DNA from: Pseudomonadota bacterium | GTDB taxonomy: Bacteria > Pseudomonadota > Gammaproteobacteria > Burkholderiales > Burkholderiaceae_C | Length of the DNA stretch: 40,386 nucleotides | Reading direction: 5' to 3' | NCBI GenBank assembly: GCA_018242005.1 | Contig: JAFECU010000261.1 | Span: forward strand, 1-40,386 | Shown: piece after piece, positions 1-40,386 of the stretch | How the letters are laid out: every line of letters starts with the position of its first letter | Numbering within the stretch: position 1 is the first letter of the stretch | Position numbers and translations under genes: made by a program | The notes under the pieces: generated by a model | Seen by the model: only the letters and a program-made list of their open reading frames with translations | What the model was told of the DNA's origin: nothing | Databases searched by the model: none

Positions 1-2
1 TC

Positions 3-800
3 AAGCGCGGCGCGGCCCTGGCGACGCTGGCGAGCGACCCCACCGCGCGCATGAACTACACCCAGGCGGCAAACGCGCGCGACTTCGCGCAAGGCGAACT
101 GGCGCGCGTGCAGGAACTCTATGCGCTGCAGCTGGCGACCCAGTCGCAGGTCGATGGCGCGCGGCGGGCCCTGCATGATGCCGAGGCCAACCTGGCGGCT
201 CAACGCGGGCTGGGCGGCGACTTGGGCAGTGCCACCGTGCTGGCGCCGTTCGACGGCGTGGTGGTGGCGCTTGCCGTGGCCGAGGGCGACCGTGTGCAGC
301 CCGGCGCCAGCCTCATGCAGCTGGGCAAGCTCGATGTGCTGCGCGTGCAGCTGGGCCTGGAGCCCGACGACAGCCGCCTGGTGCGGCCCGGCATGGCCGT
401 CATGCTCGCGCCGGTGGACGACCCGGGCCAGGCGGTGCCGGCCAGCATCGCACAGATACAGGGGTTGATCGACCCCAAGACACGCCTCGTGAGCGCGCTG
501 GTGACGCTGCCCGCGCGCGCTGGCAACCCGCTGGTGCCGGGCATGCGAGTGCGCGCCAGCGTGCAGATCGGTAAGCGCGAGGCCTGGGCCATGCCGCGCA
601 ACGCCGTGCTCAGCGACGAGCAGGGCGACTACGTGTTTCAGGTCGCCGATGGCCGGGCGCGCCGCGTGCCCGTCAGGCGCGAGCTGGAAAGCGGTGAGTT
701 GGTCGGCGTCAGCGGCGCGCTCGATGCGCAGCTGCCCCTGGTCGTGCTCGGCAACTACGAGCTGCAGGACGGCATGCGCGTGCGGGAGGGCGCGCAATGA
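3..800 (+). CDS. RND efflux membrane-fusion (periplasmic adaptor) protein, 5' truncated
   Basis: The reading frame is open from base 3, so the true start lies upstream of the window; the first internal ATG is at 51. About 265 residues remain. They show the second half of a coiled-coil hairpin (alanine-, glutamine- and arginine-rich, roughly the first 60 residues), then a lipoyl/barrel-sandwich half (LAPFDGVVVALAVAEGDRV) and a beta-barrel with the family phrase LVPGMRVRASVQI. This is the HlyD/AcrA adaptor architecture, which links an inner-membrane RND pump to an outer-membrane channel. The stop overlaps the start of the RND pump gene by four bases (ATGA), which indicates translational coupling. 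No outer-membrane factor is seen inside the window. The substrate cannot be deduced. Confidence 0.9.
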   Translation, partial: KRGAALATLASDPTARMNYTQAANARDFAQGELARVQELYALQLATQSQVDGARRALHDAEANLAAQRGLGGDLGSATVLAPFDGVVVALAVAEGDRVQPGASLMQLGKLDVLRVQLGLEPDDSRLVRPGMAVMLAPVDDPGQAVPASIAQIQGLIDPKTRLVSALVTLPARAGNPLVPGMRVRASVQIGKREAWAMPRNAVLSDEQGDYVFQVADGRARRVPVRRELESGELVGVSGALDAQLPLVVLGNYELQDGMRVREGAQ

Positions 801-3800
801 ACTTCGGCCAGTGGACGCAGGCGCATCGGCGCTCGATATTGTTTCTGTTCCTGATGCTGGCCTTGGGCGGCATGCTGGCGGCCCTGCAGCTGCCGGTGTC
901 GCTCTTTCCGCGGGTGGATTTCCCGCGCGTGCTGGTCTCGCTGGAGGCCGGCGACCAACCGGCGCGTCAGATGGAGATGCAGGTGACGCGGCCGGTCGAG
1001 GAGGCCGTGCGCGGCGTGCCCGGCGTGCGCGGCCTGCGCTCGACCACCAGCCGAGGCTCGGCCGAGGTGTCGGTCAACTTCGACTGGGGTACGGACATGG
1101 CCAACGCCGCGCTGCAGGTCAACGCCGCCATCGTGCAGATCCTGCCCCAGCTGCCCGCGGGCACGCGCCTTGGCGTCAAGCGCATGGACCCGACCAAGTT
1201 CCCCGTGATCGCCTACAGCCTGACCTCGCCCACGGTGTCGCTGACGGCCCTGCATGACCTGGCCCAGTACCAGCTGCGCCCGCTGCTGTCTGGCGTGGAG
1301 GGTGTGGCCAGGGTGCAGGTGCAGGGCGGCGCGGTGGAGGAATACCGGGTCAGCGTCCATCCGGCGCGGCTTCATGCGCTCGGGCTGACGCTGGAGGATG
1401 TCACCCGGTCGCTGGCGGCGCAAAACGTGCTCGGCGCCGTGGGACGGCTGGAGGACCGCTACAAGCTCTACCTCGTGGTGTCGGATACGCGCCTGCACAG
1501 CCTGGAGCAGATCCGCCAGTCGGTGCTGCGCAGCGAGTCCAACGGTGTGGTGCGTCTGGAGGACGTGGCCACCATTGAGGACGCCACCGCGCCGCAGTGG
1601 ATTCGCGTCACCGCCGACGGGCGCAACGCCGTGCTGCTGTCGATCTATCAGCAACCCGGCGGCAACAGCGTGCGCATCGCCCAGGCCATCAAGCAGCGCC
1701 TGGCGGAGTTTCAGCACCACTTGCCTCAGGGCGTGCAGATCGCCAACTGGTACGACCAGAGCGAGCTGGTGACGCAGTCCGCAGCCAGCGTGCGTGACGC
1801 CATCCTCATTGGCGTGGGCCTGGCGGCCCTGGTGTTGTGGTTCTTCCTGCGCAATCTGAAGATCACCGTCATCGCCATCCTGGTCGTGCCCACGGTGCTC
1901 GCCAGCACCGTGGTGCTGCTGCAGGTGCTGGGCATGAGCTTCAACATCATGACGCTCGGCGGCATGGCGGCGGCCGTGGGGCTGATCATCGACGACGCCA
2001 TCGTCATGATGGAGCACATCGTGCGGCGGCTGCGCGGCGGCTCGGGCGCGGTCGAGCAGCGCGTGATGGGCGCGGCGCTGGAGTTCTTCCGGCCCCTCAT
2101 CGGCTCCAGCGCCTCCACCATCGTCATCTTCCTGCCGCTGGCGTTCCTGACCGGCGTGACGGGGGCGTTCTTCAAGGCCTTGTCGATCACCATGGCCGCT
2201 GGGCTGGTGATCTCGTTCGTCATCGCCTGGCTGGCTGTGCCGATCCTGGCCGACAGGCTCCTGGGGGAAATGGACGCGCAACAGAAGGAGGGCGGACGCC
2301 TGCAGGCCTGGGTGCATGCGCGCTACGAGCGCCTGATGGAGCGGCTGCTGGCCCATTCATGGGCCGCGCTGCTGGTGGCTGCCGGCCTGCTCGCTCTTGG
2401 CGGGCTGGCGTTCCAGAAGGTCGGCTCGGGCTTCATGCCGGCGATGGACGAGGGGGGCTTCGTGCTCGACTACCGCAGCGCGCCTGGCACGGCGCTGTCG
2501 GAGACCGACCGGCTGCTCCGGCAGGTCGAGGCTGTCATCCACGCCACGCCCGAGGTGGACAGCTATTCGCGCCGCACGGGCACGCAACTGGGCGGCGGCG
2601 TGACCGAGGCCAACCAGGGGGACTTCTTCATCCGCCTCAAGGCTGGCCCGCGCCGGCCCGTCGATGAGGTGATGGCCGACATCCGCGCCCGCGTCGAGCA
2701 GGCCGTGCCCGGCCTGTCGATCGAGATGGCGCAGCTGATGGAAGACCTGATTGGCGACCTGACGGCGGTGCCGCAGCCCATCGAGGTGAAGATCTACGCC
2801 GACCGGCCGCGGCAGCTGCCCGAGCTGGCACGCAAGGTGGCGGCGCGGCTGGGCCAGGTGCGCGGCGTGGTCGAGATCAGGAACGGCATCAACCCCGCCG
2901 GGGACGCACTGCAGATTCACGTGGACCGGGTCAAGGCGGCGCTGGAGGGCATGGACCCGGATGCCGTCACGCGTGCGCTTGCCGGCTATCTGGGCGGCAC
3001 GGTGGCCACGCAGATCGGCACCGACACCAAGATGATCGGCGTGCGCGTGTGGGTGCCGCGCGGCGTGCGCCAGACCGAGCCCGACCTGGCGGCGCTGCAG
3101 CTGCGCGCGCCCGATGGCCACCTCTTCCCGCTCAAGCGCGTGGCGAGCTTCGAGCGCGTCACCGGCGAGCCCGAGATCAGCCGCGAAAACCTGCAGCAGA
3201 TGATCGCCGTCACCGCGCGCATCGAGGGCCGCGACATGGGCAGCACGGTGCGCGATGTGAAGGCCGCGCTGAACGACGCCGCGCTGTTGCCCAAGGGCGC
3301 CTACTACGAACTGGGCGGCCTGTACCAGCAGCAACAGATCGCCTTCCACGGGTTGATGCTGGTGTTTGCGGCCGCCACTGCCCTGGTGTTCTTTCTGCTC
3401 CTGTTCATGTACGAGAGCTTTCGCCTGGCCCTCGCCATTCTGGCCACCGCGCTGCTGGCGGTGTCGGCGGTGTTCGTCGGGCTGTGGCTCACAGGCATAG
3501 AGCTCAACATCACCGCCATGATGGGCATGACCATGATCATCGGCATCGTCACCGAGGTGGCCATCTTCTATTTCTCGGAGCAGCAGGAACTGGCGCGCAG
3601 CCAGCCCTGGCGCACGGCGCTGATCCAGGCCGGTGTCAACCGCATGCGGCCCATCGCCATGACCACCGTGGCCGCCATACTCACGCTGCTGCCATTGGCC
3701 TTTGCGCTCGGCCAGGGCTCGCAGATGCAGCAGCCGCTGGCGGTGGCCATCGTCTCCGGCCTGGTCGTGCAGCTGCCGCTGGTGCTGCTGGTGATGCCGG

Positions 3801-3865
3801 TGTTGTTCAATCTCATGCATGGTGCGCAAGACAAAGCACCCGCACAAGACGACGCGAGACCCTGA
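797..3865 (+). CDS. RND efflux transporter, inner-membrane permease
   Basis: 1022 residues, the usual length for AcrB/MdtB/CusA-type RND pumps. These export drugs, metals or organic compounds from the periplasm or inner membrane using the proton gradient. The first transmembrane helix is near residues 13-32, followed by a periplasmic porter domain, and the helices resume near 333. The paired acidic residues of the proton relay are D399-D400 in AVGLIIDDAIVMMEHI. A second periplasmic loop and the C-terminal helix bundle follow. It overlaps the adaptor gene by four bases and is followed after one base by a response regulator, so pump and two-component genes look like one operon. Drug-type (HAE) is favoured over heavy-metal type because no methionine-pair metal site is evident; this is inference. 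Confidence 0.93.
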   Translation: MNFGQWTQAHRRSILFLFLMLALGGMLAALQLPVSLFPRVDFPRVLVSLEAGDQPARQMEMQVTRPVEEAVRGVPGVRGLRSTTSRGSAEVSVNFDWGTDMANAALQVNAAIVQILPQLPAGTRLGVKRMDPTKFPVIAYSLTSPTVSLTALHDLAQYQLRPLLSGVEGVARVQVQGGAVEEYRVSVHPARLHALGLTLEDVTRSLAAQNVLGAVGRLEDRYKLYLVVSDTRLHSLEQIRQSVLRSESNGVVRLEDVATIEDATAPQWIRVTADGRNAVLLSIYQQPGGNSVRIAQAIKQRLAEFQHHLPQGVQIANWYDQSELVTQSAASVRDAILIGVGLAALVLWFFLRNLKITVIAILVVPTVLASTVVLLQVLGMSFNIMTLGGMAAAVGLIIDDAIVMMEHIVRRLRGGSGAVEQRVMGAALEFFRPLIGSSASTIVIFLPLAFLTGVTGAFFKALSITMAAGLVISFVIAWLAVPILADRLLGEMDAQQKEGGRLQAWVHARYERLMERLLAHSWAALLVAAGLLALGGLAFQKVGSGFMPAMDEGGFVLDYRSAPGTALSETDRLLRQVEAVIHATPEVDSYSRRTGTQLGGGVTEANQGDFFIRLKAGPRRPVDEVMADIRARVEQAVPGLSIEMAQLMEDLIGDLTAVPQPIEVKIYADRPRQLPELARKVAARLGQVRGVVEIRNGINPAGDALQIHVDRVKAALEGMDPDAVTRALAGYLGGTVATQIGTDTKMIGVRVWVPRGVRQTEPDLAALQLRAPDGHLFPLKRVASFERVTGEPEISRENLQQMIAVTARIEGRDMGSTVRDVKAALNDAALLPKGAYYELGGLYQQQQIAFHGLMLVFAAATALVFFLLLFMYESFRLALAILATALLAVSAVFVGLWLTGIELNITAMMGMTMIIGIVTEVAIFYFSEQQELARSQPWRTALIQAGVNRMRPIAMTTVAAILTLLPLAFALGQGSQMQQPLAVAIVSGLVVQLPLVLLVMPVLFNLMHGAQDKAPAQDDARP

Positions 3866-3866
3866 A

Positions 3867-4532
3867 ATGCGTGTACTGGTAGTGGAAGATGACACCATGC
3901 TTGGCGCCGCCCTGCAAGGCGCCCTGCAGGATGCGGCCTACGCCGCCGACTGGGTGCGCAGCGGTGCGCAGGCGCTGGCGGCGCTCGCTGGCCAGCACTA
4001 CGATCTGGTGCTGCTGGACCTGGGCCTGCCCGGCATGGACGGCATGCAGGTGTTGGCGCGCCTGCGCGGCGCAGGCAACGCCGTGCCCCTGCTGATCCTC
4101 ACGGCGCGCGACGCGCTGGATGAGCGCCTGCGCGGGCTTGACGGCGGGGCCGACGATTACCTGACCAAGCCCTTCGAGATGGTCGAGCTGCTGGCGCGCA
4201 TGCGTGCCGTGCTGCGGCGCAAGGGCGGCAGCGGCACGCCGGTCCTGGGCAACGGGCGCCTGAGCCTGGACCCGGCCACACATCTGGCCACCATGGCCGG
4301 TGGCGAACCCGTGCCGCTGACGCAGCGCGAGTTCGCCCTGCTGCATGCGCTGCTGCTGCGCCCCGGCATCATCCTCTCGCGCGGCGAGCTCGAAGACCGC
4401 ATCTATGGCTGGGGCCAGGAGGTGGAGAGCAACGCCGTGGAATTTTTGATCCATGCGCTGCGGCGCAAGCTCGGCAGCGATGCCATACAGAACGTGCGAG
4501 GTGTGGGATGGAAGGTGGCGCAGGCCCAGTGA
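3867..4532 (+). CDS. OmpR/PhoB-family response regulator
   Basis: 221 residues. The receiver domain has the acidic pair E8-D9/D10, the phospho-acceptor D51 in LVLLDLGLPGMDG, the conserved threonine in LILTARD and lysine in YLTKPFE. The C-terminal winged helix (PLTQREFALLHALL, then VESNAVEFLIHALRRKLG and VRGVGWKV) binds DNA. I chose ATG 3867, directly after the RND stop, because the upstream in-frame extension lies inside the pump gene and does not look like a receiver domain. It resembles QseB/PmrA/TctD-type regulators. Its position behind the efflux genes suggests that it controls them, but no operator was identified. Confidence 0.93.
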   Translation: MRVLVVEDDTMLGAALQGALQDAAYAADWVRSGAQALAALAGQHYDLVLLDLGLPGMDGMQVLARLRGAGNAVPLLILTARDALDERLRGLDGGADDYLTKPFEMVELLARMRAVLRRKGGSGTPVLGNGRLSLDPATHLATMAGGEPVPLTQREFALLHALLLRPGIILSRGELEDRIYGWGQEVESNAVEFLIHALRRKLGSDAIQNVRGVGWKVAQAQ

Positions 4533-5872
4533 AATCCGTGCGTCGCCAGCTGTCCTGGGCGCTGGCGCTGGCCATTGTTGCCGTGGCCCTCATGGGCAGC
4601 GCGCTGTCCTTCCTGGCGGCCTACGACGAGGCGCGCGAGCTGCAGGACGATGTGCTGCGCCAGATTGCCCAGCTGGTCGATGCCCGGCAGCTGCGGGCGC
4701 AGCCCCAACCTTTGGACGGGCATTTTCTAGACCGCGACGAGGCCGCCCGTGTCGTCGTGCAGTCCCTGGGTGCGCCCAACCCGGAGGGTCTGCATGTGGA
4801 CGCGGGCGGCGCCCTGCCGCTGCCCACCACGCTGGGCGACGGTCTGCACACCTTGGAGCTGAACGGCGAATCGTTTCGCGTGCTCGTCCACCGCACCGCA
4901 GGCGGCGAGCGCTTCGCCGTGGCTCAGGAGAGTGACCTGCGCGACGAGATGGCGCGCGCCAGCGCTTGGCGCACCGTTCTTCCCTTTGCGCTCTTGATGC
5001 CCGTGTTGCTCCTGGTGGTGGCTGATCTGGTGCGCAAACTGTTTCGCCCCATTGCCCGGCTGGCGCAGGAGGTGGACCAGCGCAGCGAGGCCCAGCTGCA
5101 TCCCGTCTCCGAGGATGGAGTACCCGGCGAGGTACGCCCCTTCGTGCATGCCATCAACCGGCTTCTCGCGCGTGTTCAGCACTCCATGGCCGAGCAGCAG
5201 CGCTTCATTGCCAATGCCGCGCATGAGTTGCGCACGCCGCTGGCGGCCCTGTCGCTGCAGGCCCAGCGCCTGGAGCAGACCGCGCTGCCCCCTGCCGCCG
5301 CCGAGCGCCTGGCCGAGCTGCGTACCGGCATGGAGCGCAGCCGTCACCTTCTAGACCAGCTGCTGGGCCTGGCGCGCGCGCAGGCCGCAGGCAGCGCGCC
5401 CGATGCGCCGCAGTCCATGCAGGCCCTGTTTCGCGAGGTCATCCAGGACCTGCTGCCCCTGGCCGAGGCCAAGGGCATAGACCTGGGCGTGCAGGGCATG
5501 GAGGGCACGCAGGACGCTCAGGTGCAGGCCGCACGCGCCGACTTGAGCATGCTGCTAAAGAACCTGGTGGACAACGCCATCCGCTACACACCGGCGGGTG
5601 GGCGCGTCGATTTGTCCTGGTCGGAGCAGGGCGGCGAGTTGCTGCTTCAGGTGCGCGACAACGGCCCCGGCATTTCCCAGGAGCAGCGCGCTCAGGTGTT
5701 CGCGCCGTTCTACCGCCTGCCCGGAAGCGGCGAGGGCGGCTCGGGCCTGGGGCTGGCCATCGTCCAGGCGCTGGCCGAGCGCATGGGCGCGCGCGTGGTC
5801 CTGGACTGGAGCAACCCGCAGCAGCGGCGCGGCCTGTGCGCCAGCGTGCTGCTGCCCCGGGCGGTCGCTTGA
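4508..5872 (+). CDS. Sensor histidine kinase (QseC/PmrB-like)
   Basis: 454 residues from ATG 4508, which is preceded by a GAGG element. An alternative GTG at 4529 overlaps the regulator stop (GTGA) and would give 447 residues. There is a transmembrane helix near residues 17-38, a short periplasmic domain and a second helix near 157-174. A HAMP-like linker (RPIARLAQEVDQRSE) follows, then the HisKA box with phospho-acceptor H239 in HELRTPLAAL. The HATPase_c domain shows the N box (LKNLVDNAIRYTP), G1 box (VRDNGPGI) and G2 box (GSGLGLAIVQAL). It is the cognate kinase of the preceding regulator and overlaps it by 25 bases. The input signal is unknown. Confidence 0.92.
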   Translation: MEGGAGPVKSVRRQLSWALALAIVAVALMGSALSFLAAYDEARELQDDVLRQIAQLVDARQLRAQPQPLDGHFLDRDEAARVVVQSLGAPNPEGLHVDAGGALPLPTTLGDGLHTLELNGESFRVLVHRTAGGERFAVAQESDLRDEMARASAWRTVLPFALLMPVLLLVVADLVRKLFRPIARLAQEVDQRSEAQLHPVSEDGVPGEVRPFVHAINRLLARVQHSMAEQQRFIANAAHELRTPLAALSLQAQRLEQTALPPAAAERLAELRTGMERSRHLLDQLLGLARAQAAGSAPDAPQSMQALFREVIQDLLPLAEAKGIDLGVQGMEGTQDAQVQAARADLSMLLKNLVDNAIRYTPAGGRVDLSWSEQGGELLLQVRDNGPGISQEQRAQVFAPFYRLPGSGEGGSGLGLAIVQALAERMGARVVLDWSNPQQRRGLCASVLLPRAVA

Positions 5873-5880
5873 GGCTTTGA

Positions 5881-6888
5881 TCAGCCCAGACCCTCGGGCT
5901 TGATCTCGGCGCGCGCGATCACGGGCTTCCAGCGTGCCTGCTCGGCCTTGATGAAGGCGCCGAATTCCTCACTGGTGTTGCCCACGGCCAGGGCGGTTTC
6001 CTGGGCCATCTTCTCCTTGACCACGGTGCCGCGCGCGGCCTTGATGGCCTCGGCCTCCAGCTTGGCCAGGTGGGGTTTTTGCCATTTGCTCGGCGCCAAC
6101 AGTCCATACCACTGCGTCATCTCGAAGCCCTTGTAACCGGACTCGGCTACCGTGGGCACGTCGGGCATCTGTGCCAGGCGCTGGGCGGTGCCGGTGGCAA
6201 TGCAGCGCAGTTTGCCCGCCTTGATGAAGGGCAGCAGCGCGGGCGCGCCCACGGCGGCGGCCTGCAGGCGGCCAGCCATCAGGTCGGTCAGCATGGGGCC
6301 GGTGCCGCGGTACGGCACATGCAGCATGAAGGTGTCGCTGACCATCTTCAGGTATTCGAACGCCAGGTGGCCGGCGCTGCCGTTGCCGGCCGAGCCGTAG
6401 TTGAGCTGGCCAGGCTTGGATTTCACGTAGGCGACGAATTCCTTGAGGTTCTTCACCGGCAGGTCCGGGTGCACCACGTACAGGCTGGGCACCTTGGACA
6501 GCAGCGTGATGGGCGCGAAGTCGCGGTTTACGTCGTAGGACAGCTTGGGGAAGATGAAGGGGTTGACGGCCAGCGTGCCGATGTGGCCCAGGATCAGCGT
6601 GTGCTCGTCGGTACTCGCCGCTACTTCCTGCATGGCGATGTTGCCGGCCGCGCCGGGTTTGTTGTCCACGAAGACGTTCTGGCCTATGGTCTTGGACATC
6701 TCGGCCGCCACGGCGCGGGCCACGATCTCCGAGCTGCCTCCGGGCGCAAACGGCACCACCAGGCGCAGCGGCTTGCTCGGCCAGGCGGCCTGAGCGCGCG
6801 CCTGGGGCAGCCACAGTGCGGTGGCGGCAGCGGCGCCGCCCGCGAGCAGCTGGCGACGGTTGAGGAAGCTCATGGAAGATGGGTGCAT
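5881..6888 (-). CDS. Bug-family (TctC-like) periplasmic solute receptor
   Basis: 335 residues starting at ATG 6888, with a GGAG ribosome-binding site seven bases upstream. The N-terminus NRRQLLAGGAAAATALWLPQ is a signal sequence with paired arginines, ending at ARAQ/AAWP, so export by the Tat or Sec route is expected. Family marks are LRLVVPFAPGGSSEIVARAVA, FVDNKPGAAGNIA and LNYGSAGNGSAGHLAFE. Bug receptors bind carboxylates and similar small anions, either for tripartite TctABC transport or as co-sensors for two-component systems. It is convergent with the preceding kinase (8-base gap) and divergent from the TctD-like regulator at 7233. No TctA or TctB partner is present, so the transport role is open. 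Confidence 0.92.
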   Translation of the reverse strand: MHPSSMSFLNRRQLLAGGAAAATALWLPQARAQAAWPSKPLRLVVPFAPGGSSEIVARAVAAEMSKTIGQNVFVDNKPGAAGNIAMQEVAASTDEHTLILGHIGTLAVNPFIFPKLSYDVNRDFAPITLLSKVPSLYVVHPDLPVKNLKEFVAYVKSKPGQLNYGSAGNGSAGHLAFEYLKMVSDTFMLHVPYRGTGPMLTDLMAGRLQAAAVGAPALLPFIKAGKLRCIATGTAQRLAQMPDVPTVAESGYKGFEMTQWYGLLAPSKWQKPHLAKLEAEAIKAARGTVVKEKMAQETALAVGNTSEEFGAFIKAEQARWKPVIARAEIKPEGLG

Positions 6889-6977
6889 AGGTGTCTCCGG
6901 TGGATGTATGGATGAAATAACCCAAAAATACAGGTAAGGCCGTGATGTTGCACCTGCCTGTCTATCAATTGCCTTTC

Positions 6978-7184
6978 AACCTAAAAACAGCCGTTGGACG
7001 CGCCCCGCCTGTGCCGTGATCGGTGTGCCAGGCAAGGAGGAGCAACGCCGCATGACGCGCCGAGCGCGGTGCTGGCGGGTGCGTAGCGTGCTCACCCATC
7101 AGGTGAGGGCAAACGAGGCGGTCAGACTCAGTATCCATGCGGCGTGCCAGAAGATGGCAAGCGGTCACCTGCTGTTTTTAGGTT
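6978..7184. repeat. Inverted repeat flanking the divergent Bug receptor/TctD promoter region
   Basis: The 344-base stretch between the divergent genes holds no convincing gene. It contains a perfect 14-bp inverted repeat: AACCTAAAAACAGC at 6978-6991 and its complement GCTGTTTTTAGGTT at 7171-7184. Similarity extends a few bases outward (TTCAACC against TTGAACC). Between the arms is a small perfect hairpin, CTCACC-CATCA-GGTGAG, at 7091-7107. The arms may be paired operator sites for the adjacent TctD-like regulator, or the ends of a roughly 210-bp miniature element. The sequence alone does not decide. Confidence 0.6.
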
Positions 7185-7232
7185 CAAGCCATCTTTCGGC
7201 CTGACGCGGCATGGCCGCAGATAATCCGCGCC

Positions 7233-7913
7233 ATGCGCATTCTGTTGGCGGAAGACGAAAGACCCCTGGGTGAGTGGCTGGCCAAGGCGCTCGAACAGGG
7301 CGGCTGCCATGTGGATTGGTACGACGACGGTCGCCTGGCGGAGCGCGCGCTGGACGAACGCAATTACGACGCCCTGGTGCTCGACCTGGGCCTGCCCGGG
7401 CGTGACGGCGCCAGCATCTTGCGGCGGCTGCGCGCACGCGACAGGCGCATCCCCGTGCTGGTGCTCACGGCGCGCGACACCCTCGGCGACAGGGTGCGCA
7501 GCCTCAACGAGGGCGCGGACGACTTCCTGGCCAAGCCCTTTGAACTCGCTGAGCTGGAGGCCCGGCTTACGGCTCTCGTGCGGCGCGCGCGTGGCAGCGA
7601 ACACCCGCGCCTGGCCTGTGGCCCGCTGCAGTTCGACACGGTGACGCGCCAGTTCATGCTCGGGGCCGAGCCGCTTTCGCTGTCGCCGCGCGAGCATGCG
7701 CTGCTCAAGGCGCTGGTGCAGCGCAGTGGCGAGCCACTGACGCGCCAGCAAGCCATGGACCGGGTGTTCGGTGACGACGAGGACGTGCAAAGCAGCGTCA
7801 TCGATGTCCTGCTGCACCGCCTGCGCAAGCGCCTTGAGGGCAGCGGCGTGCGCATCCACACCTACCGCGGGCTGGGCTATGTCCTGGAACTGGATACGCC
7901 AGGCCAGCACTAG
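7233..7913 (+). CDS. TctD-like response regulator (OmpR family)
   Basis: 226 residues beginning MRILLAEDERPLGEW. The receiver domain has acidic residues E7-D8, phospho-acceptor D51 in LVLDLGLPGRDG, threonine in VLVLTARD and lysine in FLAKPFEL. The OmpR-type DNA-binding wing is seen in PLSLSPREHALLKALV, SSVIDVLLHRLRKRL and TYRGLGYVLEL. Its neighbours (TctE-type kinase, two Bug receptors) match the TctCDE arrangement that regulates tricarboxylate uptake in other proteobacteria. It probably controls the divergent Bug gene across the inverted repeat at 6978/7171; that is inference. Confidence 0.92.
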   Translation: MRILLAEDERPLGEWLAKALEQGGCHVDWYDDGRLAERALDERNYDALVLDLGLPGRDGASILRRLRARDRRIPVLVLTARDTLGDRVRSLNEGADDFLAKPFELAELEARLTALVRRARGSEHPRLACGPLQFDTVTRQFMLGAEPLSLSPREHALLKALVQRSGEPLTRQQAMDRVFGDDEDVQSSVIDVLLHRLRKRLEGSGVRIHTYRGLGYVLELDTPGQH

Positions 7914-9267
7914 CCAGCGCCTGCTGGCGCTGCTGTTGCCGGCCATGACGCTGATGGCGGCGGTGGGCCTGTGGTTCACGCGCGAGGATGCGATCGCCTC
8001 CACCAATGCGGCCTACGACCGCTCGCTGCTCGGCGCCATCAAGTCGCTGGACCTGAATGTGTCCACGGCCTCGGGCGGCCTGTCGGTGGAACTGCCCTAC
8101 CGGCTGTTCGAGTTCTTCCAGCTCACCGCCACGGGTAGCGTGTACTTTCGCGTGGCCACGGCCGACGGGCTGGTGGAGCTGGGCAACCCCGACCTGCCCG
8201 CGCCCCCGGCGGTGCTGCGCCCTAACCAACCGGTGTTTTATGACGCGCGCTACTTCGGCGAGAACGTGCGCGTGGGCGCCTTCATGCGCGCCCTGGACGC
8301 CACGCCCGAGGGCAGCGACAGCCAGTATCTGGTGATACAGGTGGCGGAGAGCACGGCCTCGCGCGAGCAATTCACTGCCGGCTTCGTGCGCCGCGCCGCT
8401 TTGCGAGACTTGCTGCTTCTGGCCGTGCTGCTGGCCGGCGTGGTGGCCCTGCTGGCTCTGGCGCTGCGGCCCATCACGCGGCTGGCGGCGCAGACCCGCG
8501 CGCGCGCACCCAACGACCTGCGGCCCATGGAGACCGCAGGCCTGCCGCGCGACATCGAGCCGCTGGTGGCCGCCGTGAACCAGCATATGGAGCGCACGCG
8601 CCAGCTCATGGACGAGCGCCAGAGCTTCGTGGACGACGCCTCGCACCAACTGCGCACGCCCCTGGCTACGCTGCGCGCCCAGCTCGACTACGCGCTGCGC
8701 GAGCCCGATGGCGCACGCCAGCGACTGGCGCTGCAGGCGCTGTCCGAGGCGCTGTCCGACGCCATCCGCGCCACCAACCAGCTGCTGGCGCTGGCACGCA
8801 GTAACGCCGCCCCGGCGCTGATGGAGCCCTTGGATTTGACGCGGCTGGCGCGCGACGTGGCGCTGGAGCTGCTGCCCCTGGCGCGCAGCGCCGGGGTGGA
8901 CCTGGGCGTGGAGGGGGATGCGGCCGAGGTTTGGGCCAGTGGCGACCGCGAGCTGCTGCACCAGGCCTTGCTCAACATCACGCACAACGCCATCGCCCAT
9001 GGGCGCGCCAAGGGCGTGGTGACGCTGACGGCCAGTGCCGATGCGCAGGGTTGGCAGCTGCGCGTGGTGGACGACGGCCCCGGTCTGCCGCCCGAGCTCG
9101 CTGGCCGCGTCGGCCAGCGCTTCGTCAAGGGCCGCGCAAGCCGCGGCTCGGGCCTGGGCCTGGCCATCGCGCGATCGGTGCTGGAGCGCCATGGCGGGGC
9201 GCTGCGGCTGGAGAGCGCACCGGGCGGGCAGGGCACCAGCGTCACGCTATGGTGGCCACGCGCATGA
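7879..9267 (+). CDS. TctE-like sensor histidine kinase
   Basis: I place the start at ATG 7879, overlapping the regulator by 35 bases and giving 462 residues; the longer upstream frame lies wholly inside the regulator and reads as shadow sequence. Transmembrane helices are near residues 14-34 and 176-197. The periplasmic part (AAYDRSLLGAIKSLDLNVS, FEFFQLTATGSVYFRV) matches the 2CSK_N sensor domain of TctE-type kinases. Phospho-acceptor H256 lies in SHQLRTPLATL. The N box (LLNITHNAIAHG), G1 (VDDGPGLP) and G2 (GSGLGLAIARSV) complete the catalytic domain. Its stop overlaps the next Bug gene (ATGA), so sensor and receptor are probably made together. Confidence 0.9.
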   Translation: MSWNWIRQASTSQRLLALLLPAMTLMAAVGLWFTREDAIASTNAAYDRSLLGAIKSLDLNVSTASGGLSVELPYRLFEFFQLTATGSVYFRVATADGLVELGNPDLPAPPAVLRPNQPVFYDARYFGENVRVGAFMRALDATPEGSDSQYLVIQVAESTASREQFTAGFVRRAALRDLLLLAVLLAGVVALLALALRPITRLAAQTRARAPNDLRPMETAGLPRDIEPLVAAVNQHMERTRQLMDERQSFVDDASHQLRTPLATLRAQLDYALREPDGARQRLALQALSEALSDAIRATNQLLALARSNAAPALMEPLDLTRLARDVALELLPLARSAGVDLGVEGDAAEVWASGDRELLHQALLNITHNAIAHGRAKGVVTLTASADAQGWQLRVVDDGPGLPPELAGRVGQRFVKGRASRGSGLGLAIARSVLERHGGALRLESAPGGQGTSVTLWWPRA

Positions 9268-10259
9268 AAGTCAAGATGAGGGCCTGCATGAAGCTTGCAC
9301 TGAGCGTGCTGGCGCTGTGGGCGGCACTGGCCTGCGGCGCGGCAGCACAGCCCGTCGCGGGTGCGCGCTGCATCGCCCCGGCCAAGCCCGGTGGCGGCTT
9401 CGACCTGACCTGCCAGCTGCTGGGCCGCATGCTCCTGGACTCCGGGCAGATCGCCCGGCCCCTGCCCATCGTCTACCAGCCCGGCGGCATAGGCGCGCTG
9501 GCGTTCAAGAGCAGCGTCACCCAGCGGCCGGCCGACGGCCAGGCGCTGGTGGCGTTCTCTTCGGGCACGCTGCTCAACCTGGCCCAGGGGCGCTTTGGCC
9601 CCTACGACGCGCACAGCGTGCGCTGGCTCGCCGGCCTGGGCATGGACTACGGCGTCATCGCCGTGCGCGAGGACGCACCCTACCGCACGCTGGGCGATTT
9701 GGTGCAGGCGCTGCGCGCCGAGCCGGCTCGCGTGGTCTTTGGCGGCGGCGGCTCCATTGGCAGCCAGGACTGGATGAAGGCCGCGCTGCTGGCCAAGGCG
9801 GCCGGCGTCAGCCACAAGGAAATGCGCTTCGTGGCCTTCGAGGGGGGCGGCGAGGCCCTGGCGTCCCTCATCGGCGGCCATGTGCAGGTGGTGCCCGGCG
9901 ACGCGGCCGAGGTTGGCCGGCAGCTGGAGCAGGGCGCCCCTCTGCGTGTGCTGGCAGTGCTGGCCGCCCGGCGCCTGCCTGGCCGCTGGGCGCGCACGCC
10001 CACGGCCCGCGAGCAGGGGCTGGACATCGAATGGCCCATATTGCGCGGCCTCTACCTGGGGCCGAAGGTGAGCGAGCAGGATTGGCGCCATTGGGCCAGC
10101 CTGCTGGAGCGGGCCATGCCGGATCCCGCGGCGGCGCGGGCGCTCGAGCAGTTCGGCCTGCAGCCTGCGGCGCTCATGGGTGCGGCGCTGGAGGCCAGCG
10201 TGCAGCGCCAGATGGAAGGCTATCGCCGCCTGGCGCGCGACTTCGGTGTGGCGCGCTGA
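9264..10259 (+). CDS. Bug-family (TctC-like) periplasmic receptor coupled to the sensor kinase
   Basis: 331 residues from ATG 9264, which overlaps the kinase stop by four bases; ATGs at 9276 and 9288 are possible alternatives. A signal peptide (MKLALSVLALWAALACGAAAQ) is followed by RCIAPAKPGGGFDLTCQLLG, IVYQPGGIGALAF and VFGGGGSIGSQDWMKAALL, the Bug fold. The translational link to a TctE-type kinase, with no TctA/TctB genes nearby, suggests a receptor that presents ligand to the kinase, as shown for BctC with the BctDE system of Bordetella. It is clearly diverged from the Bug gene at 5881-6888, so the two need not bind the same ligand. Confidence 0.88.
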   Translation: MKVKMRACMKLALSVLALWAALACGAAAQPVAGARCIAPAKPGGGFDLTCQLLGRMLLDSGQIARPLPIVYQPGGIGALAFKSSVTQRPADGQALVAFSSGTLLNLAQGRFGPYDAHSVRWLAGLGMDYGVIAVREDAPYRTLGDLVQALRAEPARVVFGGGGSIGSQDWMKAALLAKAAGVSHKEMRFVAFEGGGEALASLIGGHVQVVPGDAAEVGRQLEQGAPLRVLAVLAARRLPGRWARTPTAREQGLDIEWPILRGLYLGPKVSEQDWRHWASLLERAMPDPAAARALEQFGLQPAALMGAALEASVQRQMEGYRRLARDFGVAR

Positions 10260-10332
10260 TACGGCGCCCGTCCCTTGCCGGGCCCTTGCGCCTGCACGTG
10301 GTGCGTGGGCAGCGGCGCGCAGCGGGTGGGGT

Positions 10333-11214
10333 TCACGCCGCCCAGGGCAGGGGCGGGGCCTCCAGGCGCGGGCCGTCGTAGCCGTGCACCGCGCCGAAGC
10401 GCGTGCTGCTCGCCTGCCAGTCGCGCTGGGCCTGGGCGATATAGGGTTTGCCGTGGCCGACGAAGTTCCACCAGATGGTGATGTCCTCACCAAACGGCGC
10501 GCCACCGATGAGCAGTGCGCGCGTGCCAGCGGGCAGATCCAGCCGTAGCGTGCCAGCGCCGGGCGGCAGGTACAGCAGTTCGTCGGCCGCCAGTGCCTGG
10601 CCCTGGGCCGTGGCGGGACCGGTGAGCGGCACCACGCCGTATTCAAACGTGGGATCGAGCGGCAGGTTCAGCGCCACATCCTGAGGTGCGTACCAGTCCA
10701 CACCGATCAGCGGCGAGTGCACCACCACCGGCGCCTGCCGCCCCATGAAGCCGCCGGCCAGCAGCACGGCCTGGGCGCCGCCTTCCGTCCAGCGCGGCAG
10801 ATCGGGGTAATGGTCGAAGCGCGGCGCCATGTCGGCCACGCTTGCGGGCAGGGCTATCCACAGCTGCGCCGTGTGCAGCCGCGTCTGGCCTGCCAGTGAC
10901 TCCTCGGTGTGCGCGATGCCGCGGCCGGCAGTCATCAGGTTGACCTGGCCGGGGCGTATGAGCTGCTCGTTGCCCAGGCTGTCGCGGTGCAGCACCTCGC
11001 CCTCCAGCATCCAGGTGAAGGTCTGCAGCCCGGTGTGCGGATGCGGGCCCACGCGCAGGCCCTGGCCCGGCGCAAAGTGCGCCGGCCCGGCGTGGTCCAG
11101 AAAGCACCAGGCGCCAATGGTGCGCCTGAGCCGCGACGGCAGCGTGCGCGCCACCGGAACGCCGCCGCCGATCTCCGCGGCGCGCGAGGGAATGCGGGTG
11201 AAGTTTTCGCTCAT
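10333..11214 (-). CDS. Pirin-family cupin protein (first of two)
   Basis: 293 residues. I chose ATG 11214 because a strong GGAGG stands six bases before it; GTG 11241 and ATG 11238 would add an N-terminal tail. The cupin metal-site phrase GPHPHTGLQTFTWMLEG, then LHRDSLGNEQLIRPGQVNLMTAGRGIAHTEES, is typical of pirins. The metal ligands are the histidines of HPH, a following His and a Glu. Bacterial pirins such as YhhW have quercetin dioxygenase activity, while others regulate enzymes by protein contact. It follows the second pirin gene closely and is convergent with the Bug gene. The substrate is unknown. Confidence 0.9.
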   Translation of the reverse strand: MSENFTRIPSRAAEIGGGVPVARTLPSRLRRTIGAWCFLDHAGPAHFAPGQGLRVGPHPHTGLQTFTWMLEGEVLHRDSLGNEQLIRPGQVNLMTAGRGIAHTEESLAGQTRLHTAQLWIALPASVADMAPRFDHYPDLPRWTEGGAQAVLLAGGFMGRQAPVVVHSPLIGVDWYAPQDVALNLPLDPTFEYGVVPLTGPATAQGQALAADELLYLPPGAGTLRLDLPAGTRALLIGGAPFGEDITIWWNFVGHGKPYIAQAQRDWQASSTRFGAVHGYDGPRLEAPPLPWAA

Positions 11215-11242
11215 GGCTGCCTCCATACGCTCACGCATCACT

Positions 11243-12136
11243 TCACTCCATGCGGCCGAAGCGCCCCGAGTTGAAGTCGTTGATTGCCTCGACGATCTGC
11301 TGCTGGCTGTTCATCACGAATGGGCCGTAGCCGACCACCGGCTCGGCGATGGGCTCGCCGGCCAGCACCAGCAGCTTGGCATCGCCCTGGGCCGCTATGG
11401 TCAGGCCCGAGCCGGCGTTTGACAGCGTGGCCATTTCGGCGGAGCGCAGCTCGGTGGCGCCGTTGACCGTGGCTGTGCCGTCCAGCACCACCACCAGCGT
11501 ACTCCAACCTTCGGGTTGACGCAGGTCGGCCGAGTTGCCGGCCGCCAGGCGCACGTCCCACACATTGAGCGGCGAGCGGGTAGCGGCCGGGCCCCGCGTG
11601 CCGCCCAGGCTGCCGGCGATCACCCGCACGCGGCCCGCTCCCCCGGGCAGGGCGACGGATGGAATCTGCGCATCGGTGATGCCCTGGTAATGTGCCGGCG
11701 TCATCTTGTCCTTCGCGGGCAGGTTGACCCATAGCTGCACCATCTCGAACGGACCGCCGCTGCTGCTGTAGGCCTGGGAATGGAATTCCTCGTGCAGAAT
11801 GCCGCCGCCCGCGGTCATCCACTGGACGTCGCCCTTGCCGATGATGCCACCGGCTCCGGTGGAGTCGCGGTGCTCCACCTCGCCGTCATAGACGATGGTC
11901 ACGGTCTCGAAGCCGCGGTGCGGGTGCTGGCCCACGCCGCGCCGATAGCCTGTGTTGGGGGCAAAGCGCGTGGGCGCGGCGTAGTCCAGCAGCAGGAAGG
12001 GGCTGCGCTCGGCCACGCCCGCGCCGCTATAGCCGAACATGCCGTGCACGGGGAAACCGTCGCCCACCCAGTGGCGGTCGGGCGCCTTGTGGATGGACAG
12101 GACTTGCTTGAGGGTGATGGTGCTTGCGTTGGCCAT
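11243..12136 (-). CDS. Pirin-family cupin protein (second of two)
   Basis: 297 residues beginning MANASTITLKQVLSI. The pirin core reads GVGQHPHRGFETVTIVYDGE, then VEHRDSTGAGGIIGKGDVQWMTAGGGILHEEF, with the HPH and HEE metal-ligand segments intact. It is transcribed ahead of the other pirin with 28 bases between them, so both probably share one transcript. The two proteins differ well beyond the core, so this looks like an old paralogous pair rather than a recent copy. It is divergent from the LysR-type gene at 12528, a likely regulator. Role: metal-dependent cupin, possibly quercetin 2,3-dioxygenase-like; the substrate is not known. Confidence 0.92.
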   Translation of the reverse strand: MANASTITLKQVLSIHKAPDRHWVGDGFPVHGMFGYSGAGVAERSPFLLLDYAAPTRFAPNTGYRRGVGQHPHRGFETVTIVYDGEVEHRDSTGAGGIIGKGDVQWMTAGGGILHEEFHSQAYSSSGGPFEMVQLWVNLPAKDKMTPAHYQGITDAQIPSVALPGGAGRVRVIAGSLGGTRGPAATRSPLNVWDVRLAAGNSADLRQPEGWSTLVVVLDGTATVNGATELRSAEMATLSNAGSGLTIAAQGDAKLLVLAGEPIAEPVVGYGPFVMNSQQQIVEAINDFNSGRFGRME

Positions 12137-12527
12137 GGTGCGCCTTCTGGCTGATGGGGTGCGCCGACCCTGTGCCGGCGGGTGATTGAATGGTATATAT
12201 GCGCCAATCGGAAATAAATGGCTGTAATTTCATTAGATCATCCTGCGGTTGGAACAATCGCCGGCCTTTAGGCGTGAAAGCGCCACAAACAATGATGGAT
12301 GAAGCGCAAGCAGCTATCAAATTGAAAGCATCAAGCAGTGATATCGATTGATTCCTCTTCCCACGCGATGAGCGCGCAGCCCGTCATTCGCGGAAAAGCC
12401 GGGACCCCATCGCGACCCATGCCGTCGATGCGGCGCTGCCGTGGATCTCCTTCGCGGGCAAGACGAGACAGAGGCTCTTCAACGGAAATCGTCGCTTGAG
12501 CCCATTGAAAGCCACTGGAGCCTTGCG
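12137..12527. promoter_or_regulatory. Divergent intergenic region between pirin and LysR genes
   Basis: This 391-base region has no convincing gene. It is noticeably more AT-rich near 12190-12240 (ATTGAATGGTATATATGCG and following), a good place for divergent promoters and for a LysR-type operator of the T-N11-A kind. The part near 12303-12330 carries half of a dispersed repeat described separately. A GGAG element at 12517-12520 supports the LysR start at 12528. Confidence 0.45.
12303..12330 (+). repeat. Half copy of the Comamonadaceae-like 58-bp dispersed repeat
   Basis: These 28 bases begin AGCGCAAGCAGCTATC and end AAAGCA. They align without gaps to the right half of the 58-bp repeats at 19554-19611 and 27110-27167, sharing the AGCGC, AGCT and AGCA blocks. 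The left half is not clearly recognisable. Confidence 0.5.
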
Positions 12528-13466
12528 ATGGAAGACCTGAACGACCTTGCCTACTTCGCCCTGGTGGCCGAGCATGGCGGTTTTGCCGCTGCCGAGCGCG
12601 CCACCGGCATACCGAAATCCAAGCTCAGCCGGCGTCTGGCCGAACTGGAGGAGCGCCTGGGCCTGCGCCTGGTGCAGCGCAGCACGCGACGCTTTGCCCT
12701 GACCGACATCGGCCAGCGCAGCCTGCAGCATGCGCGCGCGATGCTGGCCGAGTCCGAGGCCGTGCAGACCCTGGTGCAGGAGCAGGTCAGCGCGCCACGC
12801 GGCACGGTGCGCCTGTCCTGCCCGCCGGCGCTGCTGCAGTACGCCGTGGGTGACATGCTGGCGCGCTTTCTCAATGCCTGGCCGCAGGTGCGGGTGCAGG
12901 TGCAGGCCACCAACCGCAATGTGGACGTGTGGCATGACGGCGTGGACCTGGCCGTGCGCGTGCGCGCGCCCGACGCCGAGCTGCCGCAGGACGAGATCGT
13001 CAAGCCGCTGGGTCGCAGCCCCCATGTGCTGGTGGCCGCGCCGCGGCTCTTCACCTCCGCCGTACCGCCCGCCGTGCCCGCCGACCTGGCCGGTCTGCCC
13101 ACGCTGGGCCTGGGCAACTCGCCCGAAGAGAGCCTGTGGCGCCTCACCGGCCCGGACGGCGCGCGCGCCGACGTGGCACTGACCCCGCGCCTGGTCGCCG
13201 ACGACATGAGCGCGCTGCTTTGCGCCACCCTGGCCGGCGTGGGCTGCGCCGCCCTGCCGCGCATGATGGTGCATGGGCTGCTCGCACAAGGCGCGCTGCT
13301 GGAGCTGCTGCCCGGTTGGGCCACGCCGCCAGGCATGGTGCAGGCGGCCTTTGCCAGCCGCCAGGGCATGCGGCCGGCGGTACGCCGGCTGCTGGAGGCG
13401 CTGGCAGAAGGCTTTGATACCCTGGTGCGCGAACGTCGTTGCGTGGAGTCGGCCGGGGGCCGGTAA
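12528..13466 (+). CDS. LysR-type transcriptional regulator
   Basis: 312 residues from ATG 12528, preceded by GGAG. The N-terminal winged helix-turn-helix reads LNDLAYFALVAEHGGFAAAERATG, then KSKLSRRLAELEERLGLRLVQRSTR and FALTDIGQR, the standard LysR pattern. A linker helix and a substrate-binding domain follow (GTVRLSCPPALLQYAVGDML). Subtype resembles the large AaeR/DsdC-like group that acts from a divergent promoter. Its target is probably the pirin pair transcribed away from it. The effector cannot be predicted. Confidence 0.92.
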   Translation: MEDLNDLAYFALVAEHGGFAAAERATGIPKSKLSRRLAELEERLGLRLVQRSTRRFALTDIGQRSLQHARAMLAESEAVQTLVQEQVSAPRGTVRLSCPPALLQYAVGDMLARFLNAWPQVRVQVQATNRNVDVWHDGVDLAVRVRAPDAELPQDEIVKPLGRSPHVLVAAPRLFTSAVPPAVPADLAGLPTLGLGNSPEESLWRLTGPDGARADVALTPRLVADDMSALLCATLAGVGCAALPRMMVHGLLAQGALLELLPGWATPPGMVQAAFASRQGMRPAVRRLLEALAEGFDTLVRERRCVESAGGR

Positions 13467-13503
13467 CGGTTGCAGCAGCCAAGCTTGGTGGGATGATCGG
13501 CCC

Positions 13504-14877
13504 ATGTCTTCCGTTCCTGCGCATCTCTCTGAATCACACGACGCTCTGCACTGCGATATAGCCATCGTCGGCGGTGGCCCGGCCGGCCTGATGGCCGCCG
13601 AGGCCGCGGCTGGCGCGGGCCTGCAGGTCCATGTGTTCGACGCCATGCCCTCCGTGGGGCGCAAGCTCCTGCTCGCGGGCAGGGGCGGGCTCAACCTTAC
13701 GCACTCCGAGCCGCTGGAGGAATTCCTCTCGCGCTACGGCGCGCGCCAGGCGGCGCTTGCGCCCTCGCTGCACGCCTTTGGCCCGGTGCAACTGCGCGCC
13801 TGGGCCGACGCATTGGGGGCGCAGACCTTTGTCGGCAGTTCGGGCCGCGTGTTCCCCAAGGACATGAAGGCAGCGCCGCTGCTGCGCGCCTGGCTGCACC
13901 GTCTGCGCGGCCAGGGCGTGCAGTTCCATATGCGCCACCGCTGGCTGGGCTGGGGCGATGATCGAGCAGAGGGCCGGCAGCGGCTGCTCTTCGCCACGCC
14001 CGCTGGCGAGCGGCAAGTGGCCGCGCGCGCCCTGGTTCTGGCGCTTGGAGGCGCCAGCTGGCCGCGCCTGGGCTCGGACGGAACCTGGGTACCGCTGCTG
14101 GCGCAGCGTGGCGTGACCATCGCTCCGCTGCTGCCGGCCAACTGCGGCTTCGATGTGCCGCGTGTGGCAGCGCCGATGGGCGAGACGCGACGTGCCTTCT
14201 TCCTGGAACTGCTGGGGCGTGGCCCGGCGCCGGCCGTGGGCTGGACGCCGTTCTTTGCCGAACGCTTCGCCGGCCAGCCCTTCAAGTCGGTGGCGCTTTC
14301 ATTCACCGACAGCCAGGGCCGCAGCTTTGAGCGCCGCGGCGAGTTCGTGGCCACCGCCACGGGTGTCGAGGGCAGCCTGATCTATGCCGTCTCAAGCCTG
14401 CTGCGCGACGAGATCGCGGCGCATGGCCATGCCAGCTTCCACCTGAACCTGCTGCCCGACCACAGCCATGAACGCGTGCTGGCCGAGGTGTGCCACCCGC
14501 GCGGCTCGCGCAGCCTCACGAGCCATCTCAAGAGCCGCCTGGGGCTGGACGGCATCAAGGCCGCCATCCTCTACGAGCAGCTCGGCAAGGATGGCATGAA
14601 CGACCCGGCAATGCTGGCCCAGGCCATCGAGGCCCTGCCCATCACCGTGGTGTCGGCGCGACCTGTGCAAGAGGCCATTAGCAGCGCCGGCGGCGTGACC
14701 TTCGAGGCGCTGGACGCGCATTTCATGCTGCGGGAGCTGCCCGGCGTGTTCTGTGCGGGCGAGATGCTGGACTGGGAAGCGCCCACGGGCGGCTACCTGC
14801 TCACCGCCTGCCATGCCACGGGGCGCGCAGCGGGCGAGGGCGCAGCACGCTGGCTCGCTCAGAACCGCGTGCGGTAG
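13504..14877 (+). CDS. BaiN/HI0933-like FAD-dependent oxidoreductase (TIGR03862 type)
   Basis: 457 residues from ATG 13504. The dinucleotide-binding motif CDIAIVGGGPAGLMAAEAA is followed by the FAD-contact phrase VGRKLLLAGRGGLNLTHSE, a hallmark of the HI0933/YhiN flavoproteins. Later marks are ALVLALGGASWPRLGSDG and, near the C-terminus, VFCAGEMLDWEAPTGGYLLTACHATGR, which closes the FAD site. The physiological substrate of most family members is unknown; BaiN reduces bile-acid intermediates in gut Clostridium, a role not implied here. Its last 19 bases overlap the convergent gene at 14859-15485. Confidence 0.88.
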   Translation: MSSVPAHLSESHDALHCDIAIVGGGPAGLMAAEAAAGAGLQVHVFDAMPSVGRKLLLAGRGGLNLTHSEPLEEFLSRYGARQAALAPSLHAFGPVQLRAWADALGAQTFVGSSGRVFPKDMKAAPLLRAWLHRLRGQGVQFHMRHRWLGWGDDRAEGRQRLLFATPAGERQVAARALVLALGGASWPRLGSDGTWVPLLAQRGVTIAPLLPANCGFDVPRVAAPMGETRRAFFLELLGRGPAPAVGWTPFFAERFAGQPFKSVALSFTDSQGRSFERRGEFVATATGVEGSLIYAVSSLLRDEIAAHGHASFHLNLLPDHSHERVLAEVCHPRGSRSLTSHLKSRLGLDGIKAAILYEQLGKDGMNDPAMLAQAIEALPITVVSARPVQEAISSAGGVTFEALDAHFMLRELPGVFCAGEMLDWEAPTGGYLLTACHATGRAAGEGAARWLAQNRVR

Positions 14878-15485
14878 TACAGCACGGGCCCGCCGCTCCT
14901 GGCGCGCAGCAGCAGGCGCGAGTCGCCCTGCAGCTGCACGCCGATGGCGCCAAATTCGGGTATCAGCCCATGCGTGCGCGAACTGGACCACTGCACCTCC
15001 AGGCGCGTGCCGAAGCTGGGTTGGTCCTTCAGCCAGATCATGCCCATGGCATCGTGCATGGCGTCCGCCTGGGGCGTGCGGGCCCAGGCATGCACATTGA
15101 ACTGCGCATGAGAATTAAGTTGCGTGCGCCAGCGCACGCCCAGTGCATACGCTATGGGAGTATTGCCCATGCCCATTCCCATGTCGCCCGACAAGACGCC
15201 TAACGACAGGCCCAGGCTGGAAGCTTGGCGCGGGCTGAGCCAGCCGGTAATGTCCGTGTAGTGAATGGTGGCAGATTTCGCAGGATTTGGCGTGGTGGTG
15301 TCAGGGTATGACTCGCTCCCTAGCGTGAACGCCGGTGCGGCCATGGCGGCCGGCTCATGCTGCATCTGCTCCAGTGCTGCGGCGACACCTGCGGGGCCCA
15401 CGAGAAGCAGCGCGGCGCACGACGCGCGACGCGCCCACCGTTGTCGCTGGCAACAGGTGATTGATACAAGGCGGATCGAATTCAT
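14859..15485 (-). CDS. Small exported protein of unknown function, possibly an outer-membrane barrel
   Basis: 208 residues from ATG 15485; an upstream in-frame ATG at 15629 gives an extension that does not look coding. The N-terminus (RRASCAALLLVGPAGVAAALEQ) is a signal sequence. The rest alternates polar and hydrophobic residues in beta-strand fashion, is rich in methionine in the middle (GDMGMGMGN), and ends LYYRTRF, the terminal phenylalanine typical of outer-membrane barrels. I do not recognise a family. It is divergent from the TonB-dependent receptor operon, across a region with two ModE-like boxes, so it could belong to the same regulon. Its 3' end overlaps the flavoprotein gene by 19 bases. 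Confidence 0.65.
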   Translation of the reverse strand: MNSIRLVSITCCQRQRWARRASCAALLLVGPAGVAAALEQMQHEPAAMAAPAFTLGSESYPDTTTPNPAKSATIHYTDITGWLSPRQASSLGLSLGVLSGDMGMGMGNTPIAYALGVRWRTQLNSHAQFNVHAWARTPQADAMHDAMGMIWLKDQPSFGTRLEVQWSSSRTHGLIPEFGAIGVQLQGDSRLLLRARSGGPVLYYRTRF

Positions 15486-15658
15486 GGCACCGTTCCTCAG
15501 CGCGGAGAACAATGAAGTCTGGCACCAGTATGGGCGAAATGCAGGCATTGTTCGACATCCGGGGCCGATGTCACCTGTGGGACGGAGCCTACATGACGCG
15601 CATGTTGGCGATGGTTGGTGCTCACGCATCCCGGCCTGGAATTGATTTGTATCAGGTT

Positions 15659-15688
15659 TTGATTCGTTTTATTTTACATCGCTATATA
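15659..15688 (+). promoter_or_regulatory. Candidate upstream promoter of the molybdenum operon
   Basis: A -35-like TTGATT at 15659-15664 and a -10-like TATATA at 15683-15688 are 18 bases apart. The -10 element lies inside the first ModE-like box, so a bound ModE dimer would block it. A second candidate is TTGGCG at 15741-15746 with TATATA at 15763-15768 (16-base spacer), which overlaps the second box in the same way. The surrounding 150 bases are strikingly AT-rich for this genome. Confidence 0.45.
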
Positions 15689-15705
15689 TTGATATATATT
15701 TCGAT
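15678..15705. promoter_or_regulatory. ModE-like operator, box 1
   Basis: The left half is ATCGCTATATA (15678-15688), then six bases (TTGATA), then the right half TATATTTCGAT (15695-15705). The known ModE operator is two inverted ATCGNTATATA halves spaced by about six bases; this site has one mismatch within the defined positions. In E. coli ModE binds as a molybdate-loaded dimer and represses molybdate-uptake genes. Location upstream of the TonB-dependent receptor and of an operon ending in modE makes a functional site likely. Confidence 0.8.
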
Positions 15706-15757
15706 TCAATTACCAAAGGATGCCATTGCATTGGCAGGTGTTGGCGTTTTTTTGCCA

Positions 15758-15785
15758 GTCGCTATATATAGAAGTCTATAACGCA
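15758..15785. promoter_or_regulatory. ModE-like operator, box 2
   Basis: The left half is GTCGCTATATA (15758-15768), then TAGAAG, then TCTATAACGCA (15775-15785). The left half differs from the ModE consensus only at the first base; the right half has a few more mismatches. It lies 80 bases downstream of box 1, so both could be on the same DNA face and act together. Confidence 0.65.
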
Positions 15786-15908
15786 TCGAGGGTGGAAATG
15801 GAAGATGAGGTGTCGGTGAGGAAGCGGGGGACGGGGAGACTGAAGGACTTGGAAATCGTCGGCTGCAAATCGACCGCGGTGCATCATTTCCCACCGTCTT
15901 GCTGCCCA

Positions 15909-17972
15909 ATGGCTCGGTTATTGGACCGCCACTTCAAATCCGGCAACAGCTGGCCTCGCTGGGGCCAGTTTTGGCTGAGCCGGTCTACGAGAGCGCCTTC
16001 GGCGCTTCAAGTCCTGCAGCCGCCTGGACGCAGCGCGGCCGCCCTGGTGCTGGTGGCGTTGGGCCTATGCGCTGGCACGGCGCAGGCGGCAGACGGTGTG
16101 TTCGAGTTGGGCACGGTGACCGTGGTGGGCGCCCCGGTGAAGAGCCAGGCGGCCGACGAGGCCGTGCTGGGCCAGGATGAAATCGCCCGCTACAACGCAG
16201 ACACGGTGTCCGACGCGGTGCGCCTGCTGCCCGGTGTAAGCATCACGAGCGGTGGTGCCCGCAACGAGGAAATGGTCTACGTGCGCGGCTTTGATGCGCG
16301 CCAGGTGCCGGTGTTCGTCGATGGCGTGCCGCTCTACGTGCCCTATGACGGCTACGTGGACTTCGGCCGCTTCACCACCTTCGACCTCGCCGAGATTCGC
16401 GTCGCCAAGGCCGATGCCTCGCTGCTCTACGGCCCCAACACGCTGGGCGGGACGATCAACCTCGTCACGCGCAAGCCCGTCAAGCCGTTCGAGGGCGATG
16501 CGCGCCTGGGGTTCGGCTCGGGGCAGACGCGCAAGGCGGCGCTCAATCTGGGCGGCAACCAGGGGCTGTGGTACTACCAGCTGGGCGCGTCGTACCTGGA
16601 TGCCGACAGCTTTCCGCTGCCCAAGGGTTTCAAGGACTACAAGGCCCGTCCGACCGACACCGGCAGTGAGCGCGAGAACGCCTATCGCAGCGACAGGCGC
16701 CTGTCGTTCAAGCTCGGCCTCACGCCCAACGCCACGGACGAATACGCGCTGGGCTACGTGCGCCAGGAAGGCGAGAAGGGCAACCCGGTCTACACCGGCC
16801 AATCCAGGCAAAAGAACGCCGTGCGCTACTGGCGCTGGCCCTATTGGGACAAGGACAGCGTGTACTTTTTGAGCACCACGCGCATCGGCAGCGACAACGT
16901 GCTCAAGACGCGCCTGTTCCACGACACCTACAAGAACGGCCTGGACATCTACAAGGACGCGAGCTACACCACGCACGACCCGACCAGCGCCTACAAGGAC
17001 ACGAGCAAGGGCGCCAGCATCGAGTGGGCGAACTACAGCTTTGCCGGCCATGAGCTGCGCTTTGCCGCCCACTACAAGGTCGATGAGCATGACGACACGG
17101 GCAAGTTCTACCGCGACGTGACGACCTCCGTGGTCGCCGAGGACACCATCGCGCTGTCCGACCGCTGGCACCTGACGCTGGGCGCGAGCCACGAAAAGCG
17201 CGACGCCAAGGAGGTCTATTACTGGCCCAGGGGCTCCACCAGCGCCACCAATGGCCTGGCGCGCCTGGGCTACGCGCTCACGCAGCAGGGCGACGAGGTC
17301 TATGCCGTGCTCTCGCACAAGACGCGCTTTCCCACCATCAAGGATCGCTACTCGGCACGCATGGGCACGGCTCTGCCCAACCCCGACCTCAAGCCCGAGG
17401 CCGCCAACCACTTCGAGCTGGGTGTGAGCGGCCAGCCATGGCCGGGCGGCAAGGGCCAGGCGGCCCTGTTCCACAGCCGCGTCAGCGACCAGATACAGAC
17501 CGTGGTCGTGCCCTCGGGCGCCTGCGGCGGCAGCACCTGCAATCAGGCGCAGAACGTGGGCCGCACGCGCAACCAGGGGCTGGAGCTGTCGCTCGCGCAG
17601 CGGCTCTCGCCCCAGTGGAGCGCCAACGCCAGCTACACCTACCTGCAGCGCACCAACCTGAGCAACCGCAGCGTTACCCTGACGGACACACCGCGCCATC
17701 GCCTCTTTGCAGCGGTGCACTGGCTGCCCGCCGCGCAGTGGGAGCTGCAGGCCACGCTGGAGGCCGAGCAGGGCCGCCGCGTGAGCTATGACGGCGCCTA
17801 CCGCCAGCTTGGCGGTTTCGGCACCGCCGGGCTCAAGGCGGTCTACAGGCCCGTGAAGGACTTTGCGCTCGACTTCGGCGTGAACAATCTGGGCGACAAG
17901 TGGTATGAGCTGGCAGACGGCTACCCCATGCCGGGCCGGTTCTGGTACGTCAATGGCACATACCGTTTCTGA
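15909..17972 (+). CDS. TonB-dependent outer-membrane receptor, probable molybdenum/tungsten uptake
   Basis: 687 residues from ATG 15909; the start is uncertain, because ATG 15798 has a better ribosome-binding site (GAGGGTGGAA) but gives a very long leader. A hydrophobic signal core (AAALVLVALGLCAGTAQA) precedes a TonB-box-like GTVTVVG. The plug domain follows (DAVRLLPGVSITSGGARNEE, VYVRGFDARQVPVFVDGVPL, ASLLYGPNTLGGTINLVTRK). The barrel ends FWYVNGTYRF with the terminal phenylalanine. Such receptors import large or scarce ligands, usually metal chelates, using TonB energy. ModE-like boxes upstream and modD/modE downstream suggest a molybdenum or tungsten compound. A siderophore or cobalamin receptor is the alternative. 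Confidence 0.88.
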   Translation: MARLLDRHFKSGNSWPRWGQFWLSRSTRAPSALQVLQPPGRSAAALVLVALGLCAGTAQAADGVFELGTVTVVGAPVKSQAADEAVLGQDEIARYNADTVSDAVRLLPGVSITSGGARNEEMVYVRGFDARQVPVFVDGVPLYVPYDGYVDFGRFTTFDLAEIRVAKADASLLYGPNTLGGTINLVTRKPVKPFEGDARLGFGSGQTRKAALNLGGNQGLWYYQLGASYLDADSFPLPKGFKDYKARPTDTGSERENAYRSDRRLSFKLGLTPNATDEYALGYVRQEGEKGNPVYTGQSRQKNAVRYWRWPYWDKDSVYFLSTTRIGSDNVLKTRLFHDTYKNGLDIYKDASYTTHDPTSAYKDTSKGASIEWANYSFAGHELRFAAHYKVDEHDDTGKFYRDVTTSVVAEDTIALSDRWHLTLGASHEKRDAKEVYYWPRGSTSATNGLARLGYALTQQGDEVYAVLSHKTRFPTIKDRYSARMGTALPNPDLKPEAANHFELGVSGQPWPGGKGQAALFHSRVSDQIQTVVVPSGACGGSTCNQAQNVGRTRNQGLELSLAQRLSPQWSANASYTYLQRTNLSNRSVTLTDTPRHRLFAAVHWLPAAQWELQATLEAEQGRRVSYDGAYRQLGGFGTAGLKAVYRPVKDFALDFGVNNLGDKWYELADGYPMPGRFWYVNGTYRF

Positions 17973-18498
17973 CATCGCAGCCGTCGTCTATGGCGACGAC
18001 ATGGCCCACGGCGAAGCCGCCGATGCGCTGGTGCTGCAGTTCTGCCGTGACCTGCAGGCGGCAGGCTGGCGTGTGGGCGGCCTGGCCCAGCAATGCGTGC
18101 CGGCCCAGGGCGGTGGCAAGCCGCGCCTGCAACTGGTGGACATGCGCACGGGGCAGGTGTTTTCCATCTCGCAGAAGCTCGGGCCGCTTTCGCGCGGATG
18201 CAGTCTCGATACCGCGGGCATCGCCCAGGCCAGCAGCGTGCTGCGGCAGGCGCTCGTCGACCGAGTCGATCTGGCGGTGACCAATCGGTTTGGCGAACTG
18301 GAGGCCCAGGGCCGCGGGTTTGCGGCCGAAATGGCCGCGCTGGCGGATGCCGGCACCCCCGTGCTCACGGTGGTTGCGGCCAAGCACCTCGATGGCTGGC
18401 GGCGCTTCACCGGGGGGCTGGGCGAGGAGCTGCCCGCGCGCGCCCCGGCGCTACGGGCCTGGTTCAGTCTGCTCACGGGCCGCGAGGTGCCCGCGTGA
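17953..18498 (+). CDS. DUF2478-family protein of a molybdenum gene cluster
   Basis: 181 residues from ATG 17953, which lies 20 bases inside the receptor gene. It opens DIAAVVYGDDMAHGEAADAL and contains GWRVGGLAQQC, QKLGPLSRGCSLD, DLAVTNRFGELEAQGRGFAAE and TPVLTVVAAKHLDGWRRF. I match this to DUF2478, which I recall as a companion of molybdenum-related genes. The middle part resembles the THEP1-type NTPase fold (a Gly-rich start, then a D...E..G.GF segment), but there is no intact GxxxxGK[ST] loop, so nucleotide hydrolysis is doubtful. Its overlap with the receptor and the next gene (TGATG) places it firmly in the operon. Confidence 0.65.
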   Translation: MAHTVSDIAAVVYGDDMAHGEAADALVLQFCRDLQAAGWRVGGLAQQCVPAQGGGKPRLQLVDMRTGQVFSISQKLGPLSRGCSLDTAGIAQASSVLRQALVDRVDLAVTNRFGELEAQGRGFAAEMAALADAGTPVLTVVAAKHLDGWRRFTGGLGEELPARAPALRAWFSLLTGREVPA

Positions 18499-19553
18499 TG
18501 CGCAGGCGTCTGCTATTGCAATGGCCGCTGGCGTTGGCTGCCGCGCAGGTGTGCGCGCAGGGGACGCAGCGGGCACAGGGGGCGCAGGTGGTGGTCGTTG
18601 CGCAGTTCGGCGCGCTGCCCGCACCCGAGCGCGTGCGCAAGGTGTTCGCGGCCGGCCCGCCCGCCGGCGTGCTGGTGGCCGCGCTGGCGCCGGGCAAGCT
18701 CATCGGCTGGCCGCAGACGCTGGGCGGCGACGCCCGCGCCTTCCTCGGGCCGCAGCTGCGTGGGCTGCCGCACACCGGCCGCCTGTCCGGGCGCGGCAGC
18801 ACGGTGCCGCTCGAAGCGCTGCTGCAGCTAGCGCCCGACCTGGTGCTGGATGCGGGCACGGCCGACGCCACCTACGTCTCCGGCGTGCGCCGCGTGAGCG
18901 AGCAGACCGGCCTGCCGACGGTGTTGATCCAGGGCCGCATAGCCGACCATGCCGCGCAGCTGCGCGAAGTGGGGCGGCTGCTGGGCGTGGCGGAGCACGG
19001 CGAGCGGCTCGCGGCACAGGCGCAGGCCGCCATCGACCTGGCCGCGCAGGTGCGCGCCAGCGTGGCGCCCCATCAGCGCCCGCGTGTTTATTACGGGCGC
19101 GGCGCGGACGGGCTGGAGACGGGCCTGGCCGGATCGATCAACGTGGAGCTGCTGGACTTCTGTGCTGGCCGCAACGTTGCGGCCGATGCGGGCCAGGGCT
19201 CGCTCACGCGCGTGTCGCTGGAACAGCTGCTGGCGTGGAACCCCGAGGTCATCGTCACGCAGGACGCGGCCTTTGCGCGCCGCGTGCGCACCGATCCGCT
19301 GTGGCGCGGCATTGCCGCCGTGCAGGCGCAGCGCGTGCACTGCGCGCCCACGCTGCCCTTCGGCTGGCTGGACGGCCCCCCGGGCGTCAACCGCCTGATC
19401 GGCGTGCGCTGGCTGCTCGAGCGCCTGCACCCCGCTCACCCGGCGCTGCGCACGCTGGAGCCTTTCAACGAGGCCGTGCGGCGCTTCTACCAGTCCTTCT
19501 ACGGTGCCAGCCTGGCGCCGCAGGAGGTGCAAAGACTGCTCGATGGAATATAG
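18498..19553 (+). CDS. Periplasmic binding protein of a class-II (FecCD-type) ABC importer
   Basis: 351 residues from ATG 18498, overlapping the previous stop by one base. A signal peptide (MRRRLLLQWPLALAAAQVCA) is present without a clear lipobox. The fold of BtuF/FhuD/MolA-type proteins is suggested by PLEALLQLAPDLVLDAGTAD, TYVSGVRRVSEQTGLPTVLI, SLEQLLAWNPEVIVTQDAAF and RVHCAPTLPFGWLDGPPGVN. The last segment, with a GWLDGPPG loop, is a feature I associate with molybdate/tungstate or metal-chelate binding members. Family relatives carry iron siderophores, cobalamin, haem or molybdate (MolA of Haemophilus). The operon context favours the last. Confidence 0.85.
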   Translation: MRRRLLLQWPLALAAAQVCAQGTQRAQGAQVVVVAQFGALPAPERVRKVFAAGPPAGVLVAALAPGKLIGWPQTLGGDARAFLGPQLRGLPHTGRLSGRGSTVPLEALLQLAPDLVLDAGTADATYVSGVRRVSEQTGLPTVLIQGRIADHAAQLREVGRLLGVAEHGERLAAQAQAAIDLAAQVRASVAPHQRPRVYYGRGADGLETGLAGSINVELLDFCAGRNVAADAGQGSLTRVSLEQLLAWNPEVIVTQDAAFARRVRTDPLWRGIAAVQAQRVHCAPTLPFGWLDGPPGVNRLIGVRWLLERLHPAHPALRTLEPFNEAVRRFYQSFYGASLAPQEVQRLLDGI

Positions 19554-20610
19554 GTCAAATCGGGCTACAGCGCTTACTGGTAAAGCGCCAGAAGCTTCGT
19601 TTTCAATAGCAATGCCGCTGCGCTGGTTGCTGGCAGTGGCCCTGCTCGCGGCCGTGGTGCTGCTGGCCTTTGCCTCCGGCAAGTATCCAGTGGCGCCGGC
19701 CGACCTGTGGCGCGCCGTGGCTGCGCGCGTGACGGGCGGTGAATTGGGCCTGTCGCCTGCGGTGCAGACGGTGGTCTGGCACATCCGCCTGCCGCGCGTG
19801 GCAGCGGGCCTGCTCGTGGGCATGGCGCTGGCGGCAGCGGGCGCTGCCTACCAGGGCATGTTCCGCAACCCCCTGGTCTCGCCCGACATCCTGGGCGTGT
19901 CGGCCGGCGCGGGGCTGGGCGCGGTGGTCGCCATCTACCTGGGCCTGCCGATCGCGGTGGTGCAGGCGCTGGCCTTCGTCGGCGGGCTGCTGGCCGTGGG
20001 CGCGGTGCTGGCGGTGGCGGGCCTGGTGCGGCGGCATGACCCGGTGCTGGTGCTGGTGCTCGCGGGTGTGGCCGTGGGCGCGCTGCTGGGTGCGGGCATA
20101 TCGCTCATCAAGATCCTGGCCGACCCGACGACGCAGCTGCCTTCGATCACCTTCTGGCTGCTTGGCGGCCTCAATGCCGTCACGCCCGCCGACCTGGCCG
20201 CCACGGCGCCCGCGCTGCTGGCCGGGCTGGTGCCGCTGGCGCTGCTGCGCTGGCGTGTCAATCTCTTGAGCCTGCCCGACGAGGAGGCGCAGGCACTGGG
20301 CGTGTCCGTGGCGCGGCTGCGTCTGGTGCTGGTGGCTGCGGCCACGCTGGCCACGGCGGCGGCCGTGTCGCTCACCGGCATCATCGGCTGGGTGGGGCTG
20401 GTGGTGCCGCATGTAGCGCGGCTGCTGGTGGGGCCGGAGTTCTCACGCCTGCTGCCCGCGTCGCTGCTGCTTGGCGGCGGCTTTCTGGTGGCGGCCGACA
20501 CGCTGGCGCGCACGGCCGCGGCGATCGAGCTGCCGCTGGGCATCCTCACCGCGCTGGTGGGTGCGCCGTTCTTCCTGTTCCTGCTGGCGCGTGGAGGCAA
20601 GGGCGCATGA
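19543..20610 (+). CDS. FecCD/MolB-type ABC importer permease
   Basis: 355 residues from ATG 19543, which overlaps the binding-protein gene by 11 bases; ATG 19612 (332 residues) is equally possible and closer to the usual family length. The extra N-terminus (RSNRATALTGKAPEASFSIA) is encoded almost entirely by a 58-bp dispersed repeat at 19554-19611. Ten hydrophobic helices are expected. Marks are VVWHIRLPRVAAGLLVGMAL, AYQGMFRNPLVSPDILGVSAG, the coupling segment PDEEAQALGVSVARLR and GWVGLVVPHVARLLVG. It forms a homodimer with the next gene's ATPase. Confidence 0.92.
   Translation: MEYRSNRATALTGKAPEASFSIAMPLRWLLAVALLAAVVLLAFASGKYPVAPADLWRAVAARVTGGELGLSPAVQTVVWHIRLPRVAAGLLVGMALAAAGAAYQGMFRNPLVSPDILGVSAGAGLGAVVAIYLGLPIAVVQALAFVGGLLAVGAVLAVAGLVRRHDPVLVLVLAGVAVGALLGAGISLIKILADPTTQLPSITFWLLGGLNAVTPADLAATAPALLAGLVPLALLRWRVNLLSLPDEEAQALGVSVARLRLVLVAAATLATAAAVSLTGIIGWVGLVVPHVARLLVGPEFSRLLPASLLLGGGFLVAADTLARTAAAIELPLGILTALVGAPFFLFLLARGGKGA
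19554..19611 (+). repeat. 58-bp dispersed repeat between binding-protein stop and permease ATG
   Basis: It begins immediately after the TAG stop of the binding protein (19551-19553) and ends immediately before ATG 19612. Ungapped alignment with the copy in dnaX (27110-27167) gives 34 identities in 58, concentrated in GCT..AGCGC, AGCGC, GCT and TAGCA blocks. Such conserved cores with variable linkers suggest a mobile or processed repeat family of the host lineage. Confidence 0.7.
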
Positions 20611-21380
20611 CGGCGGTGCTGCAGGCGCAGGCCCTCTCCATCGGCCATGGCCGGCGCTGCGTGGCGCAGGGCATCGACTTTGCGCTCGCGCCCGGCGAGG
20701 TGCTGTGCCTGCTGGGCGCCAACGGCAGTGGCAAGACCACGTTGCTGCGCACGCTGCTGGGGCTGCTCGCGCCGCTGGCGGGCGCGGTGCGCTGCAGCGG
20801 GCAGGACGTGGCCGCCTGGCCGCGCGCGGCCTTTGCCCGGCATGTGGGCTATGTGCCGCAGGCGCACGCGGGCTTGTTCCCCTTCACCGTGGAGGACGTG
20901 GTGCTCATGGGCCGCGCCGCGCGCGTGGGGCGCTTTTCTGCGCCGGGCGCCGAAGACCGGCGCATTGCCCGGCATTGCCTTGAGCTGCTGGGTATCGCGC
21001 ATCTGCGCGCCAGCAGCTACACGGCGATCAGCGGCGGCGAGCGCCAGCTCGCGCTCATCGCACGCGCGCTGGCGCAGGAGCCCGCGCTCCTGGTCATGGA
21101 CGAGCCCACGGCCAGCCTGGACTTTGGCAACCAGATCCGGGTGCTCGAACACATCGCGCGCCTGCGCGCGGGCGGCATGGCCGTCCTGATGACCACGCAC
21201 CAGCCCGAGCACGCGCTGCGCATAGCCGACCGCATTGCGCTGCTGGGCGGCGGGCGGCTCGCCGCCATCGGTGCGCCGCGTGTGGTCGCCACGCCGGCCA
21301 CCCTGGCCGCGCTCTACGGCGTGGGCGAGGGCGCCGTTGCCGCCTCGCTTTCGCCCTTTCTCGACCGGATGACCGCATGA
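20607..21380 (+). CDS. ABC importer ATPase (FecE/MolC-type)
   Basis: 257 residues. The Walker A motif is GANGSGKT (residues 37-44), the Q loop is at YVPQAH, the signature SGGERQ begins at 142, Walker B is LLVMDEP (161-167) and the switch histidine lies in MTTHQPEH. Subtype is the FecE/BtuD/MolC group that pairs with FecCD permeases. The start overlaps the permease stop by four bases and the stop overlaps the methyltransferase start by four bases, so expression is tightly coupled. It drives substrate release into the cytoplasm. Confidence 0.93.
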   Translation: MTAVLQAQALSIGHGRRCVAQGIDFALAPGEVLCLLGANGSGKTTLLRTLLGLLAPLAGAVRCSGQDVAAWPRAAFARHVGYVPQAHAGLFPFTVEDVVLMGRAARVGRFSAPGAEDRRIARHCLELLGIAHLRASSYTAISGGERQLALIARALAQEPALLVMDEPTASLDFGNQIRVLEHIARLRAGGMAVLMTTHQPEHALRIADRIALLGGGRLAAIGAPRVVATPATLAALYGVGEGAVAASLSPFLDRMTA

Positions 21381-22171
21381 CCATCGAAGCCATCGACTTC
21401 GCCCGCCTGTACCGCGACCACCTGGCCATGGCCGCCCGCACGCGCAAGAGCGCCAGCGCCTGGGATTCGCGTGCGGCGGGCATGGCCGCCAGGGCGCTGC
21501 AGAGCAGCTATGCGCGGGACTTTGTCGCGCGCATGGATTTGACCGGCGCGCGCTCGCTGCTGGACGTGGGCTGCGGCCCCGGCACGATTGCGCTGGCCGT
21601 CGCCGCGCGTCTGGAGCGCGTGCTGGCGCTGGACTACAGCGCCGCCATGCTCGATGCGCTGCGCACGCAGGCCGCCGCCCGGGGTCTTACCCACGTGCAG
21701 ACCGTGCACCGCGCCTGGGAGGACGACTGGAGCGACCTGCCTGCGTGCGACATCGCCGTCGCCTCGCGCGCCACGCTGGTGGACGACATAGGCGCGGCGC
21801 TGGCCAGGCTCGACGCCCATGCGCGCCTGCGCGTCTATGTCACGCACCCGGTGGGCGGGCATTTTTTGGACCCCGCCATCCAGCACGTGATTGGCCGCAG
21901 CCTGCCCAGCACGCCGGACTACATCTACCTCGTGAACATCCTGCACCGCATGGGCATTCACCCGCGGCTGGACTACCTGACGCAGGAAAGCCGCCTGGCC
22001 GGCGCCCAGGACTTTGCTGACTACGCGCAGCGCGTCGCCTGGTCGACGGGCGGGCTGGCCGAGGACGAGACCGCGCGGCTGCAGGCCTGGTACGAGCGCG
22101 CCACGTCCGCCGAGCGCACGGGCGCGCCGATGCGCTGGGCCTTCATCTCGTGGGAGAAAACGCCATGCTGA
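21377..22171 (+). CDS. Class I SAM-dependent methyltransferase of the molybdenum operon
   Basis: 264 residues. The SAM-binding motif I is SLLDVGCGPGTIALAVA (residues 60-76), with the acidic motif II at VLALDYSAAMLD. The C-terminal half (HVIGRSLPSTPDYIYLVNIL, HRMGIHPRLDYLTQES) is not assigned to a known substrate class. It overlaps the ATPase gene by four bases and the DUF364 gene by seven, so it is a true member of the transport operon. Possible roles are methylating a metal chelator or detaching metal from one; neither is shown. The presence of a methyltransferase in a metal-uptake operon is unusual. Confidence 0.85.
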   Translation: MTIEAIDFARLYRDHLAMAARTRKSASAWDSRAAGMAARALQSSYARDFVARMDLTGARSLLDVGCGPGTIALAVAARLERVLALDYSAAMLDALRTQAAARGLTHVQTVHRAWEDDWSDLPACDIAVASRATLVDDIGAALARLDAHARLRVYVTHPVGGHFLDPAIQHVIGRSLPSTPDYIYLVNILHRMGIHPRLDYLTQESRLAGAQDFADYAQRVAWSTGGLAEDETARLQAWYERATSAERTGAPMRWAFISWEKTPC

Positions 22172-23004
22172 ATACCGACACCGATGGCCTGCTGGCCGAA
22201 CTGCATGCCGACGTGCGGGACGCGCTGGGCCAGGAGACGTTGGCGCAATTGCGCGTCGCCCGTGCCGTGGTGGGCATATTCTTCACCGGCGTGCAGCTCG
22301 AGAACGGCGTGGGCGGCCTGTGCGCCACGCCCATCAAGAGCGTGCCCGAGGCCGTGTGCTGCCCCAGTTCGGCCCTGGCCATGCCTGTGCCGGGCCGCAT
22401 CGCTGGACGCAGCGCGGCCGAGGTGCTGCAAGATCTGTTCCGCCCTCAGGACCTGCGCAGGGCGCTGGCCATCGCCACGCTCAACGCACTGGCCGAAACG
22501 CTGTGGCTGCGGGACGGCCCGCCACCCGGTGCGCGCGTGGTCGCGGGCGATGCATTCGATGCGCTGGCAATTGCTCCTGGCGAGCGCGTGGCGCTGGTGG
22601 GCGCCTTCCCGCCCTACCTGCGCGCGCTCAGGCGCAGCGGCCAGCCCTTCCATGTGCTGGAACTCGACCCGGCAACGCTCAAGCCCGAGGAACTGCCGTT
22701 CTTCGTGCCCGCCGAACGCGCGCCCGAAATCGTCGCCCAGGCCGACGTGCTCATCACCACCGGCACGACCCTGGTCAACGGCACGCTGGACGATCTGCTG
22801 CGCCACCTGCGCCCCGGCGCCAAGGCCGCCGTGGTGGGCCCCACGGCCACGCTGCGCGCCGCGCCGTTCGCGCGCCGGGGTGCCACCGTGGTCGGCGGCA
22901 CGCGCGTGCATGCGCCTGCCGAGCTGCTGGACCTGCTGGCCGAAGGGGGCTCGGGCTACCACTTCTTCGGCAAGTCGGTCGAACGCGTCTGTCTTTGTGT
23001 GTGA
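22165..23004 (+). CDS. DUF364/DUF4213 putative heavy-metal chelation protein
   Basis: 279 residues from ATG 22165, with a GGAG element upstream. The N-terminal part (VVGIFFTGVQLENGVGGLCATP, KSVPEAVCCPSS) fits DUF4213 and the C-terminal Rossmann-like part (ERVALVGAFPPYLRALRRSG, ADVLITTGTTLVNGTLDDLL, AAVVGPTATLRAAP) fits DUF364. Cysteines C58, C70 and C71 are candidate metal ligands. Both domains are annotated in Pfam as putative heavy-metal chelation, but the biochemistry is not established. Its position between a methyltransferase and modD supports a link to metal handling after uptake, perhaps chelate opening or metal storage. Confidence 0.8.
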   Translation: MLNTDTDGLLAELHADVRDALGQETLAQLRVARAVVGIFFTGVQLENGVGGLCATPIKSVPEAVCCPSSALAMPVPGRIAGRSAAEVLQDLFRPQDLRRALAIATLNALAETLWLRDGPPPGARVVAGDAFDALAIAPGERVALVGAFPPYLRALRRSGQPFHVLELDPATLKPEELPFFVPAERAPEIVAQADVLITTGTTLVNGTLDDLLRHLRPGAKAAVVGPTATLRAAPFARRGATVVGGTRVHAPAELLDLLAEGGSGYHFFGKSVERVCLCV

Positions 23005-23057
23005 AGGAAACCCATGCCTGCGCTGGCCTTCTTTGTTCCACGCCGCTGGGGAGCGCT

Positions 23058-23909
23058 ATGAATTCCGTGTTTTTCGACCATGCCACGATCGACGCCTGGA
23101 TTGCCGAGGATGCACCGCTGGTCGACCTGACCACCCATCTGCTCGCCATCGGCGGCCGGCAGGCGCGCATGCGCCTGACCATCCGCGGCGAGGCCGTGGC
23201 CGCCTGCACCGAGGAGGCCGCGCGCGTCGTGCAGCACTGCGGCGCAAGTGTGGAGAGCCTGCTGGCGAGCGGCACGGCCGTGGCTGCGGGGGATGTGCTG
23301 CTGGCCGCCACGGGCGACGCCGCCGGCCTGCTGCGCGCCTGGAAGGTGGCGCAGAATCTGCTGGAGTACGCCTGCGGCGTGGCCGGCGCCACCGCGCGCA
23401 TGGTGCACGCCGTGCAGGCCGCGGCGCCCGGCGTGGCCGTGCTCACCACGCGCAAGCACGCGCCAGGGCTGCGCCGCATGGCGCTCAAGGCGACGCTCTC
23501 CGGCGGCGCCTTCCCGCACCGCCTGGGCGTGGGCGAGTCGGTGCTGGTGTTTCCCCAGCACCGCGCGCTCGCGGGCGGTTGGGACGGCGTGGCCGCTCGC
23601 CTGGCTGCCGCAGCGCCCGCGCTGGCCGAAAAGAAATGCGTGGTGGAGGCCCACTCGCTGCAAGAGGCTCTGCGCGCCGCCGAAGCGGGCGCAGACGTGG
23701 TGCAGTTCGACAAGGCCACGCCCGCCGATCTGCGTGCCTGGTGCCCGCCGCTGCGCCTGCGCCACCCGCGGCTGGGTCTTCTGGCCGCCGGCGGCATCCA
23801 CCTTGGCAACGCTGTGGATTACGCCACCAGCGGCGTGGATGCCCTGGTCACCAGCAGCCTGCACTACGCGCCGCCCGCCGATGTGGGGGTGAGCGTGGAG
23901 CCGGTGTAG
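23058..23909 (+). CDS. modD: ModD, quinolinate phosphoribosyltransferase-like molybdenum-operon protein
   Basis: 283 residues from ATG 23058. It follows the NadC fold: VAQNLLEYACGVAGATARMV, the catalytic-site stretch TTRKHAPGLRRMALKATLSG (R132, K133), FPHRLGVGESVLVF and VEAHSLQEALRAAEAGADVV. The family is named ModD because it often lies in molybdenum transport operons; its reaction is not known. It is short of features needed for NAD synthesis only by inference from context. It follows the DUF364 gene after 53 bases and precedes modE by 42 bases. Confidence 0.87.
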   Translation: MNSVFFDHATIDAWIAEDAPLVDLTTHLLAIGGRQARMRLTIRGEAVAACTEEAARVVQHCGASVESLLASGTAVAAGDVLLAATGDAAGLLRAWKVAQNLLEYACGVAGATARMVHAVQAAAPGVAVLTTRKHAPGLRRMALKATLSGGAFPHRLGVGESVLVFPQHRALAGGWDGVAARLAAAAPALAEKKCVVEAHSLQEALRAAEAGADVVQFDKATPADLRAWCPPLRLRHPRLGLLAAGGIHLGNAVDYATSGVDALVTSSLHYAPPADVGVSVEPV

Positions 23910-23951
23910 CCCAGCTTTGTTGCCTACACTGGCGCCGTTGAAAGGACGGAC

Positions 23952-24779
23952 ATGGCTTCACAAGAGCAGCAGGATGATGGGCGCATTGCATTGCGCGGAT
24001 CGGTGTGGATGACTGTCGATGGCCGCAACCTGGGTGGCCAGGGCCGGGTCGAACTGCTCACGCAGATTGCCACGCATGGCTCCATCACCGGGGCCGCCAA
24101 GGCCATGGGGATGAGTTACAAGGCGGCATGGGATGCGATCGATGCCATGAACCAGCTCGCGGGCGAGCCGCTGGTGCAGCGGCTCGTCGGCGGCAAGGGG
24201 GGCGGGGGCACGCGGCTGACCGAAAGGGGGCAGCGGCTGGTGCGCAGCTTCGGCGTCATCGAGCGCGCACACCGTCAGTTTGTGGACCAGCTCAGCGCAC
24301 AGGCCCAGGGCGTGGCCGACGATTTTTTGTTGATAAGGAAAATGGGTATGAGAACGAGCGCGCGCAATCAATTCTTTGGCACGGTGTCCTGCGTGACCAC
24401 CGGGGCCGTGAATGACGAGATCACGCTGGAGGTGCCTGGCATGGACACGGGCATCGTGGCCATCGTCACCCATGGCAGCGCCGTGGAACTGGGCCTGACG
24501 CCGGGGGCCGAGGCCTTTGCGCTGGTCAAGGCTTCGTCGATCATCGTGGCCACTGAAGACCAGGGCGCCAGGTTTTCGGCGCGCAACTGCCTCAAGGGTA
24601 CGGTGTCGCGCGTGCAGAAGGGTGCCGTGAACACCGAGGTCGTGATCGGCCTGCCCGGCGGTGGCGCGGTGGCCGCCATCATCACCAACGAAAGCTGCGA
24701 CGCGCTGGGCCTGGCGCCGGGCGTGGCCGCGTCGGCGCTGTTCAAGGCGTCGAGCGTGATCATGGGGGTACCCGCTTAG
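23952..24779 (+). CDS. modE: ModE-family molybdate-responsive regulator
   Basis: 275 residues. The N-terminal winged helix-turn-helix (VELLTQIATHGSITGAAKAM, SYKAAWDAIDAMNQL) is followed by two Mop/TOBE molybdate-binding domains starting near residues 136 and 209, each with the signature SARN (SARNQ and SARNC). This is the full-length ModE layout. In E. coli molybdate binding makes ModE repress uptake genes and activate some molybdoenzyme genes. As the last gene of the operon it can set up feedback on the ModE-like boxes at 15678-15785. The short intergenic region upstream holds no clear operator of its own. Confidence 0.93.
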   Translation: MASQEQQDDGRIALRGSVWMTVDGRNLGGQGRVELLTQIATHGSITGAAKAMGMSYKAAWDAIDAMNQLAGEPLVQRLVGGKGGGGTRLTERGQRLVRSFGVIERAHRQFVDQLSAQAQGVADDFLLIRKMGMRTSARNQFFGTVSCVTTGAVNDEITLEVPGMDTGIVAIVTHGSAVELGLTPGAEAFALVKASSIIVATEDQGARFSARNCLKGTVSRVQKGAVNTEVVIGLPGGGAVAAIITNESCDALGLAPGVAASALFKASSVIMGVPA

Positions 24780-24804
24780 GGCGATGAGGAAGGGGGAAAG
24801 AGAA

Positions 24805-24904
24805 GGTGACGAGCCTTACCCCCGGCACTGGCTCCACAGTTAGGGCTGCTTGGTTCCCCACCTGACCCGGTTGGCCGCTTCACCATGCGGGGAGGCCCGT
24901 CGCC
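24805..24904 (-). ncRNA. ffs: 4.5S signal recognition particle RNA (bacterial small type)
   Basis: The minus strand contains the conserved SRP core: GGGTCAGGTGGGGAACCAAG followed by CAGCCCTAACTG, which matches the tetraloop hairpin and asymmetric loop of 4.5S RNA. The ends pair: GACGGGCCT (24901-24893) with AGGCTCGTC (24816-24808), nine consecutive pairs including one G-U. Length about 100 nucleotides fits the bacterial small SRP RNA. It binds Ffh and targets membrane proteins to the translocon. Location near dnaX is common in betaproteobacteria. Confidence 0.93.
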
Positions 24905-24908
24905 CATG

Positions 24909-24914
24909 ATTGTA
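24909..24914 (-). promoter_or_regulatory. -10 element of the 4.5S RNA gene
   Basis: On the minus strand the hexamer is TACAAT (one mismatch to TATAAT), five to six bases before the expected 5' end near 24903-24904. No good -35 element is seen at the usual distance (CCCAAG at 17 bases). The near-consensus -10 supports strong constitutive transcription. Confidence 0.6.
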
Positions 24915-25081
24915 CGTCGAACCCGGTGGGGCTTGGGCGTTCGTCACGACCTCGATGAGGGCGGCGGCGGTTAAGCCTGACCTAAGCATTGCTTCCTACA
25001 TTGCATTTCACCCGGCGCGCCAGAGGCGGGGCTCGTTTTCCGAGCAACGCACGGGCCAGCCCCGTTTTGAAGGAGATCGCA

Positions 25082-25741
25082 ATGCACAGTCAGACCTTGA
25101 AATTTACGCGTACGGCAACTGCCATCACTGCGCTGTCGAGCGCACTCATCCTGGGCGCCGCCATGGTGCCTGGCGTGGCATCTGCCGCCACCGACCAGCC
25201 CAGCGCGGCGGCCAGCGCCAAGCTGACGCGCCAGGAGATCAAGCTGTCCCAGGACGGCTTCAATACCATCCGCGCGGTGCGCAAAGCGCGCCTGGCCATC
25301 TTCAATGGCGATGTCGATGGCGCCCAGAAGCAGGTGGCGCAGGCGACCGCGGATATCGGCAAGATCAAGGCCGATGAGCGCGCCATGGACAAGAGCGGCA
25401 AATGGGTCGTGGTCGATGGGCAACTGGTGGTCGCCGACAACTTCGTCAGCACGCCCGAGAAGCAGAAGCACATCGAGTCGAGCAACAAGAAGCTGCACGA
25501 GGGCAAGGTCAACGAGGCCATGCAGGAGCTCAAGCTGGCCGAGATCGACGTCGGCTACTCGCGCCTGCTGATGCCGCTGGACGCCACGCGCGAGCATCTC
25601 AGCGTCGCCTCCGGCCTGCTCACCGCCCAGAAGTACTACGAGGCCAACCTGGCGCTCAAGGCCGTGGAGGATGGCCTGGTCATAGACACGGTGGCGTTGG
25701 CCGACGCGCCGACGCCAGGCAAGGTGCCGGCAACGAAGTAG
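25082..25741 (+). CDS. YfdX-family periplasmic protein
   Basis: 219 residues from ATG 25082, with a strong GAAGGAG seven to eight bases upstream. A signal peptide (ITALSSALILGAAMVPGVASA, cut before ATDQP) is followed by a helical protein: KLTRQEIKLSQDGFNTIRAV, ARLAIFNGDVDGAQKQVAQA, VNEAMQELKLAEIDVGYSRL and SVASGLLTAQKYYEANLALK. This is the YfdX fold. In E. coli YfdX is controlled by the EvgA acid-resistance regulator, and the family's role is not settled. It has its own upstream region of about 170 bases between the divergent 4.5S RNA and its start. Confidence 0.82.
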   Translation: MHSQTLKFTRTATAITALSSALILGAAMVPGVASAATDQPSAAASAKLTRQEIKLSQDGFNTIRAVRKARLAIFNGDVDGAQKQVAQATADIGKIKADERAMDKSGKWVVVDGQLVVADNFVSTPEKQKHIESSNKKLHEGKVNEAMQELKLAEIDVGYSRLLMPLDATREHLSVASGLLTAQKYYEANLALKAVEDGLVIDTVALADAPTPGKVPATK

Positions 25742-25835
25742 GCACCATTGATTCGGCCGCGCCGGCATGGACCGGCGGGCCAGGGGGCCGCGCCGTTCGT
25801 CGGCGGCCGCGGCGAGCCACATAGAATCACCCCCC

Positions 25836-27638
25836 ATGTCCTACCTCGTGCTCGCCCGCAAATACCGTCCCAAGACCTTCTCCGAGATGGTGGGCCAGGA
25901 GCATGTGGTGCAGGCGCTCACGAATGCGCTCACGCAGCAGCGGCTGCACCATGCCTACCTGTTCACCGGCACGCGCGGCGTGGGCAAGACCACGGTCTCG
26001 CGCATCCTGGCCAAGTCGCTCAACTGTCAGGGGCCCGACGGGCAGGGCGGCATCACGGCCACGCCCTGCGGCGTATGCCCGGCCTGCCAGGACATCGACA
26101 GCGGGCGCTTTCCCGACTACACCGAGCTCGACGCGGCCTCCAACCGCGGCGTCGATGAGGTGCAGGGCCTCTTGGAGCAGGCGGTCTACAAGCCGGTGCA
26201 GGGGCGCTTCAAGGTCTTCATGATCGACGAGGTGCACATGCTCACGAACACGGCGTTCAACGCCATGCTCAAGACGCTGGAGGAGCCGCCCGAGTATCTT
26301 AAGTTCGTGCTCGCCACGACCGACCCGCAGAAGGTGCCGGTCACCGTTCTCTCTCGCTGCCTTCAGTTCAACCTGCGGCCCATGGCGCCCGAGACGGTGC
26401 TCGAGCACCTCACGCACGTGCTGGGCGCCGAGAACGTGCCCGCCGAGCCCCAGGCGCTGCGCCTGCTCGCGCGCGCGGCGCGCGGCTCCATGCGCGACGC
26501 GCTCAGCCTGACCGACCAGGCCATCGCCTTTGGCAGCGGCCAGCTGCAGGAATCGAGCGTGCGTCTGATGCTGGGCAGTGTGGACCGCAGCCATGTGTTT
26601 CGCCTGATCGACGCGCTGGCGCAGGGCGATGGCCGCACGGTGGTGGAGACGGCCGATACGCTGCGCGCCAACGGCCTGTCGGCCGCGAGCACGCTCGAAG
26701 ACATGAGCGCCGTGCTGCAGCGCATGGCCGTGCTGCAGGCCGTGCCGCAGATGGCCGCCGCGGTGGATGCGAGCGACCCCGAGGCCGCGGAGACCGCCCG
26801 CCTGGCGGCAGCCCTGCCCGCCGACGAGACGCAGCTGCTCTACAGCATCTGCCTGCACGGCCGCACCGAACTGGGCCTGGCGCCCGACGAATACGCCGCC
26901 CTGACCATGGTGCTGCTGCGCCTGCTGGCCTTCAAGCCCGCTCAGGCCGCAGCGGCCACGGCGGAAAAAAAAACTCTGACGCGGGCTGAGGCTGCGCCCA
27001 CTGCTGCGCCCATTACCGCGTCGACTGCCTCGCCCGTTGCCCCGGTGCCCGAGCCCCTGCGGGTGCGGGAGCCACAGCCAGCGTCCGTGCAGGAGTCTGC
27101 AGGTTTAAAGCAAAAACCAGCTGTAGCGCCCGCAGACATAGCGCAAACAGCTCCCGAAACAGTAGCAATCCCGGTGCGCGCCGCACCCGAGCCCAGCGCC
27201 CGCCTGCAGCCCACGGCGTCCGCGCCCACACCGGGCGGGGCGCGGCTCGTGCCGACGGAGGAGGGCGACGCCTGGTATGCGGTGGTGCAAGAACTCATCG
27301 CCGCCGAGTCCATCACCGCCCTGGTGCGCGAGCTGGCGCTCCAGTCGCAGCTCGTATCGCGTGAAGACGGCCATTGGCTGCTGCGCGTGGAGCGCGAGTC
27401 GCTCAACCAGCCCCAGGCGCGCGAGCGCCTGCGATCGGCTCTGGAGGCGGCGGGCCATGCGCGCCAGATCAGCGTGGAGCTGGGCGTGGTCATCGACAGC
27501 CCGGCACGGCGCAACGCCCAGGCCGCGAACGAGCGTCAGCGCGTGGCCGAGGACATCGTCCACAACGACCCCTACGTGCAGCAGCTGGTGCGCGACTTCG
27601 GCGCGAAAATCGTGCCGGGCAGCATCAAGCCTGCATAA
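25836..27638 (+). CDS. dnaX: DNA polymerase III subunits tau/gamma
   Basis: 600 residues from ATG 25836. The clamp-loader ATPase has Walker A GTRGVGKT (45-52), a zinc module with C64, C78, C81 and C84, the DExH-like MIDEVHML (129-136) and an SRC motif (VLSRCLQF). Domain III ends near residue 375. It is followed by a proline/alanine-rich linker and by the tau C-terminal domain ([20 protein letters not shown] to the end) that contacts the polymerase alpha subunit. A run of nine A at 26965-26973 (codons 377-380) could make a shortened gamma form. A dispersed repeat is translated within the linker (27110-27167). Confidence 0.96.
26965..26989 (+). promoter_or_regulatory. Slippery A9 run in dnaX with stops in both alternative frames
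   Basis: The normal frame reads GAA AAA AAA ACT CTG. A -1 shift reads AAC TCT GAC GCG GGC TGA, stopping at 26987-26989, giving about 384 residues. A +1 shift reads CTC TGA, stopping at 26977-26979. Either way the product keeps domains I-III, like gamma of E. coli. Four bases downstream, GACGCGG (26978-26984) can pair with CCGCGTC (27016-27022). A homopolymer of nine A is also where Thermus thermophilus dnaX uses transcriptional slippage. Confidence 0.7.
27110..27167 (+). repeat. 58-bp dispersed repeat translated within the dnaX linker
   Basis: It aligns without gaps to the copy at 19554-19611 (34 of 58 identical). In the dnaX frame it encodes the linker segment [19 protein letters not shown]. 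An insertion in a disordered linker would be tolerated, which would explain its survival. Confidence 0.65.
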
Positions 27639-27670
27639 ACCATTTTCTTAATCGACAAAGGAAACCCACC

Positions 27671-28003
27671 ATGTTCAACAAGGGACAGCTCGCCGGCCTC
27701 ATGAAGCAGGCCCAGGCCATGCAGGACAACCTGAAGAAGGCCCAGGACGAACTCGCCAACATCGAGGTCGAAGGCGAATCCGGCGCCGGCCTGGTCAAGG
27801 TGCTCATGACCTGCAAGCACGACGTCAAGCGCGTCACCATCGACCCCAGCCTGCTGGCCGACGACAAGGACATGCTCGAAGACCTGGTGGCCGCCGCCTT
27901 CAACGCCGCGGTGCGCAAGGCCGAGGAGACCTCGCAGGAGAAGATGGGCAAGATCACGGCCGGCATGCCCGGCCTGCCCGGCGGCATGAAGTTCCCGTTC
28001 TGA
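27671..28003 (+). CDS. ybaB: YbaB/EbfC nucleoid-associated protein
   Basis: 110 residues beginning [20 protein letters not shown]. The family pattern ([60 protein letters not shown]) is complete, with a C-terminal glycine/methionine tail ([12 protein letters not shown]). YbaB dimers bind DNA and influence nucleoid structure and gene expression. It stands 32 bases after dnaX and ahead of recR, the widely conserved dnaX-ybaB-recR order. Confidence 0.94.
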
Positions 28004-28012
28004 TGCGACAAC

Positions 28013-28112
28013 CCCCTGAGGCGCTTCGCGCCTTCCCCTTCTCTCACGCTGCGCGTGGGAGGGGGACGCCACCAGCGCTGCGGGGCGGCCCTTGCGCTGC
28101 GGCCCTCGCATG
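28013..28112 (+). repeat. GC-rich intergenic repeat between ybaB and recR
   Basis: The 167-base gap holds nested inverted segments: GAGGCGCTTCGCGCCTTC, CTCACGCTGCGCGTGGGAG and GCGCTGCGGGGCGGCCCTTG. From general experience this resembles a repeat common between genes in Comamonadaceae. It may form hairpins in RNA that lower recR expression relative to ybaB. A similar short piece (CCCCTCTGGGGGGAGG) occurs at the end of cysW. Confidence 0.5.
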
Positions 28113-28170
28113 ACGGCGCGCAGTTTCAAAGTGCTGCTCCGGATTCGTGGCGTAAGGAATCTCTGAAGCC

Positions 28171-28761
28171 ATGTCGGATACCAGTTCCCTCGACGCGCTG
28201 ATCCAGGCCCTGCGGCGCCTGCCCGGCGTGGGCGTCAAGTCGGCGCAGCGCATGGCGTTTCACCTGTTGCAGCACGACCGTGGCGGGGCCCAGCAGCTGT
28301 CGCAGGCGCTGGAGCGCGCCTGCGCCCAGGTGCGCCATTGCGAGCGCTGCCACACCTTCACCGAGGGCCAGGTGTGCGACACCTGCCTGGACCCGGAGCG
28401 CGACGCCACGCGCCTGTGCGTGGTGGAGACGCCGGCCGACCAGTCCGCCATGGAGCGCACGGCCGCTTTCAAGGGCTTGTATTTCGTGCTCATGGGCCGA
28501 CTCTCGCCGCTCGATGGGGTGGGGCCGCGCGACATCGGCGTACGGGAGCTCCTGGAGCGCGCCACGGACGGCGTGGTGCAGGAGGTCATCCTGGCCACGA
28601 GCTTCACCGCCGAGGGCGAGGCCACGGCCCACGCCGTCGCGGAGGCGCTCAAGCGCCGCGGCATCCACGTCACGCGCCTGGCGCGCGGCGTGCCCGTGGG
28701 CAGCGAGCTCGAATATGTGGACCTGGGCACCATCGCCCATGCGCTTGCAGACCGACGCTGA
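28171..28761 (+). CDS. recR: Recombination mediator protein RecR
   Basis: 196 residues. A helix-hairpin-helix ([20 protein letters not shown]) is followed by the four-cysteine zinc finger [16 protein letters not shown] and the Toprim domain ([60 protein letters not shown]). RecR works with RecO and RecF to load RecA at gaps. Length and order of motifs are normal. Its stop is followed after four bases by a dispersed repeat. Confidence 0.96.
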
Positions 28762-28765
28762 AACA

Positions 28766-28824
28766 GCAAAAACCATAGCTGTCTGCGCGTTATGGATATG
28801 CCCTTAGGGCCAAAATCACTTCAA
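28766..28824 (+). repeat. Dispersed repeat downstream of recR (variant)
   Basis: The first ten bases, GCAAAAACCA, equal the start of the copy in dnaX, followed by TAGCTGTCTGCGCG. The right half (GGGCCAAAATCACTTCAA) differs from the 58-bp form. It falls between the recR stop and the ribosome-binding site of the MAPEG gene. Confidence 0.5.
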
Positions 28825-28843
28825 GACGAACACGGGGTGCAGG

Positions 28844-29233
28844 ATGACTGGTTTCACCGTTGCGTATGGGTGTGTGCTGATTGCGGCGCTGCTGCCCATG
28901 GCGTGCGCGCTGCTGGCCAAGGGCGGCGCGTTTCGCGGCCGCGACAACCACGATCCGCGCGCCTGGCTGGCGCGCCAAAGTGGCTGGCGCGCGCGTGCCA
29001 ATGCGGCGCAGGCCAACAGCTTCGAGGCGCTGCCGTTCTTCATCGGCGCGGTCATCATCGCGCACCAGCTCGCCGTGCCGCAGACCCTGCTCGATCTGCT
29101 GGCCTGCGCCTTCATCGTGCTGCGCCTGTGCTACATCGGCCTGTACGTGGCGGATTTGCCCACGGCGCGCAGCACCGTGTGGGGCCTGGCCTTGCTGCTG
29201 AACATTGCCATCCTGCTGCTCGGCTGGCGATGA
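28844..29233 (+). CDS. MAPEG-family membrane protein
   Basis: 129 residues with four hydrophobic helices (near 5-25, 60-77, 80-100 and 108-127). Family marks are the basic loop DNHDPRAWLARQSGWRARAN followed by AQANSFEALPFF, typical of bacterial MAPEG proteins (glutathione- and eicosanoid-related in eukaryotes). The bacterial role is usually unknown. The short gap after recR suggests possible co-transcription, but the function is unrelated. Confidence 0.88.
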   Translation: MTGFTVAYGCVLIAALLPMACALLAKGGAFRGRDNHDPRAWLARQSGWRARANAAQANSFEALPFFIGAVIIAHQLAVPQTLLDLLACAFIVLRLCYIGLYVADLPTARSTVWGLALLLNIAILLLGWR

Positions 29234-29257
29234 GCCGATTTGCACCGAAGGGTCTTG

Positions 29258-29341
29258 GAGCGTGTTTACGATCTCCCCATGGTGCCCGTTGCCCCGCAGA
29301 CGCTGCCTTGCGAGCACCATGGGGAGATCGTAGACACGCTC
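29258..29341. repeat. 28-bp near-perfect inverted repeat with 28-bp loop
   Basis: The left arm (29258-29285) starts GAGCGTGTTTACGATC and ends CATGGTGC. The right arm (29314-29341) is its reverse complement with one mismatch in 28 (T/C at the ninth base). The 28-base centre (CCGTTGCCCCGCAGACGCTG...) is not symmetrical. Because the arms are inverted, both strands give a similar translated phrase (RVYDLPMV), which can mislead gene callers. It lies between the MAPEG stop and metN. It might terminate transcription from both sides or be a small mobile element. Confidence 0.8.
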
Positions 29342-29450
29342 TTGGGCGACAGCCGTAAAATGCGAGCTGCCGGCTTGCCCATTCAGCGCAGGCCGCTTCT
29401 TTTTTTGATAGTCATGCAAGCTGAGTTGCATGGCGTTCCCAACGTTTCCC

Positions 29451-30497
29451 ATGATCGATCTTCGGGGCATCACCCAGATTTACCCGGGCCCGCAGGGCCC
29501 GGTCGAGGCCCTGCGCGGCATCGACCTGCACGTCACGCCGGGCGAGGTGTTCGGCATCATCGGCCGCTCGGGCGCGGGCAAGAGCTCGCTGGTGCGCGTG
29601 ATCAACCTGCTCAACCGGCCCGCCAAGGGGCAGGTGCTCGTGGCTGGGCGCGACATGACACAGCTTGGCGACGCCGAACTGCGCGCCGCGCGGCGCGAGA
29701 TCGGCATGGTGTTCCAGCATTTCAACTTGCTGTCCTCGCGCACCGTGTACGGCAATGCCGCGCTGCCGCTGGAGCTCGCGGGCATGGCCGCGGCCGAGAT
29801 CAGGCAGCGCGTGGTGCCGCTCCTGGATATGGTGGGCCTGGCGCATCTGGCCGATCGCTACCCGGCGCAGATCAGCGGTGGGCAGAAGCAGCGCGTGGGC
29901 ATTGCGCGTGCGCTGGCCAGTAGCCCCAAGGTGCTGCTGTCCGACGAGGCCACGAGCGCGCTCGACCCCGAGACCACGCGCTCCATCCTGGACCTGCTGC
30001 GCCAGGTGAACCGCGAGCTCGGCGTGACGGTGGTCTTGATCACGCACCAGATGCAGGTCATCAAGCAGATCGCCGACCGCGTGGCCGTGATCGATGCCGG
30101 CCGCATCGTGGAGATGGGCCCGGTGATCGAGGTCTTCACGCGGCCGCAGCAGGCCATCACCAAGAGCCTGATCGACGAGATCGTGCCGCAGGAGCTGCCT
30201 GCGGGCGTGCTGGCGCGCGTGCGCGGCCTGGCGGCGCGCCTGCCGGCGGGCGCCAGCGGCCAGCTGCTGCGCCTGTCCTACGCGGGCGAGCGTGCCTACG
30301 AGCCCATCCTGTCGCACCTGATCCGCGAGCTGGGGCTGGACCTGTCCATCCTGCATGGTCAGATCGACGAGATCCAAGAGCAGACCTTCGGCTCGCTGGC
30401 CGTGTATGCCAGCGGCCCCACGGCGCGCATTGGCGCGGCCATCGACTATCTGCGTGCCCAGGGCGTGCAGGTGCAGACCGTGGAAGTGCAAGGTTAG
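29451..30497 (+). CDS. metN: Methionine ABC transporter ATPase MetN
   Basis: 348 residues from ATG 29451; ATG 29430 would add seven residues, and neither has a strong ribosome-binding site. The Walker A motif is GRSGAGKS (38-45), the signature ISGGQKQRV, Walker [13 protein letters not shown], and the switch histidine lies in LITHQMQ. The C-terminal NIL domain ([38 protein letters not shown]) is the regulatory methionine-binding domain that inhibits uptake when methionine is plentiful. It is followed by metI after 14 bases. The 100 bases upstream contain no SAM riboswitch that I can recognise. Confidence 0.94.
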
Positions 30498-30511
30498 GCA
30501 GGGGCAGGGCG

Positions 30512-31177
30512 ATGTTCGAGAATTTTTCAGAAATGATGCTGGAGCTGTTTGCCACCTCGCTGTGGGAGACGGTGATCATGGTCGGCGCCTCGGGCATTCT
30601 GGGCGCGCTGGTGGGCATCCCGCTGGGCGTGTTCCTGCGCCTGACGGACAGGGGCGGCATCCTGCAGAACGGGCCGGTGAACACCGTGGTGGGAGGCATC
30701 GTCAACGCCGTGCGTTCCACGCCCTTCATCATCCTGCTGGTGGCCATCATCCCGTTCACGCGCCTGGTCACGGGCACGTCCATTGGCACCTGGGCGGCCG
30801 TGGTGCCACTCACGCTGGCCGCGGCCCCCTTCATCGCGCGCCTCGTGGAGACGGCCCTGCGCGAGGTGGACGCGGGCCTGGTCGAGGCCGCGCAGTCCAT
30901 GGGCGCGACCACCTGGCAGATCGTCTGGAAGGTGCTGCTGCCCGAGGCCCTGCCGGGCATCGTCGCGGGGCTGACCATCAGCTTCGTGAGCCTCACGGGC
31001 TATTCGGCCATGGCCGGCGCCGTGGGCGGAGGCGGCCTGGGCGACCTGGGCATCCGCTACGGCTACCAGCGCTTTCTGCCCGACGTGATGCTGGCCGTGG
31101 TGCTGATCCTCATTGTCTTCGTGCAGGCGATACAGAGCCTAGGCGACTGGATCGTGCGACGCATGTCGCATCGCTGA
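30512..31177 (+). CDS. metI: Methionine ABC transporter permease MetI
   Basis: 221 residues with five to six transmembrane helices. The family phrases are ILGALVGIPLGVFLRLTDRG, NTVVGGIVNAVRSTPFIILL, the EAA loop LVEAAQSMGATTWQIVWKVL-LPEALPGIV, and SLTGYSAMAGAVGGGGLGDLG near the C-terminus. It forms the channel of the MetNIQ importer. After its stop, base composition drops sharply, marking the start of a region with foreign character. Confidence 0.95.
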   Translation: MFENFSEMMLELFATSLWETVIMVGASGILGALVGIPLGVFLRLTDRGGILQNGPVNTVVGGIVNAVRSTPFIILLVAIIPFTRLVTGTSIGTWAAVVPLTLAAAPFIARLVETALREVDAGLVEAAQSMGATTWQIVWKVLLPEALPGIVAGLTISFVSLTGYSAMAGAVGGGGLGDLGIRYGYQRFLPDVMLAVVLILIVFVQAIQSLGDWIVRRMSHR

Positions 31178-31346
31178 TAATTATCGAACCTGCCGTTCGG
31201 CCAGCAGTTACCGACCCAAAGCACTGCAGTTTATATTCCGTCTTAATCGTGTGTTGGATGAGCAATTACTATCCATGTTTATTTTTAATATATTTTAAAA
31301 TAAATTATTGAACATGGCCTTCGGGTAAATGGATGGAATTTAACTA
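31178..31346 (+). promoter_or_regulatory. AT-rich leader of the acyltransferase gene
   Basis: The 169 bases between metI and the acyltransferase are very AT-rich (TTTATTTTTAATATATTTTA around 31277-31296). CCATGTT at 31273-31279 and AACATGG at 31311-31317 are inverted around this AT tract, a weak hairpin. A GGATGGAA at 31330-31337 is a possible ribosome-binding site for ATG 31347. No specific regulator site is recognised. Confidence 0.4.
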
Positions 31347-32417
31347 ATGACAACAAGCAATTCGCCAAAATTGAAAAATGACAAACATTTGAGTCATTTT
31401 GATGGCTGGCGTGGATTGGCTTTGTGTATGTTGCTTCTTGGGCATTTTTTTCCGGTGCCAGGGATTGATTTTGGAATAGTAGGTGTAAATCTTTTTTTTG
31501 TGCTTTCCGGATTCTTGATGGGGGGGCTTTTGTTTGAAAAACAAGAGCCTATTCCAAAATTTTACAGACGGAGAATCGCTCGGATACTTCCTGCTCATGT
31601 TGTATTCTTGGTGGTCATATCTATTTTCTATTTCGCAACTGAGCGCTCATTTAGTCTCAGTGAGCTCATATCGGCACTTTTGTTTTTGAAAAACTATGTA
31701 CCTCCCGATTTGGGTGTGGGGCACTCGTTGATGCCGTTTGGTCACATTTGGTCTCTATCGGTGGAGGAGCATAGTTATGTCGTTCTTTCGTTGGTCGCCA
31801 TTTTTTCTCGAAAACGATTGTTCTCATCAGCTTCGGGCGTGGGTGTTCTTGTTATTGTGACTGTTTGTTTTGCTTTGTACTACCAGTGGTTGAGTCCGCC
31901 AAAACTGGCTTTCAATCAATGGTTGCGCACCGAGACTGCTGCTTACGGATTATTTGCTACTGCTTTATGGGTTTCGGTGGGCAGGCGTTTGCCAAAGATG
32001 CTGAAATATGTATCAGTTGCTCCAATCCTTCTTTTAATCGGTATTGCACTTCATTGGTGGTCTGTACCCCTGGCTTTTCAAAGAATTGTGGGTGTTGGCT
32101 GTTTCGTCATTGCGATATGTGCATTGGCTGTAAATAGGGGCTGGTTTGCAGTGCTTCTTTCCTGGTCGCCTTTACGTCAACTGGGCCTTTGGTCTTTTTC
32201 TGTTTATCTTTGGCAACAACCATTTTATGTCTGGATGCACAGCGACCCGCGTGTGTCTCCGGTTTTCGCACTTGCCTTGGCGCTAATCTGTGGTTTGGCC
32301 TCATATTATTTGATAGAGCGTCCTGTAAGAGCCTATTTGAACAGTCACTGGGGCGTAAAAGCTGTCATCACTGAACCACAGTTCGCAGCGGATACTTCAC
32401 CCGCGTTACGCCGTTGA
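31347..32417 (+). CDS. Acyltransferase-3 (OafA/YrhL-like) membrane protein, horizontally acquired
   Basis: 356 residues with about ten hydrophobic helices. The family start is SHFDGWRGLALCMLLLGHFF, with the catalytic-region phrase LGVGHSLMPFGHIWSLSVEEHSYVV and the C-terminal SFSVYLWQQPFYVW. Such enzymes O-acetylate surface sugars (O-antigen, exopolysaccharide or peptidoglycan). The gene is far more AT-rich than its neighbours and uses A/T-ending codons freely, so recent transfer is likely. It stands alone, with no sugar-polymer genes nearby, between metI and metQ. Confidence 0.9.
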   Translation: MTTSNSPKLKNDKHLSHFDGWRGLALCMLLLGHFFPVPGIDFGIVGVNLFFVLSGFLMGGLLFEKQEPIPKFYRRRIARILPAHVVFLVVISIFYFATERSFSLSELISALLFLKNYVPPDLGVGHSLMPFGHIWSLSVEEHSYVVLSLVAIFSRKRLFSSASGVGVLVIVTVCFALYYQWLSPPKLAFNQWLRTETAAYGLFATALWVSVGRRLPKMLKYVSVAPILLLIGIALHWWSVPLAFQRIVGVGCFVIAICALAVNRGWFAVLLSWSPLRQLGLWSFSVYLWQQPFYVWMHSDPRVSPVFALALALICGLASYYLIERPVRAYLNSHWGVKAVITEPQFAADTSPALRR

Positions 32418-32590
32418 ATGGCCTTGTGCTGCGCGTTCAAGACACTTCGGCGTTGTCCACCGTTTTGTTTGTCGCTCTTGAGTGTATTTCTCTGGGGATG
32501 GGCAGCTTTCTTTTCCAGAAAGGTATGGAGATTGCCCACGCGGTGGTGTAGAGGGTGTCAGCCTTGGCCTGAGCGCCAATGCACCAAACG
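32418..32590. other. Gap between acyltransferase and phosphoribosyltransferase, no supported gene
   Basis: The 173 bases are intermediate in composition and contain short open frames in several phases, none with a recognisable protein or ribosome-binding site. One frame (about 32524-32605) reads GDCPRGGVEGVSLGLSANAP, which might be a remnant of a lost gene, but I cannot name it. This could be the downstream edge of the transferred segment. Confidence 0.35.
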
Positions 32591-33247
32591 TCAAGGGAGA
32601 GCAGGCTTGCTGAGCATGGCCATTACTTCGGCGTCATCGATCTGGTCGAAGTTCCGGTAGAACTGGCCAACCGCCTGGAAATTTGCAGGCGCTTGCAGAC
32701 ATACGACCTCATCGGCCAGCGAACGCACCAGGGTCAGAGCCTCTGCTGAGGCTACGGGCACGGCGCAGATCAGACGCGCGGGCCCGTGTTGGCGCAGGCT
32801 GTGCAGCGCAGCGAGCATGGTGGCGCCGGTGGCCAGACCATCATCTACCACGATGACGACGCGGCCAGCGGGGTTCAGCGAAGGGCGCGTGGGTGTGTAC
32901 AGCGCACGCCGCTCGCGGATGAGCGCCAGCTGCCGGCGCTTCTCTGCGACCACGCAACCGGCATCGGCGCCGCCTGCAGCGGCATGCGGCGACAGATAGC
33001 TCCAGCCGCTTTCGTCAACCGAGCCGATGGCGAATTCGGGCTGCAAGGGCGCTGCCAGTTTGCGCACCAACACCACGTCGAAATCCCCCTTCAGTGCAGC
33101 GGCAACGTACTGGGCCATTGGCACGGCGCCCCGTGGAATGGCGAGCACCAGCGGATTGTGGCCGCGATGGGTGTGCAGCCGCTCGGCCAGCCGACGGGCG
33201 GCGTCGATGCGGTCGCGGAAAACAGTGGGGTTGTCTGGGGGACTCAT
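32591..33247 (-). CDS. Phosphoribosyltransferase-family protein
   Basis: 218 residues from ATG 33247. The PRPP-binding loop is VVIVVDDGLATGATMLAAL, and the N-terminal part (NPLVLAIPRGAVPMAQYVAA, DFDVVLVRKLAAPLQPEFAI) is typical of the type-I phosphoribosyltransferase-like proteins often found alone or fused to hydrolases. The reaction is unknown. GC content is back to host level. It is transcribed opposite to the metNI and metQ genes, so metQ must have its own promoter. Confidence 0.85.
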   Translation of the reverse strand: MSPPDNPTVFRDRIDAARRLAERLHTHRGHNPLVLAIPRGAVPMAQYVAAALKGDFDVVLVRKLAAPLQPEFAIGSVDESGWSYLSPHAAAGGADAGCVVAEKRRQLALIRERRALYTPTRPSLNPAGRVVIVVDDGLATGATMLAALHSLRQHGPARLICAVPVASAEALTLVRSLADEVVCLQAPANFQAVGQFYRNFDQIDDAEVMAMLSKPALP

Positions 33248-33378
33248 GGTGCCAGCCCGTGTTGTGCCACGCAGTGATGCCATCCGGTTGTTTGGATATG
33301 TAAAAGAATTTGTTCGCGTGAGCGCGCCGCGGGCCTACGATTACGGGTTTTCATAGTGTCTACGGACAAGGCTTCACC

Positions 33379-34179
33379 ATGCTTTCCAAGCGATCATTGC
33401 TCCAATCCACCCTGGCCCTGGCCATTGCAGCGGGCCTTGCCGGCGCTGCCCTGGCGCAGGACAAGCCGATCAAGATCGGCGTTACGGCCGGGCCGCACGC
33501 GCAGATCATGGAGCAGGTCAAGAAGGTGGCCGAGAAGCAGGGTCTGAAGATCCAGGTGGTGGAGTTCAGTGACTACGTGCAGCCCAACGCGGCCCTGGCC
33601 GCGGGCGATCTGGATGCCAACAGCTACCAGCACAAGCCCTATTTGGACGCCCAGATCAAGGATCGCGGCTACCCGTTCGCCGTGGCGGCCAATACCGTCA
33701 ATTTCCCCATTGGCATCTATTCCAAGAAGATCAAAAAGCTCGCCGAACTGAAGGAAGGCGCGCGCTTTGGCATTCCCAACGACCCGACCAACGGCGGGCG
33801 CGTTCTGTTGCTGCTGCAGTCTCTGGGGCTGATCAAGCTCAAGGAGGGCGCGGGCCTCAAGGCGACGCCGCTGGATGTGGTGAGCAACCCCAAGAAGCTC
33901 AGGTTCATCGAGCTCGATGCCGCGCAGCTGCCGCGCTCGCTCGACGACCTGGACGCATCGGCCATCAATACCAACTTCGCCATCTCGGCCGGGCTCAACC
34001 CCAAGACCGACTCGATTGCCCAGGAAAGCCCAAACGGCCCCTATGTGAACATCCTGGTGGTGCGTGCAGCCGACAAGGACAAGCCCTGGGTGGCCAAGCT
34101 TGTCAAGGCCTACCATAGCCAGGAGATTCGCCGGTTCATAGATACAGAGTTCAAGGGCTCGGTGCTGCCGGGCTGGTGA
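33379..34179 (+). CDS. metQ: Methionine-binding protein MetQ (NlpA family)
   Basis: 266 residues. The signal peptide (LLQSTLALAIAAGLAGAALA, cut before QDKP) has no lipobox cysteine, so the protein is likely soluble in the periplasm, unlike the lipoprotein MetQ of E. coli. Family marks are PIKIGVTAGPHAQIMEQVKK, NAALAAGDLDANSYQHKPYL, FGIPNDPTNGGRVLLLLQSL and DDLDASAINTNFAISAGLNP. It delivers methionine to MetNI. It is 2.2 kb away from metNI, separated by the AT-rich acyltransferase and a reverse-strand gene. Confidence 0.93.
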   Translation: MLSKRSLLQSTLALAIAAGLAGAALAQDKPIKIGVTAGPHAQIMEQVKKVAEKQGLKIQVVEFSDYVQPNAALAAGDLDANSYQHKPYLDAQIKDRGYPFAVAANTVNFPIGIYSKKIKKLAELKEGARFGIPNDPTNGGRVLLLLQSLGLIKLKEGAGLKATPLDVVSNPKKLRFIELDAAQLPRSLDDLDASAINTNFAISAGLNPKTDSIAQESPNGPYVNILVVRAADKDKPWVAKLVKAYHSQEIRRFIDTEFKGSVLPGW

Positions 34180-34269
34180 TCGACGGCCTCTTGTCCGGCA
34201 GCCAGGCCCATGGCGGCGCCCTATCATGGTTCGGTGCTGCCTCGGCGGTGTTTCTCGGAAAGGCCTTGT

Positions 34270-34821
34270 ATGAACAAATATCGTATTGCCGTCGTCGTCG
34301 GCAGCCTGCGCAAGGATTCGTTCAACCGCAGGCTCGCCAACGCCTTGGCGCGCATGGCACCGCCCGAATTCTCGTTTGAGCAGCTGCGCATCGACGACCT
34401 GCCGCTGTACAACCAGGACGATGACGGCCACCAGGCCGCGCCGGTGCTGCGGCTCAAGAAGGAGGTCGCCGCGGCGCAAGGCGTATTGTTCGTCACGGCG
34501 GAGTACAACCGCTCCATCCCCGGCGTGCTCAAGAACGCCATCGACAACGCCTCGCGCCCCTATGGCCAGAGCGCCTGGTCGGGCAAGCCGGCGGGGGTCA
34601 TAGGCATCTCCATAGGCACCATAGGCACGGCCATGGCGCAACAGCATTTGCGCAATGTGCTGGTGTTTCTGGACATGCCCGCCATGCCCCAGCCCGAGGC
34701 CTTCCTGCAGGCCAAGGAGGGCTTCTTTGATGCCGACGGCAATGTCGGCGAGGCAAGCCGCGGCTTTGTGCAGTCATGGGTGAATGCCTACTGCGCCTGG
34801 GTCAAGCGCCATAACCCATAG
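34270..34821 (+). CDS. NADPH-dependent FMN reductase
   Basis: 183 residues from ATG 34270. The flavodoxin-like fold shows the FMN phosphate loop VVVGSLRKDSFNRRLANAL, then GVLFVTAEYNRSIPGVLKNA and IDNASRP (the NADPH-dependent reductase family pattern containing PEYN-like TAEYN). The family reduces FMN, quinones, chromate or azo dyes. It follows metQ by 90 bases but may be a separate unit. Convergent with the MFS gene. Confidence 0.92.
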   Translation: MNKYRIAVVVGSLRKDSFNRRLANALARMAPPEFSFEQLRIDDLPLYNQDDDGHQAAPVLRLKKEVAAAQGVLFVTAEYNRSIPGVLKNAIDNASRPYGQSAWSGKPAGVIGISIGTIGTAMAQQHLRNVLVFLDMPAMPQPEAFLQAKEGFFDADGNVGEASRGFVQSWVNAYCAWVKRHNP

Positions 34822-34887
34822 CGGCCACTCCCTTCACGGTGCTGCGCCGTGGAGAAGGCCTCGGCGTTGGTCACTGCCGGGCGCTGT

Positions 34888-36318
34888 TCACCAGGTGCCG
34901 TGATGTTCCGGAACGCGTGCCACCAGCGGTAGCGCCAGCGCCAGCAGCAGCGCGATGGCGGCGTACACCCAGGCCTGGCGGCCCTCTGCATCGCGCGCAC
35001 CGGCCAGGGCCGCCGTGGCCAGTGACACCACGGCAATGGTGCCTATCTGAAAGCACAGCGAGCGCAGCCCGGCAATGGCCGATGCGTGCTGGGGAGCCAA
35101 TTGCAGGCCTGCATTGCGGCTGGCCGGATTGACCATGCCCGCACCTATGCCCACGGTCATCGCCGCGCCCGAGAGCCAGCTGTGCGGCGCAATGCCCACC
35201 GGTGGAGTCAGCGCGATCAGCACCATGCCCACGGCAGAAATGGCGCCGCCCAGGTACAGAGGCAGGTGGTAGCCCGTGCGGCGCAGCGCCGCGGTGGCCA
35301 GCAGCGACAGCGTGATCGACGCCGCACCCTGCGCCATCAGCAGCGTGCCGGCCTGCAGCGCGTTCATGCCATAGCGGTTGGTGGCATAGAGCGGGATCAG
35401 GGCCGTGGCGCCTATGCAGATGCCGCCATAGATCATGTTCACCAGGTTGACGACCCCAAAGCCCGGGCCGTGTATGAGCAGCGGGTCTATGAAGGGGTGG
35501 CTGCTGCGGCCTACGTGGCGCAGGAACAACCAGCCGCAGCCGCCGGCCACCAGGGCCAGCACGGCGAGCACGGGGGGCGACAGCGGCGCGTCCGACTCGC
35601 CGAGGTAGCTGCTCACCAGCATGCCCGTCAGCAGCGTGGCCGCCAGCAAACCCATGCCCAGGCCGTCCATGCGCTGCTGCTGGCGCGGTGCACCCTGGCG
35701 CACCGCGTCCCGCGGCACGTAGCGCAGTGCCAGCGCAATCACCGCCAGGCCGATGGGCAGGTTCACGAAGAATACGCCGCGCCAGTTCCAGTAGGTGACG
35801 AACAGGCCGCCGAAGATCGGGCCGATCATGGAGCCTATGGGGAAGATGCTGCCGAACAGGCCCACGGCGCGGTCGCGGGCCTGGCCGAAATGATCGACGA
35901 CGATGCCGGTCGCCGAGGGCGTGAAGCCCGCGCCGCCCGCAGCCTGCAGGGCCCGTAAGGCGACCAGGGTGGCAATGTTCTCGGTCAGTCCGCACAGCAG
36001 TGAGGCCGCGGTGAACACCATGACCGAGCCCAGGAAGACCCGGCGACGCCCGTAGCGATCGCTCAGCCGGCCGCTGATGGGCAGCATGAGCACGAAGCCA
36101 AAGGCGTAGGCGGTGATGGTCCAGCCGGCCCAGTTGACCGAGGTGTGCAGGTCCTGCTGCAGCGCATGCAGCGCGGTGGCGACGATGGTCGAGTCCACCG
36201 ACATCATCAGCAGCGCCAGCGAGACGATGGAAAACACCAGCACGCGCCGCGCCGGGGGCAGCGCGTCCTGTGCATCATTTACCGGCGCTGCCGGCCGGTC
36301 CTGGGGCTGGGCATCCAT
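34888..36318 (-). CDS. DHA2-family (14-helix) MFS drug exporter
   Basis: 476 residues. The N-terminal helix contains SLALLMMSVDSTIVATALHA, then motif A-like GRLSDRYGRRRVFLGSVMVF, and motif C GSIFPIGSMIGPIFGGLFVT followed by YWNWRGVFFVNLPIGL. These are standard for EmrB/QacA-type proton antiporters, which export drugs or dyes. The gene is 56 bases behind the azoreductase gene on the same strand, so both are probably co-transcribed. No local regulator is seen; TetR- or LysR-type genes that often accompany such pairs are absent. Confidence 0.92.
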   Translation of the reverse strand: MDAQPQDRPAAPVNDAQDALPPARRVLVFSIVSLALLMMSVDSTIVATALHALQQDLHTSVNWAGWTITAYAFGFVLMLPISGRLSDRYGRRRVFLGSVMVFTAASLLCGLTENIATLVALRALQAAGGAGFTPSATGIVVDHFGQARDRAVGLFGSIFPIGSMIGPIFGGLFVTYWNWRGVFFVNLPIGLAVIALALRYVPRDAVRQGAPRQQQRMDGLGMGLLAATLLTGMLVSSYLGESDAPLSPPVLAVLALVAGGCGWLFLRHVGRSSHPFIDPLLIHGPGFGVVNLVNMIYGGICIGATALIPLYATNRYGMNALQAGTLLMAQGAASITLSLLATAALRRTGYHLPLYLGGAISAVGMVLIALTPPVGIAPHSWLSGAAMTVGIGAGMVNPASRNAGLQLAPQHASAIAGLRSLCFQIGTIAVVSLATAALAGARDAEGRQAWVYAAIALLLALALPLVARVPEHHGTW

Positions 36319-36374
36319 GGCTGCATGCTACGCGCCGCATGTCAGCCATGAGACTGTGTGGGGTTTGGCCTGGG

Positions 36375-37025
36375 TCAGGCGACCTGCGAGATGCGCGCCT
36401 GGTTGGCGGCACCGGCCTGCACATGGGTTGCCATGGCCTTCGCAGCGGCGGCCATGGCCTTGGCCTTGGCTTCCTCGCCCATGCCCACGCCCTCGGCGCG
36501 AACGAAGCGCACATCCGTGACGCCGAAGAAGCCCAGCACGGTCTGCAGGTAGCTTTCCTGGTGCTCCATGGCGCGGCCGGCCTCGCTGGTCGAATACATG
36601 CCGCCGCGGCTTGAGGCCACGATCACCGTCTTGCCCTTGGCCAGGCCCTCGGGGCCGTTGGCGGTGTAGCGGAAGGTGCGGCCGGGCTGGGCGATGCGGT
36701 CTATCCAGGCCTTGAGCTGGGTGGGGATGGAGAAGTTGTAGAACGGCGCACCGATGATCACCACGTCGGCCGCGAGAAACTGGCGCACCAGCCGCTCGGA
36801 GACGGCGTTCTCGCGCTGCTGGGCCTCGCTCAGGCCCTCGGTCTGGCCGGTGCGCGGGGCCATGGCATCCATGGTGAAGTGGGCCGGGGCCTCGGCCGCC
36901 AGGTCCAAGTAGTCCACCTGGGTCCCAGGGTGGCTGGCCATCCAGGCCCGGGCGATCTGGGCGGTGAGCTGGCGCGAAACGGATTGCTTGCCGGTGATGG
37001 CGGAATCGATGTGAAGCAGTTGCAT
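36375..37025 (-). CDS. azoR: FMN-dependent NADH-azoreductase
   Basis: 216 residues. The flavodoxin-like fold begins [20 protein letters not shown], with [20 protein letters not shown] (the azoreductase APFYNF phrase), [20 protein letters not shown] and [15 protein letters not shown]. AzoR reduces azo compounds and quinones, helping with electrophile stress. The tail is rich in alanine and methionine ([16 protein letters not shown]). It heads a probable operon with the MFS exporter and is divergent from the sulfate binding-protein gene. Confidence 0.94.
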
Positions 37026-37289
37026 GAATTCTCCTGTCCTGGTGAAAACCCTGGGATCGAGCGATGGATGGATTGTAGTTTTGCCATCAATTGCTGATTA
37101 GATGGAGAAGATACGATGGATTGTCATGGAAATGGAACAATGAGGCGATGTGCCGGTCATGCATGGCCAGCGCCAGACTCGAGTTGTTAGATCACTTATC
37201 TATAAATTCACAACGATATATTCTTTTGAGTTTTAAACAGTCGTCTCGACAATGCCTCCCATTCCCGCATCCCGGAGAGGCATTTCCCA
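37026..37289. promoter_or_regulatory. Divergent promoter region of azoR and the sulfate binding protein
   Basis: The 264 bases include an AT-rich stretch (TTAGATCACTTATCTATAAATTC, about 37188-37210) that could hold the sulfate-gene promoter and a CysB-type operator. GGAGAGG at 37274-37280 is the likely ribosome-binding site for ATG 37290. No clear gene is present. Confidence 0.45.
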
Positions 37290-38291
37290 ATGACACCGAC
37301 AAACAAACTCAAGACCGTCTTCGCTGCCCTGGCTCTGGGCGTCAGCACCCTGGCATCGGCGCAGTCCAACACCCTGCTCAACGTCTCCTACGATGTGGCG
37401 CGCGAGTTCTACAAGGACTACAACCAGGCCTTCATCGCCCATTACAAGAAGACCAAGGGCGTCGAGGTCAAGGTGGACCAGGCCCATGCCGGCTCCAGCG
37501 CCCAGGCGCGCGCCGTGAACGACGGCCTGGCCGCCGACGTGGTGACCTTCAACACCACGACAGACGTGCAGTTCCTGGCCGACAACGGCGTGGTCGCCAA
37601 GGACTGGGCCAAGAAGTTCCCCTATGACGCATCGCCCACCACCTCGACCATGCTGTTCCTGGTGCGCCACGGAAATCCCAAGGCTATCCGCGACTGGGCC
37701 GACCTGACGCGCCCGGACGTGAAGGTCATCGTCGTCAACCCCAAGACCGGCGGCAACGGCCGCTATGCCTACCTGGGCGCCTGGGGCTCGGTGCGCGAGA
37801 AGGGCGGCACGGACGCGCAGGCGGCGGAGTTCGTCGCCAAGCTCTACAAGAACGTGCCGGTGCTGGCCAAGGGCGGGCGCGACGCCACGGCCACCTTCCT
37901 GCAGCGCGGCATCGGCGACGTGCTGATCACCTTCGAGTCCGAGGTGGTATCGGTCGAGCGCGAATTCGGCAAGGGCAAGGTCGATGCGGTCTACCCCTCG
38001 GTGAGCATCATGGCCGAGAACCCCGTGGCGGTGGTCGAGCGCACCGTGGCCAAGAAGGGCACGGCCGAGCTCGCCAAGGCCTATCTGGACTACCTGTACT
38101 CGGACGAGGCGCAGGAGATCGCCGCACGCCATGCCATCCGCCCGCGTTCGGAGGCCGTGCTCAAGCGCCATGGCGACCAGTTCAAGCCCATCCGGCAGTT
38201 CACCGTGGCCAAGTACTTCGGCTCGCTGACCGAGGCGCAGAAGGTGCACTTCAACGATGGCGGCCAGTTTGACAAGCTGTACGGCAAGTAA
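37290..38291 (+). CDS. sbp: Sulfate/thiosulfate ABC transporter binding protein
   Basis: 333 residues. The signal peptide (LKTVFAALALGVSTLASA, cut before QSNT) precedes LLNVSYDVAREFYKDYNQAF, KVDQAHAGSSAQARAVNDGL, NPKTGGNGRYAYLGAWGSVR and DVLITFESEV, the Sbp/CysP sequence. The AGSSAQ and NPKTGGNGRY segments shape the sulfate pocket. It is followed by CysT after a 184-base gap with a hairpin repeat, which may reduce transcription of the permease genes relative to the binding protein. CysP and Sbp cannot be separated by sequence alone. Confidence 0.93.
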   Translation: MTPTNKLKTVFAALALGVSTLASAQSNTLLNVSYDVAREFYKDYNQAFIAHYKKTKGVEVKVDQAHAGSSAQARAVNDGLAADVVTFNTTTDVQFLADNGVVAKDWAKKFPYDASPTTSTMLFLVRHGNPKAIRDWADLTRPDVKVIVVNPKTGGNGRYAYLGAWGSVREKGGTDAQAAEFVAKLYKNVPVLAKGGRDATATFLQRGIGDVLITFESEVVSVEREFGKGKVDAVYPSVSIMAENPVAVVERTVAKKGTAELAKAYLDYLYSDEAQEIAARHAIRPRSEAVLKRHGDQFKPIRQFTVAKYFGSLTEAQKVHFNDGGQFDKLYGK

Positions 38292-38337
38292 GCCGCCTTG
38301 CGAGCAGAGTCAATACACCGCTGATTCCCCTGCCTGC

Positions 38338-38429
38338 CGTCATTCCCGCGAAAGCGGGAATCCAGGTGCCATACCGAACCCGCTTTGATGCATCACCGCA
38401 GTGGATCCCCGCCTTCGCGGGGATGACGT
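38338..38429. repeat. dRS3-like paired hairpin element between the sulfate binding-protein gene and cysT
   Basis: The left part holds ATTCCCGCGAAAGCGGGAAT (38342-38361), which fits the Neisseria dRS3 form ATTCCC-N8-GGGAAT. The right part holds ATCCCCGCCTTCGCGGGGAT (about 38405-38424). The left (CGTCATTCCC...) and right (...GGGGATGACG) ends are themselves inverted, with three mismatches in 27, so the whole is a composite inverted repeat around a 37-base centre. Similar elements are widespread between genes in beta- and gammaproteobacteria. Confidence 0.75.
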
Positions 38430-38475
38430 GGGGGCGACGGGCATCGTGCTACCTGAGGCAACCCATCAACACCCG

Positions 38476-39327
38476 ATGAATGCCAATAAAAGCGCCCCAA
38501 GGCGCTCCAAGCGCGTGCTGCCCGGCTTCGGCCTGACGCTGGGCTACACGCTGTTCTACCTGAGCCTGATCGTGCTCATCCCGCTGCTGGCCCTGCTGTT
38601 CAAGACCTTCGCCTTGACCTGGCCGCAGTTCTGGGAGGCCGTGACGGCGCCACGCGTGCTCGCGTCCTACCGGCTGACCTTTGGCGCCTCGTTCATCGCC
38701 GCCTGCGTGAATCTGGTGTTCGGCCTGCTGATCGCCTGGGTGCTGGTGCGCTACCGCTTTCCCGGCAAGAAGATCGTGGATGCGCTCGTGGACCTGCCGT
38801 TCGCCCTGCCCACGGCCGTGGCGGGCATCTCGCTCACGGCGCTGCTGGCGGGCAATGGCTGGGTGGGCCAGTACTTCGAGCCGCTGGGCGTGCAGCTCGC
38901 CTTCAACCCCAACGGCGTGGTGATCGCGCTGATCTTCATCGGCCTGCCGTTCGTGGTGCGCACGGTGCAGCCCGTGCTCGAGGACAGCGAGAAGGAACTG
39001 GAGGAGGCCGCAACCAGCCTGGGCGCGACGCGCTGGCAGATCTTTCGCCACGTGATCCTGCCGGGCATCATGCCGGCGCTGCTCACGGGCTTTGCCATGG
39101 CGTTCGCGCGCGCCATCGGCGAATACGGCTCGGTGATCTTCATCGCCGGCAACATGCCCATGGTGTCGGAGATCACGCCGCTCATCATCATTGGAAAGCT
39201 CGAGCAGTATGACGTGCCCGGCGCCACCGCCGTGGCCGTGGTGATGCTGTTCTTCTCCTTCATGATGCTGCTGGTCATCAACGCGCTGCAGGCCTGGCAG
39301 CGGCGCCACGCGGGGATGCCGGCATGA
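38476..39327 (+). CDS. cysT: Sulfate ABC transporter permease CysT
   Basis: 283 residues from ATG 38476; an upstream in-frame extension to 38401 lies inside the repeat and is unlikely to be coding. Six transmembrane helices are expected. The phrases [40 protein letters not shown], and the EAA loop [30 protein letters not shown] identify the sulfate-type CysT/CysU. It overlaps cysW by four bases (ATGA). Confidence 0.94.
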
Positions 39328-40241
39328 GTGGCGCTGCAACATCACGCACCGCGCCGCGCGCTCGCGCGGGCACGACCGAGGCGCCCTGGGTGCGCTGGCT
39401 GCTCACGGCCATGGCGCTCGGTTTTCTGCTGCTGTTCCTGGTGCTGCCGCTGGCGGCCGTGTTCACCGAGGCGCTGCGCAAGGGCGTGGACGCGTATCTC
39501 GCGGGGCTTGCCGAGCCCGATGCCTGGTCCGCCATCCGGCTCACGCTGCTCACCGCCGTGATCGCCGTGCCGCTCAACCTGGTGTTCGGCGTGGCGGCGG
39601 CCTGGGGCATTGCCAAGTACGAGTTCCGCGGCAAGGCGTTCCTGATCACGCTGATCGACCTGCCGTTCTCCATCTCGCCCGTGGTCGTGGGCCTGATGTA
39701 CGTGCTGGTGTTCGGCGCCAACGGCTGGTTCGGCCCGTGGCTTGCGGCGCACGACATCAAGATCATCTTCGCCGTGCCGGGCATTGTGCTGGCCACGGTG
39801 TTCGTGACCTTCCCGTTTGTCGCGCGCGAGCTGATCCCGCTGATGCAGGCCCAGGGCAACGACGAGGAGCAGGCCGCCATCGTGCTGGGCGCGAGCGGCT
39901 GGCAGACCTTCTGGCATGTGACGCTGCCCAACATCAAGTGGGGCCTGCTGTACGGCGTGATCCTGTGCAACGCGCGTGCCATGGGCGAGTTCGGCGCGGT
40001 GTCCGTGGTCTCGGGCCATATCCGCGGGCAGACCAACACCATTCCGCTGCATGTGGAGATTCTCTACAACGAGTACCAGTCGGTCGCGGCGTTTGCCGCC
40101 GCCTCGCTGCTGGCGCTGCTGGCGCTGGTGACGCTGGTCATCAAGACCTTTGCCGAATGGCAGAACGAGCAGCAGGCCAAGGCCGCGGCGGCCCTGCCGC
40201 CCGAGCGGCCTGTGGCTCCTTCCCCCTCTGGGGGGAGGTAG
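39324..40241 (+). CDS. cysW: Sulfate ABC transporter permease CysW
   Basis: 305 residues. Six transmembrane helices, with [20 protein letters not shown], the EAA loop [29 protein letters not shown] and the CysW phrase [20 protein letters not shown]. The last residues ([12 protein letters not shown]) are encoded by a GC-rich repeat that also supplies the stop, so the native C-terminus may have been altered. CysA would be expected downstream but lies outside the window. Confidence 0.94.
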
Positions 40242-40386
40242 GGATGGGGGCCGCCGCGCCGGGCCGAAACAACGGGGTGGGTGCATCAGCGTTGCTGGCC
40301 CCCCCCCCCGACCCCCCCCCCAAGGGGGGGGGGGGAGGGAAGCCCAGCGGAGTGCAAGACCCCCAAGAAAGCAACGACGAGGACGC
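40242..40386. repeat. Homopolymer-rich repeat after cysW
   Basis: The tail contains 11 C (40299-40309), then GA, 10 C (40312-40321), AA, and 12 G (40324-40335). The 10 C and 12 G tracts could fold on each other or form G-quadruplex on one strand. No gene is supported. The run lengths are prone to sequencing error and to true length variation. Confidence 0.6.

Follow-up and report, generated by a model that had tools for sequence, protein, structure and literature searches.

A probable ModE-repressed, TonB-dependent uptake operon for a molybdenum or tungsten compound

In the textbook view, molybdate passes the outer membrane by way of porins. TonB-dependent receptors with cargo other than iron, among them BtuB, PqqU, OprC and MnoT, are established, and we know of no ModE control for any of these four. 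ModE sites were reportedly covered by Studholme and Pau in 2003, which is likely prior art. In Haemophilus influenzae, the binding protein MolA of the MolABC importer (HI1470-1472) is reported to bind both molybdate and tungstate directly (PMC4031551), and the word TonB is absent from the main text of that paper. An exact-phrase literature search gave no match for a published molybdenum TonB receptor, ModE being a search term blurred by the word "mode," and no paper tying the receptor family described below to ModE or molybdenum was found in a search that was thin on subscription journals. The available text of papers on Flavobacterium IR1, Azotobacter, Marinobacter, and Stenotrophomonas does not describe such a system. 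A Comamonas testosteroni transcriptome reports the induction of three consecutively tagged genes, for a binding protein, a receptor, and a product of unknown function, which could not be mapped to the operon.

The DNA analyzed here, referred to as the window, is a stretch of 40,386 nucleotides. Domain searches of the window identified nine plus-strand genes at 15.9-24.8 kb, whose families are those named in an earlier reading of the sequence by itself (the sequence-only reading). The first gene encodes a TonB-dependent receptor of a ModE-linked family (15909..17972; start uncertain, mature part from ~16089) and is followed by a DUF2478 protein (PF10649; 17953..18498; 168 bits, cut-off 22.3) with weak similarity to NTPase_1, below the cut-off of that model. 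Next come the parts of an importer: a MolA-like periplasmic binding protein with a Peripla_BP_2 domain match (PF01497; 18498..19553), a MolB-like permease matching FecCD (19543..20610; start chosen by the analyst), and a MolC-like ABC ATPase matching ABC_tran (20607..21380). The remaining genes encode a class I SAM-dependent methyltransferase (21377..22171), a DUF364/DUF4213 protein annotated as "putative heavy-metal chelation" (22165..23004, or possibly from a GTG at 22150), the quinolinate phosphoribosyltransferase-like protein ModD (23058..23909; TIGR01334, 208.8 bits, cut-off 178.85), and ModE, with a helix-turn-helix domain and two molybdate-binding TOBE/Mop stretches (23952..24779; TIGR00637, 104.6 bits, cut-off 98.5). 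The ModE equivalog PRK10676 was not reached (190.5 versus a cut-off of 369). With these starts, six of the eight junctions overlap, in agreement with the mostly overlapping starts and stops claimed earlier: receptor/DUF2478 by 20 bases, DUF2478/binding protein by 1, binding protein/permease by 11, permease/ATPase and ATPase/methyltransferase by 4 each, and methyltransferase/DUF364 by 7. Gaps of 53 and 42 bases precede ModD and ModE, respectively. The modA gene of the same genome is found at another place, close to a second ModE-like gene, and lacks a ModE box of the kind found at the operon. Riboswitch control of the operon was rejected, as SRP RNA was the sole Rfam match in the window at the gathering threshold and no riboswitch was detected.

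The sequence-only reading had also placed two ModE-like boxes ahead of the operon. Scored against the consensus ATCGCTATATAN6TATATAACGAT (PMC2700814), both proved to be real: box 1 (15678..15705; no strand assigned) agrees at 20/22 positions, and box 2 (15758..15785; no strand assigned) agrees at 18/22 and has no mismatches to CGnTATA-N10-TATAnCG, while the next best site in the 40 kb scores 13/22. When the window was shuffled 100 times under a Markov model, no site scored above 15/22; when the local AT-rich stretch was shuffled 2000 times, the top score was 17/22, seen once. Genome-wide, three sites have one mismatch or fewer, two of them at this operon. Box 1 overlaps a promoter-like site at 15673-15700, which is the sole one in 15600-16000 and is weak (shuffles average 0.6). 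Since the first in-frame ATG of the receptor gene, at 15720, lies upstream of box 2, the receptor more likely starts at ATG 15909 or later; similarity among receptor relatives begins at ~16089. Judged by sequence, the operon is a predicted member of the ModE regulon, with a box at its candidate promoter.

A placement of the receptor and binding protein among cobalamin or siderophore systems had been named in advance as the finding that would speak against a molybdenum route, and no such placement emerged from the curated family scores of the receptor or the sequence matches of the binding protein. The receptor exceeds the cut-offs for the Plug domain (PF07715, 76 bits) and the barrel (PF00593, 127 bits), and it falls below the curated cut-off of every family among the matches listed (25 of 32), which include siderophore, haem, B12, copper, PQQ, and other receptors. 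Identification as the cobalamin receptor BtuB was rejected on the TonB-B12 equivalog (117.7 bits versus a cut-off of 599.7), as was identification as a siderophore receptor on TIGR01783 (154 bits versus 223.5). For the binding protein, MolA (E = 1e-12) is nearer than BtuF (2e-5), and the nearest match is the uncharacterized structure 4pag (9e-34). A signature of 85 nearly invariant positions was derived from 52 receptor sequences, the window's among them; 67-74 of the 85 are kept in seven distant relatives, versus 25-35 in six other TonB receptors. The receptor belongs to a distinct family, which we propose here as a ModE-linked one.

The association between this receptor family and ModE boxes is seen well beyond the window. 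A survey of boxes across related loci, suggested along with the sequence-only reading, showed that the link holds: among 51 testable non-redundant loci, the operon start carries a box with zero or one mismatch in 25, a box with two mismatches in 11, and none in 15. Relatives with boxes include Pseudomonas jinjuensis (L059) and the Acidovorax sp. MR-S7 type (L025). Within the window's taxonomic family, a box with no more than two mismatches was found at 13 of 20 other receptor places (shuffles, 0.08), in agreement with the wider survey. The receptor retains its boxes while its partners change, and boxes occur with all three partner types, namely, MolABC with enzymes, a molybdopterin-fold protein, and a binding protein with a di-haem enzyme. 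The methyltransferase is present in 13 and DUF364 in 5 of 28 type A loci, and neither is present in any of the 24 other loci; type A is defined by the FecCD-type importer itself, some loci are cut short, and these gene-context counts, obtained with ORF and phmmer scripts for which proteins of the window and of a few relatives served as queries, may be too low, above all for ModD. In type B, the receptor is paired with a periplasmic PF00174 protein, a partner seen in 1 of 28 type A loci. The PF00174 partners have a cysteine in one column in 16 of 20 rows and an R-H-V motif in 18 of 20, and a profile of 11 of them matches the sulfite oxidase 1ogp (E = 3e-6) in an alignment that takes in the C-terminal motif region. 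There are 81 loci in all, of which L037 and L076 were excluded from the 52 representatives because they are not full length. Some type assignments are matters of labeling: L083 is called type A despite also having a PF00174 partner, L042 is called type B though DUF2478 and an importer lie further on, type B for L103 rests on a weak PF00174 match (E = 3e-5), L068 is counted under type C although both partners are present, and two loci fit no type.

Collectively, these findings suggest that the operon is probably a ModE-repressed, TonB-dependent system for taking up a molybdenum or tungsten compound under scarcity. The TonB-to-cytoplasm route proposed in the sequence-only reading, with ModE boxes and its own modE gene, is thereby supported, with a metal specificity that we infer. 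When molybdate is plentiful, ModE-molybdate would sit on both boxes and silence the promoter, and expression would follow once molybdate runs short. The receptor would then pull the compound, more likely a complex than the free anion, across the outer membrane, and the MolA-like binding protein and FecCD-type ABC importer would bring it into the cytoplasm. There, the methyltransferase, DUF364, DUF2478, and ModD proteins may help to release or handle the metal, and ModE, encoded in the operon, would close the regulatory loop. More tentatively, the whole receptor family (Proteobacteria, Desulfuromonadales, and one Bacteroidete, including PrrA of Escherichia coli) might import a molybdenum or tungsten complex under ModE control, with the complex being a molybdophore or else a pterin or pyridine compound derived from a cofactor. 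The family might do so with three interchangeable unloading modules: a cytoplasmic one (MolABC with methyltransferase, DUF364, and ModD), a periplasmic molybdopterin-fold protein, and a periplasmic binding protein with a di-haem oxidoreductase.

A rather unlikely alternative is that free molybdate or tungstate is taken up without a chelator, by a high-affinity relay at very low concentrations, and that the enzymes have other duties. Direct anion binding by MolA, a relative of the binding protein, is consistent with this, as are the TonB receptors reported for bare metal ions, MnoT for manganese and OprC for copper (PMC8602904), but the methyltransferase and DUF364 were found only beside the FecCD-type importer, as if cytoplasmic cargo needs processing. 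Among solved receptors, CirA, PhuR, and those for ferric enterobactin are nearest in sequence, and the E. coli relative has been published as a putative iron uptake cluster (PMC1890555, PMC2323221, PMC12928451), both of which fit an operon for an iron-siderophore or other chelate in which ModE has a secondary role, such as securing iron for molybdoenzymes. We regard this as improbable: siderophore, haem, and B12 model cut-offs are missed (25 of 32 matches listed for the window; 14 of 14 receptor models shown for the E. coli receptor), molybdenum genes recur next to the receptor, and ModE boxes accompany all three partner types.

Scavenging of external molybdenum cofactor or molybdopterin, with the methyltransferase freeing the metal by S-methylating the dithiolene, appears similarly improbable. 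Dithiolene S-methylation in urothione formation provides a model for such a step, but free molybdenum cofactor is unstable. The type B pairing with a PF00174 protein of sulfite oxidase-like profile argues for scavenging, as does a structure-based prediction that DUF364 acts on flavin- or pterin-like compounds (PMC2954201); yet nearly all type A loci, including the window, do without that partner, which may itself be a plain molybdoenzyme, and ModD is also reported beside plain modABC (PMC2700814). Corrinoid (B12) uptake is very hard to credit. It could explain the FecCD importer, the BtuF-like fold of the binding protein, and a best NCBIfam match of the methyltransferase that is corrinoid associated (40 bits versus a cut-off of 180), but it is at odds with the lack of a riboswitch in the window at the Rfam gathering threshold, with a receptor score of 118 bits versus a TonB-B12 cut-off of 600, and with the ModE boxes.

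If uptake of a molybdenum or tungsten compound is indeed the function, many bacteria would spend energy on fetching these metals, probably as a complex. The ModE switch shared by the relatives, E. coli included, suggests that a route for molybdenum or tungsten has been overlooked; such a route would offer a genetic handle on molybdophores and a functional context for DUF2478, DUF364, and ModD.

Among known systems, MolABC of H. influenzae resembles the inner part of the operon in its binding protein and Type II (FecCD-class) importer, and MolA is related in sequence to the binding protein encoded here, although 4pag, not MolA, is the nearest structure. ModABC with ModD and ModE shares the regulator and ModD, and close relatives of the window carry modA or modAB within the operon; in contrast, the window encodes a FecCD-class importer, and the genome's modA lies elsewhere. 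BtuB, PqqU, OprC, and MnoT are alike in using energy to bring a scarce cofactor or metal across the outer membrane, whereas the window receptor falls below the cut-offs of the B12, PqqU, and copper receptors. The prrA-modD-yc73-fepC cluster of E. coli (ECs_1693-1699 in O157 Sakai) is a related operon, with identities to the window of 40% for the binding protein, 62% for the permease, 46% for the ATPase, 43% for the methyltransferase, 34% for ModD, and 33% for the receptor. It is present in 2094 of 5426 complete E. coli genomes, in all of which the "iron" cluster would be reassigned if our reading is correct. The E. coli cluster differs in that the receptor gene comes last rather than first and DUF2478, DUF364, and ModE are not annotated in the operon, but it too has a ModE box upstream, with no mismatches in three of the four strains read.

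The nine genes of the operon, on the forward strand at 15.9-24.8 kb, encode a TonB receptor, DUF2478, a PF01497 binding protein, a FecCD permease, an ABC ATPase, a class I methyltransferase, DUF364/DUF4213, ModD, and ModE. Pfam and NCBIfam thereby confirmed the families named in the sequence-only reading, from the TonB receptor through ModE, and the overlapping starts and stops that it described were found at six of eight gene junctions with the start codons chosen in this analysis. Directly 3' of modE, on the opposite strand, lies a bacterial small SRP RNA gene (24805-24901, reverse strand; 63.9 bits), beyond which is a dnaX-like ORF, named by eye. The two ModE-like boxes of that reading also stood: the candidates 5' of the operon, at 15678 and 15758, agree with the ModE consensus, taken from PMC2700814, at 20 and 18 of 22 positions. 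The runner-up anywhere in the window agrees at 13; the highest score was 15 among 100 shuffles of the whole window and 17 among 2000 shuffles with the local composition. A single motif definition, CGnTATA-N10-TATAnCG scored by mismatches, was used for the genome-wide and locus searches. Three places in the whole genome (3.96 Mb) fit it with at most one mismatch, two of them before this operon, while the reversed control pattern fits one. The genome has seven Plug-domain matches, and the six besides the window receptor are all on contigs that lack such sites.

Five orthologues of the window receptor from genomes of its order (50-71% identical) were combined with it into a family query, to which 158 sequences in the genome collection proved related. 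The 80 highest-ranking of these and the window gave 81 loci, selected, as in all our searches except the box-first one, by receptor similarity. In 79 of them a zone from -700 to +100 of the receptor was testable; the best site had 0, 1, and 2 mismatches in 20, 23, and 12 loci, and 24 had none. The expectation from Markov shuffling of these upstream sequences was 0, 0.03, and 0.72 loci, and the remaining 1.53 Mb of these loci held 6, 8, and 22 sites. At 80% identity, 79 full-length receptors reduced to 52 representatives, all but one (L060, with too little upstream DNA) testable from the operon's first gene: 9, 16, and 11 had 0, 1, and 2 mismatches. The 15 without a site at the operon start included C. 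testosteroni-type operons, three Desulfuromonadales loci, and L066, whose one-mismatch site 5' of its partner gene lay beyond the script's reach. In a Bacteroidota member of the receptor family (Mucilaginibacter, L103:9404-12019), a ModE-like ORF immediately precedes the receptor, and there is a one-mismatch site.

Within the window's taxonomic family, some of whose genomes also belong to the collection behind the 81 loci, 19 of 299 genomes contain the receptor, with 21 occurrences in all at E values up to 1e-120. Leaving out the window, the 700 bases 5' of the remaining 20 places contained a best site with 0 mismatches in 3, 1 in 3, 2 in 7, 3 in 2, and 4-5 in 5. Boxes with at most two mismatches thus precede 13 of 20 receptors, against 0.08 expected from shuffles (all at two mismatches). 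A box-first search of the 299 genomes returned 13 exact sites in 12 genomes. The reversed control pattern occurred nearly as often, with 11 matches spread over 9 genomes. Across whole genomes, therefore, chance may account for most of the exact sites; the informative feature is their placement before the receptor, not their number. Four of the 13 exact sites precede a receptor match, by 113, 115, 191, and 306 bases, the last being the window; with the window left out, we estimate the chance expectation to be of the order of 1e-4. In one genome (G461), the receptor is preceded by neither of the two exact sites.

Simple scripts assigned the surroundings of the 52 receptors to three gene sets: type A with a MolABC-like importer (28), type B with a PF00174 protein (15), and type C with a binding protein and a di-haem enzyme (7); two fit none. 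All 28 type A loci, some of which end early at contig ends, include the binding protein; 24 have the permease, 20 DUF2478, 13 the methyltransferase, 8 ModE, 7 ModA, and 5 DUF364. In type B a small protein with the molybdopterin oxidoreductase fold adjoins the receptor (L080:11975-12517, L094:11959-12501, and others), with ModE nearby in 12. Type C has an SBP_bac_6 binding protein in all seven and a DHOR di-haem protein in six (for example, L082:11986-14720, L090:12005-14700, and L120:2105-4828); in the Azospirillum locus L120 these genes lie 5' of the receptor, after a two-mismatch site. Sites with 0-1 mismatches occur in 14/28, 10/15 (L060 included), and 2/7 loci of types A, B, and C. On a maximum-likelihood tree the labels require at least four, seven, and four changes on well-supported branches. 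The receptor keeps its switch while its partners change, which argues that the ModE switch follows the receptor's cargo.

Close relatives tie the system to modAB by carrying these genes within the operon: modA and modB (L024) or modA (L025 and L062) between DUF364 and modD, and modA-modB 5' of modD (L035). The window has neither gene at that place. Its genome carries modA on a different contig, close to a second ModE-like gene (L117:4564-5346, contig C191) encoding an HTH and one TOBE stretch, and the 13 kb examined around this modA contained no ModE site at two mismatches or fewer; perhaps this genome has two molybdate regulators with separate sites. Elsewhere in it, a PF00384 molybdoenzyme (contig C228:7495-9144) has an in-frame TGA within the match and is possibly a selenocysteine enzyme. 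In L042:15061-20810 a TonB receptor, DUF2478, and an importer are consecutive. At L018:8515-18001, a one-mismatch box precedes an operon with another TonB receptor class. This operon also encodes DUF2478, DUF364, two methyltransferases (the one seen in type A and an O-methyltransferase), MolBC-like proteins, and a radical SAM protein whose nearest family is HmdB (116 bits against a cut-off of 321); it is possibly a cluster for metallophore synthesis and uptake. In the related prrA-modD-yc73-fepC cluster of E. coli O157:H7 strain 6535NalR, the methyltransferase gene (L126:5784-6596) is annotated as broken, with an internal stop; the other five genes are not.

The mechanism best supported by these sequence comparisons is one in which ModE-molybdate would repress the operon and molybdate scarcity would derepress it. 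A molybdenum or tungsten compound would then enter by TonB-driven transport, the MolABC-like importer would take it inward, and the operon's enzymes would handle it, with ModE made last, within its own operon. The importer class and the methyltransferase and DUF364 genes, which among the 52 representatives occur only with type A, suggest that the imported compound is a complex. We consider it possible, if on balance doubtful, that the receptors form a family under ModE control that serves molybdophore uptake or cofactor salvage and works with three unloading modules.

Independently of this work, the paper on the structure of DUF364 associated the family with genes for the transport of molybdate, tungstate, vanadium, and iron (PMC2954201). 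The PF00174 partners share a cysteine column in 16 of 20 rows and an R-H-V motif in 18 of 20, and a profile built from 11 of them matches sulfite oxidase 1ogp (E 3e-6). A much weaker match to nitrate reductase 2bii aligns the partner cysteine with that of V-C-A-G-N, which we take to be the molybdenum ligand.
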